Shown here piece by piece: positions 1-64,000 of a DNA stretch of 64,000 nucleotides. The translations under genes were made by a program, and so were the position numbers. Source of the DNA: Streptomyces reniochalinae (GTDB lineage Bacteria; Actinomycetota; Actinomycetes; Streptomycetales; Streptomycetaceae); contig NZ_QOIM01000030.1 of NCBI RefSeq assembly GCF_003323735.1, forward strand, positions 62,001 through 126,000. Direction: 5' to 3'. How positions within the stretch are numbered: position 1 is the stretch's first letter; every line of letters starts with the position of its first letter. The notes below the pieces were generated by a model. That model saw nothing but the letters and a program-made list of their open reading frames with translations. It did no database searches and had not been told where the DNA came from.

Positions 1-53
1 CGCTCAGGCACGCGGTGGACGAGGCCGCCGCACTCCTCCGCGAAGCGGTCTGA
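1..53 (+). CDS. C-terminal end of an upstream gene (partial)
   Basis: The reading frame that begins at base 3 encodes LRHAVDEAAALLREAV followed by TGA at 51-53. It is helical and Ala/Leu/Glu-rich like a normal Streptomyces C-terminus, but only 16 residues are visible, so the product cannot be named. The 120 bp after the stop contain no gene before the groES control region. It is called only because a coding end with good codon bias directly precedes the heat-shock operon. Confidence 0.4.
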   Translation, partial: LRHAVDEAAALLREAV

Positions 54-176
54 GCGGTGCCGCGGCGCGGTCTGAGCTGTGCCGCGCCGCGGTCCGCGCG
101 CCCCGAGGGGCGGCGCTTTCTCCTCCCTGTGGGTGAGGGGCGGCGCTCCTCGTTCGAGCGCCCACACGGCGAGCGC

Positions 177-203
177 CTAGCACTCCGCTTGACCGAGTGC
201 TAG
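177..203. promoter_or_regulatory. CIRCE operator 1 (HrcA site)
   Basis: Perfect inverted repeat CTAGCACTC-N9-GAGTGCTAG. This is the CIRCE heat-shock operator recognised by the repressor HrcA, differing from the consensus TTAGCACTC-N9-GAGTGCTAA only at the outermost base of each arm. It overlaps the -35 box and spacer of the groES promoter, so bound HrcA would block RNA polymerase. Confidence 0.93.
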
Positions 204-217
204 CGGAGCAATAATCT
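189..217 (+). promoter_or_regulatory. groES-groEL1 promoter
   Basis: TTGACC (189-194) and TAATCT (212-217) are separated by exactly 17 bp, close to the vegetative (HrdB) consensus. The predicted start near 224 falls at the edge of the second CIRCE, giving a leader of about 128 nt before groES. Operator overlap supports repression by HrcA in the absence of heat stress. Confidence 0.8.
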
Positions 218-222
218 CAACC

Positions 223-249
223 TTGGCACTCTCCCCGTGGGAGTGCCAG
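223..249. promoter_or_regulatory. CIRCE-like operator 2
   Basis: Second inverted repeat TTGGCACTC-N9-GAGTGCCAG, 46 bp after the start of the first. It keeps the GCACTC-N9-GAGTGC core and the 9-bp spacing of CIRCE. It lies at the predicted transcription start, so it may act as a second HrcA site or as a hairpin at the 5' end of the mRNA. Confidence 0.8.
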
Positions 250-351
250 TAGTACGCGACGGGCAGATCCGGCACCCGCGACGGCGGATCCACCTGGTCG
301 CCACCCCAGACACAAGACCCCATTGAGATCTCCGAAGGGGGAGGTCGGATC

Positions 352-660
352 GTGACGACCGCCAGCTCCAAGGTTGCCATCAAGCCGCTCGAGGACCGCA
401 TCGTGGTCCAGCCGCTCGACGCCGAGGAGACCACGGCCTCTGGCCTGGTCATCCCGGACACCGCCAAGGAGAAGCCGCAGGAGGGCACCGTCCTGGCCGT
501 CGGCCCGGGCCGCTTCGAGGACGGAAACCGGCTCCCGCTCGACGTCAACGTCGGCGACATCGTGCTGTACAGCAAGTACGGCGGCACCGAGGTGAAGTAC
601 AGCGGCGAGGAGTACCTCGTTCTCTCGGCCCGCGACGTGCTCGCGATCGTCGAGAAGTAA
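352..660 (+). CDS. groES: Co-chaperonin GroES
   Basis: GroES (Cpn10) forms the heptameric lid that closes the GroEL folding chamber in the cytoplasm. The 102-residue product has the usual length and Cpn10 signatures: [11 protein letters not shown] near the N-terminus, a mobile-loop region ([17 protein letters not shown], about residues 25-41), and the C-terminal [17 protein letters not shown]. The start is GTG 352, seven bases after GGGGGAGG. It is the first gene of the groES-groEL1 operon, controlled by the CIRCE/HrcA promoter just upstream, and is separated from groEL1 by 139 bp containing two hairpins. Confidence 0.97.
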
Positions 661-669
661 GACAGCCGC

Positions 670-753
670 AGCTGCCGCGGCTCACGCGGCAGCTCGCAGC
701 AAACCGCGCCCTGGTGCCCGCTCCCGAGAGGTAGCAGGGTCCAGGGCGCGGTT
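670..753 (+). other. Two hairpins between groES and groEL1
   Basis: Two strong inverted repeats occupy the 139-bp intercistronic gap. The first is AGCTGCCGCG (670-679)/CGCGGCAGCT (685-694), a 10-bp stem with a 5-nt loop. The second is AACCGCGCCCTGG (702-714)/CCAGGGCGCGGTT (741-753), a 13-bp stem with a 26-nt loop. Neither is followed by a T-run. They could be mRNA-processing or partial-termination signals that set the GroES:GroEL ratio; this role is inference. Confidence 0.6.
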
Positions 754-781
754 CGTGCGAGACGTGTCTCGAAACGTGTGA

Positions 782-2425
<1,644 letters not shown>

Positions 2426-2443
2426 GGCGTTCCGCCACCACGG

Positions 2444-2475
2444 AAAGGGCGCACCCCACGCGGGGTGCGCCCTTT
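2444..2475 (+). terminator. Rho-independent terminator after groEL1
   Basis: Perfect 14-bp stem AAAGGGCGCACCCC / GGGGTGCGCCCTTT with a 4-nt loop (ACGC), extended by one more T. It starts 19 bp after the groEL1 stop codon. The A-run/T-run symmetry also allows function in the other orientation. Confidence 0.9.
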
Positions 2476-2560
2476 TCGCGCGCCGGGCGTCCGGTGCGGG
2501 TGCGCGCGCGGCTTTCGCGGGGTCCGCGCGTGGGCCTGTGCGCGCGGGTTCCTGCGGCTC

Positions 2561-3334
2561 TTACTGAGGGCCGAACTTGCGTCCCGTCGTCGAGGAGACC
2601 CGGCCCAGCACCCCCTGAGGGATGAGGCGGGAGGCGCCGAGCAACGCCTTGTAGCGGGGATCGGGGATGGACAGCGAGCGGCCCCGCGCCAGATCGCGCA
2701 GAGCGGTCTCCACCACCTTGTCGGCGTCCAGCCACATCCAGCGGGGGATGTTTCCGGTACCCATGCCGGCCCGCTCGTGGAACTCGGTGCGGACGAAACC
2801 GGGGCACAGCGCCAGCAGCCGTACGCCCTGACCCGCCAGGTCCTTGGCGGCGCCCTGGGTGAACTGGGTGACCCACGCCTTGGAGGCGCCGTACGTGCCG
2901 CGGGGGAAGAACGCGGCGACGGAGGCGACGTTGACGACGCCGCCCCGGCCCCGCTCGCGCATCGACGCGGTGGCGGCGCTGGTCAGCCGCAGCACCGCCT
3001 CGCAGTGCACCCTGAGCATCGCCAACTCGTCGGCGAGCCCCACCTCCAGGTAGCGGCCCTTGTTGCCGAAGCCCGCGTTGTTGACCAGCAGGTCGACCGG
3101 GTGCGCGGTGTCGCGCAGCCGCTCCTCGACGGCCGCGATACCGTCGTCGGTCGCCAGGTCGGAGGTGATGACGTCCGCCTCCACACCGTGCCGGTCGTGC
3201 AGCTCGGTCGCCTCGCGCCACAGGCGCTCGGTGTCGCGTGCGGCGAGCACGAGGTGGTAGCCGCTGGAGGCGAGGCGGCGTGCGAAGGCGGCGCCGATTC
3301 CCGCGGTGGCTCCCGTAATCAGTGCAGTCGTCAT
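2561..3334 (-). CDS. SDR-family NAD(P)-dependent oxidoreductase
   Basis: Classical short-chain dehydrogenase/reductase, 257 residues, which fits the family. Visible motifs are the TGATAGIG nucleotide-binding loop at the N-terminus, the NNAG motif (LLVNNAGF, near residue 90), and the active-site Tyr/Lys in TYGASKAW near residue 150, with the upstream Ser in NVASVAAF. Cytosolic; no signal peptide. The substrate cannot be deduced. It lies 65 bp downstream of the MOSC gene on the same strand and is probably transcribed with it. The start ATG 3334 is the first Met before the Rossmann motif. Confidence 0.9.
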   Translation of the reverse strand: MTTALITGATAGIGAAFARRLASSGYHLVLAARDTERLWREATELHDRHGVEADVITSDLATDDGIAAVEERLRDTAHPVDLLVNNAGFGNKGRYLEVGLADELAMLRVHCEAVLRLTSAATASMRERGRGGVVNVASVAAFFPRGTYGASKAWVTQFTQGAAKDLAGQGVRLLALCPGFVRTEFHERAGMGTGNIPRWMWLDADKVVETALRDLARGRSLSIPDPRYKALLGASRLIPQGVLGRVSSTTGRKFGPQ

Positions 3335-3399
3335 GCGGCAACGCTATCGGCACGCGGATACCGTGCCCTGACCGAGGGAGCCCCCGTGCTGACGTGGCG

Positions 3400-4068
3400 T
3401 CAGGACGCGGTGCGGCGCTCCGCCTTCTCGCGGGCCTTGGGGTCGAGGGACTCGCCCGCGGCCAGGACGCGGGGCAGCAGGTCCGGCTCCCCGGTCAGGG
3501 AGCGGAAGAGGAAGCTGACGCTGACCTCGTGCCCTGGGCGGTGGACGACCGTGACGGCGTCCCCCGCGCGCAGCCGGCCCGGTTCCAGGACCCGCAGATA
3601 GGCACCGGGCCGCTGGTGGCCCATGAACCGCTTGAGCCAGCCCTCCTCGGCCATCCACCCGGCGAAGGTGTTGCAGGGGAACCGCGTGGAGCACACCTCC
3701 AGCAGCGGGCCCGTGCCCGGGTCGCCGATCTGCCAGCGTTCGCCGATGCGTGCGTCGTCGACGGGGACGCCGCGGGTGGTGAGGTTCTCGCCGAAGACGC
3801 CGTGCGGGAGCGTGCGCCCCAGCTCCCGCTCCCACACGTCGAGCTCTTCGCGCGCGTAGGCGTAGACGGCCTGCTCGTCGCCGCCGTGGTGGCGCAGGTT
3901 GCCGACCGTGTCGCCGGCCAGCCCGCCGCCGCCCGTCCCCCGGGGCCCCGGGGCGAAGACGGCGACGGACTCGTGGGTGGGCTGCTTGTCGATGCCGGTC
4001 CACTTGTGCTCGGCGTCGGTGTGTTCGGACTGGTGGGGCTTGGCCAGGTTCACGGAGAGCAGCTGCAT
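3400..4068 (-). CDS. MOSC-domain protein (molybdenum-cofactor sulfurase C-terminal-like)
   Basis: The 222-residue product matches the YiiM/MOSC type. It begins MQLLSVNLAKP, has a central segment GVFGENLTTRGV typical of MOSC sheets, and a Cys-bearing VCSTRFPCNTFAGW segment; MOSC proteins use a conserved Cys to carry sulfur or to handle the molybdenum cofactor. The start is set at ATG 4068 because no Shine-Dalgarno is visible but a -10 box (TAGTGT, 4081-4076) sits 7 nt upstream, implying a leaderless transcript. Longer upstream in-frame sequence would run into the divergent LysR gene. The partner enzyme and physiological role are unknown. Confidence 0.85.
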   Translation of the reverse strand: MQLLSVNLAKPHQSEHTDAEHKWTGIDKQPTHESVAVFAPGPRGTGGGGLAGDTVGNLRHHGGDEQAVYAYAREELDVWERELGRTLPHGVFGENLTTRGVPVDDARIGERWQIGDPGTGPLLEVCSTRFPCNTFAGWMAEEGWLKRFMGHQRPGAYLRVLEPGRLRAGDAVTVVHRPGHEVSVSFLFRSLTGEPDLLPRVLAAGESLDPKAREKAERRTAS

Positions 4069-4161
4069 GATCACGACACTATCGGCGGCCTTCCCCAAGG
4101 CGCGAGCGAATTTCGCATCCTCTCCCCAAGGTTTCCTTATGGACGGCCGTATGCTCGACAC
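4069..4161. promoter_or_regulatory. Divergent leaderless promoters, MOSC gene / LysR gene
   Basis: On the plus strand TATGCT (4150-4155) ends 6 nt before the LysR ATG. On the minus strand TAGTGT (4081-4076) ends 7 nt before the MOSC ATG. Both are TAnnnT -10 boxes at leaderless spacing and neither gene has a Shine-Dalgarno. A short dyad centred on ACGGCCGT (4143-4150) lies against the LysR -10, where an autoregulatory LysR protein could bind. Confidence 0.6.
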
Positions 4162-5076
4162 ATGATCGAGGCACGTCACCTGCGCGTACTGCGCGCGGTC
4201 GCCACCACGGGATCCTTCTCCGCCGCGGCGCGCGAGCTGGGCTGCACCCAGCCCGCCGTCAGCCAGCAGATGAAGGCGCTGGAGTCCGCCGCGGGGACCC
4301 CGCTGCTGGTCCGCGCCGGACGCGAGATGCGGCCCACCCAGGCGGGCGAGGTGCTGGTGCGGCACGCGGCGGGGATCCTGGCGGGGCTGGCCGCAGCGGA
4401 GGAGGAGGTCGCGGCGCTGGCCGGGCTGCGCGCGGGACGGGTTCGCCTGGTCTCCTTCCCCAGCGGCAGCTCGACCCTGGTGCCGACGGCCGTTGCGGCC
4501 ATGCGCGCCGACCACCCGGGAACCCGGGTCTCACTCGTGGAGGCGGAGCCGCCGCGCTCGGTGGACATGCTGCGCGCCGGGGACTGCGAGATCGCGCTGG
4601 CCTTCCGCTACGACGCGACCCCGTGGGGGTACCACCCGGCCGGAGGCTGGGGGAGGGACGACCTGGTGGCCCGGCCCCTGCTCACGGACCGGTTGGTCGG
4701 CCTGGTGCCGCAGGAACACCCGTTCGCGGACGCGGACGAGGTCGGCATCGGCACGCTCGCCGAGGAGCCGTGGATCGCGGGGTGCCCCCGTTGCCGCGGG
4801 CACCTCGTCGAGGTGTGCGAGGCGGCGGGGTTCACCCCGCGCATCGACTTCGCCACCGACGACTACCCGGCGGTGGTCGGCCTGGTCGGCGCCGGACTCG
4901 GCGTCGCCGTGCTCCCGGAACTGGCCGTGGAGTCCGTACGCCCCAAGGGCACGCGCGCGGTACGGGTCAGCCCCGCGGTGCAGCGCGAGGTGGTGGCCCT
5001 CACCCTGCCCGACCTCGCCCGGGTTCCGGCCGTCGCCGCCATGCTGGACCGGCTTGAGGCAGCAGCCCACCGCTGA
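4162..5076 (+). CDS. LysR-family transcriptional regulator
   Basis: 304-residue LTTR. The N-terminal winged helix-turn-helix is clear (residues 1-60: RHLRVLRAVATTGSFSAAAR, then CTQPAVSQQMKALE), followed by an effector domain from about residue 90 with the typical LVSFPSGSSTLVPTAVAAM opening and VVGLVGAGLGVAVLPELA near residue 240. It is divergently transcribed from the MOSC/SDR pair, the usual arrangement for an LTTR controlling its neighbours and itself. The effector is unknown. The start ATG appears leaderless: TATGCT lies 6 nt upstream. Confidence 0.93.
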   Translation: MIEARHLRVLRAVATTGSFSAAARELGCTQPAVSQQMKALESAAGTPLLVRAGREMRPTQAGEVLVRHAAGILAGLAAAEEEVAALAGLRAGRVRLVSFPSGSSTLVPTAVAAMRADHPGTRVSLVEAEPPRSVDMLRAGDCEIALAFRYDATPWGYHPAGGWGRDDLVARPLLTDRLVGLVPQEHPFADADEVGIGTLAEEPWIAGCPRCRGHLVEVCEAAGFTPRIDFATDDYPAVVGLVGAGLGVAVLPELAVESVRPKGTRAVRVSPAVQREVVALTLPDLARVPAVAAMLDRLEAAAHR

Positions 5077-5196
5077 CCAGCGGGGCCCGCGGCCGCGCGG
5101 ATCACGCGCCGGGGCGCACCCCTGTCGCGCCCCGCCGGCCCCTGCCGACCGGCTCGCCCTGGCTGCGGGCCGCCGTCTTCTGCCGGCCGCAGGGCG

Positions 5197-5808
5197 TCAT
5201 CTCTCGCCGACGGGTTCGGTGCGTCCGTACCGGTCGGCGGAGTCGAACTGTTCGTTCTCCCCGAAGCGCTCCAGCTCGTCGAACGGCTCGTCGCCGTCGA
5301 GGGACTCGGCGTCGTCGAACCGCTCGGTGCCGTCCATGGCCTCGGCGTCGTCGAACCGCTCGCCGGCGTCCGGCGCCGGGTCGGGCTCGTCGCGTCGTTC
5401 GGTTCCGCCGGTTCGCCCGTAGGTGCCGAACGGGTTGGCCGGCTCGGGGGCGGGGGCGGGAGTCGCGCCCGTGCCGCCGGTTCCGGGTGCGGTCCCGCCG
5501 CGCCGGTCGTGGGGCGTGGTCACCAGACGGCTGCGCGCCCGGCCCAGCAGCTCCTCGCGCTCGTCCTCGGTGAGCCCGCCCCACACGCCGTAGGGCTCGC
5601 GTACCTGGAGGGCGTGCGCCGCGCACTCCGCGCGCACGGGGCAGCGCATGCACACCTCCTTGGCGGACGCCTCCCGCGCACTGCGGGCCGCGCCGCGCTC
5701 CCCCTCGGGGTGGAAGAACAGCGAGCTGTCCACCCCCCGGCAGGCGGCGAGTAGCTGCCAGTCCCACAGATCCGCGTTGGGTCCAGGAAGGCGGGAGAAG
5801 TCTGCCAT
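5197..5808 (-). CDS. whiD: WhiD, WhiB-like iron-sulfur regulator with an acidic C-terminal extension
   Basis: WhiD is a Wbl-family [4Fe-4S] protein needed for late spore maturation in Streptomyces. The four cluster ligands are Cys23, Cys53, Cys56 and Cys62 (LLAACRG; VCMRCPVRAEC), followed by the GVWGG turn at 74-78 and a basic tail (GRARSRL). The start ATG 5808 follows AGGAGAGACGCG. The conserved Wbl part ends near residue 100, but the ORF continues to 203 residues. The added tail is Asp/Glu/Phe-rich with repeats such as ERFDDAE, whereas WhiD of S. coelicolor is about 110-130 residues. It is divergent from bldM. Identity rests on the Cys positions and the bldM neighbour. Confidence 0.9.
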   Translation of the reverse strand: MADFSRLPGPNADLWDWQLLAACRGVDSSLFFHPEGERGAARSAREASAKEVCMRCPVRAECAAHALQVREPYGVWGGLTEDEREELLGRARSRLVTTPHDRRGGTAPGTGGTGATPAPAPEPANPFGTYGRTGGTERRDEPDPAPDAGERFDDAEAMDGTERFDDAESLDGDEPFDELERFGENEQFDSADRYGRTEPVGER

Positions 5809-5833
5809 CGCGTCTCTCCTGAGTGCTGCTGGA

Positions 5834-5847
5834 GGTGATCTGTCACT
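5834..5847. promoter_or_regulatory. BldD-like box in the whiD leader
   Basis: Read on the minus strand the sequence is AGTGACAGATCACC, matching the BldD operator pattern AGTGA-(n)-TCACC. It starts 26 bp upstream of the whiD start codon, within the whiD-bldM divergent region. BldD bound to c-di-GMP represses sporulation genes during vegetative growth, so a site here is biologically sensible. Binding has not been tested for this sequence. Confidence 0.6.
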
Positions 5848-6019
5848 CGTGCGTAAATATGACTCTTTCGCGAATCTAGCGACCGATCCCGCAAAACGGA
5901 AGAAATGCAGCTAAATAGGGCATCGCAGGAAAGAAGGGGCGAGCGTCGTTTCAATGAGGGGATGTTGCTGCTCTGTGTACGGTTGCTCACGTAGAGTGCT
6001 GAGAGCGGTACCGGGAAGC

Positions 6020-6047
6020 CGTAACTCTTTCGGGTGACCGTCGTTGA
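6020..6047 (+). promoter_or_regulatory. Sigma-BldN-type promoter for bldM
   Basis: CGTAAC (6020-6025) and CGTTGA (6042-6047) are spaced by exactly 16 bp, a perfect match to the known sigma-BldN consensus CGTAAC-N16-CGTTGA. bldM p1 is the classic sigma-BldN target. The leader to the bldM ATG is about 120 nt and contains a 9-bp inverted repeat GCGATTGAC (6058-6066)/GTCAATCGC (6101-6109). Confidence 0.9.
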
Positions 6048-6176
6048 GAGAGCGAAAGCGATTGACTCGGAACCGGCCGGGGGCACGCGTGTCCGAGGCC
6101 GTCAATCGCGAGGTGACGATTCTTCCCAAGCAGCCTGGAGGCTCAAGGTGATGCGCATCAGCAGCGGAGGGCGGTC

Positions 6177-6788
6177 ATGACATCCGTCCTCGTATGCGAC
6201 GACTCCCCGCTCGCCCGAGAGGCCCTGCGCCGCGCGGTCGCGACCGTGCCCGGCGTCGAGCGTGTGACGACGGCGGCCAACGGCGAGGAAGTGCTCCGCC
6301 GCTGGGGCGCCGACCGGTCCGACCTGATCCTGATGGACGTCCGGATGCCCGGCCTGGGCGGAGTGGAGACCGTGCGCCGGCTGCTCTCCGCCGACCCCGG
6401 CGCCCGCATCATCATGCTGACGGTCGCCGAGGACCTCGACGGCGTGGCGCTGGCCGTCGCCGCGGGCGCGCGCGGCTACCTGCACAAGGACGCCTCCCGC
6501 GCCGAACTGCGCGCGACCGTCACCCAGGCCCTCGCCGACCCCACCTGGCGGCTCGCCCCCCGGCGGCTGCGCTCCGCCGAGATGGGCGCGGCTCCCACCC
6601 TCACCGCACGGGAGATCCAGGTGCTGGAGGGCATGAGCCACGGCCGTTCGAACGCGGAGATCGGGCGGGAGCTGTTCCTGTCGGAGGACACCGTCAAGAC
6701 CCACGCCAGGCGGCTTTTCAAGAAGCTCGGCGCCTCCGACCGCGCGCACGCGGTGGCCCTCGGCTTCCGCTGGGGCCTCGTCCGCTAG
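6177..6788 (+). CDS. bldM: BldM, atypical response regulator for aerial development
   Basis: 203 residues, the same length as BldM of S. coelicolor. It has an N-terminal receiver domain (VCDDSPLA; Asp54 in LILMDVRMPG; Lys in RGYLHKDAS) and a C-terminal LuxR/NarL helix-turn-helix (LTAREIQVLEGMSHGRSNAE, then SEDTVKTHARRLFKKL). BldM activates early aerial-growth genes as a homodimer and late sporulation genes as a heterodimer with WhiI; its receiver is regarded as not controlled by classic phosphorylation. Start ATG 6177 follows GGAGGG. It is transcribed from the sigma-BldN promoter upstream and is divergent to whiD. Confidence 0.96.
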   Translation: MTSVLVCDDSPLAREALRRAVATVPGVERVTTAANGEEVLRRWGADRSDLILMDVRMPGLGGVETVRRLLSADPGARIIMLTVAEDLDGVALAVAAGARGYLHKDASRAELRATVTQALADPTWRLAPRRLRSAEMGAAPTLTAREIQVLEGMSHGRSNAEIGRELFLSEDTVKTHARRLFKKLGASDRAHAVALGFRWGLVR

Positions 6789-7066
6789 CGCTCTGCTTCC
6801 CCTCGGTGTGCGGCCGGGCGGTGCCCGAGTGGCGGGGAGGAACATCTCCGCCCCGTGGACGCCCCTGGCCGACTGCCGGACAGCCGCCGGCGGCCGGCCG
6901 AGGGCCCGGTGCCGCGGCCGTGCGCGCCGACCGGCGCGACGGTTTCGCGCCGAGACGATCCCCACGGGTGCTGCCGCGGCATCCTGAAAATCTCGCGTGT
7001 GTCGCATGCTTGTTGTATGGAGTTCCTCGGGGACCGTTCGGTCAGGCGTGAGGGGAGGGCATGGAC

Positions 7067-9548
<2,482 letters not shown>

Positions 9549-9709
9549 CGCGCCGGAACGGACGGGCCGCCTCGGGCCGCGCGCGGTGCACGGGGTGGAC
9601 CACGCGCAGGGTCTTCGCCCCCGAGGACCGGGAGGGGTGCCGGGCAGCGTCCGCAGGGGTGACGGGGATACTGGGGCGCGGCACACCAGAGTGAGAGGCA
9701 GTAGTAGAC

Positions 9710-10819
9710 GTGACTGAGATCGAGATCGGGCGCGGCAAGCGCGGGCGCCGGGCGTACGCCTTCGACGACATCGCCGTGGTGCCCAGCAGGCGCACCCGCG
9801 ACCCGAAGGAGGTCTCGATCGCCTGGCAGATCGACGCCTACCGCTTCGAGCTGCCGTTCCTCGCCGCCCCCATGGACTCCGTCGTCTCGCCGCACACCGC
9901 CATCCGCATCGGCGAACTCGGCGGTCTCGGCGTCCTCAACCTCGAGGGCCTGTGGACACGGTACGAGGACCCCGAGCCGCTGCTGGCGGAGATCGCCGAG
10001 CTCGACGAGGCCACCGCCAACCTCCGCATGCGGGAGCTGTACGCCGCGCCCATCAAGGAAGAACTGATCGGGCAGCGCATCAAGGAGGTCCGCGACTCCG
10101 GCGTCGTCACGGCCGCCGCCCTCTCCCCGGGCCGCACCGCCCAGTTCTCCAAGGCGGTCGTCGACGCGGGCGTGGACCTGTTCGTGATCCGCGGCACGAC
10201 CGTCTCCGCCGAGCACGTCTCCAGCGCGGCCGAGCCGCTGAACCTCAAGCAGTTCATCTACGAGCTGGACGTGCCGGTCATCGTCGGCGGCTGCGCCACC
10301 TACACCGCCGCCCTCCACCTCATGCGCACCGGCGCGGCCGGCGTCCTCGTCGGCTTCGGCGGCGGCGCCGCGCACACCACGCGGAACGTGCTGGGCATCC
10401 AGGTGCCGATGGCGACCGCCGTCGCCGACGTCGCCGCGGCCCGCCGGGACTACATGGACGAGTCCGGCGGCCGCTACGTGCACGTCATCGCCGACGGCGG
10501 CGTCGGCTGGTCCGGCGACCTGCCCAAGGCGATCGCCTGCGGCGCCGACGCCGTGATGATGGGGTCGCCGCTCGCCCGTGCGACGGATGCGCCCGGCAAG
10601 GGGCACCACTGGGGTATGGAGGCGGTGCACGCGGATGTGCCGCGTGGCCGTCGTGTCGACCTCGGTGCGGTCGGCACCGTGGAAGAGGTCCTTCTCGGGC
10701 CCTCGCACACGCCTGACGGGTCCATGAACTTCTTCGGCGCGTTGCGCCGGGCGATGGCTACCACGGGGTACTCCGACTTGAAGGAGTTCCAACGAGTAGA
10801 GGTCACCGTCGCCCGCTGA
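9710..10819 (+). CDS. guaB3: GuaB3, IMPDH-family protein
   Basis: 369-residue member of the IMPDH/GMPR barrel family lacking CBS domains, of the GuaB3 type found beside guaB in actinobacteria. It opens EIEIGRGKRGRRAYAFDDIAV and includes AAPMDSVVSPHTAIRIGELGG. In the loop where IMPDH has GPGSICTT, this protein reads GGGAAHTT, so His replaces the catalytic Cys. A cyanobacterial GuaB3 has been reported as a GMP reductase; the activity of the actinobacterial protein is less clear. Start GTG 9710 follows GAGAGG. It lies 161 bp downstream of guaB and is likely co-regulated. Confidence 0.9.
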   Translation: MTEIEIGRGKRGRRAYAFDDIAVVPSRRTRDPKEVSIAWQIDAYRFELPFLAAPMDSVVSPHTAIRIGELGGLGVLNLEGLWTRYEDPEPLLAEIAELDEATANLRMRELYAAPIKEELIGQRIKEVRDSGVVTAAALSPGRTAQFSKAVVDAGVDLFVIRGTTVSAEHVSSAAEPLNLKQFIYELDVPVIVGGCATYTAALHLMRTGAAGVLVGFGGGAAHTTRNVLGIQVPMATAVADVAAARRDYMDESGGRYVHVIADGGVGWSGDLPKAIACGADAVMMGSPLARATDAPGKGHHWGMEAVHADVPRGRRVDLGAVGTVEEVLLGPSHTPDGSMNFFGALRRAMATTGYSDLKEFQRVEVTVAR

Positions 10820-11068
10820 CCCCCTGTGGGGCGCAACCCTCCCACCACCCTCACCCCATGTGGGGCGGGCCCCCATACCTCCTCCTTCTTGTGGGGCCAC
10901 CCACCCCCGAGGGTGTTGCTCTCTGTCTGGGGGAGGAGCCGCCCCAACGCCCGGCCGGCGAGGCCAAGGGGGTCTGGGGGCGGAGCCCCCACCACGGCCG
11001 AGAGCACCCTCACGAAAGAAGGGGAAGACCATCTCGGGGGCAGGGGCGCAGCCCCGAGAAGAGGGCTG
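10820..11068. other. Intergenic region with Streptomyces-type G-rich repeat elements
   Basis: No gene is visible between the convergent ends of guaB3 and the nucleotide-sugar dehydrogenase. The sequence includes GGGGGC-GGA-GCCCCC (10976-10990), preceded by AAGGGGGTCT, and a CTCGGGG...CCCCGAG hairpin near 11034-11058 with an inner GGGGC-GCA-GCCCC. Such GC hairpins recur between genes in many Streptomyces genomes and probably act as terminators for both flanking genes. Confidence 0.55.
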
Positions 11069-12331
11069 TCACAGCCGGTGCGCCGCACCAGTGGGGCTCA
11101 CGCCCCGAGTGTCCAGCAGCAGCTGCGCCTTCGCCGCAAGCCCCTGCAAATCGTAAATCCGATGGTTCTGCAACAGCAGAGTGAGATCCGCGGCTGCGGC
11201 GGCCTCGTAGAGGGAGTCGGCGCGGGGCACGGGCTGCCCCGCGACGCGCCACTGCGGGACGTACGGATCGTGGTAGCTCAGCTGGGCGCCGAGTTCTTTG
11301 AGGCGTCCGGCGACCTCCCTCGCGGGGCCGCCCTCCTGGCTGGCGAGGTCGGGTTTGTAGGTGACTCCGAGCAGGAGGACGCGCGCTCCGCGCGCGGATT
11401 TGCCGTGTTCGTTGAGCAGCGCGGCGGCCCGCTGGGAGACGTAGCGGGGCATCCGTTCGTTGACTTCCTGGGCGAGTTCGACCATCCGCAGGGGGTATCC
11501 CAGAGAACGGCTGTGGTAGGCGAGGTAGTTGGGGTCGACGGGGACTCCGGGGCCGCCGACCCCTGGTCCTGGCCGGAAGGAGTGGAAGCCGAACGGCTTG
11601 GTCTCCGCGCACCGGACGACGTCCCACAGGTCGATGCCCAGGTCGTGGCAGAAGACGGCCATCTCGTTCATGAGGGCGATGTTGATGTGCCGGTAGTTGG
11701 TCTCCAGCAGTTTGCTGGTTTCCGCCTCGCGGGGTCCGCGGGCGCGCACGACCTTGTCGGTGAGCCGCCCGTAGAACGCGGCGGCCGCCTCGGTGCAGGC
11801 GGGGGTGAGCCCGCCGATGACCTTGGGGATGGTGGCGTAGCCGTAGCCGCGATTGCCGGGGTCGACGCGGCTGGGTGAGCAGGCGAGGTGGAAGTCGCGC
11901 CCGGCGCGCAGCCCGGAGCCGTCCTCCAGCAGGGGCCGGACGACGTCTTCCGTGCAGCCTGGGTAGACGCTCGATTCGACGATGACGGTGGTGCGGGGCC
12001 GCAGCCGTGCGGCGAGGGTGCGGGCGGCTGTGCGTACGGCGCTCATGTCGGGTGCGCGGTTGGCGCCCAGCCCCGTGGGCGCGCAGATGACCGCGGTGCG
12101 CACCCGGCCGAGTACGGCCGGGTCGGTGGAGGCGCGGAATCCGCCCGCGAGCATGCGCCGTACCTCCGCGGCGCTGAGCGGGGCGTCCTGCGGGGGGCGG
12201 CCCGCGCCGAGGTCGGCGACGGTGGCGTCGTCGGGGTCGTAGCCGAGGGTGCCGATTCCGTTCGCCGTGGCGGCCTGGGCGAGCGGCAGCCCCGAATGGG
12301 TGAGTCCCAGCACGGCGAGGTCTGCGGGCAT
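11069..12331 (-). CDS. UDP-GlcNAc/glucose 6-dehydrogenase-family protein lacking the catalytic Cys
   Basis: 420 residues with the three-part architecture of WbpA/TviB-type nucleotide-sugar dehydrogenases: an N-terminal Rossmann segment (LAVLGLTHSGLPLAQ), VIVESSVYPGCTEDVV, a central dimerisation helix (SKLLETNYRHINIALMNEMA, KPFGFHSF) and a C-terminal domain (LLLGVTYKPDLASQEGG). The family active site is GPGVGGHCIPVDP; here the residues are GPGVGGPGVPVDP, so His-Cys is Pro261-Gly262 and the nucleophile is gone. Start ATG 12331 (MPADLAVLG) places the Rossmann motif at the N-terminus. It may be inactive, regulatory, or use another chemistry. It is divergent from glpD. Confidence 0.88.
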   Translation of the reverse strand: MPADLAVLGLTHSGLPLAQAATANGIGTLGYDPDDATVADLGAGRPPQDAPLSAAEVRRMLAGGFRASTDPAVLGRVRTAVICAPTGLGANRAPDMSAVRTAARTLAARLRPRTTVIVESSVYPGCTEDVVRPLLEDGSGLRAGRDFHLACSPSRVDPGNRGYGYATIPKVIGGLTPACTEAAAAFYGRLTDKVVRARGPREAETSKLLETNYRHINIALMNEMAVFCHDLGIDLWDVVRCAETKPFGFHSFRPGPGVGGPGVPVDPNYLAYHSRSLGYPLRMVELAQEVNERMPRYVSQRAAALLNEHGKSARGARVLLLGVTYKPDLASQEGGPAREVAGRLKELGAQLSYHDPYVPQWRVAGQPVPRADSLYEAAAAADLTLLLQNHRIYDLQGLAAKAQLLLDTRGVSPTGAAHRL

Positions 12332-12609
12332 GGCAGCGGTCTTCCCTTCCCCTTGTCGGCCCGGTCCCGTCCCCGGGCAGCACCGGGAGTGGCGAGCGGC
12401 GCTCATTAAGGTTAAGAGCCCATATGACAGACAAGTCGGATTGCGCGCTCAGCAGGGCCGACGCTCAGCCAAACTCGCGGGAATGGGGGACCATCGTCAG
12501 GGGGACCACGGGGTCCATGGGGTCCGGTGGGCCCACGGGGGCGGTATGCGAGGCAGGACCGGCAGGGACGGGACGAAACCGGCGACGGCGGAGGGCGACA
12601 GGCGGCAGA

Positions 12610-12735
12610 CGGACGGCGAGCACGCACGGCGAAGGGCGCACAGCGCGAACCCACGGCGAACACGCACAGCGAAAGCGCACGGCGAAAGCACACAGCGAAC
12701 TCACGCACAGCGAAAGCGCACAGCGGACGCGCACC
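12610..12735 (+). repeat. Short-period direct repeats in the glpD leader
   Basis: Degenerate repeats of the form GCACAGCGAAAGC fill the 125 bp before the glpD ribosome site. An exact 20-bp copy, CACGCACAGCGAAAGCGCAC, occurs at 12661-12680 and again at 12702-12721 (41-bp period), with near copies GCACGGCGAAAGC and ACACAGCGAAC between them. The tract lies just upstream of the SD (GGGAGG) of glpD. Confidence 0.8.
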
Positions 12736-12747
12736 AGGGAGGCAGCA

Positions 12748-14454
12748 GTGAGGACAGCGGCACTGGGACCGGAACAGCGCGCCGGGGCACTGGCGAGGAT
12801 GGCGGAGGCCGAGCTCGACGTGCTGGTGGTCGGCGGCGGCATCGTCGGCGCGGGCACGGCGTTGGACGCGGTCACCCGCGGCCTGTCCACGGGGATCGTC
12901 GAGGCGCGGGACTGGGCCTCGGGGACGTCGAGCCGCTCCAGCAAGCTGATCCACGGCGGGCTGCGGTATCTGGAGATGCTGGATTTCGCACTGGTGCGCG
13001 AAGCGCTGAAGGAGCGCGGGCTGCTGCTGGAGCGCCTCGCGCCGCACCTGGTCAAGCCGGTGCCCTTCCTCTACCCCCTCCAGCACCGGGCCTGGGAACG
13101 CCTGTACGCGGGATCGGGCGTGGCGATGTACGACGTCATGTCCCTCTCGTCGGGCCACGGGCGGGGGCTGCCCACGCACCGTCACCTCTCGCGCCGTCAC
13201 GCCCTGCGCGTGGCTCCCGCGTTGCGCAAGGACGCGCTGGTGGGCGCTTTGCAGTACTACGACGCGCAGGTCGACGACGCCCGCTTCGTCGCCACGCTGG
13301 TGCGGACCGCCGCCGAGTACGGGGCGCACGCGGCCAACCGCGCGCGGGTGGTCGGCTTCCTGCGGGAGGGCGAGAGGGTCGTCGGCGCGCGCATCCAGGA
13401 CCTGGAGCAGGGGGGCGAGTACGAGGTGCGGGCCCGTCAGGTCGTCAACGCGACCGGCGTGTGGACGGACGACACGCAGGGGCTGATCGCCGAGCGCGGC
13501 CAGTTCCACGTCCGCGCCTCCAAGGGCATCCACCTGGTGGTGCCCAAGGACCGCATCAACTCCTCGACGGGGCTGATCCTGCGCACCGAGAAGAGTGTGC
13601 TGTTCGTCATCCCGTGGGGCCGGCACTGGATCGTCGGCACCACCGACACCGGCTGGGATCTGGACAAGGCGCATCCGGCGGCGTCGAGCGCCGACATCGA
13701 CTACCTGCTCGACCACGTCAACGCGGTGCTGGCGGTGCCGCTCACGCGGGACGACGTGGAGGGGGTGTACGCGGGCCTGCGGCCGCTGCTGGCCGGTGAG
13801 TCGGAGGCGACGAGCAAGCTGTCGCGCGAACACACCGTCGCGCACCCGGTGCCGGGTCTCGTCGTCATCGCGGGCGGCAAGTACACGACCTACCGGGTGA
13901 TGGCCAAGGACGCGGTCGACGAGGCCGTGCACGGGCTCGACCACCGGGTCGCCGACTGCGTCACGGAGGAGGTGCGGCTGGCGGGCGCCGAGGGCTACCA
14001 CGCGCTGTGGAACGGCCGGGCGCGGCTGGCCCAGCGCGCCGGGCTGCACGTGGCCAGGGTGGAGCATCTGCTGGGCCGCTACGGCTCGATGACCGAGGAG
14101 GTGCTCGACCTGGTGGCCGAGGATCCGAAGCTCGGCGAACCGCTGCCCGCGGCCGACGACTACCTCAAGGCGGAGGTCGTCTACGCGTGCACGCACGAGG
14201 GAGCCCGCCACTTGGACGACGTGCTGACGCGCCGTACGCGCATCTCCATCGAGACCTTCGACCGCGGGGCGCGCAGCGCCCGCGAGTGCGCCGAGTTGAT
14301 GGCGCCGGTGCTCGGCTGGGACGCCGGCCAGGTCGACCGTGAGGTCGAACACTACGAGAAGCGGGTGGAGGCGGAGCGCGAGTCCCAGTTGCAGCCTGAC
14401 GACCAGACGGCTGACGCGGCCCGGCTGGGGGCGCCGGACATCGTCCCGGTGTAG
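12748..14454 (+). CDS. glpD: FAD-dependent glycerol-3-phosphate dehydrogenase
   Basis: Aerobic GlpD oxidises sn-glycerol-3-phosphate to dihydroxyacetone phosphate at the membrane and passes electrons to quinone. The 568-residue product has the FAD-binding VVGGGIVGAGTALDAVTRG at residues 28-46, SSRSSKLIHGGLRYLE near 65, and PWGRHWIVGTTDTGWD near 295, plus a C-terminal cap domain. Start GTG 12748 follows GGGAGGCA; the longer open frame upstream is repetitive leader. It is divergent from the nucleotide-sugar dehydrogenase and followed by the kinase cluster. Confidence 0.95.
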   Translation: MRTAALGPEQRAGALARMAEAELDVLVVGGGIVGAGTALDAVTRGLSTGIVEARDWASGTSSRSSKLIHGGLRYLEMLDFALVREALKERGLLLERLAPHLVKPVPFLYPLQHRAWERLYAGSGVAMYDVMSLSSGHGRGLPTHRHLSRRHALRVAPALRKDALVGALQYYDAQVDDARFVATLVRTAAEYGAHAANRARVVGFLREGERVVGARIQDLEQGGEYEVRARQVVNATGVWTDDTQGLIAERGQFHVRASKGIHLVVPKDRINSSTGLILRTEKSVLFVIPWGRHWIVGTTDTGWDLDKAHPAASSADIDYLLDHVNAVLAVPLTRDDVEGVYAGLRPLLAGESEATSKLSREHTVAHPVPGLVVIAGGKYTTYRVMAKDAVDEAVHGLDHRVADCVTEEVRLAGAEGYHALWNGRARLAQRAGLHVARVEHLLGRYGSMTEEVLDLVAEDPKLGEPLPAADDYLKAEVVYACTHEGARHLDDVLTRRTRISIETFDRGARSARECAELMAPVLGWDAGQVDREVEHYEKRVEAERESQLQPDDQTADAARLGAPDIVPV

Positions 14455-14691
14455 GTCCGTGTGCGTTTCCGGCGCGGGTCTGTGCGAGCCTGTCCCGGCG
14501 GGGGCCCGGCCGCGGGTCCCCCGTTGGACTGGTCGCCCCCGCAAGGGCCGTTGGGCGTGTGAACCCCGGTAAGAAGTGGTGGGGCTGTGGTGTAACCGTG
14601 CCGCCCCCGTACACGTCTTGTCAGGACGATGGTTCACAATGAAGGCTCTGCCGGGGGCGGGCTCTCACGCAGAGGGGACACAAGGGGATTC

Positions 14692-17352
14692 ATGAGCGAG
14701 GACACGGGACGGCTGGTAGGCGGGCGCTATCGGCTCGGGGATGTCCTCGGGCGTGGCGGTATGGGCACCGTCTGGCGTGGCGAGGACGAAGTCCTGGGCC
14801 GTCGTGTCGCGGTGAAGGAGCTTCGGTTCCCCTCCAGTGTCGACGAGGAGGAGAAGCAGCGGCTCATCACCCGCACCCTGCGTGAGGCGAAGGCCATCGC
14901 GAGGATCCGCAGCGGCAGCGCCATCACCGTCTTCGACGTCGTCAACGAGGACAGCAGGCCCTGGATCGTCATGGAGCTGGTCGAGGGCCGCTCGCTGGCC
15001 GACCAGATCAAGAAGGAGGGGCCGCTCGAACCGCAGCGCGCCGCGCAGGTCGGGCTCGCCATCCTCGACGTCCTGCGCGCCGCCCACCGCGAGGGCATCC
15101 TCCACCGCGACGTGAAGCCCTCCAACGTGCTGCTGGAGGACGGCACGGGGCGTGTCGTCCTCACCGACTTCGGCATCGCCAAGGTCGAGGGCGACCCGTC
15201 CGTCACCTCCACCGGCATGCTCGTGGGCGCCCCCTCCTACATCTCGCCCGAGCGTGCCCGCGGCAAGCCGCCCGGCCCGCCGGCGGACCTGTGGTCGCTG
15301 GGCGGCCTGCTGTACGCCGCCGTCGAGGGCCGCCCGCCCTACGACAAGGGCTCCGCCATCTCGACGCTGACGGCCGTGATGACCGAGCCCATCCCCGTCC
15401 CCGAACACGCGGGTGAGCTGCACGAGGTCATCGCGGGGCTGTTGGTGAAGGACCCGGAGAAGCGGCTCGACGTCAGTGGGGCCCGCCTGCTGCTGGAGCC
15501 GGTCGCCTCCGGGCTCAAGAGCCCCCTCGGCCCGTCGGGGCGCGACGGCGGCGACCCGACCCGCACCTCCGTGCTGCCCCGGGTGGAGGCGCCCTCCGCC
15601 TCGTCCCCGTCGTCCGGCAAGGGCGGCGCACGCTCCGGGGGGCCCGCCTACAGCGCCGGTACGACGGGCGGCAGGCGCAAGCGCCGCTCCGAGGGCACCA
15701 GTTCGGGCGAACGGCTGCGCGGCGCTTTCAAGTCCGTGCGGAACGCGGCGGGCGCCGTCGGGGCCGGCGCCGCCGGCGCGGGTGCGGCGGGCACCGGCCG
15801 CGGCACCGACTCCGGCTCCCGGCCGGGCTCCGGCTCAGGCAGCGGTTCCCGGCCGGGGAACGGTTCGCCGTCCTCGGGTTCGGGGGGAGCCGGTTCGGGC
15901 GGTTCGGGCCATGGGGCCGGTTCCGGCAGTGCGTACGCCGACGGCCGGCGCGGTTCGGCCGCGTCCTCGGGGGCTCCCGCCGCCTCGTCGCCCTCCGTGC
16001 CGCCCGTTCCGTCGAGCCCGCCGTCGGCCCCGCGGACACCTCCGCGCCCGTCGTCGCCGCCCACCACGTCCTCGACGACCCCGCGGACGGGCCCTCGGAC
16101 GGAGAAGCCCGCGAGCGGCAAGAGCACCGAAGGCAAGGGGGCTGACGGCGCGGTCGACTCCCGCGACGGCGGTGCGGCAGGCCGCACCTCCAGTGCGCGC
16201 ACGACGGGGACCGGCACGGGCGCGTCAGGTGCCTCCTCCCGAGGTGCGGGGCGGAAGGAGACCGGGCAGCCGTCCGGTGCGTCGTCCGGCTCCGGGGCCG
16301 CTTCCGGGTCCGGAGCCGCCGCGAAGGGCAAAGGCAAGGACAGCGGCAGCGGCAAGGCCGCGGGTGCCGCGTCCGCCCCCCGCTCCTCGTCCGCTCCCGC
16401 GACGGATTCTGCCTCCGGCGCGGGTGACGGCGCGGGCGGTGCGGGGGAGCGCGCGGGGGCAGGGCTCCCGGGTGCCGCCGGCGCGGGGCCGCTGCCTGCG
16501 GCAGGCAGCGGCGGCCGGGCGCTGCCGCCGGAGAGCGGGGGCAGCGGCGCGATCACGTCGCTGCGCGACCTGAGGGATCTGCCCGAGCTCCGCAAGGGCC
16601 TGCCTCCGCGGACGCTGGCGCTCGTGGCGGGGGCCGTGGTCGTCGTCATCGTGGTCATCGTCGTGCTGGTGGTGAGCCTGAGCGGCGACGGCGACGGCAA
16701 GGGTGACGGCGCGTCCGGTAAGGGCTCGGCCACCGCGGGCGCGGAAAAGGCCGGCAGCGGCGGTCCCAGAAAGGGCCAGGGCGAGGGCGCGGCGAAGGAC
16801 GGTCGGACGTCCGACGGCGAGCAGGACGGCAAGAGCGACAAGGGCGGCGAAAGCGACAAGGGCGGCGGCGAGGACGAGGCGTCCGACTCCGGTCTGCCGG
16901 ACGGCTACGGAGAGGTGAAGGACGACAGGTTCCACTTCTCCGTCGCGATGCCCGACGGCTGGAAGCGCTACGGCATAGCGGGCAGCAACTCGGGCGGCAA
17001 GTACGCGGCCGGCTCGGGCGGCTACCCGAGGATCCAGATCGACCGCACGAGCAGCCCCGGCGCGGACGCCGCCAAGTCCTGGCGCCAGCAGGAGTCGGCG
17101 GCCACGAGCAAGAGCCCCGGCTACAAGCCGCTGGGCATCAAGTCGGTCGAGTGGCGGGACTATCCGACCGTCGCCGACTGGCAGTTCCTGCGCGAGGAGG
17201 ACGGCAAGAAGGTCCACGTCCTCAACCGGGGCTTCAAGGTCGACGACGAGAACGGCTACGCGATCCTCATCACGTGCGAGGCCGACGCCTGGCAGGACGA
17301 GGAGTGCGAGACGCTCAGGGACACGGCGTTCGAGACGTTCAAGCCACTCTGA
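14692..17352 (+). CDS. Membrane-anchored Ser/Thr protein kinase (PknB type), first of three
   Basis: 886 residues. The N-terminal Hanks kinase is complete: glycine loop GRGGMGTVW (20-28), Lys42 in VAVKE, HRDVKPSN with catalytic Asp140, DFGIAK, and SPERARG. A roughly 370-residue Gly/Ser/Pro/Ala-rich linker follows, then one TM helix (about 642-665, a Val/Ile-rich stretch) and an extracytoplasmic domain beginning DRFHFSVAMPDGWKRY. There are no PASTA repeats. ATG 14692 is chosen over ATG 14629 because AAGGGG sits just upstream. The outer domain recurs in the next two genes, suggesting duplication of a sensor-kinase unit. Confidence 0.92.
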   Translation: MSEDTGRLVGGRYRLGDVLGRGGMGTVWRGEDEVLGRRVAVKELRFPSSVDEEEKQRLITRTLREAKAIARIRSGSAITVFDVVNEDSRPWIVMELVEGRSLADQIKKEGPLEPQRAAQVGLAILDVLRAAHREGILHRDVKPSNVLLEDGTGRVVLTDFGIAKVEGDPSVTSTGMLVGAPSYISPERARGKPPGPPADLWSLGGLLYAAVEGRPPYDKGSAISTLTAVMTEPIPVPEHAGELHEVIAGLLVKDPEKRLDVSGARLLLEPVASGLKSPLGPSGRDGGDPTRTSVLPRVEAPSASSPSSGKGGARSGGPAYSAGTTGGRRKRRSEGTSSGERLRGAFKSVRNAAGAVGAGAAGAGAAGTGRGTDSGSRPGSGSGSGSRPGNGSPSSGSGGAGSGGSGHGAGSGSAYADGRRGSAASSGAPAASSPSVPPVPSSPPSAPRTPPRPSSPPTTSSTTPRTGPRTEKPASGKSTEGKGADGAVDSRDGGAAGRTSSARTTGTGTGASGASSRGAGRKETGQPSGASSGSGAASGSGAAAKGKGKDSGSGKAAGAASAPRSSSAPATDSASGAGDGAGGAGERAGAGLPGAAGAGPLPAAGSGGRALPPESGGSGAITSLRDLRDLPELRKGLPPRTLALVAGAVVVVIVVIVVLVVSLSGDGDGKGDGASGKGSATAGAEKAGSGGPRKGQGEGAAKDGRTSDGEQDGKSDKGGESDKGGGEDEASDSGLPDGYGEVKDDRFHFSVAMPDGWKRYGIAGSNSGGKYAAGSGGYPRIQIDRTSSPGADAAKSWRQQESAATSKSPGYKPLGIKSVEWRDYPTVADWQFLREEDGKKVHVLNRGFKVDDENGYAILITCEADAWQDEECETLRDTAFETFKPL

Positions 17353-17508
17353 CCGCCCGCGCCGCGCGGGAACGGCGGCGGGAGCGGGCCCGGTCGCGGT
17401 GACGCGCGCGGTTCCCGGACGTATCGTGGCAGACGCGGGCCGTCACCCTCCGCAAGCGTGCGGAGAGGAAACGGAGTTGGCGGCCTCGCGCACGGTTGGG
17501 GAGGCGTC

Positions 17509-20500
17509 GTGGAGGAGCACGCGGAGTACGCGGGACGGCTGTTGGCCGGCCGCTACCGTCTGCCTCTGCCGCCCGCCGACGCGTACGAGTTCGCCGAGTC
17601 CCCCGCCTGGGACACCGTCGGCGGCCAGGAGGTCCTGGTGCGCCAGGTGCCGCTGCCCGAGGTGGTCGAGGCGGAGGTCGTCGAGGCGGACCTGCTCGAC
17701 GACGGCCGGGGCGGGTACGGGCCCCGGGGCGGCCTCGGGGCATACGGTGCGGCGGAGCCGGGCGGGCCGGGGTATCCCGGCGGCCGGGGTGGCGGCCGGG
17801 CGACCCGGCGTCCCGACGATCCGGCGGTGCGCAGGGCGATGGAGGCCGCCGTCGCCGCCGCGCAGTTGCCCGACCACCCCGGACTCGATCAGGTCTTCGA
17901 CGTCTTCGTGGAGGACGGCGGGCTGTGGATAGTGAGCGAACAGGTGCCCGCCCGCTCCCTCGCCACGCTGCTGTCCGAGCGTCCACTGAGCGCCCACCGT
18001 GCCGCCGAGATCGCCGCCGACCTGCTGGCCGCGCTGGGTGTCGTGCACGTCCACGGCTGGGTGCACCGGAACGTCACCGCGCGCACCGTGCTCATCTGCG
18101 AGGACGGCCGGGCGATGCTTACCGGGCTGGCCGCGGGAGCCGCCGAGGAGGCGCTGTGCGGGTACGACCCGCTGCCCGGGGCGGACGAGCCGGAGGCCGC
18201 CCCCTCACCGCCCGAGGGCAGCCCTCCGGGCGACGCCGCCCCCGGGGCCAGGCCCCAGACCCGGGCACAGGCACTGCCCCAGGCACCGAGCGAGCCCCCA
18301 CCCCGGGCCCGGACACCTGACGCAGAGCCCGCGACCTGGACGGGGCGCAGGCTTCCCGAAGGGTTCACGGCGCGCGGGGAGGACCCGTACGCGGCCCGCG
18401 GGGAGGGGCGGGGCATCTTCGGGTTCGAGGGCATCGACCCCGAGGAGGACGTGCGCGGGCCGCGCGGCCGGGGTGCGCGTCGGCCCGGTTCCGGCGAAGG
18501 CGGTGACGGAGCGACGGACCCGCTGTCGGCGCGCGCGGCCCGGCGCGGTGCGATCGCGGCGTACCGGGAGGGCGCACAGCGCGCCGTCGCCGACACGCGG
18601 AGCGCGGAACGCCGCACCGGTGGCCCCGGCCCCGAGCACGGACGCGCCCCCCACGGGGCCGGCGAGAGCGATCACCGTCCTCAGGCCGCCGACTGGTGGT
18701 CCACCGCGCCGGATGGCGGGGACGGTGGCGGCGACGGGCACCACCCGCCTGGCGCGCTGGACGACGAGGTCCGCTGGCTGCCGTCCGAGGAGGACGAGGT
18801 GCGGCCCGACGCGCTGGAGGGGGGCGACGGAGGGCGCCAGGTCGAGCGGGACGAGATCTACGGGCCGCGCGCGGCGGGTCCCTACGGTGCGGGGGTGTCG
18901 CCGTACGGCGGGAGCGGTCCGACCGCGCTGCCGGGCGCGCGGCGCCAGGACAGCCGCGGCGTTCCCGCGCAGTGGACCGCAGGGCCCGAACGCCCGGACG
19001 AGACGCGCCGCCATCTGAGGGGGCTTCCCGCCTCCTCCCCGAACGGGGAAGCCGACGAGGGCACTCTCCCTGACGAGGGCGCCTTCCACGGCGACAACGC
19101 CCGCCACCGCGAGGGCTCCCGCCAGGGCGGACCCGCCTTCCCCGGGGAGGACGGCGCCTGTGCCCCGGAGCCGGCCGGCGTTCCCGCCGATCCTCCCTGG
19201 GGGGAGGCGGCGGACGCGGAGGCCGCCCCGGGACGGTTCCGCGGTCCCGCGACGGCGCTGGCGGCCGAGCGGGCGCGGCACGCCCGGATGACGGTCGTCG
19301 GCCCGGTGACGGAGCGGTGGGCACCCGAGCAGGCCGGTCCCGTGTACGAGAACTGGCGGCTGGCGCCGCCCGTCGGCCCCGCCGCCGACCTGTGGGCGCT
19401 GGGCGCGCTCCTCTTCCGCGCGGTGCAGGGCCATGCGCCCTATCCCGAGGACAGCGCCGCCGAGCTGGTGCAGATGGTGTGCGCGGAGCCGCCCGCCTTC
19501 GCGGAGGACTGCGGTCCGCTGCGTCCCGTCGTCGAGTCGCTGATGCGCCAGGACCCCACGGAGCGCCCGGACTTCGAGGAGCTGCGTGGCTGGCTGCGTT
19601 CGCTCGTCCGTTCGGCGCCGGAGCCGGATGTGGGGCTGCGGACGGTGACGGCGCCGTCGCTCGAACCCGGAGGCCCGTCCGACCCGCGCAGGCTGCCGAT
19701 CGTGCGGCGGCGCGGCGAACTGGTGCGCAGACGTCGCCGCTCCAGGCGCCCCGACGACCGGCGCCGCCCGCGCCGCGCACGCGCGCAGCCGAGCGCCGCC
19801 GCCCCCGCCCCGGCGCCCGACCGCGCGGAGGCCCTGGCGCCCGCGCGGCTGCCGGAGTACGAGCCCGCCGGGGCGCCGGGGCAGGCCGTGCCGCGGAAGA
19901 AGAGGGAGCGGGCGCGGCGGCAGGGCGGAGCCGGGCCGCGCCGGCTCGGTCTGGTGATCCTGGGGCTGGTGCTGCTCGGTATGGCGGCGGCGGTCGCGTT
20001 CGTCATGTGGTTCCTGCCGGACAAGGAGGAGAGCGGGGGCAACCAGAAGTCCTCCGTCGTCGTGCCGGAGGAGCGGGACCGTGCGAACGGCCACGAGAGC
20101 GCCGAGGACGAAAGCGGTGACAAGGAAAGCGGCAAGGGCGGGGACGAGGACGGTGAGAAGGGGCAGGGCGGCAAGGGGGCCGCGTCGTCCGCCGGGCCCG
20201 GGGCGAAGTCCCCGCGGGCACCCGAGGGGTACAAGACCAGCCGGGATCCCGCGGGGTTCCGGATCGCCGTGCCCGAGGAGTGGGACCGGCGCTCGGCCAA
20301 CGGGCGCGGGCAGGTGCGCTACAACGGCGGCCAGGTGGAGATGGTCGTCGTGGGCGGGCGGGACAGCACGGAGAAGTACGGCAAGGACCCGATGACGTAC
20401 CAGAGCGAGGACGAGCCGGAGCTGTCCGCCTACCGTGCGGCGGACTGGGCGAGTACGGGCGGGTTGCGCCGCATCGACGTGGGCGACACCGCCATGGCCG

Positions 20501-20679
20501 AGGGCACGTTCTCCTGGCGTGAGGGCGGCGGGCGGCAGGTGTACGCCCGCAACCGGGCGATGATCCTGGACGGCCGCTACCACGTGCTGCTCGTGATCGG
20601 TTCCAAGAGCCACCGGGCCGAGATCGACCGCCATTTCGAGGCGGTCGCCGACACCTACCGTGTCACGGGGGTCCGTTGA
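17509..20679 (+). CDS. Membrane-anchored pseudokinase with a 400-residue insertion
   Basis: 1056 residues. The kinase fold is recognisable but catalytically broken: no glycine-rich loop after GRYRLPLPPADAYEF, Arg in place of the ATP-binding Lys (VLVRQVPLP), VHRNVTART at the HRD site (Asn188 for Asp), and LTGLAAG where DFG should be (near 205). The APE-like motif (WAPEQAG, near 605) and DLWALGALLF follow only after about 400 disordered residues, a gap normally of 20-30. A TM helix lies at about 812-836, then an outer domain (GFRIAVPEEWDRR). Start GTG 17509 follows GGGGAGG. It may scaffold or regulate the two flanking active kinases. Confidence 0.88.
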   Translation: MEEHAEYAGRLLAGRYRLPLPPADAYEFAESPAWDTVGGQEVLVRQVPLPEVVEAEVVEADLLDDGRGGYGPRGGLGAYGAAEPGGPGYPGGRGGGRATRRPDDPAVRRAMEAAVAAAQLPDHPGLDQVFDVFVEDGGLWIVSEQVPARSLATLLSERPLSAHRAAEIAADLLAALGVVHVHGWVHRNVTARTVLICEDGRAMLTGLAAGAAEEALCGYDPLPGADEPEAAPSPPEGSPPGDAAPGARPQTRAQALPQAPSEPPPRARTPDAEPATWTGRRLPEGFTARGEDPYAARGEGRGIFGFEGIDPEEDVRGPRGRGARRPGSGEGGDGATDPLSARAARRGAIAAYREGAQRAVADTRSAERRTGGPGPEHGRAPHGAGESDHRPQAADWWSTAPDGGDGGGDGHHPPGALDDEVRWLPSEEDEVRPDALEGGDGGRQVERDEIYGPRAAGPYGAGVSPYGGSGPTALPGARRQDSRGVPAQWTAGPERPDETRRHLRGLPASSPNGEADEGTLPDEGAFHGDNARHREGSRQGGPAFPGEDGACAPEPAGVPADPPWGEAADAEAAPGRFRGPATALAAERARHARMTVVGPVTERWAPEQAGPVYENWRLAPPVGPAADLWALGALLFRAVQGHAPYPEDSAAELVQMVCAEPPAFAEDCGPLRPVVESLMRQDPTERPDFEELRGWLRSLVRSAPEPDVGLRTVTAPSLEPGGPSDPRRLPIVRRRGELVRRRRRSRRPDDRRRPRRARAQPSAAAPAPAPDRAEALAPARLPEYEPAGAPGQAVPRKKRERARRQGGAGPRRLGLVILGLVLLGMAAAVAFVMWFLPDKEESGGNQKSSVVVPEERDRANGHESAEDESGDKESGKGGDEDGEKGQGGKGAASSAGPGAKSPRAPEGYKTSRDPAGFRIAVPEEWDRRSANGRGQVRYNGGQVEMVVVGGRDSTEKYGKDPMTYQSEDEPELSAYRAADWASTGGLRRIDVGDTAMAEGTFSWREGGGRQVYARNRAMILDGRYHVLLVIGSKSHRAEIDRHFEAVADTYRVTGVR

Positions 20680-20739
20680 CGGTCACAGGTCTGTGAAGTC
20701 GGTGGCGCTCGCATTTCCGATTGGTCCAGGGTGGAGGCC

Positions 20740-22554
20740 ATGACGCATTCGGGGGAGCAGGGGCACCGGTTGGACGAGTCGACCAGTTACGGGCTGCGGC
20801 CGCCCGCGCAGGCGAGCCACCAGGACCAGCAGCCCTCCCAGCCCCCGAACGCCCCGCAGACGCCACCGCCCTCGCAGGCGGCACCGGCCTCCCAGCCTCA
20901 CCAGCCCCCGAACGCCGGGCAGGCGCCCCAAGAGGCGCATCACGCGCCGCAGGTGTCGCGAGGTGAGCCGGGCCCTCCACCCGCGCGGGATCCGCGCACC
21001 TACGAGCCGACCAGGGCCTCGGTGCCGACGCCGCCCGCGACAGGCGCTGATCCGGGCGCGGGGCGGCTGGTCGGCGGCCGTTACCGCCTCGCGTCCCGGC
21101 TGGGGCACGGTGGCATGGGCACGGTGTGGCGGGCCCACGACGAGGTCGTCGACCGGGACGTGGCGGTCAAGGAACCGCGGCTGCCCGACCACCTCTCACC
21201 GCACGAGCGCGAGACCATGCACGCGCGGATGCGCCGCGAGGCGCGTACCGCGGCGCGTATCGAGCACCCTTCCGTCGTCACCATCCACGACGTGGTGGTC
21301 GAGGACGACCAGCCGTGGATCGTCATGGAGCTGGTCCAGGGCCGTTCGCTGGCCGACGTGCTGGGCGAGGGCACTCTGGACGCGCGCGAGGCGGCCCGGA
21401 TCGGCCTCGCGGTGGCGGGGGCGCTGGACGCCGCCCACGAGAAGGGTGTGCTGCACCGCGACGTGAAGCCGGACAACGTGCTGCTGGGCCGGTACGACCG
21501 GGTGGTGCTGACCGACTTCGGTATCGCGCAGGTGCAGGGCGAGCAGGGGCTGACGGAGACGGGCACGTTCGTCGGCTCGCCCGAGTTCACCGCGCCGGAG
21601 CGGGTGCTGGGCCAGCGCCCCGGGCCCGAGTCGGACCTGTGGTCGCTGGGCGTGGTGCTGTACGCGGCGACCGAGGGCGTCTCCCCGTTCCGCCGTTCCA
21701 ACAGCCCGGCCACGCTGCAAGCGGTGCTCTCGTCCGAGCCGCAGCGGCCCGCGCGGGCGCTGAGCGCGTCCGGTGCGTTCGGGATGCTGCTCACCCGGCT
21801 GCTGGCCAAGGAACCGGCGCTGCGTCCGGACGCGACGGAGGTCCGCCAGACGCTGGAAGACGTGGCACGTCCGCCGCTGCGCTCGCCGCGTGCCGCGTCG
21901 GGACGGAGCAGCGGGGGCGGCGCGGTCGCGCGCGGGCTGGGCGGGTTCTTCGGCAAGCTGCGTACCGAGCGCCGCTGGCAGTTCGGCACGGGCGGCGTGG
22001 TGGTCGCGCTCGCGGCCGCGCTCACGCTGTTCTTCGTCCTGACGGCCGACCAGGCGCCGGAAGGCTGGCACACGCGCGACGAGGACAAGCGGGTGCGGGC
22101 CTCGCTGGCCGTGCCCGAGGAGTACAAGCGCAGCGCCGACGAGCAGTCGGTGGCCTTCACCGATCCGGGGAGCGTCATCTCGATGGAGCTGAGCCGCTCC
22201 AGCAAGGGCGTCAAGGACAGCTCGCTGGCGGAGGCCAACTCCTGGAAGCACTTCTACGAGGACGGCGCCGAGGAGGACGGCTACAGCGACACGATGGGCA
22301 ACGTCGTCTCCCGGGTGACGGAGGCCGATCAGCAGGGCAAGGAGGCGGCCGAGGTCCTCACCACCTTCCAGGGCCTCAACGACGTGGACGAGCCCGAGGG
22401 CCCCAAGAAGTTCCGGCACGAGTTGGTCTACGTCAACGGTGACGGCGTGCGCTGGCGGCTCAGGGTGGAGATGCCCGCCAAGGGGAAGTCGCACCAGGAC
22501 GGCGAGCAGGTCTTCGACGAGGCGAAGAAGTCCCTGAAGATCCACGATCTGTGA
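20740..22554 (+). CDS. Membrane-anchored Ser/Thr protein kinase, third of three
   Basis: 604 residues. A Pro/Gln/Ala-rich N-terminal tail of about 105 residues precedes a complete kinase domain: GHGGMGTVW, Lys144 in VAVKE, HRDVKPDN with Asp241, DFGIAQ, and SPEFTAPERV. A TM helix follows (about 417-438, VVVALAAALTLFFVL), then an outer domain with VRASLAVPEEYKRS, related to the C-termini of the two preceding genes. ATG 20740 has GGAGG only 2 nt upstream, and GTG 20731 is an alternative. It lies 60 bp after the pseudokinase and is probably in the same transcript. Confidence 0.92.
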   Translation: MTHSGEQGHRLDESTSYGLRPPAQASHQDQQPSQPPNAPQTPPPSQAAPASQPHQPPNAGQAPQEAHHAPQVSRGEPGPPPARDPRTYEPTRASVPTPPATGADPGAGRLVGGRYRLASRLGHGGMGTVWRAHDEVVDRDVAVKEPRLPDHLSPHERETMHARMRREARTAARIEHPSVVTIHDVVVEDDQPWIVMELVQGRSLADVLGEGTLDAREAARIGLAVAGALDAAHEKGVLHRDVKPDNVLLGRYDRVVLTDFGIAQVQGEQGLTETGTFVGSPEFTAPERVLGQRPGPESDLWSLGVVLYAATEGVSPFRRSNSPATLQAVLSSEPQRPARALSASGAFGMLLTRLLAKEPALRPDATEVRQTLEDVARPPLRSPRAASGRSSGGGAVARGLGGFFGKLRTERRWQFGTGGVVVALAAALTLFFVLTADQAPEGWHTRDEDKRVRASLAVPEEYKRSADEQSVAFTDPGSVISMELSRSSKGVKDSSLAEANSWKHFYEDGAEEDGYSDTMGNVVSRVTEADQQGKEAAEVLTTFQGLNDVDEPEGPKKFRHELVYVNGDGVRWRLRVEMPAKGKSHQDGEQVFDEAKKSLKIHDL

Positions 22555-22675
22555 CCGTGCGGCAGTGACGGTCCGGCGCACCCGCGCGGTGTTGCCAGCA
22601 ATCACTGGCGGATTCCGTGAAAAGGGGTTACCGCTGGGTATACGAGCCGGTGCCCCGAGTCGTACGCTCGGGCGC

Positions 22676-24307
22676 ATGACGGACTCGCTGGACAGCACCA
22701 ACCCCTCGGCCGCCGCTCCCGCCGACGGCAATCCGGTGGCCCCCGCGCCCGCGGGTGCGCGGTCCGCGGCCGACGTGGTCACCAGGGACCTCGTCGCGGC
22801 GCTGACCCGCGGCGTGGTGGGCAGCGGCAAGACCACCAGTCGCTCCCCCTTCACCGGAGACGTGCTGGCCGAGCTGCCCGAGTCCACCCCCGAGGACGTC
22901 GCCACCGCTTTCGAGACGGCCCGTGCGGCGCAGCGGCGGTGGGCGGCGCTTCCGGTGCGGCAGCGCGCCGCCGTACTGCTGCGCTTCCACGATCTCGTGC
23001 TGGCCCGCCAGTCGGAGGTGCTCGACCTCATCCAGCTGGAGACCGGCAAGGCGCGGCTGCACGCGCACGAGGAGGTGCAGGCGGTCACCGTCGCCGCCCG
23101 CCACTACGGCCGCAAGGCCGCCTCCTACCTGCGGCCCAAGCGGCACACAGGGGCGATACCCGCGCTGACGAAGGTCACCGAGCTGCGTCACCCCCGGGGC
23201 GTCGTCGGCCAGATCGCGCCCTGGAACTACCCCTTCGAGCTGTCCGTCGGAGACGCGCTGCCGGCCTTCGCCGCCGGCAACGCGGTGGTGATGAAGCCCG
23301 ACACCCAGACCGCGCTGACCGCGCTGTGGGCCCGCGACCTGATGATCCAGGCGGGATTGCCGGAAGACGTGTGGCAGGTCGTCCTCGGGGAGGGCCCCGT
23401 GATCGGCCCCGAGGTCGCCGACCGCGGCGACTACGTCTCCTTCACCGGCTCGACCCGCACGGGGCGCGAGGTCGCCCAGCGCGCCGCGGCCCGCCTGGTG
23501 GGCTGCTCGCTGGAGCTGGGAGGCAAGAACGCGATGCTCGTCCTGGACGACGCCGACCTCGACAAGGCGGCGGCGGGCGCGGTGCGCGGCGCCTTCTCCT
23601 CCGCCGGGCAGCTGTGCATCTCCATCGAGCGCCTGTACGTCCACGAGTCGGTCGCCGACGCCTTCCTGGAACGCTTCCTGGCCCGGGTGCGGGCCATGCG
23701 GCTCGGGACGTCCCTCGCCTACGGCGCCGACATGGGCTCTTTGGTCTCCGAGCGGCAGCTGGAGACGGTACAGCGGCACGTACGGGACGCCGTGGCCAAG
23801 GGCGCGAAGGTGCTGGCGGGTGGCAGGCACCGCCCGGACGCCGGCCCGCTGTTCCACGAGCCGACCGTGCTGGAAGGCGTCGAGCAGGACATGTCCGTCT
23901 GCGGCGAGGAGACCTTCGGGCCCGTCGTCTCCGTCTACCGCTTCGCCGACGTGGACGAGGCGATCGACCTCGCCAACCGCAGCGCCTACGGCCTCAACTC
24001 CTCCGTCTGGAGCGGCAACGGCCGCCGCGCCCGCGAGGTCGCCGCCCGGTTGCGCACCGGCACCGTGAACGTCAACGAGGGCTACGCCTCCGCGTACGGC
24101 AGCGCCCAGGCCCCCATGGGCGGCATGGGCGACTCAGGACTCGGCCGCCGCCACGGCTCGGAGGGCATCTTGAAGTACACCGAGCCGCAGACGGTGGCAC
24201 ACCAGCGGGTGCTGCCGATGGCGCCGTCGCTCGGCATGAGCGACGAGGCGTACGCCGCGTTCATGTCGCGCTCCCTCAAGGCGCTCAAGACGCTCCGCTT
24301 CCGCTGA
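22676..24307 (+). CDS. Succinate-semialdehyde dehydrogenase (NADP+-type aldehyde dehydrogenase)
   Basis: 543 residues of the ALDH superfamily, GabD2-like, oxidising succinate semialdehyde to succinate. Visible motifs are IAPWNYPFELSVGDALPA, the catalytic Glu in LELGGKNAML, the nucleophilic Cys in SAGQLCISIERLY, and EETFGPVVSVYRF. The first about 40 residues are a disordered Ala/Pro-rich leader absent in short ALDHs. Start ATG 22676 is the first Met after the kinase gene; the SD is weak. It is followed at 100 bp by the GMC oxidoreductase in the same direction. The exact substrate is inferred from family resemblance. Confidence 0.88.
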   Translation: MTDSLDSTNPSAAAPADGNPVAPAPAGARSAADVVTRDLVAALTRGVVGSGKTTSRSPFTGDVLAELPESTPEDVATAFETARAAQRRWAALPVRQRAAVLLRFHDLVLARQSEVLDLIQLETGKARLHAHEEVQAVTVAARHYGRKAASYLRPKRHTGAIPALTKVTELRHPRGVVGQIAPWNYPFELSVGDALPAFAAGNAVVMKPDTQTALTALWARDLMIQAGLPEDVWQVVLGEGPVIGPEVADRGDYVSFTGSTRTGREVAQRAAARLVGCSLELGGKNAMLVLDDADLDKAAAGAVRGAFSSAGQLCISIERLYVHESVADAFLERFLARVRAMRLGTSLAYGADMGSLVSERQLETVQRHVRDAVAKGAKVLAGGRHRPDAGPLFHEPTVLEGVEQDMSVCGEETFGPVVSVYRFADVDEAIDLANRSAYGLNSSVWSGNGRRAREVAARLRTGTVNVNEGYASAYGSAQAPMGGMGDSGLGRRHGSEGILKYTEPQTVAHQRVLPMAPSLGMSDEAYAAFMSRSLKALKTLRFR

Positions 24308-24407
24308 GCGACCGCCGCCGTGCCCGGCGGCCCCGCCCCGCCCGTGAAACCGCCGCCGTCCCCACCGGCGGCCGGCCCGCACCGTCACCGCAGAACCGGA
24401 GGTACTC

Positions 24408-26243
24408 GTGTCCCTACCCCACGCTGCCCAAAAGCGGGCGGAAGCAGACCCGTTCGACTACGACGTGCTGGTCGTCGGCTCCGGTTTCGGCGGCTCCGTC
24501 ACGGCGCTGCGGCTGACCGAGAAGGGCTACCGGGTCTGCGTGCTGGAGGCCGGTCGGCGCTTCTCGCGGGACGAGTTGCCCAAGAACTCCTGGGATGTGA
24601 AGAACTTCCTGTGGGCGCCCTCGCTCGGCCTCTACGGCATCCAGCGCATCCACCTGCTCGCCAATGTCATGATCCTGGCAGGAGCCGGGGTCGGCGGCGG
24701 ATCCCTCAACTACGCCAACACCCTCTACGTGCCCCCCAAGCAGTTCTTCGAGGACCGCCAGTGGGGCCACATCACCGACTGGCAGGCCGAACTCGCGCCC
24801 TACTACGACCAGGCCAAGCGCATGCTCGGCGTCCGCCTCAACCCCACCACCACCCCCTCGGACGTCCACCTGAAGGCCGCCGCGGACCGCATGGGCTACG
24901 GCGACACCTTCCACCTCGCCCCCGTCGGCGTCTTCTTCGGCGACGGCGAGGACGGCGACGGCACCGCGCGCACCGCCCCCGGCGACCAGGTCCCCGACCC
25001 CTACTTCGGCGGCGCGGGCCCCGTACGCACCGCCTGCGTCGAGTGCGGCGAGTGCATGACGGGATGCCGCAGGGGCGCCAAGAACACCCTCAACGAGAAC
25101 TACCTCCACCTCGCCGAGAAGGCCGGAGCCGAGATCCGCCCCCTCACCACCGTCGTCGGCATCCGCGAGCGCACCCCGGGCACCGACGAGGACGGCTACG
25201 AGGTGGCGACGCTGCGCACCGACAGGCGCCGCGCCGCCCCCCGCGTCCTGCGCGCCCGCCGCGTCGTCCTGGCGGCCGGCACCTACGGCACGCAGAAACT
25301 GCTGCACCGCGTCAAGGACGCCGGCACACTGCCCCGCCTCTCCCCGCGCCTCGGCGAGCTGACCCGCACCAACTCCGAGGCCCTCGTCGGCGCGCAGACC
25401 GTGGCGCGCCGCTACCGCAAGAAGTGGGGCAAGGGCGCGGAGCTCGACTTCACCAAGGGCGTCGCCATCACCTCCTCCGTCCACCCCGACGCCAACACCC
25501 ACATCGAGCCCGTCCGTTACGGCAAGGGCTCCAACGCGATGAGCGCACTGACCACCCTCCAGGTGCGGCAGAACACCACCCTGCCCGGCGCCCTGGCGCA
25601 CGTCCTGACCTGCCTGCGGCACCCCGCGCTGTTCGCCCGCTCGCTGTCCGCGCGCAAGTGGTCCGAACGCATCATCATCGGGCTCGTCATGCAGACGCTC
25701 GACAACTCGCTGACCACCTACCGCAAGGAGGGCGGCCTCGGCAAGGGCATGCTCACCGCGCGGCAGGGCCACGGCGCCCCCAACCCGGTGCACATCCCCG
25801 AGGGCGCCCAGGCGGCGACCGCCCTCGCCGAGGAGATCAACGGCTTCGCCGGCACCAACGTCGGCGAACTGATGGGCACCCCGCTCACCGCCCACTTCCT
25901 GGGGGGCTGCCCCATCGGACAGGACGCCGACCACGGCGTCATCGACCCCTACCACCGGCTGCACGGCCACCCCGGCATCTCCGTCGTCGACGGCTCGGCC
26001 GTCTCCGCGAACCTCGGCGTCAACCCGTCCCTGACCATCACCGCACAGGCGGAACGCGCCATGTCCTTCTGGCCCAACAAGGGCGAGAGCGACCCGCGTC
26101 CCGCCCAGAGCGCCGCCTACCAGCGGTTGGCACCCGTCGCACCGGCGAAGCCCGCGGTACCCGAGAGCGCCTTCGGGGCACTGCGGCTGCCGCTGCTGCC
26201 GGTGCCCGAGGTGCCGACGCGGGACGCGCGGACGCCGGACTGA
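24408..26243 (+). CDS. GMC/cholesterol-oxidase-like FAD oxidoreductase with a Cys cluster
   Basis: 611 residues. FAD-binding VVGSGFGGSVTALRL at 22-36, VGGGSLNYAN near 105, and the C-terminal GMC signature AHFLGGCPIG...VVDGSAVSANLGVNPSLTI. A cluster CVECGECMTGC near residue 210 resembles a ferredoxin-type 4Fe-4S site and is seen in the ChoD-like branch (Mycobacterium Rv3409c is the syntenic relative). Start GTG 24408 follows CGGAGG. The Tat/Sec signal of secreted cholesterol oxidases is absent, so it is probably cytosolic; the true substrate is uncertain. Confidence 0.87.
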   Translation: MSLPHAAQKRAEADPFDYDVLVVGSGFGGSVTALRLTEKGYRVCVLEAGRRFSRDELPKNSWDVKNFLWAPSLGLYGIQRIHLLANVMILAGAGVGGGSLNYANTLYVPPKQFFEDRQWGHITDWQAELAPYYDQAKRMLGVRLNPTTTPSDVHLKAAADRMGYGDTFHLAPVGVFFGDGEDGDGTARTAPGDQVPDPYFGGAGPVRTACVECGECMTGCRRGAKNTLNENYLHLAEKAGAEIRPLTTVVGIRERTPGTDEDGYEVATLRTDRRRAAPRVLRARRVVLAAGTYGTQKLLHRVKDAGTLPRLSPRLGELTRTNSEALVGAQTVARRYRKKWGKGAELDFTKGVAITSSVHPDANTHIEPVRYGKGSNAMSALTTLQVRQNTTLPGALAHVLTCLRHPALFARSLSARKWSERIIIGLVMQTLDNSLTTYRKEGGLGKGMLTARQGHGAPNPVHIPEGAQAATALAEEINGFAGTNVGELMGTPLTAHFLGGCPIGQDADHGVIDPYHRLHGHPGISVVDGSAVSANLGVNPSLTITAQAERAMSFWPNKGESDPRPAQSAAYQRLAPVAPAKPAVPESAFGALRLPLLPVPEVPTRDARTPD

Positions 26244-26993
26244 ACCCCTCTCGCGGGAGCGCCGGTGCCGGTGCGGCGGTCAGGGCGCCGGCACGACGAA
26301 GGGCCCCGTGGCGCCGGCCGGGTGGGTGGCGGCAGCCGCGGGGCCCTCGGACCAGCACCGGCGTCAGGGCAGCGCCCGTGCTGAGAGGCGGCGCCGGGGG
26401 GAAGCGCCGCCGGATTGGTCGAACCAATGGCGGAGGTCCGCCACGGCCGACCCGTGGTCGTCGAGTGGTGTGCTCGCTGGGCTCGCTCTCGCATCGTCCT
26501 GGATGCGGCTCACCTTCCGCAACCGTTTCGACGGGGCGGGATTCAGGGGGTCTCCCCGGTCAACTGCGGAGCCCGCAGCGCGCTTGTGGCGTCGTCGGAA
26601 GACCGCGGAGCGGCCGGCCCAGGGCGTCCCCGGGACCGGCCGCTGTCGTGACCGGGCTGCTGTCCCCTGCCGTCCGGTCACAGCACCGAAGCGAGGTCCC
26701 ACGACGCCCGGCGTCTCCCCTCCCGGGAAGGACGGACGTCTCATCGCTCCGGTGACGCCGCCCCGCTCGCCGCCGGGCGCCCGGCGGAGATCAGGGACAC
26801 CGGGATCAACGAAGCCCCTCCGGGCCGGTCACGCGCCGTACGGGTGAGGCCCCCTCGGGGCCCCGCGCCCCCGAAGGGGCGCGGGGAACGGTGCGACAAG
26901 CCACAACCCGCCCGCGGACCGCACGCTACGGGCAGTGGCACCCCCTCGCCGGAACAGGATGTGCAGGACAAGTCCCAGTGCCGCGGCACAGCT
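26244..26993. other. Gene-free 750 bp between the GMC gene and chorismate mutase
   Basis: Open frames here have arginine/proline-rich, low-complexity translations and no recognisable family, so none is called. The region holds a perfect 15-bp dyad ATTGGT-CGA-ACCAAT (26414-26428) and the conserved Streptomyces intergenic element at 26846-26911. It could be the remains of lost genes or a regulatory region without a visible target. Confidence 0.6.
26846..26911. repeat. Streptomyces dispersed intergenic element
   Basis: The segment contains CCCCGAAGGGGCGCGGGGAA followed by a GTGCGACAAGCCACAACC-like tail. From memory, this block with a GGGGCGCGGGGAAC-type core is repeated in intergenic regions throughout Streptomyces genomes. 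It contains GC hairpins and is not coding. Confidence 0.65.
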
Positions 26994-27284
26994 CTAGTGT
27001 CCGCGGCACAGCCGCAACAGCGTCATCGCCAGATCGCGGCCCGCTGAGCCGAGCTCACTGCTGTAGTGGTCGAGGATCTCCATCTCGCGAGCGAGATGGA
27101 CCCGGCGGCCACCCGACTCGATCCGTACGCGCTGGATCGTCTCCGAGATCTCCATCCGGTCGCGGACCAGCGCCACGATGCGGGCGTCCAGCGCGTCGAT
27201 ACGGGCGCGCTCCGCGGCGATCACCGCCTCGGGGTCGTCCGGAGCGGTCGTCGGGGTCGGTGGGGTGACGGTGCTTGAGCGCAT
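26994..27284 (-). CDS. Chorismate mutase (AroQ class)
   Basis: 96-residue all-helical chorismate mutase, which converts chorismate to prephenate on the way to Phe and Tyr. The AroQ fold is shown by [20 protein letters not shown] (first long helix with substrate-binding Arg), [24 protein letters not shown], and [23 protein letters not shown]. Start ATG 27284 (MRSSTVTPP) is preceded by GAGGAG. An in-frame upstream extension of 70 codons is discussed separately. It is divergent from guaA, with 374 bp between the start codons. Confidence 0.9.
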
Positions 27285-27345
27285 CAACTGCCAGCTCCTC
27301 AGCTCGGTGGAGCCCTCGGGCCTCGGCGGCCCGGAAGCCGGCACA

Positions 27346-27381
27346 CAGGCGCCCCGGGCCTTGGCCGGCCCGGGGCGCCTG
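27346..27381 (-). promoter_or_regulatory. 15-bp hairpin in the chorismate mutase leader
   Basis: CAGGCGCCCCGGGCC (27346-27360) pairs perfectly with GGCCCGGGGCGCCTG (27367-27381) across a 6-nt loop. It lies 62-97 nt upstream of the chorismate mutase ATG, after an aromatic-codon-rich stretch open in the same frame. The layout resembles an attenuator, but no competing antiterminator or U-run is obvious. Confidence 0.5.
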
Positions 27382-27658
27382 GGGAAGTCGTGTGTTCTCT
27401 TGCTCACACAGAACGTCGACCATGGCAGCCGGCCGGACCGGTGCCATAGGTAAACCACAAAGCGCTCTGCGTAAACACGCGCCCAGTATGTCACGGCCTC
27501 CTGCGGCCGTCCGGCCAGGACGGTGGCCGCCGGAGCGGACGGCGGCGCGGCCCGGGGCGCCGCCCGCGGGGTGCCGGAGCCCGCGCGGGGCATGCGGCCG
27601 CGAGGGGATCGGTATCATCGAAGGCGCATCCCCTTCACCGCCGAAAGGCATCAGCTTC

Positions 27659-29245
27659 GTGGCTTCCAACCCGTCCGAGAGCAGCGCCCCGGACACCGTG
27701 CTCGTCGTCGACTTCGGCGCGCAGTATGCCCAGCTCATCGCGCGTCGGGTGCGTGAGGCGCGGGTGTACAGCGAGATCGTTCCCTCGACCATGCCGGCCG
27801 CCGAGATGCTCGCCAAGAACCCGAAGGCGATCATCCTCTCCGGCGGCCCCTCCTCCGTGTACGCGGAGGGTGCCCCCTCCCTCGACCGCGGCGTCTTCGA
27901 GGCGGGTGTCCCGGTTCTCGGCATCTGCTACGGCTTCCAGCTGATGGCGACGACGCTGGGCGGCACCGTCGACAACACGGGCAGCCGCGAGTACGGCGCG
28001 ACGTCGCTGGCGGTCTCCAGGTCGGGCTCCACGCTGTTCGAGGGCACTCCGGACGAGCAGCAGGTGTGGATGTCGCACGGCGACGCGTGTTCCGCGGCCC
28101 CTGAGGGCTTCACCGTCACGGCGTCCACGGATCTCGTGCCCGTGGCGGCGTTCGAGAACGACGAGCGGAAGCTGTACGGCATCCAGCACCACTGCGAGGT
28201 GATGCACTCCACGCACGGCCAGCAGGTGCTGGAGCACTTCCTGTACCGGGGCGCGGGGCTGACCCCGTCGTGGACGACGGAGAGCATCGTCGACGAGCAG
28301 GTCGAGGCGATCCGGGCGCAGGTCGGCAGCAAGCGCGCGATCTGCGGGCTGTCCGGCGGTGTGGACTCCGCGGTGGCGGCGGCGCTCGTGCAGCGGGCGA
28401 TCGGCGAGCAGCTCACCTGCGTGTACGTCGACCACGGGCTGATGCGCAAGGGCGAGACCGAGCAGGTCGAGAAGGACTTCGTGGCGGCGACCGGCGTGCA
28501 GCTGAAGGTCGTGGACGCGGCGGACCGCTTCTTGGACGCGCTGGCGGGGGTCGCGGATCCGGAGCAGAAGCGCAAGATCATCGGCCGGGAGTTCATCCGC
28601 GTGTTCGAGGCCGCGCAGGCCGAGATCGTCGCGGAGGCGCCGAGCGACGAGCCGGTTGCCTTCCTCGTGCAGGGCACCCTCTACCCGGACGTGGTGGAGT
28701 CCGGCGGCGGCACGGGCACGGCCAACATCAAGTCGCACCACAACGTGGGCGGACTCCCCGAGGACCTGGAGTTCGACCTGGTGGAGCCGCTGCGCAAGCT
28801 GTTCAAGGACGAGGTGCGGCAGGTCGGCCAGGAGCTGGGGCTGCCGGAGGAGATCGTCCAGCGCCAGCCGTTCCCCGGCCCCGGTCTGGGCATCCGGATC
28901 GTCGGCGAGGTGACGCGTGAGCGGCTGGACGTGCTGCGGGAGGCGGACGCGATCGCCCGCGAGGAGCTGACGGCCGCCGGTCTCGACCGCCAGATCTGGC
29001 AGTGCCCCGTGGTGCTGCTCGCCGAGGTGCGCAGCGTCGGCGTCCAGGGCGACGCCCGTACGTACGGGCATCCGGTGGTGCTGCGCCCGGTCTCGTCCGA
29101 GGACGCGATGACGGCCGACTGGTCGCGCCTGCCGTACGACGTGCTGGCCCGCATCTCGACGCGGATCACCAACGAGGTCTCCGAGATCAACCGGGTCACG
29201 CTGGATGTCACGAGCAAGCCTCCGGGGACGATCGAGTGGGAGTGA
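27659..29245 (+). CDS. guaA: GMP synthase (glutamine-hydrolysing)
   Basis: Converts XMP to GMP using ATP and glutamine, the step after guaB. The 528-residue protein has a class I glutamine amidotransferase domain ([14 protein letters not shown]; nucleophile Cys in GICYGFQLM; catalytic His/Glu in HHCEVMHS), a PP-loop ATP pyrophosphatase ([14 protein letters not shown] near residue 225), and the C-terminal dimerisation domain with [16 protein letters not shown]. Start GTG 27659 lies after AAAGG; the 128 upstream open codons are leader. A 13-bp-stem terminator follows the stop by 30 bp. Confidence 0.97.
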
Positions 29246-29275
29246 ACCTCCCCTGACGGTCCGCCTGCGACCGCC

Positions 29276-29313
29276 GTGTGCCCCCGTGTTCCGCCCGGAG
29301 CACGGGGGCACAC
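29276..29313 (+). terminator. Terminator after guaA
   Basis: GTGTGCCCCCGTG (29276-29288) / CACGGGGGCACAC (29301-29313): perfect 13-bp stem with a 12-nt loop, starting 30 bp after the guaA stop. There is no clear T-run, as is common in Streptomyces. Confidence 0.8.
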
Positions 29314-29336
29314 GTGTGTGCGGGATGAAAATGCCC

Positions 29337-29721
29337 CGGCCCCGGGGGCACCTCGACGCGGTGCGGCACGAGGACGTCGGCCGCCCCGAACCGGTCGAAG
29401 GCCATGGCGTGCGTGGTGAGTGTCATCGGTTGTTCTCCTCGTGCACCACTGTCACCGCCGGGCGACCGGCGGCGGACCCTCGAAAGGCGCTGCTCTTCCA
29501 CACGGCGGCCGGCGGGGTCGGCACGCCGGCGCTCCAGCTCGCGGCGGCGCGCGGGATCCGCGTCATCGGCACCGCGAGCGAGCACAACCACGCGTACGTA
29601 CGGCGGTTGGGCGCCGAGCCGGTCAGCTGCGGGGAGGGGCTGGCCGAGCGGGTGCGGCGGCTGCGATGGCGGAGAGCGAGCGGGCCACGTGCGGGGCAAG
29701 GTGGTGCTGGTGGTGGGGTGA
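29337..29721. pseudogene. Rearranged remnant of an MDR (quinone-oxidoreductase-like) gene
   Basis: Three pieces of a zinc-independent MDR oxidoreductase are visible in inconsistent orientation. On the minus strand, ATG 29426 with SD GAGGAG starts MTLTTHAMAFDRFGAADVLV, a normal MDR N-terminus that loses similarity about 30 residues later at the guaA terminator. On the plus strand, about 29480-29685 encodes the nucleotide-binding core (LFHTAAGGVGTPALQLAAAR, RVIGTASEHNH, LGAEPV). In another plus frame, ERAGHVRGKVVLVVG ending at 29721 is a typical MDR C-terminus. The middle is deleted and the N-terminal part inverted, so the gene is dead. Confidence 0.75.
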
Positions 29722-29787
29722 CGGGGGCGCACGCGTGCGAGGCGGACGGTGTTGCGGGCCTGCTGCTCGATGTAGTAGTTCTTATAC

Positions 29788-30072
29788 ATGAGCGAGCAGG
29801 TGCACAACAGGCTGGCGGTCGTGCGGGCGGAGCGGAAGGTGTCCCGCCAGTCGCTGGCCACGGCGGTGGGGGCGCACTACCAGACGATCGGCTACATCGA
29901 GCGCGGGCAGTACAACCCCAGCCTCGATCTGGCGCTCCGGATCGCCGCCCACTTCCGGCTCCCGGTGGAGGCGCTGTTCTCCCTGGAGCCCTTCCGCCCG
30001 CTCACGGACGAGCTGTACGGCCCGGCCGACGGGGCGGGCAGCGCCGACGACACGGGGAGGACGCCGCGATGA
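29788..30072 (+). CDS. XRE/HTH-type transcriptional regulator
   Basis: 94 residues, mostly a Cro/C1 helix-turn-helix (VRAERKVSRQSLATAVGAHY, TIGYIERGQYNPSLDLALRIA, FRLPVEALFSLEPF) of the short YgzD-like type, with a Gly/Asp-rich tail. No SD is visible; TAGTTC lies 6 nt upstream of the ATG at leaderless spacing. Its stop overlaps the start of the next gene (ATGA), so the two form an operon. Small XRE proteins paired with a membrane protein often regulate it, but the signal is unknown. Confidence 0.88.
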   Translation: MSEQVHNRLAVVRAERKVSRQSLATAVGAHYQTIGYIERGQYNPSLDLALRIAAHFRLPVEALFSLEPFRPLTDELYGPADGAGSADDTGRTPR

Positions 30073-30617
30073 CCACGCCGCGCTCGAACGCCACGCGCTA
30101 CGACACGTGGATGCTCAAGACCATGAACGACGGGCGCACCAAGCGCTACCACGCCACCCGGCGCGCACGGCGCCGCATCGTGGTCGCGCACATCGCGGCC
30201 ACGGCCGTGGCCGTGGCGGGCATGGTGACGCCGCTCGCCGTCTCGTCCCCCTGGCCGCTGGCCGCCCTCGCGGTGGCGGCGCCGGCCTGGATCCCCCTCA
30301 TGGGACTCCTCAACTCCATGACGCGGGGCCTGCTGGAGCTGCGCCCCCGCGTCCTGGACGAGCGGCAGCTCGCCGAGCGCGGCACGGTGCACGCGCTGGC
30401 CTACCGGATCAGCTCCTCGGCGATGGCCGCTGCGCTGCTCGGCTTCTACGCCGCCTGGCTCACCGGCGCCGGCCTCGACGCCCTCGCCGCCCCGCTGGCC
30501 ACGGCGGGCTTCGGTCTCCTCGTGCTGCACTGGCTGCTGCCGCACTGGATCGCCGCCCTCCGGGTGCAGGACGAACCGGAAGACGACGAGCCCTGGACCG
30601 CGCCGGACCCCACCTGA
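30069..30617 (+). CDS. Small multi-TM membrane protein paired with the XRE regulator
   Basis: 182 residues, not assigned to a named family. Four hydrophobic segments are visible (about 37-58, 60-80, 115-135 and 140-160: VVAHIAATAVAVAGMVTPLAV; LAALAVAAPAWIPLMGLL; SAMAAALLGFYAAWLTG; PLATAGFGLLVLHWLLPHWI) with an Asp/Glu-rich C-terminus. The ATG overlaps the XRE stop codon, indicating translational coupling. The pattern recalls DUF2178-like membrane partners of XRE regulators; the function is unknown. Confidence 0.8.
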   Translation: MTTPRSNATRYDTWMLKTMNDGRTKRYHATRRARRRIVVAHIAATAVAVAGMVTPLAVSSPWPLAALAVAAPAWIPLMGLLNSMTRGLLELRPRVLDERQLAERGTVHALAYRISSSAMAAALLGFYAAWLTGAGLDALAAPLATAGFGLLVLHWLLPHWIAALRVQDEPEDDEPWTAPDPT

Positions 30618-30722
30618 CCTGTCCGTCCGCCGACACCTGACCTGACCTGCCCCGTCCGGGCGGCCGTCCGGTGTACGTGCCGCCTGCGTGGTGTGCGCTG
30701 TTCGGGTGGACTCGCCGGTCCC

Positions 30723-30752
30723 GCGCGCCGCGTCACAGGTGACGCGGCGCGC
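30723..30752. promoter_or_regulatory. 30-bp perfect palindrome upstream of the deacetylase gene
   Basis: GCGCGCCGCGTCAC (30723-30736), AG, GTGACGCGGCGCGC (30739-30752). It ends 18 bp before the ATG of the polysaccharide deacetylase and abuts its ribosome site (AGGGG). With only 2 nt at the centre it cannot form an ideal hairpin loop without opening base pairs, so a protein operator is as likely as an RNA structure. Confidence 0.6.
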
Positions 30753-30770
30753 CGGTGCTACGCAGGGGAC

Positions 30771-31688
30771 ATGCGATCTGATTGTCATATCTTCACGCGA
30801 CGGGGTCTGCTGTTCACCGGCCTCGGCGTCGGCACGGCGGCGCTGACGGGTGTCGCTGCCGGAGCGTTCGCATACCACGACTCCGGGCGGAACGGACACG
30901 CCGTCGCCGGCGCGAAGCACCCCGCCGACCCGACGCGGCAGGGCGGCGGTGGCGCCGGCGCGGGCAGGCGGCCGGTACGCGGCCTGCCGCACACGGAGCA
31001 CGCGGAACACGCCGCCTCCGACAGCTACCGGCTGCGCCCGCTCGCCGGAGAGACGTCGATGGGAGCGCCGAGCGCGCACCCGCCCGTGCGCACCCAGGCG
31101 GAGATGACGCTCCCCGGAACCCACGGGCGCCGCGTCCTCGCGCTCACGTTCGACGATGGGCCGCACCCCGTCCACACCCCGGCGCTGCTGGAGGTGTTGC
31201 GGCGGCACGGTGTGCAGGCCACGTTCTTCGTCGTCGGCGAGAACGCCGCCGTCTTCCCCGAACTGTTGCACGACATCGCCGCCGACGGGCACGTCGTCGC
31301 CAACCACTCCTACAGCCACCGCCAGCTGACGCGGCTGCGCACCAAGGACATCGAGAGCGAACTCTCCCGCACCAGCGAACTCATCGACCGCGTGCTCGGC
31401 GCCCCGCCCACCTGGTGCCGCGCCCCCTACGGAGACTGGCACGCCCCCTCGCTGAAGATCTGCGCCCGCCTGGGCATGGAGCCGATGGGCTGGTCCCTGG
31501 ACACCCGCGACTGGTCACGCCCCGGCACGACCACCATCGTGCGCGCCGTCCTCGACAAGGCCACCCCCGGCGCCATCGTCCTCCAGCACGACGGCGGCGG
31601 CCGCCGCGACCAGACCGTCCAGGCCGTCGACCGCTACCTGCCCGTACTGCTGGAGCAGGGCTACACCTGCGTACGCCCAGAGGCGTGA
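30771..31688 (+). CDS. Secreted polysaccharide deacetylase (NodB/CE4)
   Basis: 305 residues. The N-terminus has a twin-arginine-like signal (TRRGLLFTGLGVGTAALTG), then a Gly/His-rich linker and a CE4 NodB domain from about residue 110. All five CE4 motifs are visible: TFDDGP, NHSYSH, RAPYGDW, DTRDW and LQHDGG, consistent with metal-dependent N-deacetylation of peptidoglycan or chitin oligomers outside the cell. Start ATG 30771 follows CAGGGG. It is convergent with a GH18 chitinase, suggesting a shared chitin or cell-wall theme. Confidence 0.93.
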   Translation: MRSDCHIFTRRGLLFTGLGVGTAALTGVAAGAFAYHDSGRNGHAVAGAKHPADPTRQGGGGAGAGRRPVRGLPHTEHAEHAASDSYRLRPLAGETSMGAPSAHPPVRTQAEMTLPGTHGRRVLALTFDDGPHPVHTPALLEVLRRHGVQATFFVVGENAAVFPELLHDIAADGHVVANHSYSHRQLTRLRTKDIESELSRTSELIDRVLGAPPTWCRAPYGDWHAPSLKICARLGMEPMGWSLDTRDWSRPGTTTIVRAVLDKATPGAIVLQHDGGGRRDQTVQAVDRYLPVLLEQGYTCVRPEA

Positions 31689-31716
31689 GCACCGCGCCCC
31701 GGGGAGAGACGCGACA

Positions 31717-31745
31717 AGGTCCCGCGGAACCGTGCCGCGGGGCCT
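31717..31745. terminator. Bidirectional terminator, deacetylase / chitinase
   Basis: AGGTCCCGCGG (31717-31727) / CCGCGGGGCCT (31735-31745), an 11-bp stem with one G-T pair and a 7-nt loop, placed between the convergent stop codons at 31688 and 31764. Flanking ACGC/GCGT bases lengthen the stem imperfectly. Confidence 0.65.
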
Positions 31746-31763
31746 CGTCTGCGTGGTGATCGC

Positions 31764-33041
<1,278 letters not shown>

Positions 33042-33102
33042 GGTCACCTCGCGTAGGGGGTGCGGAAAGGTGCCCGTCGTCCGCTCGCGCGGACGGAGCA
33101 GG

Positions 33103-33118
33103 ACTGGAGCAGTCCAGC
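33103..33118. promoter_or_regulatory. DasR-responsive-element-like dyad upstream of the chitinase
   Basis: ACTGG-AGCAGT-CCAGC has the half-sites and 6-bp spacing of the DasR operator (consensus close to ACTGGTCTAGACCAGT), with a different centre and one outer mismatch. DasR represses chitinase and N-acetylglucosamine genes in Streptomyces, so the position fits. The centre bases differ enough to leave this uncertain. Confidence 0.4.
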
Positions 33119-33224
33119 AACGTTCGGAACACTCTCAGCACCGCAGGCACCGCCCCCAGACACGGGCGGACCCACGGTTCGGTTCACTCCACCGCCGCGA
33201 GCAGGTCTTCTCCCGCGGCGCGCC

Positions 33225-33950
33225 CTACACCAGCCGCCGCGCCGTCGCCCACCGGGTCAGCTCGTGGCGGTTGGACAGCTGGAGTTTCCGCAGCACCGCC
33301 GAGACGTGGGACTCGACCGTCTTGACGGAGATGAACAGCTGCTTGCCCACCTCCTTGTAGGCGTAGCCGCGGGCGATCAGCCGCAGGACCTCGCGTTCGC
33401 GCTGGGTGAGGCGGTCCATGTCCTCGTCGACCGGCGGGGCGTCGGTGGAGGCGAAGGCGTCCAGGACGAAGCCGGCCAGCCGCGGGGAGAAGACCGCGTC
33501 GCCGTCCGCGACGCGGAAGATGGCGCCGACCAGGTCACCGCCCGTGATGGTCTTGGTGACGTAGCCGCGCGCGCCACCGCGGATGACGCCGATGACGTCC
33601 TCGGCGGCGTCGGAGACCGACAGCGCGAGGAAACGGACGGGCTGGTCAGGATCGCCCATCAGCGGCGCGCAGCGGCGCAGCACCTCGACCCCGCCGCCAC
33701 CGGGCAGGTGGACGTCGAGCAGGACCACGTCGGGGCGGGTGGCCTCGATGACCGTCATCGCCTGGTCGACGTCGCCCGCCTCACCCACGACGTCGACACC
33801 CGTCTCGTCGGTGCGGCCGATCTCCGCCTGCACGCCCGCGCGGAACATGCGGTGGTCGTCCACGAGGACGACCCGGACCCGCCGGTCCCCTCCGGCGTCC
33901 GCGCCCTGCTCCTCGCCCGCCGCACCCGTCTCGTTCGGTCCGTCCGTCAC
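33225..33950 (-). CDS. NarL/LuxR-type response regulator of the PspC-linked system
   Basis: 241 residues: a receiver domain (VVLVDDHRMFRAGV; phospho-acceptor Asp in VVLLDVHLPGGGG; Lys in RGYVTKTI) and a C-terminal LuxR HTH (LTQREREVLRLIARGYAYKE, SVKTVESHVSAVLRKLQL). The GTG start overlaps the stop of the upstream histidine kinase (GTGA, 33950-33947), so the two are translationally coupled and form a cognate pair. Similar pairs (LiaR type) respond to envelope stress. The target genes probably include the divergent PspC operon, which is inference from position. Confidence 0.93.
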   Translation of the reverse strand: MTDGPNETGAAGEEQGADAGGDRRVRVVLVDDHRMFRAGVQAEIGRTDETGVDVVGEAGDVDQAMTVIEATRPDVVLLDVHLPGGGGVEVLRRCAPLMGDPDQPVRFLALSVSDAAEDVIGVIRGGARGYVTKTITGGDLVGAIFRVADGDAVFSPRLAGFVLDAFASTDAPPVDEDMDRLTQREREVLRLIARGYAYKEVGKQLFISVKTVESHVSAVLRKLQLSNRHELTRWATARRLV

Positions 33951-35296
33951 GACTCCGCCGCCCTCTCCATCTCCAACTCGACCTCGGTCCCCTCGCCCGG
34001 TGCGGTGCGCAGCCGTGCCGTGCCGCCGTTGCGGCGCATCCGGCCGATGATGGACTCGCGTACGCCCATCCTGTCCGATGGCACGGTGTCCGGGTCGAAG
34101 CCCGGACCGCGGTCCCGTACGGAGATGAAGACGGTACGCCCCTCCACCTCGGCGAAGACCTGCACGGCGCCGCCCTCGCCACCGTACTTGGCGGCGTTGA
34201 CCATCGCCTCGCGCGCGGCCTGGAGCTGCGCGCCCAGCGCCTCGTCGAGAGGGCAGTCGCCGACGCAGACGACCTCGACGGGGACCCCGTGGTGGTCCTC
34301 GACCTCGGCGGCCGTGGCCTTGACCCCCTCGGCCAGCGTCGTGGGCTCGTCCTCCTCCTCGACGGGCCGCGTCCTGCCGGCCGCGTCCGTGGGCTTGTAC
34401 AGCCAGGCGCGCAGCTCGCGTTCCTGGGCGCGGGCCAGGCGGGCGACCTCGCGGGGCTTGTCGGCGTTGCGCTGGATGAGGGTGAGCGTGTGCAGCACGG
34501 AGTCGTGGACGTGCGCGGCGACCTCGGCCCGCTCCTGGGCGCGGATACGCATCAGCCGTTCCTCGGAGAGGTCCTGCACCATGCGCACCAGATAAGGGCC
34601 CGCCATCAGGGCGATGCCGACCAGCACCGCCAGCGCCGCCTGAAGCACGGAGCCCAGATGGCTGACCGAGCCCTGCACGACCACGATGCCGGTCACCCCG
34701 ACGGCGACCAGCGCGACCCCCGCGGCGCTGCGGGCCAGCGGCAGCAGCCTGGCGCGCCGCCCGACCTCGACCCAGTGGGCGCGGCGGGAGTTGTCGGCCT
34801 GCCGCCACACCAGGGCGACGCCGATCCCGATGAGGACGACCGGCCACAGGTAGGTGTTGGCCGCGCCGAACTGGAGGTTGTCCGCGGTGACGAAAATGGC
34901 GACGACCAGCGCCAGTACGGCGATGAACTGGCCCTTGTCCGGCTTGTGGAACAGCCGGCGGCGCAGCCCGCGCCGGTCGGTGACCGCCTCCGTCAGGCCC
35001 GCCGCACCGGTGCGGTGCCCCGCGCCGACCCCGCCGGTGCCGAGCGGGACGACGAACCAGAACGCCGCGTACAGCAGCACCCCGAGCCCGTTGGCGAGGG
35101 CGAGCGCGATGAAGACGATCCGCACCCAGGAGACCGGCAGCGCCAGATGCCCCGCGAGACCGCGCGCCACGCCGCCCAGCATCCGCCCCTCCGCGCTGCG
35201 GTAGAGCTTGCGCTGCGGCGGCTCTTCGGCGGACGGGTCCGCGGACGCGGGCCCCTGCGAGGGCGCGTCCACGGTCGGAGAGGCGGGCGCTGTCAT
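33947..35296 (-). CDS. Sensor histidine kinase with an N-terminal PspC domain
   Basis: 449 residues. After an Ala/Pro-rich start it has a PspC domain (KLYRSAEGRMLGGVARGLAGH, then WVRIVFIALALANGLGVLLY with a TM), several further TM helices, a NarX/LiaS-type dimerisation helix with the phospho-His in EVAAHVHDSVLHTL, and an HATPase domain (EAMVNAAKYGG, VRDRGPGFD). ATG 35296 (MTAPASPTV) is taken because upstream in-frame sequence is low-complexity antisense of the PspC gene. It is co-transcribed with the regulator and divergent from a second PspC protein: a three-component arrangement. Confidence 0.92.
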   Translation of the reverse strand: MTAPASPTVDAPSQGPASADPSAEEPPQRKLYRSAEGRMLGGVARGLAGHLALPVSWVRIVFIALALANGLGVLLYAAFWFVVPLGTGGVGAGHRTGAAGLTEAVTDRRGLRRRLFHKPDKGQFIAVLALVVAIFVTADNLQFGAANTYLWPVVLIGIGVALVWRQADNSRRAHWVEVGRRARLLPLARSAAGVALVAVGVTGIVVVQGSVSHLGSVLQAALAVLVGIALMAGPYLVRMVQDLSEERLMRIRAQERAEVAAHVHDSVLHTLTLIQRNADKPREVARLARAQERELRAWLYKPTDAAGRTRPVEEEDEPTTLAEGVKATAAEVEDHHGVPVEVVCVGDCPLDEALGAQLQAAREAMVNAAKYGGEGGAVQVFAEVEGRTVFISVRDRGPGFDPDTVPSDRMGVRESIIGRMRRNGGTARLRTAPGEGTEVELEMERAAES

Positions 35297-35459
35297 GCTC
35301 CGATCGTCACACGCCCGGCGCGCCGGGACATCAGGGTCGACCCCTGAGGCTCCCCCGAGGCGGCCTGGGAACGGCGCACGGGGCGCTCTCGCCGATCTCA
35401 GGGATCGCTCCGGGTAGGGCCCCGATGCCAGGCCGCGCCCGGGGCGCCACCATAGGCGT

Positions 35460-37214
35460 ATGAGCGAGGACGAGCAGCGCGGGGAACGCGTCCCGGAGGA
35501 ACCGGACGACGCGGACCGCACGCGGCGCGGAACCGGAGAGGAGGGGACGCGCTCCGGTGGGGGGGCGCGCGAGGGTGCGGGGACGCGCGCGGGCGCGGGG
35601 CCGCCGTCCGGCGCGGGAACGTCCTCAGGTACGGGGGCGCCCTCAGGTACGGGTGCGTCGTCGTGGGGGGCGCACAATCCGCCGCCCCGGGCGCCGCAGG
35701 ACAGCCGGCTGCGGCGCAGCCGTGCGCACAAGGTCGCCGGGGGCGTCTGCGGCGGCCTGGGACGGTACTTCGACCTCGATCCGGTGATCTTCCGGGTTCC
35801 GCTGGCCGTGCTGTCCGTCGTCGGCGGGTTCGGCCTCATCTTCTACGGGTTCGCCTGGCTGCTCATCCCCGCCGAGGGGGAGTCGCAGAACGAGGGGCGG
35901 CGGCTGCTGTCCGGACGGGTGGAAGGCTCCTCGCTCTCCGCGGTCCTGGTCGCTCTCGTCGGCTGCGGCCTCTTCCTCGCCTCCCTCGGCGGCCGCAGCG
36001 TGCCCTTCTCCGTCCTGCTGATCGGCACCGTGGCCGGGGCGGCGTACTGGTCGCGGCACCGGCGGCAGGCCGAGGCCGCGCGCGGAGAGGGGGCGCGGGT
36101 CGACCCGGCCATGGCGCACGCCGTCGCCGACGCGCCGCCCGAGACGCAGGCCCCTCCCGTCGCCGTACCCGCCTCCTGGTGGCGGGAGCCGCTCACCAAG
36201 GACGGAAGCGAGGCGGGCACCGCGTCCACCAGCCCGTGGAGCCGCGCGGGCGCGGCCACCGGCTACCTGTGGGGCCCCGAGTCGGCCCGTCCGCACGCGG
36301 CGCCGCCGAGCGCCCACGCGCGGGGCGGCGGGCCGTTCGGGGTGCCGGTCCCCGCGGGAGCCAACGGGGGCGGCCCGCCCGCGCGGCAGGGCGCGGGCGG
36401 CGGCTCGCTCGGCGGACTCACCTTCCTGCTGGCGCTGGTCGCGGGCGGCGTGTCCGCCGCCGCCACCTGGGAAGGGCGCCCGCTGGCCACGATCCTCGTC
36501 ATCGGCTTGAGCAGCGCACTGGCGGTCTTCGGCCTCGGCCTGGGCGTCAGCGCGTTCGTCGGCCGTACGGGGCCTGGAACCCTCTTCTGCCTCGTACTGA
36601 CGGCGGGTCTGCTGGCGGGCGCGGCGGCGCTGCCGAAGGACATCTCGACGCACGTACGGGATACCCGCTGGGTGCCCGCCGGGGCGCAGCAGGTCGAACC
36701 GCGCTACGCGCTGGGAAGCGGAGCGGGTGAACTCGACCTGACCGAGGCGGGGCTGAAGGCGGGCCAGACAGTACGCAGCGGCGTGCGGATCGGCGCCGGG
36801 GAGGCGAAGGTGGTGGTGCCCCGGAACGCGGTGGTCAAGCTGCGTACGGATGTCGGAATGGGGGAGACGGTCTTCCCCCGGTCCCTGGACGGGGACGGGA
36901 ACGTCGTCTCCGACAGCTCGGGCGGCCTCGGCACGACCCGCAGAATCACCCTGCGCCCCTTCGACGGCGCGCGGCCGGAGGGGACGGTCGAGTTGGACAT
37001 GAGCGTCGGCCTCGGCCGCGTCGAGATCGTCCGGGAACTGCCCTCGGGCGAGCGCTCCGACCGCCAGCAGCCGCCCGGCGAGCCCGCTCCGGGCGGCACG
37101 GCTCCCGGAGACACGCCGGGCGACACGGGCCCCGGCGCCGTCGGTCCGGGCGAGCACGCGGGGGCGGGCGCTCACCGGGAGCCCCGTCACTCCGGGCAGG
37201 AGGCGACCCGATGA
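35460..37214 (+). CDS. PspC-domain membrane protein (LiaF-like accessory)
   Basis: 584 residues. The disordered Gly/Ser/Ala-rich N-terminus (about 80 residues) is followed by a PspC domain (RSRAHKVAGGVCGGLGRYFD, VPLAVLSVVGGFGLIFYG), additional TM segments (about 155-190, 325-400), and a C-terminal beta-rich domain (GAGELDLTEAGLKAGQ, GAGEAKVVVPRNAVVKL, VELDMSVGLGRVEIV) resembling the LiaF/cell-wall-stress-response domain. It likely monitors the membrane and restrains the divergent histidine kinase. Start ATG 35460 has no good SD. Its stop overlaps the next start. Confidence 0.88.
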   Translation: MSEDEQRGERVPEEPDDADRTRRGTGEEGTRSGGGAREGAGTRAGAGPPSGAGTSSGTGAPSGTGASSWGAHNPPPRAPQDSRLRRSRAHKVAGGVCGGLGRYFDLDPVIFRVPLAVLSVVGGFGLIFYGFAWLLIPAEGESQNEGRRLLSGRVEGSSLSAVLVALVGCGLFLASLGGRSVPFSVLLIGTVAGAAYWSRHRRQAEAARGEGARVDPAMAHAVADAPPETQAPPVAVPASWWREPLTKDGSEAGTASTSPWSRAGAATGYLWGPESARPHAAPPSAHARGGGPFGVPVPAGANGGGPPARQGAGGGSLGGLTFLLALVAGGVSAAATWEGRPLATILVIGLSSALAVFGLGLGVSAFVGRTGPGTLFCLVLTAGLLAGAAALPKDISTHVRDTRWVPAGAQQVEPRYALGSGAGELDLTEAGLKAGQTVRSGVRIGAGEAKVVVPRNAVVKLRTDVGMGETVFPRSLDGDGNVVSDSSGGLGTTRRITLRPFDGARPEGTVELDMSVGLGRVEIVRELPSGERSDRQQPPGEPAPGGTAPGDTPGDTGPGAVGPGEHAGAGAHREPRHSGQEATR

Positions 37215-37423
37215 GGCACCGCTTCGAGCCCTCCCGGCTGCTGCTCGGCCTCGTCATGATCGTCATGGCGGTGCTGTACCTGCTGGACGCGGCGGGGAAG
37301 GTGCAGATGCCGTTCTGGGCGCTGCTGCTCGCGCTCCCCGCCGCCTTCCTCCTGGCCGGCTGCGTCACCCTGCTGACGTTCCTGCTGCGCCGCGCGCGGG
37401 GGCGGCGGGACCCCGGGACGTGA
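37211..37423 (+). CDS. Small two-TM membrane protein of the PspC operon
   Basis: 70 residues with two hydrophobic helices (LLLGLVMIVMAVLYLLDAAG; MPFWALLLALPAAFLLAGC) and a basic C-terminus (RRARGRRDPGT). The ATG overlaps the stop of the PspC gene (ATGA), indicating coupling. No family is recognised; length and position suggest an accessory subunit of the PspC/LiaF-like membrane protein. Confidence 0.8.
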   Translation: MRHRFEPSRLLLGLVMIVMAVLYLLDAAGKVQMPFWALLLALPAAFLLAGCVTLLTFLLRRARGRRDPGT

Positions 37424-37504
37424 GCGCGGGGCCCGGCGCGGTTCGGTGCCCGGACCGGTCCCGGCACGGTCCCGGTCCTGGCCTCGGTCTCTCGGGTCCC
37501 GGTC

Positions 37505-38074
37505 TCAGCCGAAGATCTGCTGCCCCTTGCGCCGTCGCCGTACCGCCAGCAGTGCGTCCAGCGACACCAGCGGGGCACCGGCCAGCAGCAGCGGCAGCCA
37601 CGCCATCAGGTACGGCAGGTCGTTGCCGTAGTAGTACGGCTCGCTCGACCAGCTGACCGTCAGCCACAGGCACAGGGACAGCAACGCCCCACCGGCCGCC
37701 GCGACCCGCGCCCACAGGCCGCACAGCGTGCCGCAACCCACCGCGATCTCCGCCACGGAGAGGGCCGTTGCGAAGCCCTGCGGACTCTGCTGGGCCAGGT
37801 CGACCAGCCAGGGCGCCGCGGCCGTCTCGTGCGCGGCCCGCAGTGTGCCGGCGAACGAGCCCGGCCCGCTTCCGGTCAGGAAACCGCCGTCGGTCAGTTT
37901 GTGGATGCCCGCGTACAGAAAGGTGATGCCGAGGAAGAGCCGCAGCGGCAGCAGCGCGTACCGCGCCGCGAGCCCCCGTACCCCGACGGGCGCGCCCGCC
38001 ACCGGTCCCGGAAAAGCATGGACGGTCTTGGCCCCCTCGTCTGTCCCGCCTCCGCCCGGACCTGTCACAGACAT
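37505..38074 (-). CDS. DoxX-family membrane protein
   Basis: 189 residues, DoxX-like. A cytoplasmic start (MSVTGPGGGG) is followed by four TM helices: LLPLRLFLGITFLYAGIHKL (with the typical LGxxFxxxGxxKL motif), ATALSVAEIAVGCGTLCGLW, VAAAGGALLSLCLWLTV and LPYLMAWLPLLLAGAPLVSL. A basic tail RRRRKGQQIFG is cytosolic. DoxX proteins link to quinone or thiol redox balance, but the role is unproven. The start ATG 38074 has GGGAG upstream. It is convergent with the PspC operon. Confidence 0.9.
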   Translation of the reverse strand: MSVTGPGGGGTDEGAKTVHAFPGPVAGAPVGVRGLAARYALLPLRLFLGITFLYAGIHKLTDGGFLTGSGPGSFAGTLRAAHETAAAPWLVDLAQQSPQGFATALSVAEIAVGCGTLCGLWARVAAAGGALLSLCLWLTVSWSSEPYYYGNDLPYLMAWLPLLLAGAPLVSLDALLAVRRRRKGQQIFG

Positions 38075-38222
38075 CCCACGGCTCCCGCCCTTCCGCAAAC
38101 GCGTTCGGTGTGGCCGCGATTCTTCCCACACGCCCTGGCCACCTGGCAAGTGCGCGAGCGGAGGGACGGCGGCGTGCGACGCCGGGGTCGGGAGTGGGGT
38201 GCCGGGGTGGGCGCCCGGGGCG

Positions 38223-40472
38223 CTACTCCACCACGTCGATCGGATAGCGGTTCGTCTCGGCACCGGCCGCCGTCACCACCTGCACCTCCACGCGCCCCGG
38301 TTCGACCTCCACGGGAACGGGCACCGTCAGCGCCGTGTCGGCGGGGCTGGCGAAACCGCCACGCACGGGGATGAGCGGGGCGTGCACATGGACGGTACCG
38401 ATGCGCACCACCATGCGGGAGAGCCGGTCGGGCTCTGTGGCCCCCACCGGGACGAAGCCCGTGCCGCGGATCTCGATGTCGTCCCCCGTCCTGATCGGCG
38501 CGTGCAGGTCGCCCACCTCGCGCGCACGCACCACCGACAGCACCACGGGACGGCTGCTCTCGGCGTACTTGCCCGCCAGGTACGTCACGGTCGAGACGAC
38601 GACCAGGAGCGCCAGCCCCCACGGCAGGTCGGGCAACCGGTCCGGCTGCCCGGCCAACCGGACGGCGGCGAAGACCACGGCGGCCGCGCTGACCAGCACG
38701 TACTGCACATCGGAGAACGCGCCACGGCCCGCGTCGTCCGTGAGCAGGTCAGCGGCGCGCGGACGGTCGGCCCGCACCTTCTGCAACCGCCTGCCCTGTA
38801 CCCGTACGGTCACCGTCCGGCGCACCACGACGGCGACCGCGCACGTCAGGGCCACGACCGTGACCATCCCCGCACCCCGCGCAAGACCGAGCCCCGCCAG
38901 CAGGTCACCGCGCGCCCCCGCGTCCGGGGCCGCCGCCAGTTCGACGGCCAGGACCAGCACGGCGAAGACGGACAGCAGCACCCAGGCGGCGGCCACCGTA
39001 CGTGAGGTGGACAGCCGGTTGTCCTCACCGAGGACAGGCGCCAGCACCCCGCCGCGTGCCCGGTGCAGCCACGCGGCCGTCGACAGCAGGACGGCCGAGA
39101 CCAGCGCCGCCACCAGACCGGCCGTTCGGCCCACCGACCAGCCGTCGGCCAGAGCGGTCAGCAACTGCACCAGCAGCAGCACACCGACCGCCGCCCACAC
39201 GGCGAGGACGGTGCGCCGCCACAGCCGCGCCACCCACGCCTCACCCTCCGCACGCCTCCGGTCGGCCACCTCACGCGCAGCCCGGGTCAACTCGTCGGAC
39301 ACCCACTGGCGCGAGGCCCCCGCCGAGTGCGCGAGACCGACCGGCACGCCCTCACCGTCAGCCAACTCGTCCCGCCGCCGCACGAACGCCTCCACCGCCC
39401 TGCGGTGCTCATGGCGAGCACTGCTCGGACAGTTCTCGCACTGGCAGGGCGCGGCGGAGGAATCGGTGGCGCGGGAGGTACGACCCGCCTCGGGCCGCGC
39501 CCCCGTCTGGGACCACGCCGACTCCGGGCCCGCCCGGTGCGGCCTCCCGGCGCCGCCCAGCGGCAGCTCCACCCGAGGAGGCCGCCGCCGACCGGCACCT
39601 GAACCTGTGTCCGTGCCTGCGCCTGTCGTGCCGGTGCCGGTGCCCGTCGCGCTTGTGCTCGCCGCTGTGGCCGTGCCCTCCGGCCGTGCGGCCGGCTCCT
39701 GACGCGGGGCGCGGTCAGCGGGCCGTGCTTCGCTGCGGCGCGCCTGTGCGCTGCGCGCCTCTGCGGGGCGTGCCTCCGGGGGACGGGTTCCAGGGGAACG
39801 GGTCTCAGGAGAAGGCGCCTTCGGGGGGCGCGTGTCGGTCGGGCTCGCGCCGGTCGCCGCCGGGCGTGCGGCGGAGGGTGACGTGTGTGGGCCGGGTGCC
39901 GCTGGGCGGGCGCCGGAAGGCGTCTCGCGCGGGCCGGATGCCGTCGGGCGGGCGTCGGGAGGGGCCTTGCGTGTGCCCGTGCCCGGAGTCGCCTGGCGGG
40001 TGCCGGGTGCCGTCGGGCGCGTGCGGGGGGCTGCCGGGTCGGGCGAGCCCGAACGCCCCGCCGATCGCGCGGGGTTCTCGCCGCCCCTGGCGCCGGGAAC
40101 CCGGGACCCCTCCGGGCTCCGGCCGGCACCGTGACCCCCCTCACGAGTACCGGGGGCGTCACCGTCGTTCGCCTCGCGTGCGGCGCCCGGCTGACGGGTG
40201 GTGCCCGCCTCGCGTGTGGCGTCCGTGGTGCTGCGGGGCGCCCGGTCCGCAGCGCCGGGCTGCGCACCGGCGCCTGGGTCCCGGCCCTCCTCCGCGCGCC
40301 GCTGCTTCGCCCCGGCGCTCCCCGCGCCACGCGTGTCTCCGGCGGTCGGACTCGTTGCGGAGTCGGCGGGTGGGCGCCGGGCGTCGTCGTCGGTGCGCTG
40401 GGCGGCGCCGTCGGGGCCGTCCTCGTCGTCGTCCGGGCCCTTCGAGCCGTCCCGAGCCGTGTCCACGGCCAC
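38223..40472 (-). CDS. Low-complexity-tailed multi-TM membrane protein, function unknown
   Basis: 749 residues, no recognised family. Roughly the first 330 residues are Ala/Pro/Arg/Thr-rich and repetitive (units such as ARPAAPG and TRPPEARP), then a Cys pair (CQCENCPSS). From about residue 390 there are 6-7 TM helices (VLAVWAAVGVLLLVQLLTAL, GLVAALVSAVLLSTAAWL, VAAAWVLLSVFAVLVLAV and others). The last 110 residues form a soluble beta-rich domain (GDDIEIRGTGFVPVGA, VEVEPGRVEVQVV) like an IPT/TIG or carboxypeptidase-regulatory fold. GTG 40472 was chosen with GAGAGG upstream. Confidence 0.7.
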   Translation of the reverse strand: MAVDTARDGSKGPDDDEDGPDGAAQRTDDDARRPPADSATSPTAGDTRGAGSAGAKQRRAEEGRDPGAGAQPGAADRAPRSTTDATREAGTTRQPGAAREANDGDAPGTREGGHGAGRSPEGSRVPGARGGENPARSAGRSGSPDPAAPRTRPTAPGTRQATPGTGTRKAPPDARPTASGPRETPSGARPAAPGPHTSPSAARPAATGASPTDTRPPKAPSPETRSPGTRPPEARPAEARSAQARRSEARPADRAPRQEPAARPEGTATAASTSATGTGTGTTGAGTDTGSGAGRRRPPRVELPLGGAGRPHRAGPESAWSQTGARPEAGRTSRATDSSAAPCQCENCPSSARHEHRRAVEAFVRRRDELADGEGVPVGLAHSAGASRQWVSDELTRAAREVADRRRAEGEAWVARLWRRTVLAVWAAVGVLLLVQLLTALADGWSVGRTAGLVAALVSAVLLSTAAWLHRARGGVLAPVLGEDNRLSTSRTVAAAWVLLSVFAVLVLAVELAAAPDAGARGDLLAGLGLARGAGMVTVVALTCAVAVVVRRTVTVRVQGRRLQKVRADRPRAADLLTDDAGRGAFSDVQYVLVSAAAVVFAAVRLAGQPDRLPDLPWGLALLVVVSTVTYLAGKYAESSRPVVLSVVRAREVGDLHAPIRTGDDIEIRGTGFVPVGATEPDRLSRMVVRIGTVHVHAPLIPVRGGFASPADTALTVPVPVEVEPGRVEVQVVTAAGAETNRYPIDVVE

Positions 40473-40625
40473 TGTGCAACCCCGCCTCTCAACTTCCATG
40501 TGATGCAAGGGGATTGTGCCTCACCTCGGCGGTGGACGGCTTCTGCGGCCGTCCGCGGCCCGGGTGATCCTGCTGGAGAGAGGTTGATAGCCGCGCCCAG
40601 CGGTGCTCGTACGGATGAGCGGCGG

Positions 40626-41867
40626 TCAACCGCCGGTTGACGTCGCACCGCTGGGCCGGACCGCGCCGGCGAAGGGCATCTGGTCGATCGGGGCCACGCG
40701 CACCGACGTACCGGGGCGCGGCGCGTGGATCATGCGGCCGCCGCCGATGTAGAGGCCGACGTGGCTGACGTTGTCGTAGAAGAAGACCAGATCGCCCGGC
40801 GCGAGCCGGGAGCGGGTCACGCGGGTGCCCGCGTGGATCTGGCTGTAGGTCGTACGCGGCAGCGAGACGCCCGCGGCCTTCCACGCCGCCTGGGTCAGCC
40901 CTGAACAGTCGTACCCCGACGGGCCGGTGCCGCCCCACACGTACGGCTTGCCGAGGGCGCGGTGGGCGAAGGCGACCGCGCGGGCGGAGCGCCCGGCCGT
41001 CGCGGCACCGGCGGGGTGGCGTGCCGGCGAGGCGTCGCTCTTTTTGGTGACCCCGGCGCCGTTCCCCGTCCCGCCCGCGCGGCCGCCCCGTCCGGATTCT
41101 GTCGCGGACGGGCTTGCTTTCCGGCCGCCGTCCGTGGGGGACGGGTCCGCGGGTTCGCCGAGGACGTCGGCGCGCTGTTGCGCCGTGAGGGTGTCGAGGA
41201 GCCGCTGTGCGGCGCGCAGCTTGCGCTGGACGGCGGACTTGTGGCCGCGTGCCGCCTCGGCCGAGCGGTCCAGCTCGTCCGAGGCGCCTGCCGCCTCCTT
41301 CCGCAGCTGTGCCAGATGCCGGGTGCGTGCCGCGGTGCGGCGCAGGGTTGTCGCCCTGCGGTCCGCGACCCGTTCGGCCAGCGCGGCGTGCTCCAGGTAG
41401 GCGGACGGGGTGGCGGAGAGAGCGAGCCGGAGGGTGGGGGAGACGCCGCTGCCCTCGCGGTACTGCTGGGCGGCGTACCCCCCGAGTGCGGCGCGGGCGG
41501 TGTTGAGCCCGGCCTGTGTGCGGGCGGCCTCGTCGCGCAGCGATTCCAGTTCCTCGCGTGCGGCCTCCGCCTTGCCGTGGGCGCCGTTGTACGCCTCGGT
41601 GGCGCTCTCGGCCTCCCGGTGGAGCCGGTCGACCTTCGCCTTGACGTCGGCCTTGTCCGCGGGAGATTCGTCGGAGGGAGCCTTGCCGGCGGGGGCGCGG
41701 TCGGCGGACTCCCTGTCGGCGGGGGCTTGGCCTGCGGGAGCCTTGTCGGCGTGGGCGGTGCCGCCGAGGGAGGTCGCGCCCGCGATACCGGCGAGGGTGA
41801 GGGTGAGGGCCGCGCGGGCGGCCGTGAGCGGTCGGGGTCGGGGAGGGGGTTTGCGGTGCGAGGCCAT
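40626..41867 (-). CDS. Secreted NlpC/P60 peptidoglycan endopeptidase
   Basis: 413 residues. A signal peptide (AARAALTLTLAGIAGATSLGG, ending AHA near residue 40) leads to a charged coiled coil (about 60-230, ADVKAKVDRLHREAESATEA), a Ser/Gly linker, and the catalytic NlpC/P60 domain with Cys in GYDCSGLTQAAWKAAG and His in VSHVGLYIGGGRMIHAP. This is the architecture of RipA/CwlO-type D,L-endopeptidases that cut stem peptides in peptidoglycan. Start ATG 41867 lies after AGGAAGTGA. A 12-bp hairpin sits in the leader, but no c-di-AMP riboswitch was recognised. Confidence 0.93.
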   Translation of the reverse strand: MASHRKPPPRPRPLTAARAALTLTLAGIAGATSLGGTAHADKAPAGQAPADRESADRAPAGKAPSDESPADKADVKAKVDRLHREAESATEAYNGAHGKAEAAREELESLRDEAARTQAGLNTARAALGGYAAQQYREGSGVSPTLRLALSATPSAYLEHAALAERVADRRATTLRRTAARTRHLAQLRKEAAGASDELDRSAEAARGHKSAVQRKLRAAQRLLDTLTAQQRADVLGEPADPSPTDGGRKASPSATESGRGGRAGGTGNGAGVTKKSDASPARHPAGAATAGRSARAVAFAHRALGKPYVWGGTGPSGYDCSGLTQAAWKAAGVSLPRTTYSQIHAGTRVTRSRLAPGDLVFFYDNVSHVGLYIGGGRMIHAPRPGTSVRVAPIDQMPFAGAVRPSGATSTGG

Positions 41868-41924
41868 GGGGGCCGTCACTTCCTCATCGGGTGTCACTGA
41901 GGTCACATCTGGCCCGGCTGCCGG

Positions 41925-41957
41925 GGTGGCCGCGCCGACCGGCGGGGCGCGGCCACC
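41925..41957 (-). promoter_or_regulatory. 12-bp hairpin in the NlpC/P60 leader
   Basis: GGTGGCCGCGCC (41925-41936) and GGCGCGGCCACC (41946-41957) form a perfect 12-bp stem with a 9-nt loop, about 60 nt upstream of the ATG. It may be a leader regulatory structure; no riboswitch consensus could be matched around it. Confidence 0.45.
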
Positions 41958-42171
41958 TGGCGAGGACGCTATGTGCGGACCCCGCTGCCGGGCACGGGAA
42001 TGACCGCAAGTGATCTTTATCGGCCCAAGCTGCCCTTCTCTGTCCGGTAAGGGCCGCCGGGCGCACGGTGCCGGGCGCATATGCGCGGAGCCGACCGAAG
42101 CCGTGTCGGCCTCGACGGCGAAGGTGGGGGTGTGCTAAGAGCGCCTGAAACGCCCGGATACGCTCACCGGC

Positions 42172-42525
42172 ATGGACGTACTCATCAATGTCTTCGTCGG
42201 CCTGCACGTCATCGGCATCGCCGCGCTCCTGGGCGGTTTCTTCACGCAGATGAAGGCGATGGGCAAGGGTGAGGCCCGTATAGGCGCCGGAATGCTCCAC
42301 GGGGCGCTGACCATGCTGGTCACCGGCGTCGCCCTGATCGGCCTGCACCAGGCCGACGACAGCCCGGTGAACAACATCAAGATGGGCGTCAAGCTCGCCC
42401 TGCTCGTCGTGATCCTCGGCATCACCTACGTCAAGCGTGACGACGAGCGCGTGAGCACCCCGCTGTTCGGCGCGGTCGGCCTGCTGACGATGGTCAACAT
42501 CTTCATCGCCGTCCTGTGGGTGTGA
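42172..42525 (+). CDS. Small integral membrane protein
   Basis: 117 residues with four TM helices: VFVGLHVIGIAALLGGFFTQ, LHGALTMLVTGVALIGLH, GVKLALLVVILGITYV and LFGAVGLLTMVNIFIAVLWV. The conserved His residues in helices 1 and 2 (GLHVIG, MLHGAL) could ligate a heme or metal, but this is speculation. No SD is obvious. A short intergenic region separates it from pcrA. It has no named family and is best annotated as a conserved membrane protein. Confidence 0.85.
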   Translation: MDVLINVFVGLHVIGIAALLGGFFTQMKAMGKGEARIGAGMLHGALTMLVTGVALIGLHQADDSPVNNIKMGVKLALLVVILGITYVKRDDERVSTPLFGAVGLLTMVNIFIAVLWV

Positions 42526-42676
42526 CCCTCCCGCCCGTCCGCGGGGCCCGTGGGTGTGCCACGGCTGCGGGCGCTACCCGTCCGTGGGCGCCCGTGGAGG
42601 TGACCCGGAGCGCTCGGGGCCGGGTTTTCCACAGGGCGTGAGGTGTGTCGGTGTGTCGGCCTAGACTCGTACGACG

Positions 42677-45208
42677 ATGAGCAGCCTCTTCGACGACAGC
42701 TTCCTGGCGGACCTCGACGGCACGAGCCCCGAGGCGGACGCGCCGCCCCCGCCCGAGGACCCCGAGACCCCCGGACCGCACGGGCACCAGGGCCCGGAGG
42801 AGGAGATCCCCGAGGATCTCTTCCACGGCACCTTCGCAGGCCCGGGCGCGGCCGCGGGGCGTGACGCCTACCACCGTGACGGCGCGCCCCGCTCCGTCGT
42901 CGACCCCGCCGCGCTCCTGGAGGGGATGAACGAGCAGCAGCGCGAGGCCGTGCTGCACGCCGGTTCCCCGCTGCTCATCGTCGCGGGCGCCGGCTCGGGC
43001 AAGACGCGGGTGCTCACCCACCGCATCGCCTACCTGCTGGGCGCCCGGAACGTTCACCCGGGCCAGATCCTCGCCATCACCTTCACCAACAAGGCCGCGG
43101 GCGAGATGAAGGAGCGCGTCGCCGATCTGGTGGGGCCCCGCGCCCAGTCGATGTGGGTGTCCACCTTCCACAGCGCGTGCGTGCGCATCCTGCGCCGGGA
43201 GAGCAAGAAGCTGGGCTTCACCTCGTCGTTCTCGATCTACGACGCGGCCGACTCCAAGCGCCTGATGGCCCTGGTCTGCCGCGATCTGGACCTGGATCCG
43301 AAGCGGTTCCCGCCCAAGGCGTTCAGCGCGAAGGTCTCCAACCTCAAGAACGAGCTGATCGACGCGGAGGACTTCGCCGGGCAGGCCGGGGGCACCTCCC
43401 GGACGGAGTCTGGGGGAGGGTTCGAGAAGACCCTCGCCGAGGCGTACACGATGTACCAGGCGCGGCTTCGCGAGGCCAACGCGCTGGACTTCGACGACCT
43501 GATCATGACGACGGTGCACCTGCTCCAGGCGTTCCCCGACGTCGCCGAGTACTACCGCCGCCGCTTCCGCCACGTCCTCGTCGACGAGTACCAGGACACC
43601 AACCACGCGCAGTACCAGCTGGTGCGCGAGCTCGTCGGCCCCGCCGAGGAGCAGGCGGAGCTGTGCGTGGTCGGCGACGCCGACCAGTCGATCTACGCCT
43701 TCCGCGGCGCCACCATCCGCAACATCCTCCAGTTCGAGGAGGACTACCCGGACGCGACGACGATCCTGCTGGAGCAGAACTACCGCTCCACGCAGACGAT
43801 CCTGTCCGCGGCGAACGCCGTCATCGAACGCAACGCCGACCGCCGTCCCAAGAACCTGTGGACCAGGGCGGGCACGGGCCCCCGCATCACCGGGTACGTC
43901 GCCGACACCGAGCATGACGAAGCCCAGTTCGTCGCCGAGGAGATCGACCGCCTCGCGGACGGGGAGGCGGCGGACGGCGAGCCGGCCCGTGAGAAGGTCC
44001 GCGCGGGGGACATCGCCGTCTTCTACCGCACCAACGCCCAGTCCCGTGTCTTCGAAGAGATCTTCATCCGCGTCGGTCTGCCCTACAAGGTCGTCGGCGG
44101 CGTGCGCTTCTACGAGCGCCGGGAGGTCCGCGACATCCTGGCGTACCTGCGGGTGCTGGCCAACCCGGAGGACGCGGTGCCGCTGCGCCGCATCCTCAAC
44201 GTACCCAAGCGCGGCATCGGGGAGCGCGCCGAGGCCATGATCGAGGCGTTGGCCCTCCGCGAGAAGATCACCTTCCCGCAGGCGCTCGTCCGCGTCGACG
44301 AGGCGTACGGCATGGCGGCACGCTCGGCCAACGCCGTCAAGCGCTTCAACGTCCTCATGGAGGAGCTGCGCACCGTCGTGGAGTCCGGGGCCGGGCCTGC
44401 CACGGTGCTGGAGGCGGTGCTGGAACAGACGGGGTATCTCGCCGAGCTCCAGTCCTCCACCGACCCCCAGGACGAGACCCGCGTCGAGAACCTCCAGGAG
44501 CTCGCCGCCGTCGCCCTGGAGTTCGAGCAGGAGCGGGGTGAGGAGGAGTCCGCGGGCACTCTCGCCGACTTCCTCGAACAGGTCGCCCTCGTCGCCGACT
44601 CCGACCAGATCCCGGAGGAGGGCGACGAGGAGGGCGTCGTCACGCTCATGACCCTGCACACCGCGAAGGGCTTGGAGTTCCCCGTCGTCTTCCTGACCGG
44701 CATGGAGGACGGCGTGTTCCCGCACATGCGCGCCCTGGGTCAGGTCAAGGAGCTCGAAGAGGAGCGCAGGCTCGCCTACGTCGGCATCACGCGCGCCCAG
44801 GAACGGCTGTACCTCACCCGTGCCACCCTGCGCAGCGCCTGGGGCCAGCCCTCCTACAACCCGCCCTCCCGCTTCCTGGAGGAGATCCCGGGGGAGCACC
44901 TCGACTGGAAGCGGACGGGTGCGGGCAGCGGGACCGCCGGGGCTCCGTCGGGCATCGCCGCCTCCCTGTCCTCGTCCGCCGGCGCCTCGTCCCGGCGCGG
45001 GGGCCCGTCCGGCTTCGCCACGCGGCGGACGTCGGACCGGCCGGTGGTCTCCCTCCAGGTCGGGGACCGCGTCACCCACGACAGCTTCGGCCTGGGCACC
45101 GTCCAGGCCGTCAAGGGCAGCGGTGACAACGCCGAGGCCACCATCGACTTCGGCGGCGAGAAGCCCAAGCGGTTGCTGCTGCGGTACGCGCCGGTGGAGA
45201 AGCTGTAG
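42677..45208 (+). CDS. pcrA: ATP-dependent DNA helicase PcrA/UvrD
   Basis: 843-residue SF1A 3'-5' helicase for nucleotide-excision repair and replication restart. Motifs in order: Q-motif EQQREAVLHAGSP, Walker A AGAGSGKTRVL, TFTNKAAGEMKERV, Walker B DEYQDTN, GDADQSIYAFRGA, LEQNYRST, TLHTAKGLEFPVVFL, and VGITRAQERLYL. A C-terminal Tudor-like domain (QVGDRVTHDSFGLGTV) is the PcrA RNA-polymerase-binding module. Start ATG 42677 appears leaderless or nearly so: no SD, and TAGACT (42662-42667) lies 9 nt upstream. It ends 6 bp from the convergent TetR gene. Confidence 0.96.
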   Translation: MSSLFDDSFLADLDGTSPEADAPPPPEDPETPGPHGHQGPEEEIPEDLFHGTFAGPGAAAGRDAYHRDGAPRSVVDPAALLEGMNEQQREAVLHAGSPLLIVAGAGSGKTRVLTHRIAYLLGARNVHPGQILAITFTNKAAGEMKERVADLVGPRAQSMWVSTFHSACVRILRRESKKLGFTSSFSIYDAADSKRLMALVCRDLDLDPKRFPPKAFSAKVSNLKNELIDAEDFAGQAGGTSRTESGGGFEKTLAEAYTMYQARLREANALDFDDLIMTTVHLLQAFPDVAEYYRRRFRHVLVDEYQDTNHAQYQLVRELVGPAEEQAELCVVGDADQSIYAFRGATIRNILQFEEDYPDATTILLEQNYRSTQTILSAANAVIERNADRRPKNLWTRAGTGPRITGYVADTEHDEAQFVAEEIDRLADGEAADGEPAREKVRAGDIAVFYRTNAQSRVFEEIFIRVGLPYKVVGGVRFYERREVRDILAYLRVLANPEDAVPLRRILNVPKRGIGERAEAMIEALALREKITFPQALVRVDEAYGMAARSANAVKRFNVLMEELRTVVESGAGPATVLEAVLEQTGYLAELQSSTDPQDETRVENLQELAAVALEFEQERGEEESAGTLADFLEQVALVADSDQIPEEGDEEGVVTLMTLHTAKGLEFPVVFLTGMEDGVFPHMRALGQVKELEEERRLAYVGITRAQERLYLTRATLRSAWGQPSYNPPSRFLEEIPGEHLDWKRTGAGSGTAGAPSGIAASLSSSAGASSRRGGPSGFATRRTSDRPVVSLQVGDRVTHDSFGLGTVQAVKGSGDNAEATIDFGGEKPKRLLLRYAPVEKL

Positions 45209-45214
45209 CCCCGT

Positions 45215-45880
45215 TCACCGGAAGGTCTTGCGGCCCCGGGCGCCTCCGGCGGAGGACTCCGCGGCCGCGGGGCGTCTTCGGATGAAGGTGCCCGCGCGTG
45301 CCGCGTGGTAGGTCGCGTCGGCCGTCCGCCGCGCCACCCCGGGCTCCAGCGGCTGGCGGCTGATCAACAGCCGGTAGTAGATCGGCGCGCTCACTGCCTC
45401 GACGACGGCGAGGACGTCGGTGCCCGGAGGGATCTCCCCTCGGGCGGCGGCGTGCCGGACCATGCCGGACACCTGGCGGGTACGCGCGGCGAAGAAGTCC
45501 CGCACCGTCCGCTCACCCTCGGGATGCGCGGTGGCCGCGGCGACCATGCGGAACAGGGTGTTGCGGTGCTGCGCGGACGTGTACAGGGTCAGTATGCCCT
45601 CGGCCAGGCGGCGGAGATCCTCGCGCAGGCTGCCGGTGTCGGGGATGCGGATCTCCCCGGCGATGTGGTCGAACAGGTCGAGGACCACCCCGTGCACCGA
45701 GCCCCAGCGCCGGCGGATCGTCGAGGGGTGCACCCCGGCTCGGGCAGCCAGCCCTTCGACGGTCAGCTCCGCGTACTGCCCGGCCCCCAACTTCTCCAGC
45801 GCAGCGTCGAGTACCGCGGTCCGGGTGCGGGCCGTCCTGCCGCCCGGCCGTATTGATCCGTGAGCCTGCTGCTGTGTCAT
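45215..45880 (-). CDS. TetR-family transcriptional regulator
   Basis: 221 residues. The N-terminal HTH is clear (TRTAVLDAALEKLGAGQYAE, LTVEGLAARAGVHPSTIRRRW) with a C-terminal TetR ligand domain (YTSAQHRNTLFRMVAAATAH). Start ATG 45880 follows GGAGGAGGGC. It is divergent from the lipoprotein gene, and a palindrome overlapping its own -35 box suggests autorepression and control of the lipoprotein. The ligand is unknown. Confidence 0.92.
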   Translation of the reverse strand: MTQQQAHGSIRPGGRTARTRTAVLDAALEKLGAGQYAELTVEGLAARAGVHPSTIRRRWGSVHGVVLDLFDHIAGEIRIPDTGSLREDLRRLAEGILTLYTSAQHRNTLFRMVAAATAHPEGERTVRDFFAARTRQVSGMVRHAAARGEIPPGTDVLAVVEAVSAPIYYRLLISRQPLEPGVARRTADATYHAARAGTFIRRRPAAAESSAGGARGRKTFR

Positions 45881-46005
45881 GCCCTCCTCCGCGGCCGCCC
45901 GGCACCAGACGCTGAAGCTGTTGCCCGCGCCCCCGCCACTGGCCTCCGCACCCGCCGCCGTCCTCCCGCGCCCGTCCTTCCGTACCGGGCCGCATGCCGG
46001 GCCGC

Positions 46006-46049
46006 ATGCTAGTCTCCCTCGCGGCTAATGCGTCAAGTCGCGCATTAGC
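46006..46049 (-). promoter_or_regulatory. TetR-gene promoter with overlapping palindromic operator
   Basis: On the minus strand TTGACG (46036-46031) and TAGCAT (46011-46006) are 19 bp apart. The palindrome GCTAATGCG-N8-CGCATTAGC (46024-46049) covers the -35 box, as expected for autorepression by the adjacent TetR protein. The same dyad is 80 bp upstream of the divergent lipoprotein start. Confidence 0.65.
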
Positions 46050-46129
46050 AGGGGTGGGTGGGTCCGGGCGAGTGCCCCGGATGACGCGGCAGCCGCACCC
46101 GATCCGGCAGTGCGAAAGGAGACGCTGTC

Positions 46130-46633
46130 ATGCGGAGGAAGTGGGGCCCCGCCGCCCTGGTGCTGGCCGCCGGACTGCTGGCCGGATGCGGAGGATCCGC
46201 CGGAGACGAGGGCTCCGACAAGGCGGAGCCCAGCAGAGCGGAGTCCGGCAAGACGGAGTCCGGTGCGTCGGAGTCCGGTGCGTCGGAGTCGGGAAAGTCG
46301 GGGTCCGGGGAGGCGGGGTCGGGGGAGTCCGGCAAGACGGAGCCCGGTAAGTCCGCGGGGCTGGACGGCACCTGGCGGGTGGGCAACCGGGGAAGCCCCC
46401 TCAGTACGCTGAAGATCAACGGGACGAAGGCCGAGACGACCGGCAAGCCGACCTGCCCCGGCGAGATCGACGCCCCGAAGGGCGAGAAGCCGCGCATCGC
46501 GCTGCGCTGCGCCAAGCCTCTCGACGGCCGCGAGAAGGGCACCGTCGAGATCAAGCCGGACGGGTCGAAGCTGAACATCAGCTGGGACGGCCCCGAGTGG
46601 GGCGGCTACATCGATGTCTTCAGCCGTAGCTGA
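46130..46633 (+). CDS. Secreted lipoprotein
   Basis: 167 residues. A type II signal peptide (VLAAGLLAGCGGSAG) with lipobox LAGC sets Cys20 as the lipidated residue. A Ser/Gly/Glu/Lys-rich linker with repeats (SGASESG) is followed by a small C-terminal domain (GLDGTWRVGNRGSPLSTLKI, KPTCPGEID, ISWDGPEWGGYIDVF) with a Cys pair. No family name was recognised. ATG 46130 follows AAAGGAG. It is divergent from the TetR gene, which may control it. Confidence 0.87.
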   Translation: MRRKWGPAALVLAAGLLAGCGGSAGDEGSDKAEPSRAESGKTESGASESGASESGKSGSGEAGSGESGKTEPGKSAGLDGTWRVGNRGSPLSTLKINGTKAETTGKPTCPGEIDAPKGEKPRIALRCAKPLDGREKGTVEIKPDGSKLNISWDGPEWGGYIDVFSRS

Positions 46634-46675
46634 ACCGATGGGCGCGGGCCCGGGACCGCCATGGGGGCGGGTCCG

Positions 46676-48547
46676 CTAGCTGATGTGGAGGCCCTTGCTC
46701 TGGAGCCACGGGATCGGGTCCACGGCCGAGCCGCCGCCCGGCCGCACCTCGAAGTGGAGGTGCGGGCCCGTGGAGTTGCCCGAGCTGCCCGAGTAGGCGA
46801 TGACGTCGCCCGCCTTCACGTGCCCCGACCGGATCTTGTTGCTGCTCAGGTGGCAGTACCAGGTCTGCGTGCCGTCCTTGGCCGTCACGATGGCCATGTT
46901 CCCGTACGACACGTCGTACTTCGTCGAGACGGTGCCGTCCGTGGCCGCCATCACGGGGGTGCCGTAGCTGACGGGGAAGTCGATGCCGGTGTGCACCGAC
47001 ATCCAGTTGACCCCGGCCTGTCCGTAGCGGGCGCTGAGCGTGTGGTTCTTGACCGGAAGGACGAACTTGGGGCGCATCGCTTCCTTGCGCGCCGCCTCCT
47101 TCGCCTTGCGCTCCTTCTCGGCCTCCTGGCGCTGCTTGAGGTCGATGCGTTCCTGAGTGCGGCTGGCCCGGTCGGCGAAGTCGTCGGCGTCGGCGGAGAG
47201 CCCCGCGAGCTGGGTGTCGAGCTTGCTGTTGGCACTCGACGGCTTCACCGGTGCGGCGTCCGGTGCCGCGACGGTGGTGGTGCCGCTGTCTGTGGTGCCG
47301 CCGTCACCGTCGTCGCTGCCCATCACGCTGGCCGCTGCCGCGCCCGCCACACCCATGACGGCCACCGACGGCACCGCGACGGTCATCAACGCGCGACGGC
47401 GGGGGCGGGGCTTGGGCGAGCGCCGGCGCCCCCGCGCGGACGGCCCACTGCCGACCGTGCCGAGAGCCGCGGGAGCGGAGGAGTCCGCTACGTCGTGCTC
47501 GTCGGGGAGCCCGCTGTCCACCGCGTCCTCGTCCGCCACCCGGGACGTGGCGGACGAGGCCGTGTCCCGCGTCGGGTCGGCCTCGTCGTACGCGTGCTGG
47601 TGCTCCGCGTCGTACGCCTGCTGGTGCTTTGCCAGTTCGGAGAAGTCCCACTGAGCGGTGGCATCCTGCTGCTGGGGCTGAGGTGGCGGGTCCTGCGCGA
47701 ACTGCTGCTCCTGACCGGGGGCATGGCTCAGGCCGTCGAAACCGTAGCCGTCGTACGCCTGGAGTCCGTCGTACGCCTGGAGCCCGTCGTGGCCCCCGGG
47801 GGACTCGTAGCCGTACGCGGCACCCTGGCCTTCGGACTCCCAGGCGCCCGCGTGCCAGCCGCCGTTGTCCCAGCCGGCGGTGTCCCACTCGGCCGCGTAC
47901 CAGTCGACCGTCCCCGCGCCGGCTGCTGTCGGGGCTGCCGCCGTCGCGGCGTCCACCGCACCGACGCCGGCCGTGCCGTCACCGGGTGCGTCCCAACCGC
48001 CGTTCCATGACGACGAGTCCCAGGCCGCGGTCTGCCGGCCGGCGTCCTGCACGCCGAACGTCCACTGGCCGGTCCCGTCATCGGGCGCCGGGTAGCCGTA
48101 ATGCGCTTGCTCAGGTCCCGCCTGCGCCGGAATGCTGTAGTCCCCCGCGGGCTGAGTGCCGTAACCGGCGTCCCAGGATCCGGAGCCGTCCCAGGTGGTG
48201 TAACCGGCCGGGGTGTTCTCCCAGCCGCCGCCCGGATAGCTGCCGGTCCCGGTGTGGGGGACGGCGCCCGCGTGCGCCTCGGCTCCCGGAAGGGAACCGA
48301 AGAGCGGGTCGTCGTCGCCGTAGGAAGCGTAAGCGCCGGCGGGGGAGCCGTAAGCGTCGACGGCAGCACCGGCGGCGGAGTCGTAGGCGCCGACGGAGTA
48401 CCCGCCGTGCGGGTCCGTCGAGTAGGCGGCTTCACCGTACGCGCCGTACGCCGACTGTCCGTAGTCCCCGCTATAGGGCTCGTACGAGAAGCCGGCACCG
48501 GAGTCGTCGTCGGGACTCGGGACTCCCGACGGATGACGGTCGTTCAC
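46676..48547 (-). CDS. M23-family peptidoglycan metallopeptidase with a large disordered N-terminus
   Basis: About 623 residues. The first about 360 are Gly/Tyr/Asp/Ser/Trp-rich and repetitive (YGAYGEAAYS, WDGGWH-like patches), with a basic segment and one TM helix (MTVAVPSVAVMGVAGAAAAS, about 385-405), a coiled coil (about 430-480) and a C-terminal M23 domain with HTGIDFPVSYGTPV and HLHFEV zinc ligands, the LytM endopeptidase signature. It likely cleaves peptidoglycan cross-links outside the membrane. TTG/GTG/GTG candidates lie at 48553-48545; GTG 48547 is best spaced to AGAGAAG. Confidence 0.9.
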   Translation of the reverse strand: MNDRHPSGVPSPDDDSGAGFSYEPYSGDYGQSAYGAYGEAAYSTDPHGGYSVGAYDSAAGAAVDAYGSPAGAYASYGDDDPLFGSLPGAEAHAGAVPHTGTGSYPGGGWENTPAGYTTWDGSGSWDAGYGTQPAGDYSIPAQAGPEQAHYGYPAPDDGTGQWTFGVQDAGRQTAAWDSSSWNGGWDAPGDGTAGVGAVDAATAAAPTAAGAGTVDWYAAEWDTAGWDNGGWHAGAWESEGQGAAYGYESPGGHDGLQAYDGLQAYDGYGFDGLSHAPGQEQQFAQDPPPQPQQQDATAQWDFSELAKHQQAYDAEHQHAYDEADPTRDTASSATSRVADEDAVDSGLPDEHDVADSSAPAALGTVGSGPSARGRRRSPKPRPRRRALMTVAVPSVAVMGVAGAAAASVMGSDDGDGGTTDSGTTTVAAPDAAPVKPSSANSKLDTQLAGLSADADDFADRASRTQERIDLKQRQEAEKERKAKEAARKEAMRPKFVLPVKNHTLSARYGQAGVNWMSVHTGIDFPVSYGTPVMAATDGTVSTKYDVSYGNMAIVTAKDGTQTWYCHLSSNKIRSGHVKAGDVIAYSGSSGNSTGPHLHFEVRPGGGSAVDPIPWLQSKGLHIS

Positions 48548-48553
48548 CACCAA

Positions 48554-49317
48554 CTTCTCTTTCGCCTCGGCGACAGGGGCGGAGCAGTGCGGCGACTGTA
48601 CCCGGCGGTATGCGACGGCGACAATCTTCGGGGGGTTTTAGCCGCTCAAGAAAAGGGCAATCAGCCGTCTTTCGGCGGACTACGGGCGGGTAGCAGACGC
48701 TGAGTTCGAATTACGTTCGAAAGGCGGGAGCTTCTCCGAGGGGTGCCCGACCGCCCCTCCCCGTCCCCGCCGCGCGGCCGCCCCCCACGGCCAACTCCGT
48801 ACGGAACCGGGCAGAAACACCGCACCCGAACGGAATCCCCGCCTGCCCGCAGAACCAGGGAAACGACGGACACGCCCGCGCGCCGCCTCGCCTTGGCACC
48901 CCGCCTCCGCGCCTCACCGCTGAGCCGTCACCGCGTCACACCACCGCCTCGCCGCTGCGTCTCGCCGCCTAGCCGGGGGCGCATGAGGTGTACGGCCCGG
49001 AGCGCGCCGTGCCGCGGACGCGCGTCGGAGCACGGGGCGCGGTGGGACACGAGCCGCACCATACGGTCGGTGCGGGTCGGTGCGGGTCGGTGCGGCCGGG
49101 GCGCGGTGGGGCGCCGGCTTGCGCCCAGCGGCGGGCGCGGAGGTGGAGGCGCGCGGGCGTGCGGCCGTCGGCCGTGGCCCGTGGCCCGGCGTGTGATTTC
49201 TCCCTCCCTTCCGGGCGCGGAACGGACGGCTGCGGGATGCTGGAGATAACGTGCGTTCACGCCCCCATGGCCTACCCGGCCGGGAGGTCGTGGAGGTCGT
49301 CCAACAGGGAGGCAATG
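48554..49317. other. Gene-free region with a TTCGAA repeat pair
   Basis: No coding sequence is supported between the M23 gene and icmB; long frames here have Arg/Pro-rich antisense-like translations. It contains TTCGAA-N5-TTCGAA (48705-48721) near the likely M23 promoter, and an AGGGAGG ribosome site for icmB. No riboswitch could be matched to known consensus sequences. Confidence 0.6.
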
Positions 49318-49728
49318 ATGGTTGTGTCCGGTCCGATCCGCGTGGTCGTCGCCAAACCTGGCCTCGACGGCCATGACCGGGGCGCCAAGGTCATCGCCCG
49401 CGCCCTGCGCGACGCCGGTATGGAGGTCATCTACACCGGCCTGCACCAGACCCCGGAGCAGATCGTCGGCACCGCCATCCAGGAGGACGCCGACGCCATC
49501 GGCCTCTCCATCCTCTCCGGTGCGCACAACACCCTCTTCGCCCGCGTCCTGGAACTGCTGCACGAGCGGGACGCCGGCGACATCAAGGTGTTCGGCGGCG
49601 GGATCATCCCCGAAGAGGACATCCCTCCGCTCAAGGAACAAGGCGTCGCGGAGATCTTCACCCCCGGTGCCACGACCAACGAGGTCGTCGACTGGATCCG
49701 CACGCACGTGGGGCCGGTGGCCGCCTGA
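49318..49728 (+). CDS. icmB: Cobalamin-binding small subunit of an acyl-CoA mutase (IcmB type)
   Basis: 136 residues, the same length as the isobutyryl-CoA mutase small subunit. The B12-binding motif DGHDRG (DxHxxG, supplying the lower axial His), the SILSG loop and [11 protein letters not shown] are present. It binds adenosylcobalamin and pairs with a large subunit, not seen here, to interconvert isobutyryl-CoA and n-butyryl-CoA, or acts with another mutase. ATG 49318 is preferred over ATG 49315 by spacing to GGGAGG. The symbol is by similarity; the partner gene would confirm which mutase. Confidence 0.85.
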
Positions 49729-49768
49729 ACCCCGCCAGTGGCCCAGGGCTGCGCGCCGCGGAACAGGA

Positions 49769-51802
49769 TCATCCCCTCTCGCCCAGTTCCGCCAGCATCG
49801 TGCCCCGCAGCCGCAACGTGCTGACGAGCCGCTGGAACGACTCCGCCCAGTACGCCCCGGCCCCCGGAGACTCCTCCTCCCGCACGTCGGGAACAGCGGC
49901 GAGCGGAGCGAGCCGCTCGGCGTCGGACGGGTCCAGACAGCGCTCCGCCAACCCCATCACCCCGCTGAAGCTCCACGGGTAACTCCCCGCGTCCCGGGCG
50001 ATCTCCAACGCGTCCACGACCGACCGCCCCAGCGGCAGCGACCACGGCACCGCGCACACCCCCAAGATGCGGAACGCCTCCGACAGCCCGTGGGCCGCGA
50101 TGAAGCGCGCCGCCCACGCCCCCCGCTCCTCCTCGGGCAGCACCGACAACAATCTGGCCGGATCGCCCGGCCCCTCCGCGAACGGCTCGATGGGCTCACC
50201 GATCAGCGCACGCGCCCACGCGGCGTTCCGTTGCCTGACGGCCGCACCGCACCACGCCGCGTGCAGGTCGTCCCGCCAACCATCGGCGACCGGCAGGGCG
50301 ATGATCTGCTCAGGCGTCCGCCCCTCCAGCCGTTCGCACCACACGTCCAACGGGGACGCCTCCACCAACTGGACGAGCCACCACGCCCGCTCCCCCCGCC
50401 CGGTGGGCGGCTTCGGTATGACGCCGTCGCGCTGCATACCGGCGTCACACTCGGGCGGCGCCTCGACGACGATGCCGCCGCCACGCACCCGGTCCGGAGC
50501 CACGCAGGCTCTGGCCCGCTCCGCCATGCGCGCCGCCAGCGCGGAACCGGGCAGCGCCGCCAGCAACTCGGCCGCCGTCGCCCGCACCGTACGGCTGCGG
50601 TCCGCCAGAGCGCGCTCCAGGAACGGTTCGTCGGCCTCGCTGAGCCCCTGGCGCAGCGAATCCAGGAACATCAGCCGGTCCTCGGCGCGCTCGGTCTGCC
50701 AGGTCGAGGCCAGCAAGGCCAGCCCCGCCTCCGGCCGGTGCCGCCGCAACGACGAGAGCACCGCCACCCGCTCGGCGAACAGCCCCTCCTGCCAGACCCG
50801 TTCGCCCGCGCCCGGGTCCTCGCCCGCACCCGGTATCCGGCGCCGCGCGCCGTCCCGTAGCGCGAACCTCCAGTCCGGGTTGTGCCGGGCCAGCCACAGC
50901 GCCCGGGGGCCGGCGAAGGCCAGCGTCTCGGCCCGCAGGTCCGTACGGGCCCGCGCCGCGTCCAGCAGCGCAGGCAGCAGGTCCGCCGGGGCGCGGTAAC
51001 CCCGGCGGTTGGCCTCCGCGAGCCACTGCGGCAGCAACTCGCCCAGGTCGGGGCCGGCGCCGCGCCGCCCCGCCGCGCCCGCGTGACCCGGTCCGCTTCC
51101 CGCCCGCTCCGCGAGCAGCGTGGCCAGCCGCTGCTCGGCCGCTGTGGGCAGCGGTGTCCGCGCGTCCTCCGGTGCGGGACGCGGCCGCTGCCGGGGCACG
51201 GCGGGCCGTACGCCGGCGCGACGGCGTACGGTCTCGGCCGCTGCCGCGTCCAGCAACGCCGTCGCGCTCCCTCCCGGCGGGCGCCGCCGTTCGCCCCCCA
51301 GCAGAGCGGCAGACACCAACTCCCCCCACTCAGGCCCGCCCGCCTCCCGTTCCTCGTCTCGCCGCCCCGCCTGGTGCAGGCCGTCTGTGTCCGGCCGGCC
51401 CCGCTCCGCATGGTCAAGGCCGTCTGCGTGCCCCCGGCCTCGGCTTGGTCCCGGGGGCTCGGTGGCCCTCGTCGATCTTGCCGCTGCTTCCGGGCCGCCG
51501 CCGTCTTCCGGTTCGACGGCTCCCGCCGACCTCGCCTCCGCTTCCGGCTGGGCGGCTCCCGCCGCCGACCTCGCTGCCGCTTCCGCCGACCTCGCCGCCG
51601 CCTCGGTGCCGTCCCTGGGTTCGTTGCTGTCTCTGGGCTCAGCGCCGCCTCCCCGCTCGACGCCTTCTCGCGGCACCCGCGCTTCCCGTTGCCCACCCGT
51701 GCTTTCCAGCCCGGGCACTGGCACGGCATCGTGCTGTGCCTCGACCGTCTCCGGCGGCCCGCTCGCCCGATGCTTCCGTCCGACTTCCGTTTCAGCCGAC
51801 AC
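49769..51802 (-). CDS. DUF5691-type protein of the MoxR-VWA gene cluster
   Basis: 677 residues, helical-repeat-like, of the family annotated DUF5691 and found beside MoxR-VWA operons. The first about 150 residues are Ala/Glu/Arg-rich and repetitive (AAARSAEAAARSA). The conserved part opens WGELVSAALLGGERR and contains MFLDSLRQGLSEADEPFLER, ARTDLRAETLAFAG and WCERLEGRTPEQIIALPV, suggesting HEAT-like helices. No enzymatic motif is apparent. GTG 51802 has GGGGAG upstream. It follows the SWIM-associated gene by 171 bp on the same strand and is probably in the same operon. Confidence 0.82.
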   Translation of the reverse strand: MSAETEVGRKHRASGPPETVEAQHDAVPVPGLESTGGQREARVPREGVERGGGAEPRDSNEPRDGTEAAARSAEAAARSAAGAAQPEAEARSAGAVEPEDGGGPEAAARSTRATEPPGPSRGRGHADGLDHAERGRPDTDGLHQAGRRDEEREAGGPEWGELVSAALLGGERRRPPGGSATALLDAAAAETVRRRAGVRPAVPRQRPRPAPEDARTPLPTAAEQRLATLLAERAGSGPGHAGAAGRRGAGPDLGELLPQWLAEANRRGYRAPADLLPALLDAARARTDLRAETLAFAGPRALWLARHNPDWRFALRDGARRRIPGAGEDPGAGERVWQEGLFAERVAVLSSLRRHRPEAGLALLASTWQTERAEDRLMFLDSLRQGLSEADEPFLERALADRSRTVRATAAELLAALPGSALAARMAERARACVAPDRVRGGGIVVEAPPECDAGMQRDGVIPKPPTGRGERAWWLVQLVEASPLDVWCERLEGRTPEQIIALPVADGWRDDLHAAWCGAAVRQRNAAWARALIGEPIEPFAEGPGDPARLLSVLPEEERGAWAARFIAAHGLSEAFRILGVCAVPWSLPLGRSVVDALEIARDAGSYPWSFSGVMGLAERCLDPSDAERLAPLAAVPDVREEESPGAGAYWAESFQRLVSTLRLRGTMLAELGERG

Positions 51803-51973
51803 GCCGTTCAGCTCCCCTCACGCCGCCGTCTCCTCGTTCCCCTGTCCCAGGGCGAAAGCCTCCGAGGGCGAAGCGCACGCGTGGTTCGTCCCTTTCGTGC
51901 GTGCTGTCGACCGCTGACCCACGCCTTCCGGAGTTCTGCCTTCCGGTTTCCCCGGCTGTCTCGCCTTCCGTCG

Positions 51974-53140
51974 TCAGAGGGTGACGGGTCTGCTTTCGAA
52001 CCAGGCCGTGTGCGGGGTGAAGCCGTGGTGACCGCACTCGCCGAAGACCGTGAGGGGGCCGTCGGCGGACATGGCCAGCAGCTTCCACAGGGCCCTTGAG
52101 CCGGTTTCCGGGGCGACAGGGAGGGCGACATCGGCTCCGTCCGAGGCCAGTTGCCAGCCGGTGGCCGTCCGGGGCCGGGGCTGGGCCGGCCCCGCGGCAG
52201 ACGCGCCGCCCTCGGACGGGGGTATCGGAACCACATCCCGCAGTACGTACGGCCAGCCCTCCAGCCACGGGTCGCCGTGGAGGGCGCGCGCGTACGTCTC
52301 CAGGGCTTCCGGGATGCTGCCGCCCGTCGGCCGGAAACCGGGCAGCGGCGCCCCGTGCCGCTCCCCGAGCGCCGCCCGCAGCGGGCTGCCGCCGGGGTAG
52401 TAGGCGAGTTCGGCGTCCAGCACCGCACCCACCGGAAGCTCCGTCTCGGGCGCACGCCCACCGGCGGCGAACGAGAGCAGCATCGCCGACCGCCCCGTCG
52501 CGCGGCCGTACAGCCAGATGCGCCGGGCCGTGAGACGCCCCTCCTCCGTGTCGCGCTGGGCGAGCACCAACCACTCGTCCCGCAACAACGCGTCACCGTC
52601 CGCGAGAAGTTCCGACGTCCCGACCGTCAGACCCACCCGGGTGCGCACCGTTTCGGCCAGCGGCGTCGGCAGCGCGTCCCTCCCCTCCCAGGCACGGGCG
52701 AGCAGATGCAGCAGCGCACACTCGGCCAGCAGCCGCTCCGGCCACCCCTCACCCGAACCGGCCACGGAACCCAGCCCCCGTACCCGCGCGGCCAGGCCCG
52801 GCGCCTGGGAGTCGACCATGCGGGCCGCGATCTCCTCCCATGGCGCGTACCCTGCCTGCTCGGCGCCCGCGAGACCGCCGCGCAGCAGATCGGCCAGCCG
52901 CTGCTCCAACTCCTCGGTGCCCGCGCTGATCCGGGCCGCGCGCTGTGCGGCACGACGGCGCGCCGCCTCGGTGCGGCCCCCGCCCCGCGTCCGGCTATGT
53001 GTCCCTGCTCCGGAGCTCCCCTCTCCGGACGTGCTCGTCTGCGCTCCGGCGCCCTCTCCTTCGGCGCGGAGTGTCGCGTCGTCGGCCGGTACCGGCGCGC
53101 CTGCTCGCTCCGCCGCCCGGCGGACCGTGTGTCCACCCAT
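51974..53140 (-). CDS. SWIM-associated protein of the MoxR-VWA cluster, SWIM finger missing
   Basis: 388 residues matching the body of the SWIM-zinc-finger proteins that accompany MoxR/DUF5682/VWA genes in Streptomyces (ELEQRLADLLRGGLAGAEQAGY, ARMVDSQAPGLAARVRGLG, GWPERLLAECALLHLLARAW, GECGHHGFTPHTAW). Relatives begin with a CxC...CxH SWIM finger; here no such Cys/His set is present and the N-terminus is a disordered Gly/Ser/Ala tract. ATG 53140 is supported by a promoter whose -10 box lies 7 nt upstream, i.e. a leaderless start. The family assignment is from memory and should be checked by profile search. Confidence 0.72.
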   Translation of the reverse strand: MGGHTVRRAAERAGAPVPADDATLRAEGEGAGAQTSTSGEGSSGAGTHSRTRGGGRTEAARRRAAQRAARISAGTEELEQRLADLLRGGLAGAEQAGYAPWEEIAARMVDSQAPGLAARVRGLGSVAGSGEGWPERLLAECALLHLLARAWEGRDALPTPLAETVRTRVGLTVGTSELLADGDALLRDEWLVLAQRDTEEGRLTARRIWLYGRATGRSAMLLSFAAGGRAPETELPVGAVLDAELAYYPGGSPLRAALGERHGAPLPGFRPTGGSIPEALETYARALHGDPWLEGWPYVLRDVVPIPPSEGGASAAGPAQPRPRTATGWQLASDGADVALPVAPETGSRALWKLLAMSADGPLTVFGECGHHGFTPHTAWFESRPVTL

Positions 53141-53147
53141 GCCGAAA

Positions 53148-53170
53148 ACGGTAGGCGCCGCCACTGACAA
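53148..53170 (-). promoter_or_regulatory. PafBC/RecA-NDp-type promoter of the SWIM-associated gene
   Basis: Minus-strand TTGTCAGTG (53170-53162), 8 bp, TACCGT (53153-53148). This matches the mycobacterial damage-promoter motif TTGTCRGTG-N8-TAnnnT exactly. The ATG follows 7 nt later, consistent with a leaderless transcript. The motif is known to be driven by PafBC after DNA damage in mycobacteria. Confidence 0.72.
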
Positions 53171-53219
53171 CGAGCCCCCAACTCCTCGTCGCCGCAGGTC
53201 AGAAGCGATATCGGTGGCG

Positions 53220-53242
53220 TTGTCAGTGGCGGGGTGCACAGT
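53220..53242 (+). promoter_or_regulatory. Facing PafBC-like motif for the MoxR operon
   Basis: Plus-strand TTGTCAGTG (53220-53228), 8 bp, CACAGT (53237-53242). The -35-like part and spacing are perfect; the -10 is CAnnnT, one base from TAnnnT. With the minus-strand copy it forms a 14-bp inverted repeat (CCGCCACTGACAAC 53158-53171 / GTTGTCAGTGGCGG 53219-53232) around a 47-bp centre. The leader to MoxR would be about 130 nt. Confidence 0.55.
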
Positions 53243-53315
53243 GGTTCACGGATCGGCCGAGGCGCTGCGGCGCGGGGGTTCCCTCCTTGGCCGCTCCCAT
53301 GCCTTTTTCCGTCAT

Positions 53316-53360
53316 CGAGCGTCCGAACCGAGCGTCCGAACCGAGCTTTCGAACCGAGCC
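53316..53360 (+). repeat. 13-bp tandem repeat in the MoxR leader
   Basis: CGAGCGTCCGAAC (53316-53328), an identical copy (53329-53341), then CGAGCTTTCGAAC (53342-53354) and a partial copy. It lies between the PafBC-like promoter and the MoxR ribosome site. Phased 13-bp units could be binding sites for an activator or spacing-sensitive leader elements. Confidence 0.8.
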
Positions 53361-53378
53361 CTGCGTTGAGGGGGAGTT

Positions 53379-54482
53379 GTGACCCAGAGCGATGTCGCGG
53401 AGCAGCCGGCGCTGCGGCCCCACGCCGAGGACGCGTTCGCGGACGAGTTGGCTGCCTTGGCCGCCGTCGACGACAGGCCGCGGCCTGCTCGTTGGCGGCT
53501 GTCGCCGTGGGCCGTGGCGACGTATCTCCTCGGCGGCGAGCTGCCGCAGGGCCGCGTGATCTCACCCAAGTACGTGGGTCCGCGCCGCGTCGTGGAGGTC
53601 GCCGTCAGCACGTTGGCCACGGACCGGGCGCTGCTGCTGCTCGGCGTGCCGGGTACGGCCAAGACGTGGCTGTCGGAGCACCTGGCGGCGGCCGTCAGCG
53701 GGGACTCGACGCTGCTGGTGCAGGGCACGGCGGGCACGGCGGAGGAGTCGATCCGCTACGGCTGGAACTACGCCCAACTGCTCGCGCAGGGGCCCAGCCG
53801 GGAGGCGCTGGTGCCCAGTCCGGTGATGCGCGCCATGGCGGAGGGCATGACGGCACGGGTCGAGGAGCTGACCCGTATGCCCGCCGATGTGCAGGACTCG
53901 CTGATCACCGTGCTGTCCGAGAAGACGCTGCCGGTCCCCGAGTTGGGTGAGGAGGTGCAGGCGGTCCGCGGCTTCAACCTGATCGCCACGGCCAACGACC
54001 GTGACAGAGGGGTCAACGAGCTCTCCAGCGCCCTGCGCCGCCGCTTCAACACGGTGGTGCTGCCGCTGCCGGACACCGCGGAGGCGGAGGTGGAGATCGT
54101 GGCGCGCCGCGTCGGGCAGCTGGGCAGCTCGCTGGACCTGCCGCCGGCACCGGAGGGGTTCGACGAGATCCGCCGGGTGGTCACCGTCTTCCGCGAGCTG
54201 CGGGAAGGCGTCACCGAGGACGGGCGCACCAAGCTCAAGTCGCCTTCGGGCACGCTGTCCACGGCTGAGGCCATCTCCGTGGTGACGGGTGGTCTGGCGT
54301 TGGCCGCGCACTTCGGTGACGGCGTGCTGCGCGCGGGCGACGTGGCCGCGGGGATCCTGGGCGCCGTCGTCCGGGATCCGGCCTCCGACCAGGTGGTGTG
54401 GCAGGAGTATCTCGAGGCCGTCGTGCGTGAGCGGGAGGGCTGGAAGGACTTCTACCGTGCCTGTCGAGAGGTGTCGGTATGA
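53379..54482 (+). CDS. MoxR-family AAA+ ATPase
   Basis: 367 residues. Walker A GVPGTAKTW (89-97), a MoxR-type helix insert near PADVQDSLITVLSEKTLPVP, sensor 1 FNLIATANDRD, and the arginine-finger helix SALRRRFNTVVLPL. MoxR ATPases act with VWA-domain proteins as chaperones that insert cofactors or remodel partner proteins. GTG 53379 follows GGGGGAG. The stop overlaps the start of the DUF5682 gene (ATGA), so MoxR, DUF5682 and VWA are a coupled three-gene operon. Confidence 0.94.
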   Translation: MTQSDVAEQPALRPHAEDAFADELAALAAVDDRPRPARWRLSPWAVATYLLGGELPQGRVISPKYVGPRRVVEVAVSTLATDRALLLLGVPGTAKTWLSEHLAAAVSGDSTLLVQGTAGTAEESIRYGWNYAQLLAQGPSREALVPSPVMRAMAEGMTARVEELTRMPADVQDSLITVLSEKTLPVPELGEEVQAVRGFNLIATANDRDRGVNELSSALRRRFNTVVLPLPDTAEAEVEIVARRVGQLGSSLDLPPAPEGFDEIRRVVTVFRELREGVTEDGRTKLKSPSGTLSTAEAISVVTGGLALAAHFGDGVLRAGDVAAGILGAVVRDPASDQVVWQEYLEAVVREREGWKDFYRACREVSV

Positions 54483-57079
54483 CAGCTTCCGCACCCGAAG
54501 GTGCCGTCGCGCCCGTGACCTGCGGTCCTCCTCAGAACGCGGCACCGCGAGGGGGGCCTCCGGCCGGGCCGCTGCTGCTCGGCGTGCGGCATCACGGGCC
54601 GGGTTCGGCGCGTGCGGTGCGGGCCGCGCTGGAGGCGTACGAGCCGCGCGTCGTCCTGATCGAGGGCCCGCCGGAGGGTGACGCGGTGGTGGGCCTGGCG
54701 GGGGAGGAGGCGATGGTTCCCCCCGTGGCGTTGCTGGCCCACGCGGTCAACGAGCCGGGCAGGGCCGCTTTCTGGCCACTCGCGGAGTTCTCGCCGGAGT
54801 GGGTGGCCATCCGCTGGGCGGTGAGGCGCGGCGTCCCTGTCCGGTTCATCGACCTGCCGGCAGCGCACACCCTCGCGATGAGCGAAGGCCGCACCGTGAG
54901 CGAAGGCGAGGAGCAGCTACACGGGGAGGGCGGAGAGAAGCCGCACAAAGAGGGGGACGGGACGGTCCCCGGCGGCCCCCACGGGGGTGGAGCCGCCGGG
55001 GACACGCCACCCGACGGGCTACAGCGGCCCGCCGGCCAAAAGATTCGGCTCGATCCGCTGGCGGCGCTCGCGGAAGTCGCCGGGTACGACGATCCGGAGC
55101 GCTGGTGGGAAGACGCCGTCGAACACCGGAGGGGCGGCCGCCACGACCCCTTCGCGCCGTTCACCGCTCTCGGCGAGGCCATGTCCGAGCTGCGTGCTGT
55201 GCACGGGGACGGCGGTCACGGGCACGACCTGCTCCGCGAAGCCCACATGCGGCTGCGGTTGCGGGAGGCCGCCAAGGAGTTCGGCAGCGCGGCCACGGCC
55301 GTCGTCTGCGGTGCCTGGCACGTACCCGCGCTCGCCGAGCCGGAGCAGCCGGCGGTGACGGCCGACCGCCGGATGCTCAAGGGGCTGCCGAGGGTGAAGG
55401 CCGAGGTCACGTGGGTGCCGTGGACGTACCGGCGGCTGGCGCGCCGGTCCGGGTACGGAGCGGGGATCGCCGCGCCCGGTTGGTACGGCCATCTGTTCGC
55501 AGTGCCGGACCGGCCCGTGGAGCGGTGGATGACGAAGGTCGCGGGGCTGCTGCGGGAGCGGGACCATCCGGTCTCGTCCGCTCATGTGATCGAGGCGGTG
55601 CGGCTCGCCGAAACCTTGGCCGCCTTGCGCGCACGCCCGCTGGCGGGGCTGACGGAGTGCACCGACGCGATACGTGCGGTGCTGTGCGAGGGCTCCGACG
55701 TGCCGTTGGCCCTGATACGGGAGCGGCTGGTGGTCGGTGAGGCGCTGGGTGAGGTGCCCGAGGGCGCTCCTGCCGTGCCGCTCCAGCGTGACGTGGAGCG
55801 CTGCGGGCGTGCCGTGCGGCTCAAACCGGCGGCCACCGAGCGGGAGATGGACCTCGACCTGCGCAAGGACACCGACGCGGCCCGCAGCCGCCTGCTGCAC
55901 CGGTTGCGGCTGCTCGGTGTCGACTGGGGCGTGCCCGCGCACTCGCGCGCGGGCAGCACCGGCACGTTCCGCGAGACGTGGCGTCTGCGCTGGGAGCCGG
56001 AGTTGTCCGTGCGCGTGGCCGAGGCCGCGCTCTGGGGCACGACGGTGTACGAGGCGGCCACCGTCAAAGCCTGCTCCCGTGCGGTGGAGGCGCCGGGCGG
56101 CACGCTCGCGGACGTCACCGCGCTGGCCGAACACTGCCTGTTGGCGCACCTGCCGGACGCGCTGCCCGTCGTGATGCGGGTTCTGTCCGACCGGGCGGCG
56201 TTGGAGGCCGATGTCGGGCACCTCGCGCAGGCGCTCCCCGCGCTGGTGCGCAGCCTGCGTTACGGCGACGTCCGGGGCACCGATGCGGGGGCGCTCGCCG
56301 AGGTGGCGGGCGGTATGGCCGCGCGGGTGTGCGTCGGGCTCCCGCCCGCCTGCGCGGGGCTCGGTGACGAGGGCGCCCGCGAGATGCGCGGACCTCTGGA
56401 CGCCGCGCACCAGGCCGTGCGCCTGCTGACCCGCGGCGAGCCGTGCAAGGAGGGCGAGGAGGGCCTGGCGGGGGAGGGCCAGGCGGAGGAGGGCCGGTCA
56501 GGAGCCGGCTTGCTGAGCAGGTGGCGCGGGATGTTGCGGACGCTCGCCGGGCGTGCCCTGGTACCCGGCCTGCTGCGCGGCCGCTGCGTGCGGCTGCTGC
56601 TGGACGAGGGCAGTCTGGCGGACGAGGAGGCGGAGCGGCTGATGCGTCTCGCCCTCTCGCCGGGGACGCCACCGGGTGAGGCCGCCGCGTGGGTCGAGGG
56701 CTTTCTCTCGGGCGGCGGGATGCTGCTCGTCCATGACGAACGGCTGCTCGCGCTGGTCGACCGGTGGCTGACCGGCGTGCCGGCGGAGGCGTTCACGCAC
56801 GTGTTGCCGCTGCTGCGGAGGACCTTCGCGCAGTTCGAGTCGGGGGTGCGGCGCACGCTGGGTGAGCTGGCGCGGCGGGGGCCGGCGGGCGAGGGCGCCG
56901 GGGCGGCGGCGGGGGCCGGGGAGGGGCTGCCCGGTTTCGGTCCTGGGCTCGAGGCGGCGCGCGCCGAGCCCGCGCTCGAGACGGTACGGCTGCTGCTGGG
57001 CGGGGCCCGGGCCGGGGCGGCGGCGTCGCGGGAAGACGGGAGCGGACCGGTGGACGAGCGGCAGGAGGTACGCGCATGA
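54479..57079 (+). CDS. DUF5682 protein of the MoxR-VWA cluster
   Basis: 866 residues annotated as DUF5682 by synteny and opening motif (LLLGVRHHGPGSARAVRAALE, VVLIEGPPEGD). An acidic/Gly-rich loop (about 135-190) interrupts the N-terminal part. Segments include GAWHVPALAE, VTWVPWTYRRLARRSGYG, WYGHLFAVPDRPVERWM and several helical repeats. The N-terminal RHHGPGSAR and VLIEGPP patches resemble an enzyme active-site pocket, but no reaction is known. It overlaps both neighbours by ATGA and is therefore translationally coupled. Confidence 0.88.
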   Translation: MTASAPEGAVAPVTCGPPQNAAPRGGPPAGPLLLGVRHHGPGSARAVRAALEAYEPRVVLIEGPPEGDAVVGLAGEEAMVPPVALLAHAVNEPGRAAFWPLAEFSPEWVAIRWAVRRGVPVRFIDLPAAHTLAMSEGRTVSEGEEQLHGEGGEKPHKEGDGTVPGGPHGGGAAGDTPPDGLQRPAGQKIRLDPLAALAEVAGYDDPERWWEDAVEHRRGGRHDPFAPFTALGEAMSELRAVHGDGGHGHDLLREAHMRLRLREAAKEFGSAATAVVCGAWHVPALAEPEQPAVTADRRMLKGLPRVKAEVTWVPWTYRRLARRSGYGAGIAAPGWYGHLFAVPDRPVERWMTKVAGLLRERDHPVSSAHVIEAVRLAETLAALRARPLAGLTECTDAIRAVLCEGSDVPLALIRERLVVGEALGEVPEGAPAVPLQRDVERCGRAVRLKPAATEREMDLDLRKDTDAARSRLLHRLRLLGVDWGVPAHSRAGSTGTFRETWRLRWEPELSVRVAEAALWGTTVYEAATVKACSRAVEAPGGTLADVTALAEHCLLAHLPDALPVVMRVLSDRAALEADVGHLAQALPALVRSLRYGDVRGTDAGALAEVAGGMAARVCVGLPPACAGLGDEGAREMRGPLDAAHQAVRLLTRGEPCKEGEEGLAGEGQAEEGRSGAGLLSRWRGMLRTLAGRALVPGLLRGRCVRLLLDEGSLADEEAERLMRLALSPGTPPGEAAAWVEGFLSGGGMLLVHDERLLALVDRWLTGVPAEAFTHVLPLLRRTFAQFESGVRRTLGELARRGPAGEGAGAAAGAGEGLPGFGPGLEAARAEPALETVRLLLGGARAGAAASREDGSGPVDERQEVRA

Positions 57080-58278
57080 CCGCGGGCCAGGACGGTGCGG
57101 CGGGGGCCGCGGAGGCGGAGCGGTTGCGGCGCTGGCGCATGGTGCTCGGCGGTGGCGAAGCGGACGGTACCGGCTGTGCGCTGGGCACAGCGGACAGCGG
57201 CATGGACCGTGCGCTGGAGACCGTCTACGGCGCGGACGGCTCCGGTGGCGGCGACCGGAGCGGCGGTGGCAGCCGCGGCGGCGGGCTCGGTGCCTCGGCC
57301 CCGCACGTCTCCCGCTGGCTGGGTGACATCCGCACGTATTTCCCCAGCCCGGTGGTGCAGGTGATGCAGCGGGACGCCATCGACCGGCTCGGGCTCTCGT
57401 CGCTGCTGCTGGAGCCCGAGATGCTGGAGGCCGTCGAGCCGGACGTGCACCTGGTGGGCACGCTCCTGTCGCTCAGGGCCGCGCTCCCGGAGACCAGCAG
57501 GGAGACGGCCAGGGCCGTGGTGCGCAAGGTCGTGGCGGAGCTGGAGCGGCGGCTGGCGGCCCGGACCCGGTCGGCGCTGGCCGGCGCGCTGGACCGCTCC
57601 GCGAAGGTCGACCGCCCCCGCCACCGGGACATCGACTGGAACCGGACCATCCGGGCGAACCTGAAGAACTACCTGCCCGAGTACGGCACGGTGGTGCCCG
57701 AGCGGCTGGTCGGCTACGGGCGGGCCGCGCGGTCGGTCAGGAAGGACGTCGTCCTCTGTGTCGACCAGTCGGGGTCGATGGCGTCGTCCGTGGTCCACGC
57801 CGCGGTGTTCGGCGCGGTACTGGCGTCGATGCGGACGTTGCACACGCGGCTCGTCGTCTTCGACACCGGCGTCGTGGATCTGACCGACGAGCTGGACGAC
57901 CCCGTCGACGTGCTGTTCGGCACCCAGCTGGGCGGGGGCACCGACATCAACCGCGCGCTCGCCTACTGCCAGTCCCGGATCAGCCGGCCGGCGGAGACGG
58001 TCGTCGTGCTGATCAGCGATCTGTACGAGGGAGGGATACGGAAGGAGATGCTGGGGCGGGTCGCCGCGATGAAGGACGCCGGTGTTCAGTTCGTCACGCT
58101 GCTCGCGCTCTCCGACGAGGGCGCGCCCTCCTACGACAGGGAGCACGCCGCCGCTCTCGCCGCCCTCGGCGCTCCCGCTTTCGCCTGCACTCCCGACCAC
58201 TTTCCCGAGGTGATGGCCGCCGCGATCGAGAAGCGTCCGATACCGGTGCCCAAGGACCGGGGGCCCTCAGGGCTGTGA
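57076..58278 (+). CDS. VWA-domain protein of the MoxR-VWA cluster
   Basis: 400 residues. A helical N-terminal half (GDIRTYFPSPVVQVMQRDAI) precedes a von Willebrand A domain with MIDAS residues VLCVDQSGSM (DxSxS), FDTGVVDLTDEL, GGGTDINRALAY (Thr ligand) and VVVLISDLYEGG (Asp ligand), so it should bind a divalent metal. VWA proteins of this type team with MoxR ATPases. ATG 57076 overlaps the DUF5682 stop. This gene ends the plus-strand arm of the cluster. Confidence 0.93.
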   Translation: MTAGQDGAAGAAEAERLRRWRMVLGGGEADGTGCALGTADSGMDRALETVYGADGSGGGDRSGGGSRGGGLGASAPHVSRWLGDIRTYFPSPVVQVMQRDAIDRLGLSSLLLEPEMLEAVEPDVHLVGTLLSLRAALPETSRETARAVVRKVVAELERRLAARTRSALAGALDRSAKVDRPRHRDIDWNRTIRANLKNYLPEYGTVVPERLVGYGRAARSVRKDVVLCVDQSGSMASSVVHAAVFGAVLASMRTLHTRLVVFDTGVVDLTDELDDPVDVLFGTQLGGGTDINRALAYCQSRISRPAETVVVLISDLYEGGIRKEMLGRVAAMKDAGVQFVTLLALSDEGAPSYDREHAAALAALGAPAFACTPDHFPEVMAAAIEKRPIPVPKDRGPSGL

Positions 58279-58438
58279 CCGTTGTCACCGCGTATGTGTG
58301 AGGTGCGATTTAGGCAGCGCACGCGCGCAGGGCTAACCTGCAAGGCGGACATGCCGCGCGACCCGTGGACGCCGCGGCCCTGCGGCACGCCCACGCTGAC
58401 AACGACCGCGAGACCATTGATTAAGGGGACGGACGCGC

Positions 58439-59611
58439 GTGGACCTGTTCGAGTACCAGGCGAGGGACATCTTCGCCAAGCATGACGTACCGGTGCTGGC
58501 CGGTGAAGTCATCGAGACGCCTGAGGCGGCGCGCGAGGTGACCGAGCGGCTCGGCGGCCGGGCGGTCGTCAAGGCCCAGGTCAAGACCGGTGGCCGCGGC
58601 AAGGCCGGTGGCGTGAAGCTGGCTTCCGACCCGGCGGACGCGGTGGAGAAGGCCGGCCAGATCCTGGGCATGGACATCAAGGGCCACACGGTCCACAAGG
58701 TGATGCTGGCCCAGACCGCGGACATCGCGGAGGAGTACTACGTCTCCTTCCTCCTGGACCGCACCAACCGCACCTTCCTGGCCATGGCCTCGGTCGAGGG
58801 CGGCGTGGAGATCGAGGAGGTCGCCGCCACCAAGCCGGAGGCGCTGGCCAAGATCCCCGTGGACGCCATCGAGGGCGTCACCGAGGCGAAGGCCCGCGAG
58901 ATCGCCGAGGCCGCGAAGTTCCCGGCCGAGCTGGTCGACCAGGTCGCGCAGGTCCTGATCAAGCTGTGGGACGTGTTCGTCAAGGAGGACGCCCTCCTCG
59001 TCGAGGTCAACCCGCTGGTCAAGACGGGTGACGGCAAGGTCATCGCGCTGGACGGCAAGGTGTCGCTGGACGCGGGCGCCGACTTCCGCCAGCCCGACCA
59101 CGAGGCGCTGGAGGACAAGGCCGCCGCCAACCCGCTGGAGGCCGCGGCCAAGGCCAAGGGCCTCAACTACGTGAAGCTCGACGGTCAGGTCGGCATCATC
59201 GGCAACGGCGCGGGCCTGGTCATGTCCACCCTCGACGTCGTCGCCTACGCGGGCGAGGCGCACAACGACGTCAAGCCGGCCAACTTCCTCGACATCGGTG
59301 GCGGAGCCTCCGCCGAGATCATGGCGAACGGCCTGGAGATCATCCTCGGCGACCCCGACGTCAAGTCGGTCTTCGTCAACGTCTTCGGCGGCATCACCGC
59401 CTGCGACGCGGTCGCCAACGGCATCGTGCAGGCGCTGGAGCTGCTCAAGTCCAAGGGCGAGGACGTCAGCAAGCCGCTGGTCGTGCGCCTCGACGGCAAC
59501 AACGCCGAGCTGGGCCGCAAGATCCTTACCGACGCGGCGCACCCGCTGGTGCAGCAGGTCGACACGATGGACGGCGCGGCCGACAAGGCCGCCGAGCTGG
59601 CCGCCAAGTAA
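58439..59611 (+). CDS. sucC: Succinyl-CoA ligase (ADP-forming) subunit beta
   Basis: 390 residues, the usual length. SucC holds the ATP-grasp domain ([37 protein letters not shown]) and the C-terminal CoA-ligase domain ([30 protein letters not shown]). With SucD it makes ATP from succinyl-CoA in the TCA cycle. GTG 58439 follows AAGGGG. A possible -10 TAACCT lies at 58334-58339, about 100 bp upstream. It is followed by sucD after 36 bp. Confidence 0.97.
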
Positions 59612-59647
59612 GCCCGGACGAGACCGAACGAGGACACCGACAACACC

Positions 59648-60532
59648 ATGGCTATCTTCCTCACCAAGGAGAGCAAGGTCATCGTCCAGGGGATGACCGG
59701 CTCCGAGGGCCAGAAGCACACCAAGCGGATGCTTGCTTCCGGCACCACCATCGTCGGCGGCGTGAACCCGCGCAAGGCGGGCACGAACGTCGACTTCGAC
59801 GGCACCGAGGTGCCCGTCTTCGGCGGCGTCAAGGAGGCGATGGAGAAGACCGGTGCGGACGTCACCGTCATCTTCGTCCCGCCGAAGTTCGCCAAGGACG
59901 CCGTCGTCGAGGCGGTCGACGCGGGCATCGGCCTGGCGGTCGTGATCACCGAGGGCATCGCCGTCCACGACACCGCCTACTTCTGGGACTACGCCTCCCA
60001 GAAGGGCAACAAGACGCGGATCGTCGGCCCGAACTGCCCGGGTCTGATCACCCCCGGCCAGTCGAACGCGGGTATCATCCCCTCCGACATCACCAACAGC
60101 GGCCGCATCGGCCTGGTCTCCAAGTCGGGCACGCTGACGTACCAGATGATGTACGAGCTGCGTGACATCGGCTTCTCCACGTGCGTCGGCATCGGCGGTG
60201 ACCCGGTCATCGGCACCACGCACATCGATGCCCTCAAGGCGTTCGAGGCCGACCCCGACACCGACCTGATCGTCATGATCGGCGAGATCGGCGGCGACGC
60301 CGAGGAGCGCGCGGCGGACTTCATCAAGGAGAACGTGACCAAGCCGGTCGTCGGCTACGTCGCGGGCTTCACCGCGCCCGAGGGCAAGACGATGGGCCAC
60401 GCCGGCGCGATCGTCTCCGGCTCCTCCGGTACCGCGCAGGCCAAGAAGGAGGCCCTGGAGGCCGCGGGCGTGAAGGTCGGCAAGACCCCGTCCGAGACCG
60501 CCCGCCTGGCCCGCGAGCGCCTGAGCGCCTGA
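59648..60532 (+). CDS. sucD: Succinyl-CoA ligase (ADP-forming) subunit alpha
   Basis: 294 residues. It has the CoA-binding fold ([32 protein letters not shown]), [10 protein letters not shown], and the active-site His in [11 protein letters not shown] that is phosphorylated during catalysis. It forms the heterodimer with SucC. ATG 59648; GAGGAC lies about 13 nt upstream. A strong terminator follows the stop at 110 bp. Confidence 0.97.
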
Positions 60533-60642
60533 GGCACCTGAGGCATCCGAGTCGCCTGAGCGTCTGAGGCGCCCGGAAGTCTGCGCGACGTCTGAAGGCC
60601 GGGTGTCCGAGACCGCGACGCAGGGCCGTGGCACGGCTGCTT

Positions 60643-60677
60643 GACGGGCCCGCACCCCGCGAGGGTGCGGGCCCGTC
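60643..60677. terminator. Bidirectional terminator after sucD
   Basis: GACGGGCCCGCACCC (60643-60657) / GGGTGCGGGCCCGTC (60663-60677), perfect 15-bp stem, 5-nt loop. It overlaps the stop codon of the convergent minus-strand gene (60676-60678), so it serves both strands. Confidence 0.9.
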
Positions 60678-62406
60678 AGCTGTTCCGGCCCGGGCCCTGC
60701 TCGCTCCGCTGGAAGTCGTGCAGGTCCACGCGCCCGTTGGTGGAGCGGAGCTGGGGCAGATAGGCACGGTCCGAGGGCGACGAACGCCTGGCCTCGGCGT
60801 GCCGCCGCTCCCGGCCCTCTTCACTCGTCCGAGTGGTTCTCACCACGGACGCGCCGGGGAACGCCGCCGGAGCGAAGGTCCGGGGCACCACCTCGGCGGG
60901 CTTCCTCGGCGGCTGTTCGCTCTCCGCCGTCACGAGAGTGAGTACCGTCGCCGCGGTCACGGTCGCCGTCAGCCCCAGCGAAGCCCGCGTCCACAGCCGC
61001 GTCGTACGGCAGCTGCGGCGGCGCACGAGACGGGGCGGCACGGGCCGCACCGGCTGGGCCACGGCGAGTTCGCGCAGAGTGTCGGCCAGCACGGCGCCGC
61101 GCCGTCTTCGCGGGAGCTCCCGCAGCGGCGGCCAGCTCTCCTCGAGCGCCACCCGCCCGTGGGTGACCCGGCCCGCGGCCGCCTCCGTACTGCACTCCAC
61201 CTCGGCGGCGGTCTGCGGCAGTGTGAGCCCCAGCCCGTAGTGCAGCAGCAGCGCGGCACGGTAGCTGCGCGGCAGCCCCAGGAACGCCTCCAGCACGGCT
61301 CGGTCCTCCGGCGGGCCCGAGTACGCCTGCGGCACGCGGCGCAGCGGGTGGAACTGGTGCCACGGGGACAGCGCGTACTCGTACACCGTCGCGCGCACCG
61401 TGCGCGTCGGGTCGCCGCCCGCCAGCACCCTGGGCCAGTGCTGCCACGCCTGGTGGAACGCCCACCGCACCGCGCGCTCCGCCACGCGCCGGTGTCCTGA
61501 CAGCAGGAACGCCTGCCGGGTGAGGGCCCGAGCCTGCCGCACGTAGAGCTCGTCGAACGCCTCGACCGGGTCCGACGGCAGCTCTCGCGGCTGCGCGGCG
61601 GTCCGTACGAAGTCGTCCACCGGCCCCGCCACCGCCGCGACCACCTCGACGCGGGGCTCCGCTTCGCTCCGCCGCGGTGCGGGTGCCGACACCCGTGGCG
61701 TCGGCGCCACCTCGCCCGTGAGGGGTTCGCTCCGCGGGGTGGGCGCCGGAGCCGTACGGGTCCCCGCGCCACCCCCATCCTCTACTTCGGCAGGCCCTTT
61801 CGCCCCAGGTGGCCGTTCCATCTCAGGAGGCCCTCCCACCTCTGGAGGATCTTCGACCTCCCAAGGACCCTCCTCCTCGGGAGGCCCTTCTCTCTCGGGA
61901 GCAGCCACCTCCACCGGAGCCGCCACCGCTACGGACGGCTCATCCGGCGCGGGACTCGGCGTGGCGCCTGCTTCGGGGCCCGGCGCGGTGGCGTCCGGTG
62001 CGGCGTCCGGCGCGGGAGCTGACGCGCCGGACGACGAGGCGCTCGGCGAGGCGCTCGGCGAGGCGCTCCACGAGGGGGTCGGCGTGGCGGGTGGTGCGGC
62101 GGCCTGCGGGGTGGACTTCTGCCGCTGGGCGGTCGAACGTCTGGCCTGCCCCCTGCTCTTGCCCTTGCTTTTTCCCATGCCCCTGCCGCCTTGCCGCCCG
62201 CTCTTGGGGGCCTCCCTCTTGGCGTCCCCCGTGGCCCCGCCCTCCGCCGTCGCCGTCGTCGGAGACAGCCCCGCCGCGGTCGTGGCGGGAGCGGACGGGG
62301 ACGAGGGGGCGTCAGGAGCCCCGGGGGCGGGACGCGTTGCCGCGTCGGCGGCCGCGTCGGCGGCCGCGCCCGCAGGCGCGGCAGCAGAGCTGGAAGAAAG
62401 ACGCAT
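60676..62406 (-). CDS. Membrane-tethered sigma-factor-like protein with a long disordered N-terminus
   Basis: 576 residues. About 260 N-terminal residues are Ala/Pro/Ser/Glu-rich with repeats ([10 protein letters not shown]-like). Then a degenerate sigma-70 region 2 ([37 protein letters not shown]) and a region 4-like part ([43 protein letters not shown]) followed by one TM helix (about 468-492, [18 protein letters not shown]) and an outer basic tail. An ECF-like sigma core fused to a TM is unusual; it may act as a membrane-bound regulator rather than a free sigma. ATG 62406 lies after AAGGG. Confidence 0.78.
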
Positions 62407-62482
62407 AGCCCTTAGCTTGTGCGACACAGCGACAAAATGCCTGCTACTAGGGCAAAACGGGTGTTCTTGGCAGCATGGCGTC

Positions 62483-64000
62483 GTGAGCCAATTGACGCAC
62501 CGCGGTCCCTCGTTGTCCTCGGGCCGTGGCCACCCCCGCTCCCTGACCCTGACCAGCGGTTGGCTACTGGGCGGCGCCGTGGCCGCGGGGCTCGGTCTCG
62601 GCGTGTGCGCCGTGGTCGTCCTGCTGCTGTGGACCGTCTCGCCGTACCCGGACAGCGACGCGGACGGTGCTCTGCACCTGGCCGCGGACCTGTGGTTGCT
62701 GGCGCACGGTGTGCAGCTCGTGCGGCACGAAACGCTCTCCGGTATCCCGGCACCCGTCGGGGTGACACCGTTGATGCTGACGGTCGTACCGGTGTGGCTG
62801 CTGTGGCGCGCCACACGCGAAGGGCTCGAATCGCGGCCGGCCGCGGGCGCCGGGTACGGGGCGGCGGCCGTCGGGGGCTGGGTCTCGGGCGGCTACCTTC
62901 TCGTCACCGCCGCGGCCGTCGCCTACGCCTCGGGCGGGCCCATCGAGGCGGAGCCCGCCGGCACGAGCTGGCGGCTGCCGCTGTTCGTCGTCGTCGTGAC
63001 CGGCCTGTGCGCGGCGTTCTCCTCGCAGCGCCGCTCGGTGGCGAACGCGTGGACTCAGCTGTCCTCCCGGCTGCCCGAGGCACCCCGGGAACGGGTGTCG
63101 GGGGTCACACGGCAGATGACGCGAGAGCGGGCCGTCGTCGCCGTGCAGGCGGGCGGTGCGGCAACGGTCGTGCTGTGCGGCGGGGGTGCTTTCCTGCTCT
63201 CGGCGGCCCTTGTGTGGGACGTGCGGACCGTCTGCCGCACCTTCCCCCAGCTGACCGAAACCCTCTCGGGACAGTTCGCGGTTCTGCTGCTGGGGGTGGC
63301 GCTGCTGCCCAACGCGGTGCTGTGGGCGACGTCGTACGGCCTCGGCCCGGGCTTCACGCTGGGCGGCGACAGCGTCGTCTCCCCTGTCCTGAGCACCGGC
63401 TCGCCGCACCTGCCGCCGTTCCCGCTGCTCTCCGTCGTCCCCGAAGAGAGCTCCGGCGGGGTGGTCGCCTGTTGCCTGGTGGCGGTGGTCCCGGCGCTGG
63501 GCGGCCTGATGTGCGGATGGTGGGTGGGGCGTTCCCAGGCGGCCGTGGGGCGGGCCGAGGTCGCCGTCCGGCAGCGGGGAGGGCATCCGGCGGGGTGGCG
63601 GGCCGTACTGGTGACGGTGCCGCTCGCCGCGGTCCTGTGCGGTGCGCTCCTCGCGCTGCTCGCCGCTGTGGCCGGCGGCCCGCTCGGGAGCGCCGCCCTC
63701 GCGCACGTGGGACCGTCGTGGTGGCAGACGGGCGGGGCCGCCTGCGGGTGGATGATCGCCGTCGGGCTGCCGACCGCGCTGGGCGTGCGCTGGTGGGTAC
63801 GGTCGAGCGCCCGCAGGGCCGCGGCAGCGGCGGCCCGCGCCGCGGAGGCCGCGGCCAAGGCGGCGGCCGGGCTCGGCCCGGACGCCGCCTGGCACACGGA
63901 CGCGGCCCGCCGTGTGCGCTGGGCCGCGATGAGGGATGCCTCCGGCGGCCTGATGGCCCCCTTCGCCCCGGCCGACCCGACGGAGCGCGGTCTCGTTCAC
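62483..64000 (+). CDS. DUF6350/PerM-like multi-TM membrane protein (runs off the window)
   Basis: Open from GTG 62483 ([14 protein letters not shown]) to the window end, 506 codons without a stop. It contains many TM helices ([117 protein letters not shown]) and a C-terminal Ala-rich helix ([18 protein letters not shown]). This fits the actinobacterial DUF6350 family, called PerM when linked to cell division. In Streptomyces it is usually followed by purN/purH, which would lie beyond this window. No clear SD. Confidence 0.85.

Follow-up and report, generated by a model that had tools for sequence, protein, structure and literature searches.

Back-to-back promoters of the PafBC type at a MoxR-VWA gene cluster of Streptomyces: a predicted damage-induced remodelling machine

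What controls a cluster of chaperone-type genes that is headed by promoters of the DNA-damage type, and on what would its products act? These questions are raised by a locus of Streptomyces reniochalinae situated within a 64-kb stretch of DNA, referred to here as the window, in which ORF coordinates, Pfam searches and a motif scan verified the five genes and both promoter boxes. The features are as follows.

49769..51802, minus strand: DUF5691 protein, 677 aa (PF18944, E 2.2e-168)
51974..53140, minus strand: C-terminal core of a SWIM protein, 388 aa, with its ATG at 53140-53138 (translation; orthologue comparison)
53170..53148, minus strand: promoter box P1, TTGTCAGTG-N8-TACCGT, a perfect RecA-NDp/PafBC-type motif, predicted leaderless (motif scan)
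53171..53219, no strand: box-to-box gap of 49 bp, one of the quantised lengths (gap survey)
53194..53202, plus strand: GCAGGTCAG element, separated from the downstream plus-strand box by 17 nt
53220..53242, plus strand: promoter box P2, TTGTCAGTG-N6-TGCACAGT (-10 CACAGT), whose -10 begins with C and is directly preceded by TG (motif scan)
53379..54482, plus strand: MoxR-type AAA+ ATPase (AAA_5), 367 aa, counterpart of E. coli YehL (PF07728, E 1.5e-37)
54479..57079, plus strand: DUF5682 protein, 866 aa, counterpart of E. coli YehM (PF18934, E 6e-291)
57076..58278, plus strand: VWA_CoxE protein, 400 aa, with a DxSxS metal-site motif, counterpart of YehP (PF05762, E 1.4e-60)

An earlier note on this DNA had named MoxR, DUF5682 and VWA genes on the plus strand and a DUF5691 gene on the minus strand, and each was matched by Pfam. 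The three plus-strand genes, described there as coupled by ATGA, indeed overlap successively by 4 bp, with DUF5682 as the sole gene between the MoxR-type ATPase and its adjoining VWA protein, which carries a DQSGS metal-site motif and aligns to YehP. The shared gap between the SWIM-side and MoxR genes was likewise measured at 238 bp (53141-53378). The description of a SWIM-associated protein held only in part: the 388-aa product, for which a Pfam match at E 0.001 is absent, is orthologous to SWIM proteins, but comparison with the orthologues identifies it as the SWIM protein minus its zinc finger. The CxC..CxH zinc ligands are present in 124 of 130 Streptomyces regions and absent from the window protein, the loss of the finger affecting up to five regions besides the window. 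The SWIM finger is a presumed nucleic-acid reader, and its loss in the window was one of the points weighed against the explanation preferred below. The AlphaFold model of the DUF5691 protein (mean pLDDT 71) consists of helical repeats, with a low-confidence N-terminus (1-155) and a body predicted as an alpha-solenoid of HEAT/ARM-like type. The fold search matched it to generic helical-repeat proteins, with Z scores of 7-9 that do not exceed the background of this protein class.

Two promoter boxes and their conservation

P1 is a perfect match to TTGTCRGTG-N8-TANNNT, and with TACCGT as its -10 and the SWIM ATG (53140) 7 nt beyond, it has the leaderless placement first proposed from the sequence. 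P2 was correctly described as differing only in the first -10 base (CACAGT, C for T), and it is leadered, with the GTG of the MoxR gene 136 nt downstream. The two boxes had been called facing; both are present, but they are divergent and oriented back to back, and so are not strictly facing. The window holds five TTGTCRGTG boxes, against 0.46 expected.

Conservation was assessed in 130 distinct Streptomyces regions, a set in which one species may still contribute several near-identical sequences. These derive from 153 sequences, of which 137 were usable (16 were without MoxR or SWIM) before identical regions were discarded. They comprise the window, 73 of the 80 loci of a first round (L022-L101; seven were dropped without a MoxR or SWIM core), four from L103-L152/L244, and 52 of 60 fetched later (L246-L305). 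The P1 motif is perfect in 127 of the 130, window included. The P2 box was also found in 127, with C as the first -10 base in every one and TGCA in 125, and TA was seen in 0 of 130 regions. All six failing sites, P1 and P2 taken together, are one base from the motif. The ATG follows P1 at 7 nt in 121 of 127 regions and at 6 nt in the other six; with one-mismatch sites counted, it shares the reading frame of the SWIM core in 128 of 130. In the 52 regions added once the pattern had been noticed, P1 is perfect in 49 and the P2 box present in 50, and the first 80 loci contain, outside the promoter regions, two perfect motifs in a total of 1.25 Mb. Statistics on the TG draw on four genomes, with orthologous sites counted up to four times. 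The orthologous promoters, to which the earlier note had pointed as a check, thus carry the motif, and the damage-type reading of the pair, as judged from sequence, is strongly supported.

Both promoter types recur in another family of the same order, where all five genes are co-directional (11 loci). A TA-type site lies 6-7 nt before the SWIM-start ATG in nine of these loci (two perfect, seven with one mismatch), a TGCA-type site lies between SWIM and DUF5691 in eight, and both are found in eight; the full motif is missing from L239 and L240. The full motif was not found in actinobacterial operons from outside the order.

Spacing of the boxes

The gap of 49 bp in the window belongs to a series of about 26, 37, 49, 61, 72 and 84 bp across the Streptomyces regions. 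Gap pairs were analysed for gaps of at most 130 bp, a bound that excluded 20 of 124 as longer. Among 29 independent pairs, the two gaps differ by 1 bp (seven pairs), 11-13 bp (11 pairs), 21-24 bp (eight pairs), or 35, 57 or 60 bp, and in none of the 29 by 2-10 bp. The best period of these differences is 11.6-11.8 bp, the steps being near-multiples of 11.7 bp. A 10.5-bp helical repeat fits them poorly (0.269, against 0.871 at 11.8), and this disparity was another point weighed against the preferred explanation. Gaps above 100 bp number 22 of the 124, and for these a fit to any series is not demonstrated.

The GCAGGTCAG element within the gap is centred at about -52 in the window, assuming a transcript start 30 bp past the box start. 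Allowing at most one mismatch, 113 of 124 gaps contain it, where 200 base shuffles gave a mean of 3.85 and a maximum of 9, and in 103 of these 113 it sits at an offset of 5-6 or 16-18. It is not a general companion of the motif, being found near only nine of 55 damage-type sites, four of the nine from this cluster itself.

Fixed spacing of this kind would be consistent with a stereospecific contact between the promoter complexes. It could also be a functionless by-product of mutation, in which units of 11-12 bp are gained and lost by slippage, and this is considered unlikely. Self-similarity within the longer gaps peaks at lag 12 (0.372, against 0.248-0.357 for the other lags from 5 to 24), and short duplications may therefore contribute to the periodicity. 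However, clear tandem units are not visible by eye in the gaps displayed, the adjoining leader in the same loci varies widely in length without such a period, changes of 1 bp are seen among the independent pairs where those of 2-10 bp never appear, and the offsets of GCAGGTCAG are held. Were the contact real, the spacing rule would be, to our knowledge and within a narrow literature search, the first evidence of helical-phase coupling of divergent PafBC-type promoters.

The damage regulon and the distribution of the cluster

Over the whole genome of S. reniochalinae the full motif occurs 13 times (backwards control, 0), and at 10 of these 13 sites a start codon follows just downstream, as for leaderless transcription. 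Site annotation covered 13 TA and 12 CA sites in this genome and the first 30 of 44 in a second (G023), with Pfam run on a selection. TA-type motifs lie upstream of the genes for recA, sbcD, dnaX, an AlkZ-like glycosylase and a RecD2-HHH protein in the former, and of uvrA, uvrB, ruvC, uvrD, UDG, MGMT and RecD2 in the latter; in both genomes a CA-type motif heads a dinB-type gene. The genome of S. reniochalinae also encodes PafB and PafC, two of its eight WYL matches, as WYL/WCX proteins, one with HTH_PafC, near the Pup ligase gene, and both match solved PafBC chains. The motif had been equated in the earlier note with the PafBC/RecA-NDp promoter known from mycobacteria. That identity stands, but the type is not known from mycobacteria only, since a reference title in PMC5087735 describes it from recA of Streptomyces rimosus. 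An initial search reported in the accessible part of PMC9380542 suggested that the PafBC motif of M. smegmatis is unconserved in S. venezuelae; the present results support the existence in Streptomyces of a damage regulon of the PafBC type, a point that this study, so far as this part of it extends, had left open.

Two other modes of control deserve mention. SOS (LexA) control was rejected: among 15 loci scanned outside the window, no GAACN4GTTC site lies near P1 or P2, the matches (L236 5025; L240 12469; L243 5856; L142 5185 and 7920) all being away from them. Use of the promoters by another WYL activator, or by an ECF sigma factor whose -35 is of the TTGTC type, in response to a signal other than damage appears improbable. 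Such a reading would draw on the six WYL matches beyond PafB and PafC, and on the C-12 class, which is also found upstream of SMI1/KNR4, pentapeptide-repeat and FAD-dependent oxidoreductase genes, none of them classical repair genes. Against it, the TA class heads recA, uvrA, uvrB and further repair genes, and SCO6735, which has the same promoter type, is reported as UV-inducible in the portion of PMC5087735 available.

The suggestion in the earlier note of a genome-defence device fared poorly. Induced by phage-caused DNA damage, the cluster might be a MoxR-vWA ternary system with an anti-phage or conflict role, since such systems, frequent in multicellular prokaryotes, are predicted conflict systems in the available text of PMC7159879, and a Shedu gene of the same genome has an identical perfect damage-type promoter. 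Yet PADLOC models matched 0 families (seven proteins, E 0.001), the MoxR protein scores below the Pfam cut-off for bpMoxR (21.8 against 27 bits), and a variable effector gene is absent from the five. DUF5691 is present in 129 of 132 Streptomyces genomes, missing from three, and thus behaves as a core gene. SWIM and YehL are not mentioned in the available text of PMC7159879, nor are DUF5682 and DUF5691 named in the literature searched. A mobile defence island is accordingly disfavoured by the core-gene distribution and the PADLOC result, and an anti-phage role is regarded as very improbable.

A putative machine, its client and known relatives

The signature of TIKI/TraB/EreA hydrolases is GxxH, E and GxxH in order, and motifs of this type follow in the same order in the N-terminal alpha/beta domain of DUF5682, as GxxH (His38), Glu62 and GxxH (His281). 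In an alignment of the window protein with 24 members from Actinobacteria and E. coli, His38, Glu62, Glu107, Asp125, Gly278 and His281 are kept in 25 of 25 and Gly35 in 24. The AlphaFold model (mean pLDDT 68) places this domain, with strands at 32-36, 58-61, 83-89, 92-101, 121-123 and 273-278, ahead of a predicted alpha-solenoid that forms the C-terminal two thirds. Owing to their invariance, His38, Glu62, Glu107, Asp125 and His281 look like an active or metal site and not a surface, and DUF5682 may be a putative metallo- or metal-assisted hydrolase. Membership of the TIKI/TraB/EreA group was tried and set aside: the motif fits, but profile similarity is not significant, with hhalign probabilities of 0.8% against 14 Erythro_esteras sequences and 1.2% against a single YbaP sequence, that of E. 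coli alone being used because TraB relatives were found in 0 of 118 genomes of the class. The DUF5682 profile matched nothing among solved structures at E up to 5, and the fold search gave generic helical-repeat matches, mainly covering the helical half, with a TIKI-type fold not among the matches listed.

The genes, motifs, conservation, regulon neighbours and quantised spacing observed here can be accommodated in one explanation, considered on balance just about probable: a damage-induced MoxR-VWA machine, core member of a PafBC-type regulon, with DUF5682 as its likely client. On damage, PafBC loaded with ssDNA would guide the housekeeping RNA polymerase to both back-to-back promoters, the leaderless, TA-type P1 driving SWIM-DUF5691 and the leadered, TGCA-type P2 driving MoxR-DUF5682-VWA. 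Both complexes, together with whatever binds GCAGGTCAG, would keep a fixed helical phase, and if such a phase is required, P1 and P2 probably fire as a single unit. The MoxR hexamer and VWA protein would form an ATP-driven remodelling or metal-insertion pair resembling NorQ-NorD, whose most likely client would be the co-translated DUF5682, a putative hydrolase, while SWIM and DUF5691 may be scaffolds or adaptors that bring the machine to a nucleic acid or repair target. A bolder elaboration is offered only tentatively and is itself unlikely. The PafBC-RNA polymerase pair and a factor (possibly a second PafBC) at the GTCAG site, at about -41 or -52, would be phase-locked so that one ssDNA signal fires both halves, and the machine would load or activate DUF5682 as a new damage-induced metallo-hydrolase found from Actinobacteria to E. 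coli (YehM).

It is possible, if doubtful, that the damage-controlled MoxR-VWA pair acts instead on an outside client, such as a repair complex, the replisome or a respiratory enzyme, with DUF5682 serving as a third chaperone subunit (adaptor or lid) and neither client nor enzyme. MoxR-VWA pairs elsewhere serve various clients according to the sources available, the solenoids, which in the models form most of DUF5691 and the C-terminal two thirds of DUF5682, are typical of scaffolds, and the hydrolase homology by hhalign is not significant; the five invariant DUF5682 residues, with their look of an active or metal site, speak against this reading. The promoters supply a regulatory address, and with it a testable physiological role in DNA damage, for a chaperone system that is functionally blank and is present in E. 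coli as well.

By homology, the cluster corresponds in Actinobacteria to E. coli yehLMPQ (b2119-b2122), which has MoxR, DUF5682 (PF18934, E 2.4e-98) and VWA_CoxE genes in the same order and also includes a SWIM zinc-finger protein. In tblastn the MoxR protein is 41% identical to YehL, and may belong to the YehL subfamily of MoxR ATPases, and the VWA protein is 36% identical to YehP. In contrast, the four E. coli genes are co-directional, a DUF5691 match is absent and TTGTCRGTG is absent from the surrounding 15 kb. The literature searched yielded nothing on the function of yehLMPQ, and none combining SWIM zinc finger, Streptomyces and DNA damage. The chaperone or remodelling machine proposed in the earlier note agrees with the pairing of MoxR and VWA_CoxE and with the homology to YehL and YehP. 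NorQ-NorD, CoxD-CoxE and RavA-ViaA similarly join an AAA_5 MoxR protein to a VWA partner, and the solved relatives of the MoxR protein by sequence are midasins first, then NorQ; the partners DUF5682, DUF5691 and SWIM and the damage-type promoters set the present cluster apart. MoxR-VWA pairs have been linked to metal insertion in the part of PMC13036017 available. A MoxR and vWA core is also common to the ternary conflict systems (Kaur et al. 2020, PMC7159879), as far as the available text describes them, from which this cluster differs in its sub-threshold bpMoxR score, its five genes without an effector and its core-gene distribution. DriD of Caulobacter, a WYL protein, is likewise an ssDNA-activated damage activator at a bidirectional promoter, but in another organism and by a mechanism that its authors, in the accessible portion of PMC12340889, call distinct from that of PafBC; a quantised pair of boxes is not mentioned in that portion. 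With the PafBC/RecA-NDp regulon of mycobacteria, and of Streptomyces recA and SCO6735, the locus shares the motif, its spacing and the leaderless start of P1, whereas the back-to-back pair, the quantised spacing, the one promoter of C-12 type and the chaperone-type cluster are features of its own.

Genes and divergent promoters of the cluster

Two genes on the minus strand diverge from three on the plus strand, with a damage-type promoter facing each way (P1 before the SWIM-side gene, P2 on the MoxR side).

Features of the cluster in the window
49769-51802, minus, DUF5691 protein (Pfam)
51974-53140, minus, SWIM-side gene, without Pfam match
53170..53148, minus, P1, TTGTCAGTG-N8-TACCGT, with the ATG at 53140
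53194-53202, GCAGGTCAG, 17 nt upstream of the plus box
53220-53242, plus, P2, TTGTCAGTG-N8-CACAGT
53379-54482, plus, MoxR-type AAA_5 ATPase (Pfam)
54479-57079, plus, DUF5682 protein (Pfam)
57076-58278, plus, VWA_CoxE protein (Pfam)

The five-gene MoxR-VWA system described in the earlier note is borne out by the Pfam matches of four products and by the fifth gene (51974-53140), whose counterpart in other Streptomyces encodes a SWIM zinc-finger protein; the plus-strand genes are joined by 4-bp overlaps. Of 130 regions, 124 have the CxC..CxH ligands of the finger and six lack them, namely the window, L069, L266, L270, L288 and L298, with the loss in L266 uncertain and perhaps a frame or start problem, as its leaderless ATG lies out of frame. 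The regions without a finger, which point to recurrent loss, still keep the promoter and the C-terminal core, and thus the finger appears dispensable in some lineages. The SWIM-side protein of the window reads as such a finger-less version. Near the cluster lies a 712-aa open frame (60676-62814, minus), and its C-terminal portion matches SigE-family/sigma-70 region 4.

One scan of genome contigs supplied 80 Streptomyces loci, 73 of them with both MoxR and SWIM cores. P1 is a perfect TTGTCRGTG-N8-TANNNT motif in all 73, and the plus box is found in 72, never with TA; only two perfect motifs occur elsewhere in the 80 loci (1.25 Mb). A hold-out of 60 additional regions fetched afterwards, 52 of them both usable and new, gave a perfect P1 in 49 and a CA-type plus box in 50. 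Pooled over 130 distinct regions, P1 is perfect in 127, the plus box is followed by CANNNT in 127 and both hold in 124, each of the six missing sites being one box base off. The ATG lies 7 nt past P1 in 121 of 127 cases and 6 nt past it in six, and 125 of the 127 plus sites read TGCA over the four positions up to and including the second −10 base. The proposal that these are DNA-damage promoters is, on sequence grounds, strongly supported, as orthologous promoters carry the motif.

A second DUF5682 match occurs in 8 of 12 sampled Streptomyces genomes. The loci looked at (L127-L132, L145-L149) are MoxR/DUF5682/VWA clusters in which DUF5682 is a long open frame, and the divergent promoter pair is absent from them; at L145-L147 a damage-type motif, with one mismatch in L146, lies ~6 kb upstream.

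Two promoter classes and the genes they precede

In four genomes (G514, G528, G561 and G585) there are 116 TTGTCAGTG-N8-YANNNT sites, 60 with TA and 56 with CA (control 0). A TG directly or one base before the −10 accompanies 38 of the 56 CA sites versus 2 of the 60 TA sites (Fisher p 1.7e-14, the sites being partly orthologous across the four genomes). This upstream TG may compensate for C at the first −10 base, and P2 reads as a member of the CA class. The 6-7 nt geometry is frequent in this class too, which heads a dinB-type gene in each of the two genomes inspected, as well as pentapeptide-repeat genes; TGCA-type sites occur in 57 of 61 genomes of a genus sample (control 0).

The 7.7-Mb window genome holds 13 copies of the full TA motif and none of the backwards pattern. 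At 10 of the 13, a reading frame of 73 codons or more begins with an ATG or GTG 6-8 nt past the −10. The products include RecA, SbcD, a DnaX-type protein, an AlkZ-like glycosylase, a DUF3670 helicase, a HAD hydrolase and a Shedu protein, along with a RecD2-HHH protein whose start is 78 nt away. In another genome, G023, such sites lie upstream of UDG, RuvC, UvrA, UvrB, MGMT, UvrD, RecD2 and GmrSD genes, some motif-headed genes having leaders of 40-80 nt. The window genome also carries pafB and pafC, whose products match solved PafB and PafC chains, close to the Pup ligase gene, with two small open frames between. Taken together, these motif-headed genes and the presence of pafB/pafC are what one would expect of a PafBC regulon. 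PafBC is described as activated by ssDNA and acting by sigma adaptation (PMC11804915).

Among the TA sites, a perfect TTGTCAGTG-N8-TAGTGT at L019 (G000:C22:496285-496307) lies 7 nt before the start of the Shedu SduA-domain protein (PF14082), apparently the product of a defence-type gene under a damage-type promoter. Proteins of the SMI1/KNR4 (SUKH-1), SUKH-4 and GmrSD_N types begin near damage-type motifs at L161, L163, L178 and L174 (G023).

Quantised spacing and a third element

The most surprising feature of the locus is the quantised spacing of the back-to-back boxes, together with a phased third element between them. Gap sizes (n=124) fall at 25-27 (7), 36-38 (44), 47-50 (31), 60-61 (17), 72 (1) and 83-84 bp (2), the remaining 22 ranging from 120 to 738. 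Among gaps of at most 100 bp, 101 of 102 fit the series 26 + n x 11.65 to 2 bp or better (hold-out, 32 of 33). A MoxR+SWIM tree gives 29 pairs of loci that are phylogenetically independent and have unequal gaps (gaps of at most 130 only). They differ by 1 (7), 11-13 (11), 21-24 (8), 35, 57 and 60 bp; 21 of the 22 larger differences deviate by no more than 2 bp from a multiple of 11.65, against 35% expected under uniformity. The period was picked from the same data; a test in which the null takes its own best period gives 0/2000 whether the differences are uniform or resampled from the lengths of the MoxR leader at these loci. Random halves of the taxa leave at least 86% in phase, and the best period is 11.6-11.8, above 10.5. 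Self-similarity inside the gaps peaks weakly at lag 12, and duplication may thus supply the material while selection filters its length.

The third element, GCAGGTCAG with at most one mismatch, is carried by 113 of the 124 gaps; with shuffled bases the count averaged 3.85 and never exceeded 9 in 200 shuffles. Oriented toward one box, it is 5-6 nt away in 90 of the 113 and 16-18 nt away in 13, the other 10 being in long gaps. For a transcript that starts 30 bp downstream of the first base of the box, the two offsets put the centre of the element near −41 and −52, classical activator/alpha-CTD positions. The element lies within 80 bp of 9 of 55 damage-type sites, four being this cluster's own, and hence is no general part of these promoters; loci of f77, a second family of the order, showed none at 5-6 nt. 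The arrangement CAGGTCAG-N5/6-TTGTCAGTG has 18 copies, spread over 9 of the 12 genomes scanned (control 0), at this cluster in four; others precede LigA, a large ATP-dependent helicase, a pentapeptide-repeat protein and a conserved unknown, among others. The element contains GTCAG, the box core, and could be bound by a second PafBC or by another factor. At 8 of the 18 sites in the 12 genomes (L327-L329, L331, L334, L335, L339, L342), a conserved unnamed protein follows, with the same N-terminal sequence by eye; an NCBIfam match was not found for its G023 copy.

Distribution and relation to known systems

Within the order, 141 of 147 genomes have DUF5691 (129/132 Streptomyces, 12/15 outside the genus). 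Across the phylum, DUF5682 turns up in 24 of 396 genomes, which belong to 11 of 236 genera, and is thus patchy outside the order. A co-directional order, SWIM-(DUF5691)-MoxR-DUF5682-VWA, is found in eleven f77 loci and in nine operons outside the order, these being the ones that allowed both SWIM and MoxR to be located; from this wider occurrence we infer that it is older than the divergent one. None of the operons from outside the order gave a full motif; upstream of SWIM, L134 matches at 11 of 12 positions. In f77, nine of the eleven loci (L233-L238, L241-L243) have a TA-type site 6-7 nt before the ATG at the SWIM start (two perfect, seven with one mismatch), and eight of these nine have a full TGCA-type site between SWIM and DUF5691; L239 and L240 have neither. 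The presence of both types suggests that the pair outlived the rearrangement separating the two gene arrangements.

A function for this gene set was not found in the literature searched. In DUF5682, H38, H39, E62, E107, D125, G278 and H281 are invariant in 25 of 25 aligned members, and the AlphaFold model places H38 after the first strand of the N-domain, E62 after the second and H281 after the last. This resembles the GxxH, E, GxxH signature of TIKI/TraB, although profile comparison gave no support. A role for a His-Glu pair in TIKI/TraB is described in PMC6254334, and target remodelling and metal insertion by MoxR-VWA pairs in PMC13036017. DUF5691 is modelled as an alpha-solenoid. These roles and protein features lead to the proposal that DNA damage would induce the MoxR-VWA pair, which would in turn activate DUF5682, with SWIM and DUF5691 perhaps acting as adaptors. 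A genome-defence device, also raised earlier, is disfavoured.

Escherichia coli YehL and YehP align well with the MoxR and VWA proteins of the cluster, respectively. YehM belongs to DUF5682 and YehQ carries SWIM fingers, both having counterparts in the cluster, and thus the set as such is not novel.
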